Positions 1-29,695 of a stretch of DNA of 29,695 bases are shown here, piece by piece. The DNA lies in IMG/VR virus record IMGVR_UViG_3300030450_001113, positions 1-29,695 of that record; one strand, written 5' to 3'. The notes beneath the pieces were generated by a model, which saw only the letters and a program-made list of their open reading frames with translations, was not told where the DNA came from and ran no database searches. The translations under genes were made by a program, and so were the position numbers. Source of the stretch: a virus. Positions within the stretch are counted from its first letter, which is position 1. Each line of letters starts with the position of its first letter.

Positions 1-69
1 AGCAGATATGGCTTTAAAAGAGAGAAAAAAACAAGAAGAAATAATTATTAATCAAATCAAAAATATAAA
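1..69. repeat. Left terminal direct repeat, arm 1
   Basis: All 69 bases are identical to 29389-29457. It shows that the window ends overlap, as expected for a circular or circularly permuted genome. Identity stops exactly where the next small gene begins (70 here, 29458 at the other end). Confidence 0.95.
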
Positions 70-73
70 ATGA
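1..73 (+). CDS. 3' fragment of small early gene (repeat of 29264-29461)
   Basis: First complete codon at position 2; 23 codons then TGA at 71-73. The peptide ends ..NQIKNIK and is the same as the C-terminal part of the 65-residue protein at 29264-29461. The gene is cut only because the window opens inside it; on a circular map it is the same gene. Here it stops with TGA overlapping the ATG at 70, whereas the intact copy stops with TAA overlapping the ATG at 29461. Function unknown. Confidence 0.8.
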   Translation, partial: ADMALKERKKQEEIIINQIKNIK

Positions 74-285
74 AACATTTAAAAGGAGTTAAAACATTCT
101 CTATTAAAAATGAAGATAAACAGGTAGTTCAAGAGTTTGTAGACATACATAAAGAACTACAAGAAAGAGCTAAAAAAGAAGGCAATGTATCTTGGTGGGA
201 GTTTAGCTATTCATCAACTATTGTAAAATTTATGAAAGATTTTGTTAAACAACATAATAATAAAAAAAATGGAAACAGAGATTAA
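70..285 (+). CDS. Small ribbon-helix-helix-like protein, allele 1
   Basis: 71 residues, starting at an ATG that overlaps the upstream TGA. A short strand (VKTFSI), a long polar helix (about residues 14-38) and a second helix around YSSTIVKFMKDF (about 47-58) give the strand-helix-helix order of ribbon-helix-helix DNA-binding proteins, with a basic tail ending GNRD. A diverged version sits in the matching place at 29461-29625 (54 residues), sharing YS-TIV--M--F and the GNRD end. It is the variable member of an early operon of tiny genes. A DNA-binding or regulatory role is inferred from the predicted fold only; the helix spacing is longer than in a canonical RHH. Confidence 0.7.
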   Translation: MKHLKGVKTFSIKNEDKQVVQEFVDIHKELQERAKKEGNVSWWEFSYSSTIVKFMKDFVKQHNNKKNGNRD

Positions 286-355
286 ATACAGCAAAAACAT
301 TTTTACACTATCAGACCACCATACAGAGGTTGATATTGAACTAAGCAAGAACCAC
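269..355. repeat. Left terminal direct repeat, arm 2
   Basis: These 87 bases equal 29609-29695, the last bases of the window. With arm 1 it brackets the 199-base divergent segment 70-268 (151 bases, 29458-29608, in the other copy). Confidence 0.95.
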
Positions 356-469
356 GATACAAGTACAGTTGCTTTTACTAGCTTTGGTACTGATTATAAC
401 ATTTGTATTAACAATGGTGAGTTTATGCAATTACTAAAGATTCTACAAACTATAAAAGAACAGCTATGA
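269..469 (+). CDS. Small early protein, unknown
   Basis: 66 residues from the ATG at 269 (METEIKYSKN..). The longer reading from 242 is unlikely: in the other copy of this locus (ATG at 29609) the codon two places upstream is an in-frame TAA, so the conserved ATG at 269 must be the start. It overlaps the preceding gene by 17 bases and ends in an ATGA overlap with the next. Predicted alternating strands followed by a C-terminal helix (EFMQLLKILQTIKEQL). I recognise no family. Presence unchanged behind both alleles of the RHH-like gene supports a real gene. Confidence 0.75.
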   Translation: METEIKYSKNIFTLSDHHTEVDIELSKNHDTSTVAFTSFGTDYNICINNGEFMQLLKILQTIKEQL

Positions 470-828
470 TCTACAACCATTCACAAGATGAGCTAGATGC
501 TATAATGCATCATAATAAGCAAATGATAGAGTACTGGCAAAAAGAAGATGCAGAACTAAAACTAAAAAATGCTGTATATAGTGTTTATCTTAGCTTAGAA
601 TGGCATAAAAAGATACTGTTAACTATTAACACTACTTTAAGAATTGAATCTCTTAAAAGCCTTTTAAATGCTTTTAATAAAAATAAAGTAGAATTAGAAT
701 CATTAAAAGAAAAGTTTAAATTGATGAACATAAAAAGTTTACAATGTAATAAACTACTTTTAGAAACTAAACAATTAATTGAATTAACACAAAAAAGAAT
801 TAAAGATGAACAACAAAGAACAACTTAA
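466..828 (+). CDS. Coiled-coil early protein, unknown
   Basis: 120 residues, mostly charged helix rich in Lys, Glu and Leu, with heptad-like spacing in the second half (for example ESLKEKFKLMNIKSL). Cytosolic, no signal peptide or membrane segment. Start at 466 overlaps the previous stop (ATGA), and the gene overlaps the next by 23 bases, so it is translationally coupled in the early operon. I cannot assign a function. Confidence 0.7.
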   Translation: MIYNHSQDELDAIMHHNKQMIEYWQKEDAELKLKNAVYSVYLSLEWHKKILLTINTTLRIESLKSLLNAFNKNKVELESLKEKFKLMNIKSLQCNKLLLETKQLIELTQKRIKDEQQRTT

Positions 829-1183
829 CACACTATTTAAAAAGTATGAACTTGATAAAGAAGATACTTTTAAGCACAAGCACTATCATATAATCACTAG
901 AAGTGGTATCGATAAGATACAAGCAAGAGCTGGTATTAATATAAACTATGAGTTAAAACATTATAACCCTGATCTAAAAACTTGTATTATAAAAGCAACA
1001 GGAATATCTAATGCAGTTGAAATTCAAACCTATGGTGAATGTTCACCTGAAAACAATAGAAATGCTTATCCAGTAGCGATTGCTGAAAAGAGAGCTATGA
1101 GCAGAATTGTTTTGAAGCTATGTGGCTTTTATGAGCTTGGAGTATTTGGAGAAGATGAAAGTGAATCATTTAAAAAGAATTAA
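806..1183 (+). CDS. Conserved early phage protein, possibly DNA recombination/annealing
   Basis: 125 residues. The C-terminal half carries a segment around YPVAIAEKRAMSRIVLKL (about 93-110) followed by GFYELGVFGEDES. The 'AEKRA-SR' helix recalls the conserved helix of Rad52/ERF-like single-strand annealing proteins, but the protein is much shorter than those. Just downstream lies an SSB, which would fit a replication/recombination role. The family likeness is from memory and weak; the reading frame itself is convincing. Starts at ATG 806 inside the 3' end of the preceding gene. Confidence 0.65.
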   Translation: MNNKEQLNTLFKKYELDKEDTFKHKHYHIITRSGIDKIQARAGININYELKHYNPDLKTCIIKATGISNAVEIQTYGECSPENNRNAYPVAIAEKRAMSRIVLKLCGFYELGVFGEDESESFKKN

Positions 1184-1185
1184 AG

Positions 1186-1674
1186 ATGGTTAAAGAATAC
1201 TTAATACAATATATAGGAGTTTTTGGTGAGGTTTTAGAACAAGATGTAACAGGCTTAAAGTATGTAGCTGGTTCTGAGGGTTGGGGAGCTTTTAGAGTAA
1301 AGTGTACTGAACAAGAGCTAGAACAAATGCAACAAGAATGGGATCAATTAAGTGGTTTTTTTGTTAATGAAATACAAGACTTAAGTATTTGCTTAATATC
1401 TATAAAGCTATACAAAAATAATCCTGATAAGCCTAGCTTATTTAAACTATATGATTACTATAATTTTCATACTGATAAATTTAAGTATGTAACTATTTCA
1501 CAAATTGTAGAATTTCTTAAAGATGCTGGTAATAATTCTTATGAAGATGAAGATTATAAAAGGTTTTTAATTTCAGAAGAAAAAGAGTTTTTTGCTTGGG
1601 TAAATACTGAAAAGCTCCTAGAATTTCTAAATAAAGAAAACACATTTAAAAAAGATTATTTTAACAACTTTTAA
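1186..1674 (+). CDS. Hypothetical early protein
   Basis: 162 residues, acidic, cytosolic. The N-terminal half is mixed strand/helix (MVKEYLIQYIGVFGEV..), the C-terminal half helical with several acidic clusters (NSYEDEDYKRF, SEEKEF). Two bases separate it from the preceding stop, so it is the last gene before the structured leader of the SSB gene. No family recognised. Confidence 0.65.
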   Translation: MVKEYLIQYIGVFGEVLEQDVTGLKYVAGSEGWGAFRVKCTEQELEQMQQEWDQLSGFFVNEIQDLSICLISIKLYKNNPDKPSLFKLYDYYNFHTDKFKYVTISQIVEFLKDAGNNSYEDEDYKRFLISEEKEFFAWVNTEKLLEFLNKENTFKKDYFNNF

Positions 1675-1677
1675 CTT

Positions 1678-1739
1678 ATTGCATCAGTTAGTAGATTTAT
1701 TAGCTAGGGACAGTAGAATATTTGGAAAGCTGGTGCAAT
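1678..1739 (+). promoter_or_regulatory. Structured leader RNA before the SSB gene
   Basis: In the only real gap of the early operon (1675-1767), ATTGCATCAG (1678-1687) pairs with CTGGTGCAAT (1730-1739) over ten consecutive positions, one of them a G-U wobble. This closes a 42-base interior containing purine-rich stretches (GCTAGGGACAG). The AUG of the SSB gene lies 28 bases further on after an A-rich leader. There is no T-run, so it is not a simple terminator. A cis-acting RNA such as an SSB autoregulatory site is inferred; I match it to no named riboswitch. Confidence 0.5.
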
Positions 1740-1767
1740 TATTTATTAATCAAAAACAAAAAACAAA

Positions 1768-2118
1768 ATGAGTGAACTAAAAGTAACAGGCACAATTACA
1801 AAAGTGCTAGAAGTAGAACAAGGAACTAGCAAAGCTGGTAAAGAATGGAAAAAACAAAGCTTTATCCTAGATACTAAAACTGAATACAATAATATATATT
1901 GCTTTGAAATGTTTGGTGAAGAAAGAGTTAACCAATTTAATCAATATAATAAAGTTGGAGATGAGGTTGAAGTAAGCTTTAATGTTTCAACTAATGAATG
2001 GAAAGATAAATACTTTACTTCATTAAGTGCTTGGAAGGTGTTTAAAAACAATGATCAAACACAAGCACCAGTAGAAGCTGCTGTTGAAAGTTCTAATGAT
2101 GATGATTTACCTTTCTGA
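1768..2118 (+). CDS. Single-stranded DNA-binding protein, DUF3127-like OB fold
   Basis: 116 residues. The pattern matches DUF3127 proteins: an N-terminal 'VTGTITKVLEVEQGTSKAGKEW-KQ' strand pair, then 'Y---I-CFEMFGEERVNQFNQY-VGDEVEVSFNV', then 'F--LSAWKV'. The tail from about residue 92 is disordered and ends DDDLPF, the acidic tip with terminal Phe with which SSB proteins recruit replication partners. It should coat single-stranded DNA during replication and recombination. It opens the replication block and follows a structured leader that may control it. Confidence 0.85.
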   Translation: MSELKVTGTITKVLEVEQGTSKAGKEWKKQSFILDTKTEYNNIYCFEMFGEERVNQFNQYNKVGDEVEVSFNVSTNEWKDKYFTSLSAWKVFKNNDQTQAPVEAAVESSNDDDLPF

Positions 2119-2146
2119 GTTAAACATTTTATAAATAAAGGTTGGT

Positions 2147-2470
2147 ATGTTGTTAAAAAACAAAATACAAGAACTTAAAAGAAAAGGCTTTGTTAAAGAA
2201 AGGTATAATCAAATACTATTATTAAAGGCTAGAGGTTTTAGTGTTAGAGATATAAAAAACATTACAGGACTAAATAGAACAACTATTAATAAATATTTAT
2301 TATACTATGAATATACTTTTAGAAGCTATGATTCTGTAAGAGTTAACTCAAAGCAAGAGCCATACTACAAAGATGAAATGCAATACAGCAGCATACCAAC
2401 TTACAACTATGATGAACTTTCAGAAAGTGAAAAAGAATTTTATATTGATAATCTTAAACTAAACAATTAA
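2147..2470 (+). CDS. Helix-turn-helix protein
   Basis: 107 residues. Residues about 20-50 (YNQILLLKARGFSVRDIKNI.. then GLNRTTINKYL) form a clear helix-turn-helix of the type seen in Trp-repressor-like and transposase N-terminal domains. The rest is polar and ends with an acidic helix (DELSESEKEFYIDNL). No catalytic domain follows, so a regulator or replication accessory protein is more likely than a transposase. ATG at 2147, one base before the next gene's TATG context. Confidence 0.7.
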   Translation: MLLKNKIQELKRKGFVKERYNQILLLKARGFSVRDIKNITGLNRTTINKYLLYYEYTFRSYDSVRVNSKQEPYYKDEMQYSSIPTYNYDELSESEKEFYIDNLKLNN

Positions 2471-2471
2471 T

Positions 2472-2732
2472 ATGAGTAAAAACAATTTAAAACTATTTGA
2501 TGATTATGATAATGTCAAAAAATGGCAAGAACATTGGGAAGATATGCCTGAATTTATACAAGAAGATTTAACAAGTAAAAGAAAAATTATTGTTCATTTT
2601 AGAAATGAAGAAGATGTTCAAAAATTTGCAAAATTAATTAATCAAAGAATTACACCTAAATTACCTTCATTATGGTTTCCTGAAATGAAAGCAAGAATAA
2701 GAACTGATAAAAAATATATTGATGAATCCTAA
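2472..2732 (+). CDS. Conserved small phage protein next to glycosyltransferase
   Basis: 86 residues. The core VHFRNEEDVQKFAKLINQ-ITPK--SLWFPE (about 41-70) is a pattern I associate with phage genomes that carry DNA-modification and ParB-like genes, where it occurs alone or fused. Its biochemical role is unknown to me. It overlaps the TAGT-like gene downstream by 11 bases, suggesting coupled expression and perhaps joint function on DNA. Confidence 0.7.
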   Translation: MSKNNLKLFDDYDNVKKWQEHWEDMPEFIQEDLTSKRKIIVHFRNEEDVQKFAKLINQRITPKLPSLWFPEMKARIRTDKKYIDES

Positions 2733-3549
2733 ATACCCTGTTTACATTATATCAAAAGGTAGAGCTGAAACTAGACAAACAAGTATAGGTTTAGAGAAAA
2801 TGAAAGTACCTTATCACATTGTAATTGAACCACAAGAATATAAAGAGTACAATAAATACATTCATAAAGATAAAATTAAAGTATTGCCTTTTAGTAATTT
2901 AGGTCAAGGATCAATACCAGCTAGAAATTGGTGTTGGCAAGATTCAATTGAAAGAGGTTTTGAAAGGCATTGGTTGTTAGATGATAATATTCCATATTTT
3001 AACAGATTAAATAGGAATTATCAAATTAGAGTAACTTCAGGAACTATTTTTAAAATTATGGAAGATTTTGTAGATAGATATGAAAACATAGCTCTAGCTG
3101 GTCCGAGTTATGATTTTTTTACAATAGCAAAAACTAAAATGCCACCCTTTGTAACTAACACTAGAATATATTCTGTTTTACTTATAAAAAATAATATACC
3201 TTACAAATGGAGAGGTAAATTTAATGAAGATACTGATTTAAGTATTAGAGCTTTAAAAGATGGTTGGTGTACTGTACAATTTAATGCTTTTACACAAGAA
3301 AAAGCTACTACAATGACTATGAAAGGTGGCAACACTAATGAACTTTATGAGAATACTAATAATAGAAAAGAGTTTGCAGAATCTTTACAAAAACAACATC
3401 CTGATATAGTTAAGGTTGTTTGGAGATATAATAGATGGCATCACCAAGTAGATTATAGACCATTTAAAAAAAATAAACTTATTTTTAAAAAAGACTATAT
3501 TAAAAAAACTGGTGTTAATAATTATGGAATGAAAATAGTAAAGATATGA
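2722..3549 (+). CDS. TET-associated glycosyltransferase (TAGT)-like protein
   Basis: 275 residues from ATG 2722; a TTG lies directly upstream, but the ATG fits the family start MNPKYPVYI-SKGR. Signature stretches in order: SKGRAETRQTSIGLEKM (11-27), VLPFSNLGQGSIPARNW (54-70), the metal/nucleotide-sugar motif LLDDNI (85-90, equivalent to DXD of GT-A enzymes), VDRYENIALAG (117-127), WRGKFNEDTDLSIR (163-176), TMTMKGGNT (197-205) and HHQVDYRPF (240-248). TAGTs transfer a sugar to a hydroxymethylated base in phage DNA. Length is typical and the domain complete. No TET/JBP dioxygenase, DNA methyltransferase or nucleotide hydroxymethylase is visible, so the acceptor base is unclear. Confidence 0.85.
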   Translation: MNPKYPVYIISKGRAETRQTSIGLEKMKVPYHIVIEPQEYKEYNKYIHKDKIKVLPFSNLGQGSIPARNWCWQDSIERGFERHWLLDDNIPYFNRLNRNYQIRVTSGTIFKIMEDFVDRYENIALAGPSYDFFTIAKTKMPPFVTNTRIYSVLLIKNNIPYKWRGKFNEDTDLSIRALKDGWCTVQFNAFTQEKATTMTMKGGNTNELYENTNNRKEFAESLQKQHPDIVKVVWRYNRWHHQVDYRPFKKNKLIFKKDYIKKTGVNNYGMKIVKI

Positions 3550-4019
3550 TCTATAAAAATTCTTATAAAGAAAGAAATACAATTTCTATTACTTCTGAAA
3601 CAAAATGTGAAATATATTTAAAAAGTAAAAACATTTCTTATATCTATTTTGGATGGAATAATGAAATAAAAGATAAGATGCAAATAGGCAAAGGTTATTT
3701 TTATTTAGATTACAGGCTACAAAAACAACCTGATTTTTTAATAAAAAGTAAAACTAATTCTAAATTTTATTTTTTAGAATGTAAATCTTTTGATAAAAAT
3801 GATTATTTAAGATTAAAAGATTGTGATCTTAAAGGATATAAATATTGGAATTTTTTTATTGATGTTTATTTATTCATATATAGTTTTAAAAAAAACATAC
3901 ATAAAATTATTGAATTAAATAAATTAATAGAAATATCAAAAGATTGTGAAACAGAATTAATGCCTGATAATAAAGAACCATATAAATTAATACATTTAAA
4001 CAAACTAAACTATGATTGA
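3546..4019 (+). CDS. PD-(D/E)XK-type nuclease candidate
   Basis: 157 residues, ATGA overlap with the gene upstream. The core has QPDFLIKS (Asp63) and then FYFLECKSF (Glu78-x-Lys80), spaced as in the PD-(D/E)XK nuclease core strand pair, followed by a helix with KGYKYWNFF. The N-terminal YKERNTISITSETKCEIYL would supply the first helix. Very AT-rich and Lys-rich. A nuclease acting in recombination, replication or host-DNA breakdown is inferred from motif spacing only. Coupled to the glycosyltransferase gene, so it might discriminate modified from unmodified DNA (speculative). Confidence 0.6.
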   Translation: MIYKNSYKERNTISITSETKCEIYLKSKNISYIYFGWNNEIKDKMQIGKGYFYLDYRLQKQPDFLIKSKTNSKFYFLECKSFDKNDYLRLKDCDLKGYKYWNFFIDVYLFIYSFKKNIHKIIELNKLIEISKDCETELMPDNKEPYKLIHLNKLNYD

Positions 4020-4443
4020 ACTTCCATACTTTAAATTTTTCCCTAACCAATGGTTAACAGGAACAATTGCTTTTCAAGATTTTGATGTACAAGGTGCATT
4101 TATGAAGGTCTGCTGCTTTTACTGGAGCAAAGGCTGTAAAGTATCAGACAAAGAACTTAAAGCTATTACAGGCACTTACTATAACACATTAATAGATACT
4201 AATTTAATTAAAGTTGTAAATAAAAAAATTAAAATTAAATGGCTTGATGAACAACTTGAAGAAAGAACTAAAGCACATAACAAAAGAGTTGAAGCTGGAA
4301 GATTAGGTGGAAGCAAAACTCAAGCTAATTTAAAGCATAGCTCTAGCAATGCTAAAGCATTAAGAAAAGAAAAGATAAAAAAAGATAATACACCTTATTT
4401 AAGCACAAAAGGATTGAATGAATATTTAAGTACTAAGAAATGA
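4012..4443 (+). CDS. DUF1376/Lin1244-like replication protein
   Basis: 143 residues. The N-terminus MIELPYFKFFPNQWLTG then QDFDVQGAFMKVCCFYWS matches the winged-helix N-terminal domain of DUF1376/Lin1244-type phage proteins (about 1-85), and EERTKAHNKRVEAGRLGG is the usual basic linker. The tail (SSSNAKALRKEKIKKD) is low complexity and lacks a DnaD-like domain. It lies directly before the helicase (ATGA overlap), so a helicase loader or origin-binding role is likely. DNA coding for the tail is partly repeated as non-coding sequence at 9291-9366. Confidence 0.75.
   Translation: MIELPYFKFFPNQWLTGTIAFQDFDVQGAFMKVCCFYWSKGCKVSDKELKAITGTYYNTLIDTNLIKVVNKKIKIKWLDEQLEERTKAHNKRVEAGRLGGSKTQANLKHSSSNAKALRKEKIKKDNTPYLSTKGLNEYLSTKK
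4329..4377. repeat. Palindrome-containing repeat, copy in coding sequence
   Basis: Contains AAGCATAGCTCTAGCAATGC and the palindrome AATGCT-AA-AGCATT (4348-4361) followed by TAAGAAAAGAAAAGATA. It is closely similar to 9291-9353, which has AAGCAAAGCTATAGCAATGC and AATGCT-CA-AGCATT with a 12-base insertion between. Here it encodes the 'SNAKALRKEK' tail of the replication protein. Confidence 0.7.
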
Positions 4444-5291
4444 TTATACCTAAAGACAATGCCTTAAAGTATTTATATGCTTTTAAAGATGGCAAAATTA
4501 AAAGAGGTTTAGGTATTGATTGTCAGCTAGATACAAACCTTGTATATAAAAAAGGAAGCTTTACAATTTGTGTAGGGATGGATAATGTGGGTAAAACTAA
4601 CTTTATGATGTGGTACTTTTTAGTGCTATCAGTAAAGCATAATTTAAAATGGTGTATTTGGAGTGGTGAAAATTCTGAAGGTCAACTTAAAAGAGATTTA
4701 ATACAAATGTATTCTCAAAAAAAATTAGTTGATTTAACTAAAACACAAATCAAAGAATACAATGATAAAGTTAGTGAGTGGTTTACATTTGTAGATAATA
4801 AAAAACTATACTCACATACTGAGTTAATAAGAATATTTGAAAAGGAAAAATGTGATGCTTGTTTCATTGACCCATTTACAGGACTTAATCATAACAGAGG
4901 TGTTAATCAATATGAAAGAAATTATTTAATTTGTAATGACATTAGAAACTTTTGCAATAATACAGGTAAAGCTGTTTATGTAAATACTCATCCAATGACT
5001 GAAGCAGCTAGAAGGGTTTATCCCCCTAACCACACATTAGCTTCTTATATACAACCTTGTAGAAAATCTGACGTTGAGGGCGGGCAAGTTTTTGCCAACA
5101 GGTGTGATGCTTTTATTTCAATTCACAGATATATTAACCATCCTGATCTATGGATGATGACTGAAGTTAGAATAGAAAAAATAAAAGATAAGCTTACTGG
5201 TGGAGAGCCTACACTTGATGAGCCTTTAAGATTTGATTATAATTTTGGAATGGGTTTTACAATTGGTGGAGTTAACCCTTTAAATAAATAA
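4440..5291 (+). CDS. DnaB-like RecA-fold replicative helicase
   Basis: 283 residues. Walker A GMDNVGKT at 46-53, the post-beta2 glutamate in SGENS (Glu77, equivalent to the catalytic Glu of DnaB-type helicases), Walker B CFIDP at 141-145, and a sensor-like YVNTHPM (about 179-185) followed by a GGQVFANRCDAFISIHR segment. There is only the RecA-like ATPase core; no N-terminal DnaB or primase domain is seen. It should unwind the replication fork, with the upstream DUF1376-like protein as likely partner. It is the only replication motor in the window; no polymerase or primase is visible, so host enzymes must be recruited. Confidence 0.85.
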   Translation: MIIPKDNALKYLYAFKDGKIKRGLGIDCQLDTNLVYKKGSFTICVGMDNVGKTNFMMWYFLVLSVKHNLKWCIWSGENSEGQLKRDLIQMYSQKKLVDLTKTQIKEYNDKVSEWFTFVDNKKLYSHTELIRIFEKEKCDACFIDPFTGLNHNRGVNQYERNYLICNDIRNFCNNTGKAVYVNTHPMTEAARRVYPPNHTLASYIQPCRKSDVEGGQVFANRCDAFISIHRYINHPDLWMMTEVRIEKIKDKLTGGEPTLDEPLRFDYNFGMGFTIGGVNPLNK

Positions 5292-5292
5292 T

Positions 5293-5586
5293 ATGAATTT
5301 ACTAGAAATAATAAATATTAAAAACAGCTTTCAAATACTTATACTAAAAGCTAAAGAAAAAGCTAAGAGTAAAGCACAGCTACAAAATTTAGAAGTATTA
5401 ACAAACACATTAGAGCTATTACACTTAATGCATAAAGAGAATGATAATCTAAAAGCAAAGCTAAGAAAGGTAGAGCTAGATAATGCAAAAAAGCATTTAG
5501 ATATTGAGCTGCAACAAGCAGAAGTTAATAAACTAAATACTAGAATTAAAGAACAAAACAAAGAACTTAAAACACTATTAAAATGA
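5293..5586 (+). CDS. Coiled-coil protein
   Basis: 97 residues, almost entirely helix with Leu/Ile heptads and Lys/Glu/Gln between them (LLHLMHKENDNLKAKLRKVE, then LQQAEVNKLNTRIKEQNKEL). No Cys, no membrane segment. Starts two bases after the helicase stop and overlaps the next micro-gene by ATGA. A structural or adaptor role near the replisome is possible but unproven. Confidence 0.7.
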   Translation: MNLLEIINIKNSFQILILKAKEKAKSKAQLQNLEVLTNTLELLHLMHKENDNLKAKLRKVELDNAKKHLDIELQQAEVNKLNTRIKEQNKELKTLLK

Positions 5587-5669
5587 TAACTTATTTTATA
5601 TCTATATCAATAGCTTTTATATGTGTGTTTATTGTAGGTGTGTTAGTAGGTAAAACAATGTATGAATAA
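5583..5669 (+). CDS. Single-pass membrane micro-protein (28 aa)
   Basis: ATG at 5583 overlaps the preceding TGA. The peptide is a single hydrophobic helix (ISIAFICVFIVGVLVG) with a short KTMYE end. Length and placement in a tightly coupled operon suggest a real membrane micro-protein; function unknown. It could also be chance coding in a short spacer. Confidence 0.5.
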   Translation: MITYFISISIAFICVFIVGVLVGKTMYE

Positions 5670-5681
5670 AACCAAAAGAAG

Positions 5682-6038
5682 ATGAATTCAAATAAAAAAG
5701 GAAAACGTTTTGAATTGCAAGTAGCAAAGTATCTTAGTAAAGAGTTTGGCTCAGAAATAAGGAGAACTCCTAATAGTGGTGGCTTGAGTATTAAAGGTGA
5801 TATTATGGCAACTAAAGGTATATTATCAGAATTTAATTGGGAGTGTAAGAACCAAGAAAAGCTTAATATTTGGAAGGCTCTTGAGCAGTCAGCTAATGAT
5901 TGCATAGGCTCACACAAACAACCTTTAGTAGTTTTTACAAAGAACTTTGAAAAAGATTATGTTGCGTTGATGTTAGAAGATTTTACACAATTATTATTAG
6001 AATTAGAACAGTTAAGAAATGAACGAAGTACTAAATAA
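5682..6038 (+). CDS. Holliday-junction-resolvase-like PD-(D/E)XK nuclease
   Basis: 118 residues with the full motif set: KGKRFELQVAKYL (Glu11), RRTPNSGG (28-35), the catalytic KGDIM (Asp40) and WECKNQ (Glu54-x-Lys56), then IWKALEQS. This order and spacing is that of small phage/archaeal Hjc-type resolvases. It probably cuts branched DNA before packaging or in recombination-dependent replication. It is the second PD-(D/E)XK candidate in the early region, with the clearer motifs of the two. Confidence 0.75.
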   Translation: MNSNKKGKRFELQVAKYLSKEFGSEIRRTPNSGGLSIKGDIMATKGILSEFNWECKNQEKLNIWKALEQSANDCIGSHKQPLVVFTKNFEKDYVALMLEDFTQLLLELEQLRNERSTK

Positions 6039-6366
6039 AATAGCTGAGATTATAGAAGATTATAACAATACTACTATTAGTGATGGAGTAAAGCTAAATG
6101 AACAGCTAAAGAACTTAACAAGCTACCTGTATTACATTGAAGGTATTAAGTCAAAGTATCACCAAGACTATGAAGAAATAGTTTACAACAAAGTAAACAA
6201 TGAAAAGCTTAGTGTTGCAAGAGCAGTAAACATAGCTAATGTAGAAGTTCCTGAAGTCTATAAGCTAAGAAAATTAACATCTGCTGGTTATAGAGTTTGT
6301 GATGCAATAAGAAGCAATATTAGTTTTTTAAAATTAGATTATAATAATGTAACTAAAAACTACTAA
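6019..6366 (+). CDS. Hypothetical early protein, last of replication block
   Basis: 115 residues, helical, overlapping the resolvase gene by 20 bases. Segments LTSYLYYIEGIKSKYHQDYEEIVYNK and SVARAVNIANVEVPEVYKLRK resemble DNA- or protein-binding helices of unnamed phage proteins often found before terminase modules. No motif recognised. Its stop overlaps the TAnnTTTG promoter box that begins the next transcription unit. Confidence 0.65.
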   Translation: MNEVLNKIAEIIEDYNNTTISDGVKLNEQLKNLTSYLYYIEGIKSKYHQDYEEIVYNKVNNEKLSVARAVNIANVEVPEVYKLRKLTSAGYRVCDAIRSNISFLKLDYNNVTKNY

Positions 6367-6371
6367 CTTTG
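6364..6371 (+). promoter_or_regulatory. Bacteroidota-type promoter (TAnnTTTG)
   Basis: TAACTTTG is an exact match to the -7 box TAnnTTTG of Bacteroidota housekeeping promoters, 20 bases before the sigma-like gene. I do not see a good -33 TTG at the expected distance. It would separate the sigma/packaging unit from the early operon. Confidence 0.55.
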
Positions 6372-6391
6372 TATAAACAACAAAAACTATT

Positions 6392-6898
6392 TTGTCTAAT
6401 AATGAGGTTCTACAAATCTTAGCACAGTATCAACAGAAATGGGAAGCAATGGCAACTAAGCTTCTATATCACAATTCTGAATTAAAAGCTATTGATATTG
6501 TACAAGATATGTATGTTAAAGTATTTGATGAATTAACAAACAATGAACTTCAAATAGATAACTTAATAGTTAACAAGAAGCCACACTTTGGAATAGTTAA
6601 AACAATTATTAAAAGGCTTATACAAGTAAAGAGTAAAAACAAAAACAATAAAATAAGGCTTAACAACTTACACAAAGAAATAGCTGATGATCTACAAGAG
6701 CAAGAAAAAGATATTGATAAAAAGATAGATGAAGTATTGCAAGAGATGTATTGGTTTGATAGAAAGCTATTTAACTTATATAGAAAAGAATTTCATAGTA
6801 TAAGAAAGCTAAGTAAAGCAACAAAGATAAGTCACGCAACAGTACACAAAACAATAGCAAAATGCAAACAGGAACTAAAAAACAAAATAAAACTGTAA
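6392..6898 (+). CDS. Sigma-70-like RNA polymerase factor
   Basis: 168 residues from TTG at 6392; the next in-frame ATG would remove 19 residues of the first helix. Residues about 33-47 (AIDIVQDMYVKVFDE) look like the region-2 helix of small sigma factors, and about 137-164 (SIRKLSKATKISHATVHKTI..) are a region-4 helix-turn-helix. The middle is a charged linker. Length fits an ECF-type or phage sigma factor. It has its own TAnnTTTG box and precedes the packaging and structural modules, so it probably redirects host polymerase to late promoters; the repeated element at 9389, 17763 and 18576 is the natural candidate target. Confidence 0.75.
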   Translation: MSNNEVLQILAQYQQKWEAMATKLLYHNSELKAIDIVQDMYVKVFDELTNNELQIDNLIVNKKPHFGIVKTIIKRLIQVKSKNKNNKIRLNNLHKEIADDLQEQEKDIDKKIDEVLQEMYWFDRKLFNLYRKEFHSIRKLSKATKISHATVHKTIAKCKQELKNKIKL

Positions 6899-7275
6899 AG
6901 AAAAAAACAACTAAAAATAAAGTAGCTAAGTCTAAAGGTTTAGGAGATACTATTGCTAAGGTAACTAAAGCAACAGGAATAGACAAAGTAGTGAAGTTTG
7001 TAGCTGGAGAAGATTGTGGGTGTGAGCAACGTAAAGAAGCCTTAAATAAATTGTTTCCATACAATAAGCCTAAATGTTTGCAAGAGAAAGAATATAACTT
7101 CTTAAAAGAATTTTATAAAACCCACAAAAATAGATTAACTGAAGATGAACAAAAAAAACTAATAGAGATAAGCAATAGAGTACTACACACTAAAAGAAAG
7201 ATAAGTAACTGTTCTAGTTGTGTAAAAGAATTAATAGCAGATTGTAAAAGATTATTTGAAAACTATGATGCATAA
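6862..7275 (+). CDS. Conserved Cys-containing phage protein
   Basis: 137 residues from ATG 6862, overlapping the sigma gene by 37 bases. A Lys-rich N-terminus (1-25) leads to GLGDTIAKVTKATGIDKVVKFVAGEDCGC (about 26-54), followed by EQRKEALNKLF and a CSSC pair near residue 117. I associate the GEDCGC-ERKE-LN arrangement with Bacteroidota phages. The CxC and CxxC pairs could bind a metal. Function unknown. Confidence 0.75.
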   Translation: MQTGTKKQNKTVKKKTTKNKVAKSKGLGDTIAKVTKATGIDKVVKFVAGEDCGCEQRKEALNKLFPYNKPKCLQEKEYNFLKEFYKTHKNRLTEDEQKKLIEISNRVLHTKRKISNCSSCVKELIADCKRLFENYDA

Positions 7276-7429
7276 AGATACCCAAGCAAAAGAAAAGAAA
7301 CTATTAACATATTTAAGTAAAGAAAAAAAAACAGAGTTTGACAAACTATTAGAAGAATTAGAAAAGAAACCAGTACCAAAAAGACAATGCAGCATAGATG
7401 ATAACACTTGTGAGAGTTGTAGTGGATAA
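7265..7429 (+). CDS. Small Cys-tailed protein (54 aa)
   Basis: ATG at 7265 overlaps the previous stop. A helical Lys/Glu body (EKKLLTYLSKEKKTEFDKLL) is followed by a Cys-rich end, QCSIDDNTCESCSG, with three cysteines. Like its neighbour it may bind a metal. Part of a run of micro-genes between sigma factor and terminase; no family known to me. Confidence 0.6.
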   Translation: MMHKDTQAKEKKLLTYLSKEKKTEFDKLLEELEKKPVPKRQCSIDDNTCESCSG

Positions 7430-7440
7430 AACAAAAGACA

Positions 7441-7584
7441 ATGCCAAAGCCAAAAGTAAATGAAAGCAGAAAAGACTTTATGATTAGGTGCATACCTATT
7501 GTAATAAAGGAAGGTAAAAGCAAAGAACAAGCTGTTGCACAATGTTCATCAATATATAGCAACAAAGCAAAGTATGAAAGATGA
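7441..7584 (+). CDS. Conserved micro-protein of the 'KDF-RC' type (47 aa)
   Basis: MPKPKVNESRKDFMIRCIPI then VIKEGKSKEQAVAQCSSIY. This pattern (MPKP---E--KDF--RCI---I-EG---EQA-A-C-SIY) is a small protein I know from many phages, usually near terminase or head genes. It looks like two short helices with two conserved cysteines. Mechanism unknown. The reading frame is very probably real because the whole pattern is present. Confidence 0.8.
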   Translation: MPKPKVNESRKDFMIRCIPIVIKEGKSKEQAVAQCSSIYSNKAKYER

Positions 7585-7666
7585 TAATGATAAAATATTA
7601 ACTCTAGCAATACTGTTTACATTGTTGTTAATTATTATAATTATATCAAGTATATTTATAAGATGA
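7574..7666 (+). CDS. Single-pass membrane micro-protein (30 aa)
   Basis: MKDDNDK followed by a strongly hydrophobic helix (ILTLAILFTLLLIIIIISS) and FIR at the end. Overlaps the preceding gene by 11 bases and the next by 4. Probably an inner-membrane micro-protein; role unknown. Confidence 0.55.
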   Translation: MKDDNDKILTLAILFTLLLIIIIISSIFIR

Positions 7667-7758
7667 GAGGGTATTTAATTGCATTAGTTTTTTTAATTGT
7701 TGAGGTTTATAAATACAGAACAGATACAGAAGAAAAGAAATGTCAAAAGAAGATTTAA
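7663..7758 (+). CDS. Membrane-anchored micro-protein (31 aa)
   Basis: MRGYLIALVFLIVEV forms a short hydrophobic anchor, followed by a basic/polar tail (YKYRTDTEEKKCQKKI). Overlaps the TerS-like gene by 19 bases. Could be real or a spacer reading; coupling to both neighbours favours real. Confidence 0.45.
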   Translation: MRGYLIALVFLIVEVYKYRTDTEEKKCQKKI

Positions 7759-8078
7759 TACCATTTAAAAAAGGTCAGTCTGGAAATCCTAATGGAAGAC
7801 CTAAAGGAAGTAGAAATAGAAGCACTATTGTAAAGGAAGTTTTACAGATGCTAAGCAAAGAAGATAACCCTTTAACAGGCAAGGAAGAATGGCTAACCAA
7901 TGAGCAAAGAATGACAATTAGCATATTGTTAAAAGCTCTTAAAGGTGATGTTAATGCTTACAAGGCATTAATGGATTCTGCATACGGTACAGCAAAAGAT
8001 ACAGTTGATATTAACAGCAATGAAAAAAGAAGCATAGACTTTAAACATCTAATTAGTGGAATTAAAGCTAAGCAATAA
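7740..8078 (+). CDS. DUF5681 protein, probable small terminase subunit
   Basis: 112 residues. The N-terminus FKKGQSGNPNGRPKGSRNR (about 9-27) is the hallmark of DUF5681. The remainder is helical (STIVKEVLQML.., RMTISILLKALKGDVNAYKALMDSAYG). Such proteins usually sit directly before TerL and probably act as TerS, recognising phage DNA for packaging. Here the TerL GTG start lies 22 bases before this stop, consistent with coupled synthesis. Confidence 0.75.
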   Translation: MSKEDLIPFKKGQSGNPNGRPKGSRNRSTIVKEVLQMLSKEDNPLTGKEEWLTNEQRMTISILLKALKGDVNAYKALMDSAYGTAKDTVDINSNEKRSIDFKHLISGIKAKQ

Positions 8079-9261
8079 ATATTTAGTATTAGAAAATGAT
8101 ACTAGGTACTTTATAGTAACTGGTGGTAGAGGTTCAGGCAAATCATTTGCAATAAACACATTACTAACACTTCTTACTTATGAACAGGGTCACAAGATAC
8201 TATTTACTAGATATACATTAAGAGCTGCCAGTATATCAATTATTCCTGAATTTATAGAAAAGCTAGAACTACAAAAAATAGAGCAAGACTTTCACATTAC
8301 TAAAGATGAAATCATTAACAAGCAAACAGGAAGCAAGATTTTATTTAGAGGTATTAAAACAAGTTCAGGAGATCAGACTGCAAATCTTAAATCATTGCAA
8401 GGTGTTACTACTTGGGTATTAGATGAAGCAGAAGAGTTAACTGATGAAACTATATTTGATAAGATAGATTTAAGCATCAGACAAAAGGACAAAGACAATA
8501 GAGTTATATTAATACTTAACCCAACAACTAAAGAAAACTTTATTTATCAAAGATTCTTTGAAGCTAGAGGTGTTGAAGCTGGTAGCAACACAATTAAAGC
8601 TGATACAACCTACATACATACAACTTACTTAGACAACATAGAAAACCTTTCAGAAAGCTATATTAAACAAATAGAGCAAATGAAAGAACGTAGACCAAAC
8701 AGATACAAGCATACTATCTTGGGTAGTTGGTTAGATAAAGCAGAAGGTGTTATATATAGCAATTGGTCAATAGGAGAATTTAAGCAAGTAGGTAAAATTG
8801 TATTTGGTCAAGATTATGGTTTTAGTAATGATCCAAGCACCTTAATTAAAACAAGTATAGACAAAGACAATAAGATTATTTATGTACAGCAATGCTTTTA
8901 CCAAACAAAGCTTACTACAAGTGAGATAGCAGTATTAAATAAAAAGTATGCTGGTGATAATTTAATAGTAGGAGATAGTGCAGAACCAAGATTAATAAAT
9001 GAACTAAGCAGACATAACAAGGTTGTACCAGCTATTAAAGGTCAAGGTAGTATTACTTATGGCATTAGCTTATTACAGGATTATGATTTAGTAATTAGTG
9101 AAGATAGTGTTGAGTTAGTTAAAGAACTTAATAACTATTGTTGGTTAGAAAAAAAGAGTCAAACACCTTGTGATAATTGGAATCATTGTCTTGATGCTTT
9201 ACGTTATGCAGTTAGCTATCAATTGCAAAATCCAAATAGTGGTGAATATTTTCTTTATTAG
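8056..9261 (+). CDS. terL: Terminase large subunit
   Basis: 401 residues from GTG 8056. ATPase: Walker A GGRGSGKS (23-30) and Walker B VLDEAEE (121-127), with the coupling motif NPTT (155-158). Nuclease: GQDYG (Asp253), VGDSAE (Asp307) and HCLDALRYA (Asp380) supply the three acidic residues of the RNase H-like domain. Complete and of usual length for the PBSX-type/Terminase_3 family. It drives DNA into the prohead and cuts concatemers. The circularly permuted ends of the window would fit headful packaging. Confidence 0.95.
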   Translation: MELKLSNKYLVLENDTRYFIVTGGRGSGKSFAINTLLTLLTYEQGHKILFTRYTLRAASISIIPEFIEKLELQKIEQDFHITKDEIINKQTGSKILFRGIKTSSGDQTANLKSLQGVTTWVLDEAEELTDETIFDKIDLSIRQKDKDNRVILILNPTTKENFIYQRFFEARGVEAGSNTIKADTTYIHTTYLDNIENLSESYIKQIEQMKERRPNRYKHTILGSWLDKAEGVIYSNWSIGEFKQVGKIVFGQDYGFSNDPSTLIKTSIDKDNKIIYVQQCFYQTKLTTSEIAVLNKKYAGDNLIVGDSAEPRLINELSRHNKVVPAIKGQGSITYGISLLQDYDLVISEDSVELVKELNNYCWLEKKSQTPCDNWNHCLDALRYAVSYQLQNPNSGEYFLY

Positions 9262-9290
9262 CAAAAAACAGCTTCCAACAGATATAGCAA

Positions 9291-9366
9291 TGCTCAAGCA
9301 AAGCTATAGCAATGCTTAACCAATGCTCAAGCATTAAGATAAGATAAGAAAAGATAAGATAAGATG
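9291..9366. repeat. Non-coding copy of palindromic repeat plus GATAA repeats
   Basis: The 9262-9422 gap holds no gene. It contains AAGCAAAGCTATAGCAATGC, a 12-base insertion, and palindrome AATGCT-CA-AGCATT (9322-9335), similar to 4329-4377. Then follow GATAA units: two, GAAAA, two more and GATG (9338-9366). Read in one frame it would give KQSYSNA-stop..DKIRKDKIRC, like the tail of the 4012 replication protein, so it may be a decayed gene end or a DNA element in its own right. Confidence 0.6.
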
Positions 9367-9378
9367 CAGAAACTTTTT

Positions 9379-9386
9379 TAAATTTG
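9379..9386 (+). promoter_or_regulatory. TAnnTTTG box before the tail module
   Basis: TAAATTTG matches the Bacteroidota -7 box exactly and lies directly before the first copy of the 29-base bipartite element. No clear -33 TTG. It may give host-sigma-dependent expression in addition to the phage element. Confidence 0.45.
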
Positions 9387-9388
9387 TA

Positions 9389-9417
9389 TATAACACTTTA
9401 CTAAAAAAATTACATTA
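9389..9417 (+). promoter_or_regulatory. Bipartite element copy A (candidate phage late promoter)
   Basis: TATAACACTT (9389-9398), 12-base AT-rich spacer, TACATTA (9411-9417), ending five bases before the ATG at 9423. Same half-sites with the same spacer length occur at 17763 and 18576. If TACATTA acts as a -10/-7 box, transcription would start at or just after the ATG, giving a leaderless or nearly leaderless message. Confidence 0.6.
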
Positions 9418-9422
9418 TATAT

Positions 9423-10052
9423 ATGAAGATTAAATTAAATGTGCCTGAGAATTTAAGTGAGATAACACTAGCACAATATCAAAGGTGGGTTAAGATAATT
9501 GATAAAGAAGAAGAAGTAGGTACTTTCTACCAGCAAAAGATGATTGAGATATTCTGCAATGCAGAACTACAACACATTATGCAAATGAGAGTAAAAGACA
9601 TTGAAGAAATAACTACTCACCTAAATACTTTATTTAATGAAAAGCCTGAGTTTAAACCTTTGTTTAGATTAGAAGATGAAGAGTTTGGTTTTATACCTAA
9701 GCTTGATGAAATGACTTTTGGAGAGTATATAGACTTAGACAACTATTTAACAGACTGGCAACAAATGGATTCAGCAATGGCTGTATTATTTAGACCTGTA
9801 ACATTTAAAAGAAAAGGTAAGTATTTAATTGAGGATTATGTAAGTAGTGAAAAGTATGATTTAAGTCAAATGCCTTTAGATGTTGTTTTAGGATCATTGG
9901 TTTTTTTTTGCAATTTAAAACAAGAATTACTGAAACATATACTGAGCTATTTGAAAACTCAGGAAGTAGTGGACATTCCACAAAACTTGAAGGCTTTGCT
10001 AGAAAGTGGGGTTGGTATCAATCCATTTATGGACTTACAAAAGGAGAGCTAG
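9423..10052 (+). CDS. Tail assembly chaperone, zero-frame product
   Basis: 209 residues, first gene of the tail module, five bases after element A. Helical, acidic body (ITLAQYQRWVKIIDKEEE.., LDEMTFGEYIDLDNYL..) as in gpG-like tail chaperones; 'F-EYIDLD-Y' is typical of Bacteroidota phage versions. After codon 162 it shares 144 bases with a second frame (9908-10165) that continues as the gpT-like part. The zero-frame end (..NLKALLESGVGINPFMDLQKES) itself looks protein-like, so both products are probably made. They would chaperone the tape measure protein during tail assembly. Confidence 0.8.
   Translation: MKIKLNVPENLSEITLAQYQRWVKIIDKEEEVGTFYQQKMIEIFCNAELQHIMQMRVKDIEEITTHLNTLFNEKPEFKPLFRLEDEEFGFIPKLDEMTFGEYIDLDNYLTDWQQMDSAMAVLFRPVTFKRKGKYLIEDYVSSEKYDLSQMPLDVVLGSLVFFCNLKQELLKHILSYLKTQEVVDIPQNLKALLESGVGINPFMDLQKES
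9902..9908 (+). other. -1 ribosomal frameshift site (T-TTT-TTT)
   Basis: A run of nine T (9901-9909) follows GG. In the zero frame it reads GTT TTT TTT TGC. The heptamer T TTT TTT at 9902-9908 allows both tRNA-Phe to slip back one base and continue as TTG CAA TTT AAA. No convincing stem-loop lies immediately downstream; a small GTGGA/TCCAC hairpin (9969-9981) is too distant. Confidence 0.75.
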
Positions 10053-10165
10053 GAAAGATTGAAGAAGTAACAAAGTCAAAGCTACACACTTGCTTAACTA
10101 TGTTAGCATTTGAAAAAGATAAAATGGAAGTTGAACAGCAATTGATGAAGAATGCAAAGAGATGA
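9908..10165 (+). CDS. Tail assembly chaperone, -1 frame extension (gpGT-like)
   Basis: 85 codons entered by -1 slippage at 9902-9908, giving a fusion of about 247 residues with the first 162 codons of the 9423 gene. The segment FARKWGWYQSIYGLTKGELGK then EEVTKSKLHTCLTMLAFEK is the conserved C-terminal part of Bacteroidota phage tail chaperones; it has no good ATG start, only the TTG inside the slippery run. The fusion is expected at low ratio to the short form and binds the tape measure. A sequencing error in the T-run is the alternative, but the long coding overlap in both frames argues for programmed shift. Confidence 0.8.
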   Translation: MQFKTRITETYTELFENSGSSGHSTKLEGFARKWGWYQSIYGLTKGELGKIEEVTKSKLHTCLTMLAFEKDKMEVEQQLMKNAKR

Positions 10166-10421
10166 GATAATAGACCAGCTACTAACTAGGAAGCTATTTG
10201 GTGAGTCTGAAACATTAGTGCTTACTGATGGTTTAGAAGAAGCATTTATGGGAGTTACTGCTACAACACCAACAAAAGCAATATATGACTATTGGAAGTG
10301 TTTAGACATTATTATCAAATCAGATGAAACAATGAACTTTAATGAAGCATTAGATTATTTAGAAAAGCTAAGTAAAGAAGATGTTGGTGAACACTCACCT
10401 ATATATATAAAATTAATATGA
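10152..10421 (+). CDS. Conserved small phage protein
   Basis: 89 residues. The pattern DEIIDQLL then LTDGLEEAFMGVT, IYDYWKCLDIII, FNEALDYLEK and VGEHSPIYI matches a widespread unnamed phage protein that ends with 'YVGE-TPI'. Its function is not known to me. It overlaps the frameshift product by 14 bases and the next gene by ATGA. The family is not confined to tail genes, so its position here gives little functional hint. Confidence 0.75.
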   Translation: MQRDEIIDQLLTRKLFGESETLVLTDGLEEAFMGVTATTPTKAIYDYWKCLDIIIKSDETMNFNEALDYLEKLSKEDVGEHSPIYIKLI

Positions 10422-10873
10422 GAAGTTTTTATAGAGTAATAGACAAAATTAAACAGGCTGTTAGTTCAGAGCCTTTTAATAATCAAGTAACCTTTGGTGA
10501 TATTTCAGATGTTGATTTAAGAAAGCAATCAATGTTTCCATTATCACACATTACAGTTAATAGTGCAACAATAACTACAAATTTAGTACAGCACAATATG
10601 ACTGTATTTTTTATGGATTTAGTAGATGTAAATAATGCTGAAGATGAAAGCTACTTTTTAGGTAATGACAACACACAAGACATCTTAAACACACAACTAG
10701 CTTTAGCTACTAGAGTAATACAGTTACTAAGAAAAGGAGAGTTATATAGAGATGAGTTTGAAATAGAAGGTGATGCAACTTGTGAACCATTTACAGAAAG
10801 GTTTGAAAATAGATTAGCTGGTTGGGCAGTTACTTTTACTATTAACACTAAAACAGAAATGACTATTTGCTAA
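10418..10873 (+). CDS. Tail completion/terminator-like protein
   Basis: 151 residues. The patterns FNNQVTFGDISDVDLRKQSMF (split here after F; PLSHITVN follows), FFMDLVDVNN, TQDILNTQLALATRVIQLL and FENRLAGWAVTFTI.. are those of a conserved Bacteroidota-phage protein. Its mixed alpha/beta order and placement before an HK97-gp10-like gene suggest the tail terminator ring that caps the tail tube and docks to the neck. Role inferred from position and shape, not from a named catalytic motif. Confidence 0.7.
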   Translation: MRSFYRVIDKIKQAVSSEPFNNQVTFGDISDVDLRKQSMFPLSHITVNSATITTNLVQHNMTVFFMDLVDVNNAEDESYFLGNDNTQDILNTQLALATRVIQLLRKGELYRDEFEIEGDATCEPFTERFENRLAGWAVTFTINTKTEMTIC

Positions 10874-10874
10874 G

Positions 10875-11357
10875 ATGGGAGAATTTGAAAAGGCATTAGA
10901 GAAGTATGGTAAGTATGTTGTTCAACAGGCTAGAACTAATTTAACTAAAAGAGGTAAAAACTCTAGTAAAGAATTATATAATAGTTTAAGCTATAAGGTA
11001 CAGAAAAAAAGTGTGTTGTTTGATATGCTTGATTATGGATCTTTTCAAGATGAGGGAGTAAAAGGTAAAAAATCAACATATTCTGAAAGTTCATCTTCAC
11101 CATACAAGTATAAAAGCAAGATGCCACCTAGCTCAGTATTTGATAAGTGGAGCATAAGAAAAGGAATAGCACCAAGAGATAAGCAAGGTAGATTTATAAG
11201 CAGAAAGAGTTTAAACTACTTACTTGCTAGAAGCATATACAACAAAGGAATTAGAGCAACAATGTTTTTTACAAAACCTTTTGAAGCTGGTTTAGATAAA
11301 TTTAGTGATGATATAGTATTTGGTTTTATAGAAGATAATTTAAAATTAGAAGAATGA
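10875..11357 (+). CDS. HK97 gp10-like neck/tail completion protein
   Basis: 160 residues. Starts FEKALEKYGKYVVQQARTNL, followed by S-ELYNSLSYKV and a basic middle with KMPPSSVFDKWSIRKGIAPR; these features fit HK97-gp10/neck-1-type proteins in Bacteroidota phages. The C-terminus is a helical acidic tail. It probably bridges connector and tail. One base separates it from the upstream stop. Confidence 0.65.
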   Translation: MGEFEKALEKYGKYVVQQARTNLTKRGKNSSKELYNSLSYKVQKKSVLFDMLDYGSFQDEGVKGKKSTYSESSSSPYKYKSKMPPSSVFDKWSIRKGIAPRDKQGRFISRKSLNYLLARSIYNKGIRATMFFTKPFEAGLDKFSDDIVFGFIEDNLKLEE

Positions 11358-12427
11358 GTACATTAACATTAACAAGAAGTCCAAGATATATACGAACATC
11401 AAGTTTAGCAAATGCTACATACTTTAAACTAGAGCTTTATATATTTACAGGCTTAACAAGTGATAAACCAACAGATGCTACATATACACTTGAAAAAGAT
11501 GTTATCAATAGTCAAACACAAGTTACATTTGAGATTAACCAACTAATAAGAGATTACTATGAGCATATTGCACCAACAACAGGCAACAGCACAGGCTATG
11601 TATTATGGGCAATAGCAGATGTAACAGGATTCACAAGCAGTACTGTAGGAGCAACAGTAAGCACTACATTTTTAGCTTTTGATGGTTATAATTATTTCCA
11701 AGAAGCAGCTTCAAATGGTGGTTCAATAAATGCTACTTACACATTACCAACATTATTAACATCTAGTAAAATACAGGTTCTAGAAAGTGAAGCAGCACAG
11801 ATTCCAGTAAATGCTGAAATAGCTGAAACAGTAAACTTTAAATTAGCTGGTGCAACAGTAAGCACACATTCAATAACTGATAATGGCAACACTAACCAAA
11901 AGATTCAATACATAACAACTACTGCTGCAAATGTAGATGCTGTTGATGTTATATACAATAGTGGTGGTAGTACTCAATCATTCACTATTGAAGAAGTATC
12001 AGAGTGTAAACATACAGTTAGTAAAATTGTTTTTATTAATAAATATGGAGCTTTGCAGAACTTATACTTTTTTAAGAAGTCAGTAGAAAACTTGCAAATA
12101 AATAAAGATAGCTTTAACAGAAATATACTAGATGAAACAATTCCTTATATTGTTGGATTTCAATTTAAAGAACATCAAGATAAAAAGTTTAACATAATTG
12201 CTAATGAAGCTATTACTTTAAATTCAGGGTTTGTTAGTGAAAGTATGAATGATAGCTTTAAAGAATTACTATTAAGTCAATATGTTTGGATGGTTAGAGA
12301 TGGTGATACTTTACCTATGAATGTAGAAGAATCAAGCTTTACTTACAAAACAGGATTGAATGATAAGTTAATTAACTACACTATCAACTTAAAATATGCT
12401 TTTGATACTATTAACAATGTACATTAA
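11354..12427 (+). CDS. Tail structural protein, beta-rich
   Basis: 357 residues starting MSTLTLTRSPRYIRTSSLAN. Thr/Ser-rich beta strands throughout the first 230 residues, then SECKHTVSKIVFINKYGALQN (split: the run FINKYGALQNLYFFK is typical) and an EHQDKKFNIIANEAI region near residue 275. It sits between neck genes and the large tip protein, overlapping both by 4 or 1 bases. I regard it as a distal-tail or minor tail component; no named domain. Confidence 0.65.
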   Translation: MSTLTLTRSPRYIRTSSLANATYFKLELYIFTGLTSDKPTDATYTLEKDVINSQTQVTFEINQLIRDYYEHIAPTTGNSTGYVLWAIADVTGFTSSTVGATVSTTFLAFDGYNYFQEAASNGGSINATYTLPTLLTSSKIQVLESEAAQIPVNAEIAETVNFKLAGATVSTHSITDNGNTNQKIQYITTTAANVDAVDVIYNSGGSTQSFTIEEVSECKHTVSKIVFINKYGALQNLYFFKKSVENLQINKDSFNRNILDETIPYIVGFQFKEHQDKKFNIIANEAITLNSGFVSESMNDSFKELLLSQYVWMVRDGDTLPMNVEESSFTYKTGLNDKLINYTINLKYAFDTINNVH

Positions 12428-14607
12428 TGCAAGAATTAATACTATATATAAAACCACAGCAGAGAGATAAAACAGATCAGAACTATGTAAAGGTAGATTT
12501 GTTTACTGATGAGAATGTTAGCTTAACACAAGTAATTCAAGATGTTAGGGATATAGACAAAGTGTTTACTGATTACAGTAGAACATTTAATTTACCAGCT
12601 AGTGAAAAGAACAACAAACTATTCAAGCATTGGTACAACCCTGATGTAAAAGGTTTTGATGCTAACATACAAAGTGATGCAAAGATAGAGTTAAACTATC
12701 AACCATTTAGAGAGGGCAAAATAAGACTGCAAGAGGTCAAGATGAAAGACAATAGACCTCATACTTACAAGATTACTTTCTTTGGTAAAACAGTAAGTTT
12801 AAGTAACACACTTGGTGAAGATAAGCTTAATGATTTAGTTTGGCTTGATAACTTTGCTTTTACTAATTCAGCAGCTAATGTAAAAACTGGTTTAGATACA
12901 GGTTTTAATGTTACTGTTGATAGTGTTACATATAACAATGCAGTTATTCATCCATTAATATCAATTAATCAAAGATATATTTTTAATAGTACTGGTAATG
13001 ATACAGATGGTGGTAATATATCTACATCAGGCTCTAACAATACTCAAAGAGGTGTAATGCCTGAAGATTTAAAACCAGCAATAAAAGCTAGTTTAATTGT
13101 CAAGGCAATTGAAGAGCAGTATGGAATAACATTTAAAACAGGTGAATTTTTTGATAGTACAGAGTTTAGTAATTTATACTTATGGTTGCATAGAAATAAA
13201 GGTGCAATAGATTCAACTTCTTCAAAAGTTATAAATGAAAGTTTTAATTGTACTAATGTTGTACCAGCTTCAGGTTCAACTGCTTGTAATTTCTTTTCTA
13301 CAACAACAGAAGCTCAGTTTGTAGATGGTAAATATAAAATTGAAAAAACAAATAATTTAAGAGGTTTTGCTTCTCAAATTATAATAACTCCAGCTGGTGG
13401 TTTTACAACTCAAAACTACACTATACAAGTATTAAATGAATTAAATAATGAGTTGTTAGGTCAACTTTCAGGAACAGGAACATTAACTCTTGCTGTTGGA
13501 TTTGATTACATAGGTAATGAAATGGCAATTGGAGAGAAAAAAGAAATTGTTGTAAAGATAATTTCATCTTCAACATTTACTTTTGCATCACAAATAGACG
13601 TTCAAGTGTTTCAAGGCACAGCAATACCTTTAGTAGAATATAGAGCTAGATATAATCAAGTAGCAGCATCAACATCTACAGCTTCATCTTCATTATTACC
13701 AACAAATCAAATACCTGATTTAAAAATAGTTGATTTTTTAAAAGGTATTTTTAAGATGTTTAATTTAACTGCTTTTTTAGATAGTAGTGATAGAGTAGTA
13801 GTTAAAACATTAGATGACTTTTATAGTGATAGTACAACTACACACGATATAAGCAAGTTTATAGTAAAAGATGAACATACAGTTAGTGAAGCATTACCTT
13901 TTAGTGATATTAATTTTAAATATCCTGAACCTGAAACAAAACTAGCACAAGCATTTAAAAATATTAACAATAGAGAATATGGTAAACTAGAATATACAGC
14001 AGATGCTAGTAAAAGCAGAAAGTATGTAGTTGAAACTGTATTTTCTCATATGTTGTTTGAAAGGTTAACAGATTTAAATGATAGTTCAAATACTGACATT
14101 CACTATGGTTTATGTACTGATGAATCTGATAATACAGTATTACCAAAACCTTTAATTTTTTATGGAATTTACAATAACGTAAACACAACAGATATAAATT
14201 TTGTTGAAAGCACAAGACCTGAAGGTGGTGGTTTAGCTCCAGCTGGTACAAGGCACAGCATCACAAATTATTGGATGCCACACAATGCAAGTGAAATAGG
14301 AACAACATCAACAGCACCAGCATTTAATCTTAACTTTGGTAGTGAAATAAACAGCTACACATTAACAGATTATGGTGGTCAAAATAATAGTTTATTTTTA
14401 AAGTTTCACAAAGATTTTATTTTAAGAACATTTAATACTAAAACAAGAATCTTTAAATATAAAGCTGTGCTACCTTTGAAGTTTTTATTAACTTATAGTT
14501 TAGCTGATAAAGTATTTATTTCAGGTAGAGCATTTACTATTAATAAGATTACAACAGATTTACAAACAGGAAGAAGCACATTAGAATTATTAAATGAACC
14601 AAGCTAA
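12427..14607 (+). CDS. Large tail tip/baseplate protein
   Basis: 726 residues. The N-terminal FTDYSRTFNLPASEKNNKLF (about 47-66) and HWYNPDVKGFDANI then LNYQPFREGKIRLQEV are characteristic of the large tail protein of Bacteroidota siphophages. The middle is Thr/Ser/Asn-rich and beta-stranded; the end (KAVLPLKFLLTYSLADKVFI.., INKITTDLQTGRSTLELL) resembles hub proteins. Likely builds the tail tip that meets the cell surface. Starts on the last base of the upstream stop codon. Confidence 0.7.
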   Translation: MQELILYIKPQQRDKTDQNYVKVDLFTDENVSLTQVIQDVRDIDKVFTDYSRTFNLPASEKNNKLFKHWYNPDVKGFDANIQSDAKIELNYQPFREGKIRLQEVKMKDNRPHTYKITFFGKTVSLSNTLGEDKLNDLVWLDNFAFTNSAANVKTGLDTGFNVTVDSVTYNNAVIHPLISINQRYIFNSTGNDTDGGNISTSGSNNTQRGVMPEDLKPAIKASLIVKAIEEQYGITFKTGEFFDSTEFSNLYLWLHRNKGAIDSTSSKVINESFNCTNVVPASGSTACNFFSTTTEAQFVDGKYKIEKTNNLRGFASQIIITPAGGFTTQNYTIQVLNELNNELLGQLSGTGTLTLAVGFDYIGNEMAIGEKKEIVVKIISSSTFTFASQIDVQVFQGTAIPLVEYRARYNQVAASTSTASSSLLPTNQIPDLKIVDFLKGIFKMFNLTAFLDSSDRVVVKTLDDFYSDSTTTHDISKFIVKDEHTVSEALPFSDINFKYPEPETKLAQAFKNINNREYGKLEYTADASKSRKYVVETVFSHMLFERLTDLNDSSNTDIHYGLCTDESDNTVLPKPLIFYGIYNNVNTTDINFVESTRPEGGGLAPAGTRHSITNYWMPHNASEIGTTSTAPAFNLNFGSEINSYTLTDYGGQNNSLFLKFHKDFILRTFNTKTRIFKYKAVLPLKFLLTYSLADKVFISGRAFTINKITTDLQTGRSTLELLNEPS

Positions 14608-14760
14608 ATGAAAACAATAATTGATGCATTAGAATTTATTAAAGAAATCAAAGCTTATGATAAAAACATTATTATAGCTTTGGGTGTTAACAAGGTAGCA
14701 TTAACAATTAAAGAAGGATTTTATATAAAAAAATTAGAAGATGAAAGAGGTAAATTATAA
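14608..14760 (+). CDS. Small tail-module protein (50 aa)
   Basis: ATG two bases after the tip-protein stop. 50 residues (MKTIIDALEFIKEIKAYDKN.. ending KKLEDERGKL): a helix, a short hydrophobic strand and a basic/acidic tail. It overlaps the tape measure gene by 20 bases, so translation is probably coupled. No family recognised. Confidence 0.55.
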   Translation: MKTIIDALEFIKEIKAYDKNIIIALGVNKVALTIKEGFYIKKLEDERGKL

Positions 14761-16699
14761 AATAAATATAAATACTGAAGATGCAAATAAAGGTTTAAAA
14801 CAAACTGAAGCTTCTATTGATGCAATTCCTAAGTCTATTAAAGCTGCTGAACAAGGAACTGATAAACTAAACAAAGGTTTAACAAAAACTAATAAAGTAG
14901 CTGGTGTTGTTAAAGGTGGTATTAATAAAATTGGTTTAGCATTTAAAGCTGCTGGAATTGGTTTGATCATTTCTGCATTTTCTAAGTTAACAGAACTATT
15001 TTCTACCAATCAGAGGGTAATGGATGCTTTTAATGTAGTTGGTGAAACTACTGCCATTATCTTTAATCAACTATTTAATGCAATTTTTAATACAGCAGAA
15101 ACTTTAGGTCAAACAAATGGTTCTTTTAATGCTACTCTAAAAGTAATGAAGGCATTAATAACTTTTGGTTTAACTCCCTTAATAGGTTCTTTATTAACCT
15201 TTAAAATTGGGGTTCAATCAGCACAATTAGCTTGGGAAAAATCAGTATTTGGAGATGGTGATACTAAAAAAATAAAAGAATTAGAATTAGGTTTAGTAAA
15301 AACAGCAGCACAATTAACAAAACTAGGTGCTAATGTTTTACAAGCTGGTTCTGATATTGTAGAGTATGGTGTTGAAGCAGCTGGTGAAATAGGTGATTTT
15401 ACAATGGCTACTATTGATGCTGTTTCAAAAGTAAGTTTAAAATCTAGTTTTGAACAAGCAAAGCTAAATGTAGAACTTAAAAAACAAGCTGAAATAGCAA
15501 GGGTAACACAACAAGGCTTAGTAGAACAATATGATAGACAAGCAGAAGTATTAAGGCAAACAAGAGATGAAGAAAGAAATACTATTGATGAAAGAATAGA
15601 AGCTAATAACAAGTTAAAAGAAGTATTAGAAGAGCAGAAAGTAGAAATGCTTAAACAAGTAGATTTACAAATTAGACAAGCTCAAGCTCAATATAATGTT
15701 AATAAAAGTCAAGAGAATTTAATAGCATTATTAGAAGCTAAGAATGAAAAGAAAGCTGTTGAAGCACAAATAGAAGGGTTTTTAAGTGAACAAAAAACAA
15801 ATGATTTAGCACTAAGTAAAGAAAAGTTAGATCTTGAAAAAAGTTTAACAGATGCAGCAGCAGAAAGAAAAATAACTGAATTAAATGCTAATGCTGAGCT
15901 TATAAAAAATGATGAAGATAGAATTAATCAACAGCTTAAAAATTTAGAAGAAGAAAAAAGAATCCAAGAAGAAAGATTAACTGCTCAAAGGGATTCTTAT
16001 AAAGCAGATACTCAAGCTTATATAGATGCTCAGATAGAATTAGATAATTTTAAATTAGATGCAACAATAAGAGAAAAACAACTTAGACAAGAATTATCAG
16101 ATTTTATTATAGAAAAAGCTAAAGAAGAAAGAGAAGAAGAAATTAAAACAGTAGAAGCTAGGTTAAATTTAGCAACACAAGCAGCTAATTCAGTTCAATC
16201 ATTAGGTGATGCTGTATTTGCTCATAAAATGAAAAACTTAGAAAAAGGTAGTGCTGAAGAAGAAGAAATGGCAAGAAAACAATTTAAGTTTAATAAAGCA
16301 CTACAACTAGGTATGGCAATTATTGATGCTGGTAAAGCAATTACTGCTTCATTAGCTCAATCACCTATAGCTATCGGTCCAGTTCCTAATCCAGCTGGTA
16401 TTGCTTCATTAGCATTTGCTGCTGCTACAAGTGCTGCTAATATAGCAACAATTGCAGCTCAACAGTTTCAAGGTGGAGATACAACAGCACCTTCTTCAGT
16501 TACAGGAGCTGGTGGTGGTGCAACAGGTATAGGATCACAAGCACCAGCATTTAATGTAGTTGGTCAATCAGGATTTAACCAAGTAGCACAAGCACTAGGA
16601 CAACAAAACAGCACACCTGTAAAAGCATTTGTAGTTAGTGGTGATGTTACAACAGCACAAGCATTAGAAAACAATATAATAGATACAGCAACTTTTTAA
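14741..16699 (+). CDS. Tail tape measure protein
   Basis: 652 residues. The N-terminus (MKEVNYKININTEDANKGLK) and TEASIDAIPKSIKAAEQGTD are typical tape-measure starts. Hydrophobic segments occur near 65-82 (LAFKAAGIGLIISAFSKL) and in the C-terminal Ala-rich part (NPAGIASLAFAAATSAANIA). A long coiled coil fills about 240-470. It sets tail length; by the usual rule of about 0.15 nm per residue the tail would be near 100 nm. The C-terminal region probably enters the membrane on ejection. Follows tail tip genes, unlike the lambda order. Confidence 0.9.
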   Translation: MKEVNYKININTEDANKGLKQTEASIDAIPKSIKAAEQGTDKLNKGLTKTNKVAGVVKGGINKIGLAFKAAGIGLIISAFSKLTELFSTNQRVMDAFNVVGETTAIIFNQLFNAIFNTAETLGQTNGSFNATLKVMKALITFGLTPLIGSLLTFKIGVQSAQLAWEKSVFGDGDTKKIKELELGLVKTAAQLTKLGANVLQAGSDIVEYGVEAAGEIGDFTMATIDAVSKVSLKSSFEQAKLNVELKKQAEIARVTQQGLVEQYDRQAEVLRQTRDEERNTIDERIEANNKLKEVLEEQKVEMLKQVDLQIRQAQAQYNVNKSQENLIALLEAKNEKKAVEAQIEGFLSEQKTNDLALSKEKLDLEKSLTDAAAERKITELNANAELIKNDEDRINQQLKNLEEEKRIQEERLTAQRDSYKADTQAYIDAQIELDNFKLDATIREKQLRQELSDFIIEKAKEEREEEIKTVEARLNLATQAANSVQSLGDAVFAHKMKNLEKGSAEEEEMARKQFKFNKALQLGMAIIDAGKAITASLAQSPIAIGPVPNPAGIASLAFAAATSAANIATIAAQQFQGGDTTAPSSVTGAGGGATGIGSQAPAFNVVGQSGFNQVAQALGQQNSTPVKAFVVSGDVTTAQALENNIIDTATF

Positions 16700-16709
16700 A
16701 TAAAAGACA

Positions 16710-17600
16710 ATGGAAAATAAAATGGAAATAATAGAACTTCTACTAGATGAAGAAAATGATGTTACTGGAATAGAAGCCGTTAGTATAGTTGAAGCTCCAG
16801 CAATAGAGAGTGATTTTATAACTCTTAAAAGTCAAGAAATACAACTTGCTAAAGTAGATGATGAAAAGAAAATATTAATGGGAGCAGCTTTAATACCTAA
16901 CAAACCTATTTACAGAAAGCAAGGTGAAAAAGAGTATTATGTTTATTTCAGTAATGAAACAGTTAGAAAAGCTAGTGAATTATTTTTTAAGAATGGCAAT
17001 CAAAACAATGCAACACTAGAACACAAACTAGCAATTAATGATTTAACAGTAGTTGAAAGTTGGATAGTAGAAAACAAAGAAAAAGATAAAACTGCTTTAT
17101 ATGGTTTAGATGTGCCTGAAGGTACTTGGATGATTTCAATGAAAGTTAACAATGATGAAATTTGGAATGATTTTGTGAAAACAGGCAAAGTTAAGGGTTT
17201 TAGTATTGAAGGATATTTTGCAGACAAAGCTAAACTAGATGCTAGTGCTGTTAAAGTAGATGTTGATGAAGAAAAAGCAAAACAGAAAATAGAAGAAATT
17301 AAAAACCTATTTACTCAAAAAAAAAAAGTTAAACTAGAAAGCTATTCTGATTATCCTAAAGCAGCTTTAAGGTGGAGTAAAAGCAAACTAAAAGAACTAG
17401 GAGAAATAGAACTTGCTTCAATGGTTATTGATGATGAGTTTGCAATAATTGATGATAGACTTGCATACTCAACACAAGAAAAAGCTGAGGAAACAGCTAA
17501 AAACATAGGTTGCAAAGGATTCCACACACATATTTATCAAGATTTAGATGGTAAAGAAAAAACTTGGTATATGCCTTGTGAAAAACATATAAACGATTAA
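16710..17600 (+). CDS. XkdF-like prohead protease with C-terminal Cys/His domain
   Basis: 296 residues. XkdF-type core at about 50-185: ILMGAALIPNKPIYR, YYVYFSNETVRKASELFF, NATLEHKLAINDLTVVESWI, TWMISMKVNNDEIW and GKVKGFSIEGYF. The His of LEH and the Ser of GFSIEG are the probable catalytic pair, as in prohead serine proteases. A separate C-terminal part (about 240-296; IIDDRLAYSTQEKAEETAKN, then GCKGFHTHIY and TWYMPCEKH) has paired Cys and His that could bind metal. It opens the head module and should trim scaffold and other head proteins during maturation. A second ATG at 16722 could also serve as start. Confidence 0.8.
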   Translation: MENKMEIIELLLDEENDVTGIEAVSIVEAPAIESDFITLKSQEIQLAKVDDEKKILMGAALIPNKPIYRKQGEKEYYVYFSNETVRKASELFFKNGNQNNATLEHKLAINDLTVVESWIVENKEKDKTALYGLDVPEGTWMISMKVNNDEIWNDFVKTGKVKGFSIEGYFADKAKLDASAVKVDVDEEKAKQKIEEIKNLFTQKKKVKLESYSDYPKAALRWSKSKLKELGEIELASMVIDDEFAIIDDRLAYSTQEKAEETAKNIGCKGFHTHIYQDLDGKEKTWYMPCEKHIND

Positions 17601-17602
17601 TT

Positions 17603-17761
17603 ATGAAAAGTAAAAGAAGAGATACAAAGACACACATACCAAGTAGAACATCACCTAAAGGCGGTCGTAGAGGTTGCTTGTGTAAAGATGGCAAAAGCTA
17701 CAGTCAAAAGTGTTGTGATGGTAGCATTGGCGCACAAGGAATAGGAAAAACTAGAGCTTAG
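17603..17761 (+). CDS. Conserved Cys-rich basic micro-protein (52 aa)
   Basis: Ends with GGRRGCLCKDGKSYSQKCCD and GSIGAQGIG. The pattern G-CLC-DG--YS--CC-G---AQGIG recurs in Bacteroidota phage head modules. Four cysteines (CxC and CC) could form a small metal site. Basic N-terminus. Possibly a virion decoration or DNA-binding peptide; function unproven. Its stop overlaps the start of element B region. Confidence 0.75.
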   Translation: MKSKRRDTKTHIPSRTSPKGGRRGCLCKDGKSYSQKCCDGSIGAQGIGKTRA

Positions 17762-17762
17762 C

Positions 17763-17791
17763 TATAACACTTAGTAAAAAAATTTACATTA
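17763..17791 (+). promoter_or_regulatory. Bipartite element copy B (candidate phage late promoter)
   Basis: TATAACACTT (17763-17772), 12-base spacer AGTAAAAAAATT, TACATTA (17785-17791); the ATG follows five bases later, as in copy A. It separates the Cys-rich peptide from the paired coiled-coil genes. Confidence 0.6.
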
Positions 17792-17796
17792 ATAAT

Positions 17797-18198
17797 ATGA
17801 TACTACAAAATATATTTAATAAGCTGTATAAAGTAGATATGGCTAAAGAAGAGTTTGAAAAAACAGAATTAGCTACTCATAAAATTGAATTATCAAATAA
17901 AGATGCAATAAAATTTAAAAAAGAAGCTGAACAAATTTATTATAATTCAAAAAAAGAAGCTGAATCAGAAATATTAAATGCTTCTTCTAAAATGAAAGAT
18001 AGTTATAAAAAATTAAGAAAATTAGATTCAGAAATGGATAAAATTTTTGAAAAATTTGATAAAATGGCTAAAGATTTAGGTGTTGATGTAAGAAGTACAA
18101 AAGTTGGTAAAACATATTTAGAAGCAGCAGAAGAAATACAAAATTATCAAATAAAATCACAAACTGCTGAAAGCAAATTGAGAAAGTTTAAAATTTAA
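17797..18198 (+). CDS. Small coiled-coil head-module protein, paralog 1
   Basis: 133 residues from ATG 17797. The N-terminus contains LQNIFNKLYK and then EKTELATHKIELS, shared with the next gene (LQTVYNKIK, EKTELATHKVDLG). The start is fixed by this homology. The rest is a Lys/Glu helix with heptads and MAKDLGVD near residue 91. It lies between protease and scaffold, directly behind element B. The shared N-terminal motif also appears in the scaffold and in the 23095 protein, so it may be a signal for prohead incorporation. No catalytic residues. Confidence 0.75.
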   Translation: MILQNIFNKLYKVDMAKEEFEKTELATHKIELSNKDAIKFKKEAEQIYYNSKKEAESEILNASSKMKDSYKKLRKLDSEMDKIFEKFDKMAKDLGVDVRSTKVGKTYLEAAEEIQNYQIKSQTAESKLRKFKI

Positions 18199-18202
18199 AC
18201 AA

Positions 18203-18556
18203 ATGAGAACACTACAAACAGTATACAACAAAATAAAAGAAGAGAAAACAGAATTGGCTACTCATAAAGTTGATTTAGGTGCAATAGATGACTTAGATGA
18301 TAAGTATAAAAAAATAGCTTCAAAAGCACCAAAAATTAAGCAACAAATTTTAAAAAATTCTAACGAATTATCGGCTGTAAGTAATGATTTAGATAATTTG
18401 CAATCTGATTTTAAAAAACTTGAAGGAATGGCAAAAGAATTAGGAGCAGATAATATAGAAAAAAGAGCTAGAACAATGTTTAATACTGTTGGAAATTTAA
18501 GTTCAGCTTGGGGAAAAGCAGCAATACAAATAGAAAGTTCAGCTAAAAACATTTAA
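18203..18556 (+). CDS. Small coiled-coil head-module protein, paralog 2
   Basis: 117 residues. N-terminus MRTLQTVYNKIKEEKTELAT (1-20) then HKVDLG; the DNA for EKTELATHK is nearly identical to that of paralog 1, indicating duplication or recombination. The remaining helical part carries MAKELGAD, matching MAKDLGVD of paralog 1 and TAKELGIQ of the 23095 protein. Four bases separate it from paralog 1. Probably an internal head or scaffold-associated protein by position; unproven. Confidence 0.75.
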   Translation: MRTLQTVYNKIKEEKTELATHKVDLGAIDDLDDKYKKIASKAPKIKQQILKNSNELSAVSNDLDNLQSDFKKLEGMAKELGADNIEKRARTMFNTVGNLSSAWGKAAIQIESSAKNI

Positions 18557-18565
18557 ATAAATAAA

Positions 18566-18592
18566 AACACTTAGCTATAACACTTTAGCTAT
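18566..18592 (+). repeat. Tandem 13/14-base repeat overlapping element C
   Basis: AACACTTAGCTAT (18566-18578) is followed at once by AACACTTTAGCTAT (18579-18592). The second unit supplies the first half-site of element C. TAGCT (18574-18578 region) and AGCTA (18587-18591) can also pair in front of a run of T, giving a weak terminator-like hairpin. Confidence 0.6.
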
Positions 18593-18604
18593 TTTTTTAC
18601 ATTA
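18576..18604 (+). promoter_or_regulatory. Bipartite element copy C (candidate phage late promoter)
   Basis: TATAACACTT (18576-18585), 12-base spacer TAGCTATTTTTT, TACATTA (18598-18604), 25 bases before the scaffold ATG. The spacer differs from copies A and B (T-run instead of A-run) while both half-sites and spacer length are kept, arguing for selection on the half-sites. Confidence 0.6.
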
Positions 18605-18629
18605 GTAGTATAAGATTATATTTAATAAT

Positions 18630-19274
18630 ATGAAAGCAACAGAAATTTTAAACAAAATAAAAGGCATAGTTGGGGTAGAATTAGCAGAAGAATCTGTTAA
18701 ACTAGCTGAACTAAAGCTTGAAAATGGTACTGTATTAGTAGCAGAAGAATTTAAAGAAGGTCAAGCAATCTTTATTAAATCAGAAGATGAACAAATAGCA
18801 CTTCCAGTAGGTGAATATGCTCTTGAAGATGGTAGAGTATTAATAGCTAAAGATGAAGGTTTAATTGCTGAAATTAGAGAAGCAGTTGAAGAAGCTAAAG
18901 ATGAAGAAACTGAAGAAGTAGAAGCTGCTGAAGAAAAAGAACAAATGCAGTATGTTACTAAAGAAGAATTTGCAAATGCAGTAGGTGAGATCAAAGGAAT
19001 GATTGAAGAATTAGGCTACAAGAAAAAAGATGAAATGTCTGAAGAAACTACTGAAGAAATTAAAGAAGAAAGCACAGAACTATCTACTGAAGAAGTAAAA
19101 GAAGATGAGGTAGTTGAAGAAGTTACTGAATTATCTGCTACTAAAGAAGAAGCAGTTGAGCCAATTAAACACAACCCTGAATCTGAAGAAAAGAAAACAG
19201 GTAAATTTTTATTTGGACAAAAAAGAACTGAAACAACTAGAGATAGAGTGTTTAGTAAAATAGCTAATAATTAA
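18630..19274 (+). CDS. Head scaffold protein
   Basis: 214 residues, very acidic, helical. N-terminal MKATEILNKIKGIVGVELAE.. followed by KLENGTVLVAEEFKEG, ALPVGEYALEDGRVL and LIAEIREAVEEA; then a long Glu/Lys/Thr-rich part and a conserved C-terminal TRDRVFSKIAN. This is the arrangement of scaffold proteins directly upstream of major capsid genes in Bacteroidota phages. It should nucleate prohead assembly and be removed by the XkdF-like protease. Its N-terminus shares NK[IL]---ELA with three small proteins nearby. Element C probably drives it and the capsid gene. Confidence 0.8.
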   Translation: MKATEILNKIKGIVGVELAEESVKLAELKLENGTVLVAEEFKEGQAIFIKSEDEQIALPVGEYALEDGRVLIAKDEGLIAEIREAVEEAKDEETEEVEAAEEKEQMQYVTKEEFANAVGEIKGMIEELGYKKKDEMSEETTEEIKEESTELSTEEVKEDEVVEEVTELSATKEEAVEPIKHNPESEEKKTGKFLFGQKRTETTRDRVFSKIANN

Positions 19275-19290
19275 TTAAAAAAATAAAAAA

Positions 19291-20223
19291 ATGGCAACAA
19301 CAACTTCAATCACTTCAACGTATGCTGGAGAATTTGCGGGTAAATATATATCCGCTGCATTGTTAAGTGGTTCAACAATTGAAAACGGTTTAATAACTGT
19401 AAAACCTAATGTAAAGTACAAAGAGGTTTTGAAAAAGGCAGCAACAGATGCTAATGTAATTAAAGATGCTACTTGTGATTTCACTCCTACAGGTACATTA
19501 ACATTAACTGAAAGAATCCTTCAACCTGAAGAGTTTCAAGTAAATATGGAATTATGTAAGAAAGATTTCAGAAGTGATTGGGAAGCAGTACAAATGGGAT
19601 ATTCTGCTTATGATAACTTACCTCCTAAATTTTCTGATTTCATCATTGGGCACGCTGCTGGATTGGTAGCTGAAAAGACTGAACAAAATATTTGGGCTGG
19701 TCAAACAGGTAATGCTGGAGAGTTTGATGGTTTTTACTACTTAGCTACTGCTGGTGGTTCAGGATGTGTATCTGTATCAGGTTCACCACTTACTGCTGCT
19801 AATATCATCGATGAGATGGGTAAAGTAGTCGATGCAATTCCTTCAGGAGTTTATGGTAAAGAAGATTTATACATTTATGTTTCTAGAAAAGCTGCTAAAC
19901 TTTATGTTAGAGCTTTAGGTGGATTTGGTGCTAATGGCTTGGGTGCTGCTGGTGTTAATGCACAAGGAACTCAATGGTGGAACAATGGAGCATTGTCTTA
20001 TGATGGTGTTAAAGTTGTTATTGCTTCAGGATTGCCTGATGATTCAATGATGGCTGCTCAAAAATCTAACCTTTACTTTGGTACAGGATTACTTTCTGAC
20101 CTTAACGAAGTGAAATTGTTAGATATGGGTGATTTAGATGGTTCTCAAAACTGCCGCTTAGTAATGAGATTTACTGCTGGTGTACAAATTGGAATTACTT
20201 CTGATGTAGTTATCTATGCATAA
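19291..20223 (+). CDS. Major capsid protein, HK97-fold
   Basis: 310 residues. Position after scaffold, the N-terminal AGEFAGKYISAALLSGSTIE, LQPEEFQVNMELCKKDFRSD (two segments typical of the Bacteroidota phage capsid) and the C-terminal NCRLVMRFTAGVQIGITSDV identify the capsid subunit. Codon use differs from most neighbours, with more C-ending and Gly/Ala GGT/GCT codons, as expected for the most abundant protein. Gene followed by a strong GC-rich hairpin. No start problem: ATG at 19291, 16 bases after the scaffold stop. Confidence 0.85.
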   Translation: MATTTSITSTYAGEFAGKYISAALLSGSTIENGLITVKPNVKYKEVLKKAATDANVIKDATCDFTPTGTLTLTERILQPEEFQVNMELCKKDFRSDWEAVQMGYSAYDNLPPKFSDFIIGHAAGLVAEKTEQNIWAGQTGNAGEFDGFYYLATAGGSGCVSVSGSPLTAANIIDEMGKVVDAIPSGVYGKEDLYIYVSRKAAKLYVRALGGFGANGLGAAGVNAQGTQWWNNGALSYDGVKVVIASGLPDDSMMAAQKSNLYFGTGLLSDLNEVKLLDMGDLDGSQNCRLVMRFTAGVQIGITSDVVIYA

Positions 20224-20234
20224 TATAATTAACT

Positions 20235-20256
20235 AGGGGAGTGTAAAATCTCCCCT
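20235..20256 (+). terminator. Hairpin after the capsid gene
   Basis: AGGGGAG (20235-20241) pairs with CTCCCCT (20250-20256) across an 8-base loop, followed by TTTAG. Weak T-tract, so it could be a partial terminator or a 3' stabiliser that raises capsid expression over downstream genes. Confidence 0.7.
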
Positions 20257-20283
20257 TTAGTATTAACTTTTAATAACAAAACG

Positions 20284-20832
20284 ATGGCTTGCGATTTAAC
20301 GATAGGAAGAAAAGTACCGTGTAAAGATGTAGTTGGCGGAATTACTAAAGTATATTTTGTTAATTTTGGTGAGTTAGGAACTGTTACTTTTAATGCTGGA
20401 GATGAAATCTCTAATATGACAGGAACAGCTTCAGCTTTTCAATATGATGTAAAAGGAAGTAGCTCTCTTGAACAGGCTATTACTAGCTCTAGAGAAAATG
20501 GAACTACCTTTTTTGAACAAACTATTACTTTATCTTTACCAAAATTAAGCAAAGAAGATAATAAAGAACTAAAATTGATGTCCTACGGTAGACCTCATAT
20601 AGTCGTTGAAGACTATAACGGGAATGCAATGATGTGTGGAGTTGATTTTGGTTGTGAAGTAACAGGTGGAACAATAGCGACTGGCGCAGCAATGGGAGAT
20701 ATGTCGGGTTATAGTCTAACCCTTGTAGCTACTGAAAAGCTGCCGGCAAACTTTATAGAGAGTGCTGTAGCTGGTGACCCATTTGCTGGAATGGCTGGAA
20801 CCTTCACAATAGTACAAGGCACAAATTCATAG
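20284..20832 (+). CDS. Major tail (tube) protein
   Basis: 182 residues. CKDVVGGITKVYFVNFGEL near the N-terminus and later FFEQTITLSLPKLSKEDNKE, VEDYNGNAMMCGVDFGCEV and TGAAMGDMSGYSLTLVA match the major tail protein of Bacteroidota siphophages, beta-rich and Gly/Thr-rich. Codon use resembles that of the capsid gene (for example CCG, GCG and TCG codons appear), consistent with high expression. It is bracketed by two hairpins, so it forms its own short unit inside the head module. Confidence 0.75.
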   Translation: MACDLTIGRKVPCKDVVGGITKVYFVNFGELGTVTFNAGDEISNMTGTASAFQYDVKGSSSLEQAITSSRENGTTFFEQTITLSLPKLSKEDNKELKLMSYGRPHIVVEDYNGNAMMCGVDFGCEVTGGTIATGAAMGDMSGYSLTLVATEKLPANFIESAVAGDPFAGMAGTFTIVQGTNS

Positions 20833-20871
20833 TTTAGTGTGATTCAATATATATAATGTTTAGTTTAGAAG

Positions 20872-20903
20872 GGGAAGGTTGGAAAAATAGCCTTCCCTTT
20901 TTT
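20872..20903 (+). terminator. Rho-independent terminator after the tail tube gene
   Basis: GGGAAGGTT (20872-20880) pairs with AGCCTTCCC (20889-20897; one G-U) around an 8-base loop and is followed by six T. The best terminator in the window. Confidence 0.85.
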
Positions 20904-20917
20904 ATTTTAAAAAAAAG

Positions 20918-21268
20918 ATGCAAGTTTTAACAGTTACAGGCACAAGATTAATTAACTTTGTACCAAGAGAGGAAATTTCAGGTAGTAAAACATACTCATT
21001 AGTGATAAAATCAGAGGAACAAAATAAAGTTATTTTTACTGATTCTAATGCAACTTTTTCAGAAGTTGACTATTATTACAGTTATAGTACTACTCAAGCT
21101 CTTACAGAAGCTAATTTTTACACCTATGAAGTAAGAAATACTACTGATAACACTTTAGTATTTAGGGATAAGATATTTGCAACAGACCAAACAGTTAGTA
21201 CATTTAGTATAAGTGATAATGTTTATACTGAAAGCTCAACAGGTGATAATGAATATATTTTTGCATAA
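20918..21268 (+). CDS. Small beta-rich virion protein
   Basis: 116 residues, alternating strands (MQVLTVTGTRLINFVPREE, YSLVIKSEEQNKVIFTD, YTYEVRNTTDNTLVFRDKIF). It looks like a single Ig-like or tail-associated domain. It sits between tail tube and portal, overlapping the portal ATG by one base. I recognise the type from Bacteroidota phages but know no function. Confidence 0.65.
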   Translation: MQVLTVTGTRLINFVPREEISGSKTYSLVIKSEEQNKVIFTDSNATFSEVDYYYSYSTTQALTEANFYTYEVRNTTDNTLVFRDKIFATDQTVSTFSISDNVYTESSTGDNEYIFA

Positions 21269-23091
21269 TGGATAATATACATTTAATACAACTTAACAGC
21301 TATGAACGACCTACTATAACTGAGGAAAAGAATCAACAGTGGGTAGGAATAGGTGATAATAATGATTACTATCAGAATCTTATAGATGCTTTTATGGATA
21401 GCACTACTAATAATGCTGTTATTAATGGTGTTGTTAATCAAATCTATGGCAAAGGTATAGATGCTACAGATAGTAGTAGAAAGCCTGAACAATATGCTCA
21501 AATGAGAAGCTTATTAAAGCCTAAAGAACTAAGAAGAGTGTGTCAAGATTTAAAGCTATTAGGTGAAGGTGCATTTCAAGTAACTTACAAAGGCAATCAA
21601 ATTGCTAGTATTACACACTTTCCAAGAGAAACATTAAGAGCAGAAAAATGTGGTGAAGATGGTAAAATAAAAAACTATTTATATAGTGCTGATTGGAGTA
21701 AAGTAACAAAGCAAACAGTATTAAAAAAGTTTCCTGTTTTTGGTAGTGGTGCAAAGAATGAAATATTTATTGTAAGAAGGTACGTTAGTGGGTATTTCTA
21801 CTACTCACCAGCAGACTATCAAACAAGCTATGCAGTATTAGAACGTGAAATAGCAGATTATTTGATCAACGATTGTCAAAATGGTTTTTCAGGAACTAAA
21901 ATTGTGAACTTTAATAATGGAGTTCCTGACAGAGAAAAACAAGAATTAATAAAATCTCAAGTACTTTCAAAACTAACAGGCAGTTATGGTGAAAAGGTTA
22001 TTGTAGCATTTAATAACAATGCAGAAAGTAAAACTACTATTGATGATGTACCTTTAAATGATGCTCCACAGCACTATGAGTATCTTAGTAATGAGTGTAA
22101 AAAAATGATAATGCTAACTCACAGAGTAACTTCACCTTTATTACTTGGTTTAAGTTCTGCAAATGGTTTTTCTTCTAATGCTGATGAGATACAGAACTCA
22201 AGTTTATTATTTAACAACATAGTTATAAAGCCTTATCAAGATTTAATTATTGATGCTTTAGATGAGTTGTTTGCAGTAAATAACATTAGTTTAAACCTGT
22301 ATTTTAAGACTATTGAACCTTTAGAGTTTATGGATTTAGATGATGATTTAGATGCTGAAACAAAAGAAGAAGAAACTGGTATTAAGCAAGAAGATGATAC
22401 TGATGACTTTAACAAGTTAGAAGATTTAAGGCAAAAGTTTAATAATCAACTTAGTGATGAAGATTATGAGCTAGTTTTAGAAAGTTTACAAGGTGAAGTA
22501 ATGGATGAAGAAGAGTGGGAAGTAGCTGATGAAAGAGAAATGAGTGATGATAATATTGATGAAGAAGAGTGGGCAAAAAATGTTATTAAAGTAGATTTTG
22601 AAAAAACTGTTGATGATGCACCTAGTGGTTTTTCTACTTTAGATAAATCATTTTACAAAATTAGGTTTAAATATGTTGAAGGTTCTACTAAAAAGAAAAA
22701 AACAGGCAATAAGTCAAGACCATTTTGTAAAGCAATGATGGAAAGAACTAAAAATAAAATTGTTTATAGAATAGAAGATATTGACAAAGCAAGTAGAAGT
22801 TTAGCTTTTCAAAAGGCTGCTAAATTACCATTACACAAAGGACAAGCTTATGATCTGTTTAAGTTTAAAGGCGGTGTGTATTGTAGACACAAATGGGTTC
22901 AAGTTCTTTATCGTTTAAAAGTATCTGCTTTAAATCAAGGCAAAGAAGGTTCTAAAAACATAAAGGACTATAAAGTAACAAAAGAAATACCTAAGAGTTA
23001 TAGAAGAAGTCCAGCTGGAAGTAAAAAATCAGTTGTAGCTCCTGTTAATATGCCAAACAATGGACATCATCCAAACTATAAAAAGAAATAA
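21268..23091 (+). CDS. Portal protein with C-terminal CRH domain
   Basis: 607 residues. Portal part about 1-370: WVGIGDNNDYYQNLIDAF, NGVVNQIYGKGI, DLKLLGEGAFQVTY, ITHFPRETLRAEKC, YAVLEREIADYLINDCQNGF and VTSPLLLGLSSANGFSSNAD are classical portal features. A very acidic linker (about 355-450) leads to a C-terminal domain with RPFCKAMMERTKNKIVYRIED, GGVYCRHKW and AGSKKSVVAPVNMPNNGHHP, reminiscent of MuF-like head-morphogenesis domains. It forms the dodecameric DNA gate and TerL dock. Its position after capsid and tail tube is unusual. Confidence 0.8.
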   Translation: MDNIHLIQLNSYERPTITEEKNQQWVGIGDNNDYYQNLIDAFMDSTTNNAVINGVVNQIYGKGIDATDSSRKPEQYAQMRSLLKPKELRRVCQDLKLLGEGAFQVTYKGNQIASITHFPRETLRAEKCGEDGKIKNYLYSADWSKVTKQTVLKKFPVFGSGAKNEIFIVRRYVSGYFYYSPADYQTSYAVLEREIADYLINDCQNGFSGTKIVNFNNGVPDREKQELIKSQVLSKLTGSYGEKVIVAFNNNAESKTTIDDVPLNDAPQHYEYLSNECKKMIMLTHRVTSPLLLGLSSANGFSSNADEIQNSSLLFNNIVIKPYQDLIIDALDELFAVNNISLNLYFKTIEPLEFMDLDDDLDAETKEEETGIKQEDDTDDFNKLEDLRQKFNNQLSDEDYELVLESLQGEVMDEEEWEVADEREMSDDNIDEEEWAKNVIKVDFEKTVDDAPSGFSTLDKSFYKIRFKYVEGSTKKKKTGNKSRPFCKAMMERTKNKIVYRIEDIDKASRSLAFQKAAKLPLHKGQAYDLFKFKGGVYCRHKWVQVLYRLKVSALNQGKEGSKNIKDYKVTKEIPKSYRRSPAGSKKSVVAPVNMPNNGHHPNYKKK

Positions 23092-23094
23092 AAA

Positions 23095-23517
23095 ATGGAA
23101 ACAAGACAAATAATATACAACAAGTTAGCTGATAAAGTAGAGTTAAAAAGTGAAAGAATTGAGTTAGGTGTAGTACAAGATTTTAATAAAGTTGCAAATA
23201 GAATTACAAGTGGTAGAAAAAACTTAAATAAAGCAGCTCAAGAATTTGTAAATGATTTATCAAATTTTGGAAAGTTGCAAAATAAATTAGAAAATTCTTT
23301 TAGAAAAGCAGAGGTTTTTGGAGAGCAAATACAAGAAGATATAGATTTAATAAATAAAATTGCTGATGATATAGCCAAAACAGCTAAAGAATTAGGTATT
23401 CAACCTAAAGATACTGGTATTGATTTAAGTGTTTTAAAAGCTATTGATGATGTTGAAGATACTATAAATACTATTAAGAAAAATTCTTCTGATGCTAAAA
23501 AAATATTAAATGTATAA
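23095..23517 (+). CDS. Small coiled-coil protein, paralog 3
   Basis: 140 residues. N-terminus METRQIIYNKLADKVELKSE followed by RIELG aligns with LQTVYNKIKEEKTELATHKV-DLG of the 18203 protein, and TAKELGIQ with its MAKELGAD. The rest is helical (heptads in the middle). Located between portal and connector, four bases after the portal stop. Its relation to paralogs 1 and 2 and to the scaffold N-terminus suggests a head-internal or head-assembly role. Confidence 0.7.
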   Translation: METRQIIYNKLADKVELKSERIELGVVQDFNKVANRITSGRKNLNKAAQEFVNDLSNFGKLQNKLENSFRKAEVFGEQIQEDIDLINKIADDIAKTAKELGIQPKDTGIDLSVLKAIDDVEDTINTIKKNSSDAKKILNV

Positions 23518-23520
23518 GAA

Positions 23521-24033
23521 ATGAGTAAAGCACTATTTATAACAAGACAAGATTTAGTAACTTTCACTTCTGCAAATGGTAATTTAGACCCTGATAAGTT
23601 TCTACCCTATATACGTATTGCTCAAGATATACATATGCAGAACTATTTAGGAACTGATTTATACAAAAAAATTGAAGCTCTAATTACTGCTGGAACACTT
23701 ACTTTAGTAGACAACCCTAATTACTTTAATTTAGTAAAAGACTATTGTAAAGATATGCTTATATATTGGGCAATGGTAGAGTATTTACCCTATGCTGGTA
23801 TTAATATCACTAATAGTGGTATATTTTCTACACAGCCTGAAAATAGCACAGTATTAGACAAGGAAAGAGTAGATAGTTTAATTGAAAAAGCTAGAGATAC
23901 AGCTCAGCACTACACTAGACGGTTTATTGATTATATGAGTTTTAATCAAACAACTTTTCCTGAATACACAAGTAATAGTAATGATGATGTAAGTCCTGAC
24001 TATACAGCAGATTTTGGTGGTTGGGTAATTTAA
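23521..24033 (+). CDS. Head-tail connector/adaptor
   Basis: 170 residues, mostly helical. The opening KALFITRQDLVTFTS and then DKFLPYIRIAQDIHMQNYLG and TDLYKKI are typical of gp6-like adaptor proteins in Bacteroidota phages (DUF6712-like by my recollection); further LVKDYCKDMLIYWAMVEYLP. It would form the ring below the portal. Follows paralog 3 by three bases. Confidence 0.75.
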   Translation: MSKALFITRQDLVTFTSANGNLDPDKFLPYIRIAQDIHMQNYLGTDLYKKIEALITAGTLTLVDNPNYFNLVKDYCKDMLIYWAMVEYLPYAGINITNSGIFSTQPENSTVLDKERVDSLIEKARDTAQHYTRRFIDYMSFNQTTFPEYTSNSNDDVSPDYTADFGGWVI

Positions 24034-24045
24034 AAATTAGAAGAA

Positions 24046-25761
24046 ATGGCAGTAACAAATGGATGGGGGCAAGGAGTAATTAACAACACAAATGGTTGGG
24101 GTAAATTAGCTACTAACAGTATTGATGCTGGTTCTGTTTATCAAGATAGTGCAAGTGGTGATACTGCACTTATTGGTACAAGTGCTGCATTTAGTTATTC
24201 AGCAAGTTCATATACACAAGCAGATTCAGATCCAACACCAACAATAACAGGAACTGCTGGTGGTACATTTAGTGGTACAAGTGGATTGGTATTTGTTTCA
24301 ACCTCAACAGGTGAGATTGATTTAAGTGCTTCAACAATTGCAGCTCACGTTGTTACATATACTGTTGGTGGTGTTAGTTCTAATTTTAATTTATCAGTAA
24401 CAGCAGCACCATTTGCTTCTACTAAGTCTATGGCGTTTGATGGAGTGGACGATTATATAGACTGTGGTAATATAAGTGCTTTAAATGGTGTTACAGAAGC
24501 TACTTGGATGGGGTGGTTTAAAAGAAGTGTTCCTTCTGGTGTGCATTACATCTTTGGAACTTGGGGAACTGGGTCTACTACAAAACAATTTACTGTGTTA
24601 CAAATGGCGTCTACTATCACCGTGTATATGGCTAATTCTGTTGGCACACAAAAAACAATGAACCAAATAACTTACTCTTTTAGTGTTGATACTTGGTATC
24701 ACTTAGCTTTTGTATACAATGAAGCTGAAGCAAGTAATGCAGACAAAATGAAAGTATATGTTAATGGAGCTTTACAAACAAATACCAAATCTGGCTATGC
24801 TTTGACTACTTTAAATTCTTCAACTGCTAGTTTTGAAATAGGTAAATTAGGTGGTTATACTGCTAACAAATTTAATGGAAAAATTGACGAGGTTGCAGTT
24901 TTTACAAGTGCTTTAAGTCCAACAAATATAAGTGCAATTTATAACTCAGGAGTTCCAGCAGATTTAAGCAGTTATTCACCTACAGCTTGGTATCGTATGG
25001 GTGAAAATGGTTCTTGGAAATCTACTCAGTGGTTACTACCTACGAATAGCAACAAGGACAAGGTAAGTAATTATAGTTTTGAATTTGATGGGGTTGACGA
25101 TTACATAGGGATACCTACCATAGATTTAGGAACTTCACAAACTATTTCGTTTTGGGTTTATAGGAATGATTCAAACAATCAAGGCATTGCTATTGGTGAT
25201 GTAAATTCTGGTTGGGTTGGAATTAGGGTTTATATGAATCGAGATGTTCTGTATTTTAGAGTTGGAACAAGTATTATAAATTTTGGCTCTATTTTAGGAA
25301 GTACTCAAGATGTATGGACTCACATTTGTATAACAAGAAATTTAGGCTCTACAAGTGTTTATTTAAATGGGGTTTTCAACAATACTCAAACCATTACGGA
25401 TTCAACAGGGGGAGTTGAAGTTGATAGTATTGGTGGTACTACTGCTTATTCAGCATTTGTAGATGGAAAGATAGACGAGGTTTCTTTTTGGGATTCAGAA
25501 TTAACTTCTGCAAACGTTACAACTATTTATAATAGTGGAGAACCTACGACTTTACCAAGTGGAGCAGTAGCACATTATAAAATGGGTGAAGATGCAACAT
25601 TTAGCACTAACTGGACTGTACCTGATTCAGTTGGAAGTGCTGATGGAACTTCAGCAAATATGACCATAGATGACAGAGTAGGCGAAGCTCCTAATAGCAC
25701 TTCCAATTCTGTATCATACAATATGGTAGAAGCAGACAGAGAAACAGACGTACCGAGTTAA
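24046..25761 (+). CDS. Tandem LamG receptor-binding/tail fibre protein
   Basis: 571 residues. N-terminal attachment part (1-40) with repeated NGWG (5-8, 16-19). Residues about 45-120 form a Thr/Ser/Gly-rich cadherin-like domain (GGTFSGTSGLVFVS). Two LamG/concanavalin-like domains follow: FDGVDDY at 131 with WYHLAFVYN, VYVNG and KIDEVAVF (279); and FDGVDDY at 347 with WTHICITRN, VYLNG and KIDEVSFW (475). The end SNSVSYNM-EADRETD is conserved in such proteins. LamG domains bind glycans, so this is the likely host-recognition protein. Base use (more G, CG-containing codons) departs from neighbours and suggests exchange of this module. Confidence 0.8.
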   Translation: MAVTNGWGQGVINNTNGWGKLATNSIDAGSVYQDSASGDTALIGTSAAFSYSASSYTQADSDPTPTITGTAGGTFSGTSGLVFVSTSTGEIDLSASTIAAHVVTYTVGGVSSNFNLSVTAAPFASTKSMAFDGVDDYIDCGNISALNGVTEATWMGWFKRSVPSGVHYIFGTWGTGSTTKQFTVLQMASTITVYMANSVGTQKTMNQITYSFSVDTWYHLAFVYNEAEASNADKMKVYVNGALQTNTKSGYALTTLNSSTASFEIGKLGGYTANKFNGKIDEVAVFTSALSPTNISAIYNSGVPADLSSYSPTAWYRMGENGSWKSTQWLLPTNSNKDKVSNYSFEFDGVDDYIGIPTIDLGTSQTISFWVYRNDSNNQGIAIGDVNSGWVGIRVYMNRDVLYFRVGTSIINFGSILGSTQDVWTHICITRNLGSTSVYLNGVFNNTQTITDSTGGVEVDSIGGTTAYSAFVDGKIDEVSFWDSELTSANVTTIYNSGEPTTLPSGAVAHYKMGEDATFSTNWTVPDSVGSADGTSANMTIDDRVGEAPNSTSNSVSYNMVEADRETDVPS

Positions 25762-25772
25762 AATATAAAAAA

Positions 25773-26036
25773 ATGGAAAATAACAAAACTTATGCTATAT
25801 GCAACATATCAAAAGATTTACAAAACATTGACTTTAGCCAAGTTGGACAAAGTTCAGCTTCAACAGTTAGAAGGTCACTAGATGACACTTTATTTGTAAT
25901 TAAATACAATGCAGAGCCTACTTTTATTAAAGATGGTAGTGTAACACCTTCACAAGTTTTAACACACTCACAGGCTTTAGAATTAATGAGTACTGAAGCT
26001 TGGAGTGAACCAATTGAAGAAGAAGCTAAGAAATGA
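25773..26036 (+). CDS. Small conserved fibre-associated protein
   Basis: 87 residues. 'I--FSQV-QSSASTVRRSLD-TLFVIKY' followed by THSQALELMSTEAW matches a family that often follows receptor-binding genes in Bacteroidota phages. No catalytic motif; perhaps a fibre chaperone or minor fibre component, inferred from neighbourhood. Acidic end EEEAKK overlaps the next ATG. Confidence 0.7.
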   Translation: MENNKTYAICNISKDLQNIDFSQVGQSSASTVRRSLDDTLFVIKYNAEPTFIKDGSVTPSQVLTHSQALELMSTEAWSEPIEEEAKK

Positions 26037-26170
26037 GAAAAGCATACACTTCAGCAAAGGAAGAAAAAGTTAAGAAAAAGAGAAAAGGAACGCACTCAAA
26101 AACTAAGGCAAGTAGCCATAAAAAGAGTAAGAACTATAAGAAAAAATACATTGGGCAAGGAAAAAAATAA
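26033..26170 (+). CDS. Lys-rich micro-protein (45 aa)
   Basis: ATG overlaps the preceding TGA. About half of the residues are basic, with KKSKNYKKKYIGQGKK at the end; the YIGQGK terminus recurs in Bacteroidota phages. Probably binds nucleic acid or a negatively charged surface. Three bases separate it from the XhlA-like gene. Role unknown. Confidence 0.65.
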   Translation: MRKAYTSAKEEKVKKKRKGTHSKTKASSHKKSKNYKKKYIGQGKK

Positions 26171-26173
26171 GTT

Positions 26174-26362
26174 ATGGAAGAGAAGATAGACAAATTAATA
26201 CAAGGACAAGTAGAAATACAAACTAAGCTCAATAACATTGATGAGAAAACAAGAGATCAAGAAAAGAGAATTAGAAGTTTAGAGCAAAAGTTTTGGGCAG
26301 CTCTAGGTACTTTCTTTGTGGGTATTGGTACTTTTATTGAAGGTCTATTTTTAGGTAAGTAA
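26174..26362 (+). CDS. XhlA-like membrane protein (lysis)
   Basis: 62 residues: an N-terminal coiled coil (IDKLIQGQVEIQTKLNNIDE, RDQEKRIRSLEQKF) and a C-terminal hydrophobic helix (WAALGTFFVGIGTFIEGLFL). This matches the layout of hemolysin XhlA-type proteins that act with holins. Directly before the amidase. It may be a holin partner or membrane anchor. Confidence 0.65.
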   Translation: MEEKIDKLIQGQVEIQTKLNNIDEKTRDQEKRIRSLEQKFWAALGTFFVGIGTFIEGLFLGK

Positions 26363-26372
26363 AACATAAGTT

Positions 26373-26843
26373 ATGAGAGAAGTAAATAAAATTATTATTC
26401 ATTGTTCAGCAACAAAAGAAGGTGTTAATGTTTCAGCAGCAACTATTAAAAGGTGGCACGTGCAAGGTAGAGGTTGGAGTGATATAGGCTACCATTATGT
26501 AATTGGACTTGATGGAGCAATAGAATATGGAAGACCAATTAAAAGAGCTGGAGCGCATACTAAAGGAGAAAATGAACATTCTATTGGTATTTGTTATATC
26601 GGAGGATTGAGTGATAAGAAAAGAGCTAAAGACACTAGAACAGAAGCACAAAAAAAAGCATTAATTAAAATATTAAAAACTTTAACACACATTTACCCCA
26701 ATGCTACAATTCATAGCCATTTTGAATTTGCTAATAAAGCTTGTCCTTGTTATAATGCTGGGCAAGAATATGAAGGTTTACAACCTCAAGGATATAAGTA
26801 TGAAAAAACTAAAACTAAAACTAAAAAGAAAGATGAAAAATAG
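26373..26843 (+). CDS. N-acetylmuramoyl-L-alanine amidase (endolysin, T7-lysozyme type)
   Basis: 156 residues, Amidase_2 fold. Zinc ligands His10 (IIIHCSAT), His116 (HSHFEF) and Cys124 (ACPC), with Tyr40 of GYHYVI and Lys122 in the places of the T7 lysozyme catalytic pair; GAHTKGENEHSIGICYIGG lies in the expected region (60-78). It cleaves the bond between muramic acid and the peptide in the cell wall. No signal peptide, so it needs a holin. Ends with a Lys/Thr-rich tail. No separate cell-wall-binding domain, as is usual in Gram-negative hosts. Confidence 0.9.
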   Translation: MREVNKIIIHCSATKEGVNVSAATIKRWHVQGRGWSDIGYHYVIGLDGAIEYGRPIKRAGAHTKGENEHSIGICYIGGLSDKKRAKDTRTEAQKKALIKILKTLTHIYPNATIHSHFEFANKACPCYNAGQEYEGLQPQGYKYEKTKTKTKKKDEK

Positions 26844-27012
26844 ATTAATTTCAAACTATGTAACCACAGTATTAGGTATATTAATTATAGTATTTTGTGG
26901 TGTTGTGATATTCTTAGAAAAGCAAACAGCTCAAGAGCTTAGTGGTTGGTTAGCTGTTGGTCTTTTATTTTTAAGGTCAAAAGATAGCTTAATTGCACTT
27001 CCTAAAGAGTAG
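26833..27012 (+). CDS. Holin-like membrane protein
   Basis: 59 residues from ATG 26833, overlapping the amidase end by 11 bases; a longer reading from 26701 lies inside the amidase gene and is not credible. Two hydrophobic segments (TTVLGILIIVFCGVVIFL and LSGWLAVGLLFL) with a charged turn between and a basic end (RSKDSLIALPKE). Typical small holin layout, in the right place between amidase and spanin candidate. Confidence 0.7.
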   Translation: MKNRLISNYVTTVLGILIIVFCGVVIFLEKQTAQELSGWLAVGLLFLRSKDSLIALPKE

Positions 27013-27424
27013 TATATTAATACTTTTATTAGTTGCCTGTTCACCACAGAAAAGAATGAATAGGTTAATTAAAAAATTTCCACATTTAACTGAAACTAAA
27101 ATAGATACTATTACTTTTGTAGATACTATTTTCATAAGTGGTTATGATACTACTATTGTGAACAATATTATCAAACAAGATTCTGTTATTGTTATTCAAA
27201 ATGAAAGGGTTAAGGTATCTTATATATACGACACAATTACACAGAAAATCATTCATTCAGTTAAACTACCTAATGATACGATTGTTAAGATACAAAATGT
27301 ACCAGTTGAGATTGAAAAGGTTATATATAAAGAAATCAGCTGGTGGGAGAAATATCAAACACTAATTTATATAGGGATTGCTTTATTTATATTGTTAGTA
27401 ATATATAAAAGGCTAACAAAGTGA
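26993..27424 (+). CDS. Candidate unimolecular spanin (lipoprotein with C-terminal membrane helix)
   Basis: 143 residues from a TTG at 26993; there is no in-frame ATG before the signal. N-terminus KSSILILLLVAC is a lipoprotein signal with lipobox LVAC (Cys16), followed by SPQKR. Periplasmic part (about 17-118) is rich in short Thr/Ile/Val strands (ITFVDTIFISGYDTTIV, PNDTIVKIQNVPVEIEKV). The end, WWEKYQTLIYIGIALFILLV plus IYKRLTK, is a membrane helix with a basic stop. One protein tethered to both membranes is the layout of phage T1 gp11-type u-spanins. It overlaps the holin-like gene by 20 bases, completing a lysis cassette. Confidence 0.7.
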   Translation: MHFLKSSILILLLVACSPQKRMNRLIKKFPHLTETKIDTITFVDTIFISGYDTTIVNNIIKQDSVIVIQNERVKVSYIYDTITQKIIHSVKLPNDTIVKIQNVPVEIEKVIYKEISWWEKYQTLIYIGIALFILLVIYKRLTK

Positions 27425-28500
27425 AAGATAGAGGTGTAAATAAAGACCATAACAATAGATATAAAGAAAAAAAATCTAACCCTAGATTCAGACTAAAGCC
27501 TGATGAAGCAGATGTGCTTTTGCAATACCGTAGAATAAAAGAAGAAGCACAGCAAGAAGGCTTAAACCCTAACGATATACATAGTGGTTGGATAAAGTCA
27601 AAAACTGCTAGTTTATATTTTAAGAATCAAAGTTTTAAAACTAGAGATTTAAAGCAATTTAAAGAAGATTTAATTAAGGAGTTACAAGACTATGCTCCTA
27701 ATTTTAAGTACATAGAAAAGCCTAAAGTAAAAGATGGACATTGTTTGTTAATATCACCAGCAGATGTACACATTGGTAAGCTATGTAAAAGCTTTGCTAG
27801 TGGTGAAGAATACAACAAACAGAAAGCAGTAATTAGAACAATGGAAGGTGTTCAGGGTTGCTTAGATAAAAGCAGAGGTTTTAACATTGATAAGATTATA
27901 CTTGTTATTGGCAATGACTGTATGCATATAGATAGCTTCAGTAACAAAACAACAAGAGGCACGGAGCAAGATGTTGATGGAATGTTTTATGAACATTTCC
28001 ACATAGCTAAAAGATTGTATATTAATATCATTGAAATGCTGTTAGCTTTTTATCCTGACATTCATATAATGTATAACAGTAGCAACCACGACTATTTAAC
28101 AGGTTTTATGTTAGCAGATGTAATAGCTACATACTTTAAAAACAACAAGAATATTAGCTTTGATATTAGTTTGCAATACAGAAAATACTATAAATACTTT
28201 AATTCACTTATTGGCAGTACTCACGGTGATGGTGCAAAGTGGGATTTATTACCTATGCTTATGGCTGATGAGTGTAAAGATTGGAGCAAGTGTAAATACA
28301 GATATATGTTTACTCACCACGTACATCACAAAGTGGCTAAAGATTATGTTGGAGTTTCACTGGAAAGTTTAAGAAGTCCGTCACCAAGTGATAGGTGGCA
28401 TAATAAGATGGGTTACACTTCTTCTAATAATCAGGCAATAGAAAGCTACATTATATCTAAGCAATTTGGTCAAGTTGCTAGACTTACACATTTATTTTAA
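27421..28500 (+). CDS. Calcineurin-like phosphoesterase/nuclease
   Basis: 359 residues from GTG 27421. Metallophosphoesterase motifs in order: DVH (115-117), GND (164-166), NHD (222-224), STHGD (266-270) and THHVHH (298-303). The first 90 residues form a separate helical region (KPDEADVLLQYRRIKEEAQQ, and a basic IKSKTASLYFKNQ) that may bind DNA. Enzymes of this shape are DNA nucleases or phosphatases in phages. It lies after lysis genes yet before the early leader, so it could belong to late or early expression. The exact substrate cannot be read from sequence. Confidence 0.8.
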   Translation: MKDRGVNKDHNNRYKEKKSNPRFRLKPDEADVLLQYRRIKEEAQQEGLNPNDIHSGWIKSKTASLYFKNQSFKTRDLKQFKEDLIKELQDYAPNFKYIEKPKVKDGHCLLISPADVHIGKLCKSFASGEEYNKQKAVIRTMEGVQGCLDKSRGFNIDKIILVIGNDCMHIDSFSNKTTRGTEQDVDGMFYEHFHIAKRLYINIIEMLLAFYPDIHIMYNSSNHDYLTGFMLADVIATYFKNNKNISFDISLQYRKYYKYFNSLIGSTHGDGAKWDLLPMLMADECKDWSKCKYRYMFTHHVHHKVAKDYVGVSLESLRSPSPSDRWHNKMGYTSSNNQAIESYIISKQFGQVARLTHLF

Positions 28501-28608
28501 TTTTTTTTTACAGAGGTATAAGCAACTTTTTTTAAAGTTTTTTTATGTGTTTTGTAATTTGTATTGTATTTATATATATATTTACAGAAACATTTAAACA
28601 TTACAACT
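28501..28608 (+). promoter_or_regulatory. Leader region before the early genes
   Basis: 108 bases without a gene: long T-runs, then GTAATTTGTATTG around 28554-28566. TAATTTG (28555-28561) is one base short of the TAnnTTTG box. The ATG at 28609 follows a TTACAACT context; similar ACTATG or AACTATG contexts precede 28804, 28949 and 29170. It is the natural place for the early promoter and also for termination of the late transcript, but no box is exact. Confidence 0.4.
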
Positions 28609-28758
28609 ATGTCAAAATTTACAATAATATACAGAGGTGATTTTTATACTTTAGAAATAAAAAATAATGAGGTTTTAAATTGTTTTGATGAAAATGGTTT
28701 TAAAATATATAATCCAGCTTTATTACACAATTTAGAAATTGTTTTTAATTTAAAATAA
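28609..28758 (+). CDS. Small early protein (49 aa)
   Basis: Starts at ATG 28609 (MSKFTIIYRGDFYTLEIKNN..); a longer reading from TTG 28564 would translate the leader and is unlikely. 49 residues of short strands with NPALLHNLEIVFNLK at the end. It is set apart from the genes after it by a terminator. Unknown function. Confidence 0.65.
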   Translation: MSKFTIIYRGDFYTLEIKNNEVLNCFDENGFKIYNPALLHNLEIVFNLK

Positions 28759-28767
28759 TTAACTAAC

Positions 28768-28794
28768 AAGGGTGTATAATAGCACCCTTTTTTT
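28768..28794 (+). terminator. Rho-independent terminator in the early region
   Basis: AAGGGTGT (28768-28775) pairs with GCACCCTT (28782-28789; one G-U) around a 6-base loop, running into seven T (28788-28794). Nine bases later the next ATG context begins, so it may attenuate the rest of the early operon. Confidence 0.8.
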
Positions 28795-28803
28795 ATTACA
28801 ACT

Positions 28804-28944
28804 ATGAAAACAATACAAAACATTATAGAACAGGTAGAGCAAGGTAAAATTACTGCTGAAGAATCTATTAAGCTTATTAAAGAAATAGTTAAAGAACAGC
28901 AAGAAGATGAACTACTTGATTATATATTTCCAAGAAAAAAATAA
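28804..28944 (+). CDS. Small helical early protein (46 aa)
   Basis: MKTIQNIIEQVEQGKITAEE followed by SIKLIKEIVKEQQEDELLDY and FPRKK at the end: a two-helix, acidic-then-basic micro-protein. It follows the terminator, so it needs read-through or its own promoter. ATG in the same ACTATG context as its neighbours. Function unknown. Confidence 0.65.
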   Translation: MKTIQNIIEQVEQGKITAEESIKLIKEIVKEQQEDELLDYIFPRKK

Positions 28945-28948
28945 AACT

Positions 28949-29158
28949 ATGAAAAATTTAATTACAAAAGAAGAATTAGAAATTTTTAAAGAATTATTTT
29001 CTGATAAACACCCACATATATATATACAACAAGTAAATGACAATTTACTTATTAAATTTTTATCTCAAAACTATATAAAAAATTCTACAATAGAACATCA
29101 AATAAATTATACTTGGGACTATTTGTTGGCTCAACAATTATGTGATGTACAAATATAA
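28949..29158 (+). CDS. Small early protein (69 aa)
   Basis: Start at ATG 28949 (MKNLITKEELEIFKELFSDK); a longer reading from 28907 overlaps the preceding gene and is less likely. Helix, then strands (HIYIQQVNDNLLIKFLSQ) and a C-terminal WDYLLAQQLCDVQI. No recognised family. Confidence 0.65.
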   Translation: MKNLITKEELEIFKELFSDKHPHIYIQQVNDNLLIKFLSQNYIKNSTIEHQINYTWDYLLAQQLCDVQI

Positions 29159-29169
29159 AATTTTAAACT

Positions 29170-29259
29170 ATGAAAAAAGAAATTTATAATACTTTAGGTT
29201 TAGTAGTTGCCTTTTACATAAGCTACTTAATAATAACTTATTTAATAATTAATATATAA
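29170..29259 (+). CDS. Single-pass membrane micro-protein (29 aa)
   Basis: MKKEIYNTLG then LVVAFYISYLIITYLIINI: one membrane helix with a charged N-terminus. In the usual AAACTATG start context. Likely an early host-membrane micro-protein; unknown role. Confidence 0.55.
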   Translation: MKKEIYNTLGLVVAFYISYLIITYLIINI

Positions 29260-29263
29260 AACA

Positions 29264-29461
29264 ATGGAATCAATATATATTCACGAATCACATACTATTT
29301 ACTCTGAAAATGGAGAGGTGCATTTGCTTACAGAAAATAATCACATTGTATTTAATGCAGATACTTTATTTAATGACATACCAGCATTAGCAGATATGGC
29401 TTTAAAAGAGAGAAAAAAACAAGAAGAAATAATTATTAATCAAATCAAAAATATAAAGTAA
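29264..29461 (+). CDS. Small early protein (65 aa), full copy
   Basis: MESIYIHESHTIYSENGEVH (strand pairs) followed by a helical Lys/Glu-rich end. Its last 23 codons are repeated at 2-73. It ends TAA overlapping the ATG of the next gene, where the left-end copy ends TGA. Function unknown. Confidence 0.7.
   Translation: MESIYIHESHTIYSENGEVHLLTENNHIVFNADTLFNDIPALADMALKERKKQEEIIINQIKNIK
29389..29457. repeat. Right terminal direct repeat, arm 1
   Basis: Identical to bases 1-69. Located in the 3' part of the 65-residue gene. Confidence 0.95.
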
Positions 29462-29625
29462 TGGTAAGAACATTTTATGTGCAAAAAGGTAAAGAAGATA
29501 TTATGCACAAATTCAAAGAAACTAATGAGAAACTTGGTTTAAATTATTCAGCTACAATAGTTGAATTAATGGAGAAATTTAATAAGTCTAATGCTAAAAA
29601 AATAAAAGATGGAAACAGAGATTAA
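29461..29625 (+). CDS. Small ribbon-helix-helix-like protein, allele 2
   Basis: 54 residues (MVRTFYVQKGKEDIMHKFKE..). RTFYV would be the strand, KEDIMHKFKETNEKL the first helix and YSATIVELMEKF the second, a tidier ribbon-helix-helix pattern than allele 1 at 70-285. Shares YS-TIV--M--F and the C-terminal GNRD with it; allele 1 has a longer N-terminus and an insertion around KKEGNVSWWEFS. Same neighbours on both sides. Probable DNA-binding regulator; function not shown. Confidence 0.7.
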   Translation: MVRTFYVQKGKEDIMHKFKETNEKLGLNYSATIVELMEKFNKSNAKKIKDGNRD

Positions 29626-29695
29626 ATACAGCAAAAACATTTTTACACTATCAGACCACCATACAGAGGTTGATATTGAACTAAGCAAGAACCAC
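29609..29695 (+). CDS. 5' part of small early gene (repeat of 269-469)
   Basis: 29 codons from ATG 29609, identical to the start of the 66-residue gene at 269. Cut by the window end. An in-frame TAA lies just upstream (29603-29605), which fixes the start of both copies. Confidence 0.85.
   Translation, partial: METEIKYSKNIFTLSDHHTEVDIELSKNH
29609..29695. repeat. Right terminal direct repeat, arm 2
   Basis: Identical to 269-355. With arm 1 it flanks the divergent 151-base segment. Confidence 0.95.

Follow-up and report, generated by a model that had tools for sequence, protein, structure and literature searches.

The window analysed here, a stretch of viral DNA of 29,695 nucleotides from an IMG/VR record, contains the bipartite element TATAACACTT-N12-TACATTA at exactly three sites, all on the + strand (9389-9417, 17763-17791 and 18576-18604). 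The preliminary description had reported three copies with exact half-sites, spacers of 12 bases, and an ATG five bases after TACATTA in copies A and B, and our search of the window confirmed each of these points. All three sites precede structural operons and none lies elsewhere in the window: copy A between terL and the first tail-module gene, copy B before a pair of coiled-coil genes, and copy C before the scaffold-like and capsid genes. The terminase genes, between the sigma gene and copy A, have no element of their own. The features of the locus are as follows.

6364..6371, + strand: TAACTTTG, a -7 box of the host type ahead of the sigma gene, with 6376 as predicted +1
6392..6898, + strand: putative phage ECF-like sigma factor, 168 aa, TTG start, from PHROG matches of its homologues and an AlphaFold model
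9379..9386, + strand: TAAATTTG, a -7 box of the host type that stops 2 bases short of copy A; a promoter here would overlap the late one and leave a leader of 32 bases
9389..9417, + strand: copy A of the predicted late promoter; TATAACACTT at 9389-9398 as the upstream box and, after a spacer of 12 bases, TACATTA at 9411-9417 as the downstream box
9423, + strand: predicted +1 of copy A, which is the A in the start codon (ATG) of the gene following terL
9423..10052, + strand: first gene following copy A, opening the tail-module operon
17763..17791, + strand: predicted late promoter, copy B; boxes 17763-17772 and 17785-17791
17797, + strand: predicted +1 of copy B, which is the A in the start codon (ATG) of the first coiled-coil gene
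17797..18198, + strand: coiled-coil gene downstream of copy B
18576..18604, + strand: predicted late promoter, copy C; boxes 18576-18585 and 18598-18604
18610, + strand: predicted +1 of copy C, with a 20-base leader to the scaffold-like gene at 18630
18630..19274, + strand: scaffold-like gene following copy C, with the capsid gene (19291-20223) next

No further copy with three or fewer mismatches was found on either strand of the window, a level at which shuffles of the window give 0.92 expected matches. A PSSM built from 29 distinct family sites, the window's own three among them, scored these three copies at 34-35 and the next best window position at 6.5, and it revealed no weaker extra sites in the window, for example before terS. 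When any 10-mer together with any 7-mer at one fixed gap was considered, such a triple arose in 6 of 300 dinucleotide shuffles (~2%), so that the window alone gives moderate support, unusual rather than overwhelming. A chance repeat was ruled out because the element recurs in relatives.

An exact-pattern scan of IMG/VR returned 43 stretches with the element, most of them relatives in which it lies before the same gene after terL or before the scaffold gene; in these relatives the spacer differs in sequence and is always 12 bases long. In more distant relatives the element at these gene positions reads [C/A/T]ATAACACT[T/A]-N12-TACATTA; this looser pattern yielded 37 distinct sequences, namely the 29 family sites and 8 that were set aside as chance, being without the downstream conserved bases. 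The counterpart of copy A stands before the first gene after terL in all relatives with a window-like or sigB sigma (groups described below), that of copy C before the scaffold/capsid genes in relatives, and that of copy B, as a third copy before the coiled-coil gene, in G033 and G034. The comparison set comprised about forty related phage contigs, which are fragmentary and related by descent. The nearest cultured match of the window terminase is that of the Nonlabens phages P12024L/S (53%), which suggests a marine Flavobacteriia host. A phage DNA search with the first 25 kb of the window and a tblastn search of the sigma protein against cultured phages gave no match, and a scan of genome contigs gave one remote match, in a Bacteroidetes MAG.

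The sigma-like protein encoded at 6392-6898

The protein encoded at 6392-6898 comprises a region 2-like part (residues about 1-95) and a region 4-like part (residues about 112-168). Its AlphaFold model, built with 24 homologues (mean pLDDT 83.9, pTM 0.49), has an N-terminal helical domain, a linker and a C-terminal helix-turn-helix, that is, two domains only, corresponding to regions 2 and 4. In the PDB, the folds closest to the model belong to sigma factors, E. coli sigmaE first, with the ECF factors sigmaE (1or7), SigW and RpoE among them; these Foldseek matches had a probability of 1.00 with E-values of 0.003 or worse (best 0.0034), none reaching 0.001. The modest E-values are probably due to the flexible joining of the two domains. 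Region 4 alone superposes on the region 4 of sigmaE bound to -35 DNA (2h27) at 2.2 A. By the two-domain architecture of the model, the protein would be an ECF-like (group 4) sigma factor.

At the sequence level, the PHROG sigma factor family phrog_1740 matches homologues of the window sigma (E 1e-5 to 5e-3), and Pfam Sigma70_r2 gives weak matches in 7 of 24 members. The window sigma itself falls below the Pfam sigma cut-offs, that for region 2 being passed only by P12024L gp35, and a PDB sequence search with the sigma profile gave no convincing match. Among the non-structural genes common to all motif-bearing lineages examined, the sigma gene is the only one that encodes a recognisable DNA-binding regulator. 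A basic uncharacterised protein (6862-7275) is also common to all motif bearers.

Co-variation of the element with the sigma protein

The relatives fall into groups according to their sigma proteins, and the element differs accordingly between them. Window-like sigmas (sigA) go with TATAACACT[T/A]-N12-TACATTA, and sigB sigmas (about 40-48% identical) with CATAACACT[T/A]-N12-TACATTA. With sigC sigmas, TATAACGATT-N12-CGTTTAT is found before the gene after terL and TATAACAGT[T/A]-N12-CGTTTAT before the scaffold gene (8 of the 8 sigC contigs read there), at the same spacing and gene positions as the TACATTA element. Whole-contig searches detected ATAACnnT-N13-TACATTA in 20/20 sigA/B contigs and the CGTTTA form in none of the 20, part of these contigs being short, with the sigma gene outside the contig, and assigned by capsid kinship and motif. 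The CGTTT form was detected in 22/22 sigC contigs, in some of which one of the counted matches is a copy inside the sigma gene, and the TACATTA form in 0/22. Thirteen contigs with a more distant or undetected sigma gave no CGTTTA form (0/13) and a single TACATTA match, which lies in G071 without the family context. With several of the most distant (sigD) sigmas, ACAAAAACACGAA occurs before the matching gene, and in G071 before a scaffold-like gene; as a distinct sigD element it was not established, since it also occurs elsewhere in the same contigs.

One contig, G005, is a hybrid. It carries the window-type upstream box with the other downstream box, TATAACACTT-N12-CGTTTA, at two places, ahead of the gene following terL and ahead of the scaffold gene, and the scaffold site is repeated in a second contig, L053. 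Compared with the window sigma, the G005 sigma has a diverged region 2 (20% identity) and a relatively conserved region 4 (62%), which fits its combination of boxes; the corresponding values against a sigC sigma are 48% and 84%. The G005 capsid is 90% identical to that of the window, yet the downstream box is changed, whereas the G034 capsid is only 49% identical, yet the window element is exact. Judged from these two genomes, the element follows the sigma protein and not the capsid or other structural genes. The mutually exclusive elements of sigA/B and sigC, together with the hybrid, point to a promoter sequence specific to the cognate sigma.

Among 20 representatives, the distance between downstream boxes follows region 2 distance with region 4 removed (partial Mantel r 0.69, p 0.0002), a statistic that ignores shared descent. 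For the upstream box, the association with region 4 does not reach significance when judged by identity only (r 0.12, p 0.11); it is region 2 distance that this box follows (r 0.55), in tests that likewise ignore descent. A few region 4 residues do match the upstream box, LSKATK occurring with TATAACAC and LSAATN with TATAACGA, and it is on these residues and the hybrid that the proposed link between upstream box and region 4 rests.

The element, its conservation, its position and its changing with the sigma protein are direct observations. Because the element changes together with the sigma in relatives, we read the three elements as late promoters recognised by the host core RNA polymerase carrying the phage's ECF-like sigma (6392-6898), a reading to which we assign a probability of roughly 0.88; the assignment to this sigma is strongly supported. 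A dedicated late promoter for the sigma-70-like protein had been proposed in the preliminary description, and the co-occurrence and the co-variation with region 2 argue for that proposal. The check that it had suggested, co-occurrence of motif and sigma gene in relatives, came out positive, with the downstream box changing along with sigma region 2, the hybrid included. Relatives with the sigma-like gene and without the element, which it had named as evidence against the proposal, do occur; as the sister (sigC) clade has a different element in the same places, they refine the proposal rather than refute it.

Another possibility is that the sites are operators for a different phage DNA-binding protein, the sigma-like protein being an activator of the ArpU/RinA kind or a bystander. 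The genes for RinA and ArpU of Firmicute phages lie just upstream of the terminase genes, a position that the sigma-like gene resembles, and the basic protein at 6862-7275 would be another candidate by its presence in all motif bearers. Operators would not account for two fixed boxes at promoter spacing followed by a start-site A, nor for an ECF sigma fold with regions 2 and 4 whose region 2 co-varies with the downstream box, and the 6862 protein of G005, at 51%, stays within the 48-53% of the sigB group, without a jump. We therefore consider operators very unlikely.

Predicted transcription starts and order of expression

The -7 box TAnnTTTG of Flavobacterium johnsoniae occupies positions -12 to -5, with transcription beginning 4-5 bases downstream of it (PMC6847099). 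With the first T of TACATTA aligned to -12, the predicted +1 positions are 9423, 17797 and 18610. The base at this position is A in 29 of the 29 distinct family sites, preceded by T in 28 and followed by T in 25. The element is thus best read, from its sequence, as a promoter with boxes at -34..-25 and -12..-6 and a start at the invariant A.

Because the predicted +1 is the A of the ATG, the messages from copies A and B should be leaderless. This had been proposed before, and it agrees with both the F. johnsoniae geometry of -7 box and start site (PMC6847099) and the invariant A at the predicted +1. Ahead of the gene that follows terL, the distinct contexts have their ATG 4 to 9 bases past the downstream box; with the ATG at or a few bases from the predicted start, leaderless or near-leaderless messages at this gene would, by inference, be a trait of the family. 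Among the host messages of F. johnsoniae, 87% have leaders above 10 bases (PMC6847099). The closeness of copies A and B to a start codon might also be expected if the element acted at the level of RNA or DNA structure, in translation initiation, packaging or recombination, and not as a promoter. We regard this as extremely improbable, given that copy C and the sigB and sigC scaffold sites lie about 15-25 bases from the ATG, that the spacer is fixed in length and free in sequence, and that an Rfam search, like a tRNA search, returned no match.

Boxes of the host type are also present. TAnnTTTG is found 28-31 bases before the sigma start in 13/13 window-like sigma genes, and since its nn bases vary freely, this suggests that the sigma gene is first read by the host polymerase. 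At the offset seen at copy A, TAnnTTTG occurs in 25 of 34 distinct contexts (two mis-anchored rows being left out) and with one mismatch in 7 more. As this box directly precedes the late promoter in most relatives, a host and a late promoter may stand in tandem before the gene that follows terL.

The element had been described as different from the host TAnnTTTG. This holds as far as TACATTA lacks the TTTG; the TAnnTT part is retained, so that some likeness to the host -7 box remains. The sigC box CGTTTA lacks even TAnnTT, and neither box matches the -7 part of the Bacteroidetes primary-sigma consensus TTTG/TAnnTTTG. One could accordingly suppose that the sites are unusual promoters of the host primary sigma, TACATTA acting as a weak TAnnTTTG and the upstream box as an activator site, and the element does lie at the host's -33/-7 distances. 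This account is in our view highly improbable, since in relatives with another sigma the box at the same positions becomes CGTTTA, which has no fit to TAnnTT, and since a separate and better TAnnTTTG box stands just upstream of copy A.

For late promoters read by the phage sigma, we infer recognition, start sites, timing and leaderless translation as follows. The sigma gene would first be read from the host-type TAACTTTG promoter. Its product would bind TATAACACTT (-34 to -25) through region 4 and TACATTA (-12 to -6) through region 2, and the predicted start of transcription is the A that lies 12 bases past the initial T of TACATTA. Three operons would in this way be switched on by the sigma: one for the tail module, one for the coiled-coil genes and one for scaffold and capsid. 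Transcription from copies A and B would start at the A of the ATG and give leaderless messages, and copy C would give a 20-base leader.

In the sigC clade, TATAACGATT-N12-CGTTTATATATAA also occurs inside the coding sequence of 69 distinct sigma genes. The codons of the site, Y-N-D and N-K-A-F-I, show no synonymous change, the alanine codon being GCG in 69/69, and every GCG alanine codon of these genes belongs to the embedded site; the spacer codons for S and L (two) vary. The site is the stretch of the gene with the least synonymous variation, and its predicted start is followed by two in-frame ATG codons, conserved as ATG-ATG. The PSSM detected no internal site in the window's own sigma gene. 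Tentatively, and with considerable doubt, the embedded site could be a cognate late promoter giving a near-leaderless message at ATG-ATG, from which a shortened sigma (region 4 without most of region 2) would be made as a feedback regulator, and which would also read into the terminase genes.

Comparison with known phage sigma factors

In the literature searched, no phage sigma with known promoters is described for Bacteroidetes phages, and the marine flavophage genome papers searched do not mention promoters, "sigma" in the matching passages being the name of a reagent maker. Late promoters read by a phage sigma are a known kind, represented by T4, SPO1, phiEco32 and 7-11. T4 gp55 and SPO1 gp28 and gp33/34 are phage sigma factors that redirect the host core polymerase to late genes, and the redirection proposed here is likened to them by role. 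T4 late promoters consist of one box and need the sliding clamp, unlike the bipartite element of the window. The Nonlabens phage P12024L, the nearest cultured relative by terminase, likewise has a sigma-like gene (gp35, PF04542) upstream of the terminase; gp35 is only about 21% identical to the window sigma, and no such element precedes the matching gene.

In phiEco32, the sigma gp36 reads promoters of the form tAATGTAtA (PMC8948821). This phage, too, encodes its own sigma for non-early genes, but its promoter is a single element and its sigma lacks region 4. Closer is phage 7-11, whose late sigma SaPh711_gp47 reads GTAAtg-(16)-aCTA (PMC8948821). Both phages have a sigma with region 4, first read from host-type promoters, here by prediction, and bipartite late promoters with about 16 bases between the boxes (here TATAAC-16-TACATTA) before late genes; in the window, the putative promoters likewise keep a fixed spacing and stand before late operons only. 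The two differ in sequence family and host phylum, and here two of the three starts are predicted to be leaderless or nearly so. Hybrids of the sort of G005 had been predicted by the authors of the 7-11 study (PMC8948821).

Few phage sigma factors have known promoters. In the present case a single sigma family can be traced, along with its promoters, through clades of differing specificity, with a hybrid included, which makes recognition of the downstream box by region 2 and of the upstream box by region 4 directly testable. The system would offer orthogonal sigma/promoter pairs for Bacteroidetes, and late operons of uncultured marine flavophages could be recognised by the element. If the structural messages are indeed leaderless, they would stand out in a phylum where most host messages carry leaders (PMC6847099). 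Compared with the systems above, what is new, as far as it can be read from sequence, is the occurrence of such predicted promoters in Bacteroidetes, their near-leaderless starts, the hybrid, and the putative promoter that the sister clade carries inside its own sigma gene.

Proposed late promoters in and around the sigma and terL genes

In the relatives that make up the sigC group, a sister clade whose elements have a CGTTTA-type downstream box, the sigma coding sequence itself contains the predicted late promoter of the clade, as at position 184-209 of contig L313. Synonymous variation at the motif codons of this embedded promoter was 0 across the 69 distinct sigma genes compared. A variant of it is also present in the sigma gene of the hybrid G005 type, a phage whose late elements combine the window-type upstream box with the CGTTTA box (L264, position 3868).

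In a phage of the most distant sigma group, sigD, ACAAAAACACGAA precedes the gene after terL and a scaffold-like gene (L338, 218; L005, 4041), and is a candidate late element of that clade.

Within the window, a host-type box lies beside copy A, the proposed late-promoter element between terL and the first tail-module gene:

9379-9386: TAnnTTTG box, 2 bases upstream of copy A, offset kept in most relatives

Early and late promoters may overlap here.

Other features of the window

Three small coiled-coil proteins, scattered around the head genes, share a similar N-terminal stretch, with TELATHK in two of them:

17797-18198: small coiled-coil protein
18203-18556: small coiled-coil protein
23095-23517: small coiled-coil protein

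The gene at 2719-3549 encodes a TET-associated glycosyltransferase domain (PF20691), a hint that the DNA bases are modified, yet none of the window proteins scanned could be recognised as a dioxygenase.

The window ends (1-355 and 29389-29695) have 69 identical bases in common and then diverge, before a stretch of 101 bases in which they are 96% identical; the matching stretches flank two small genes that differ from each other. The genome may be circular, its assembly having drawn on a mixed population.
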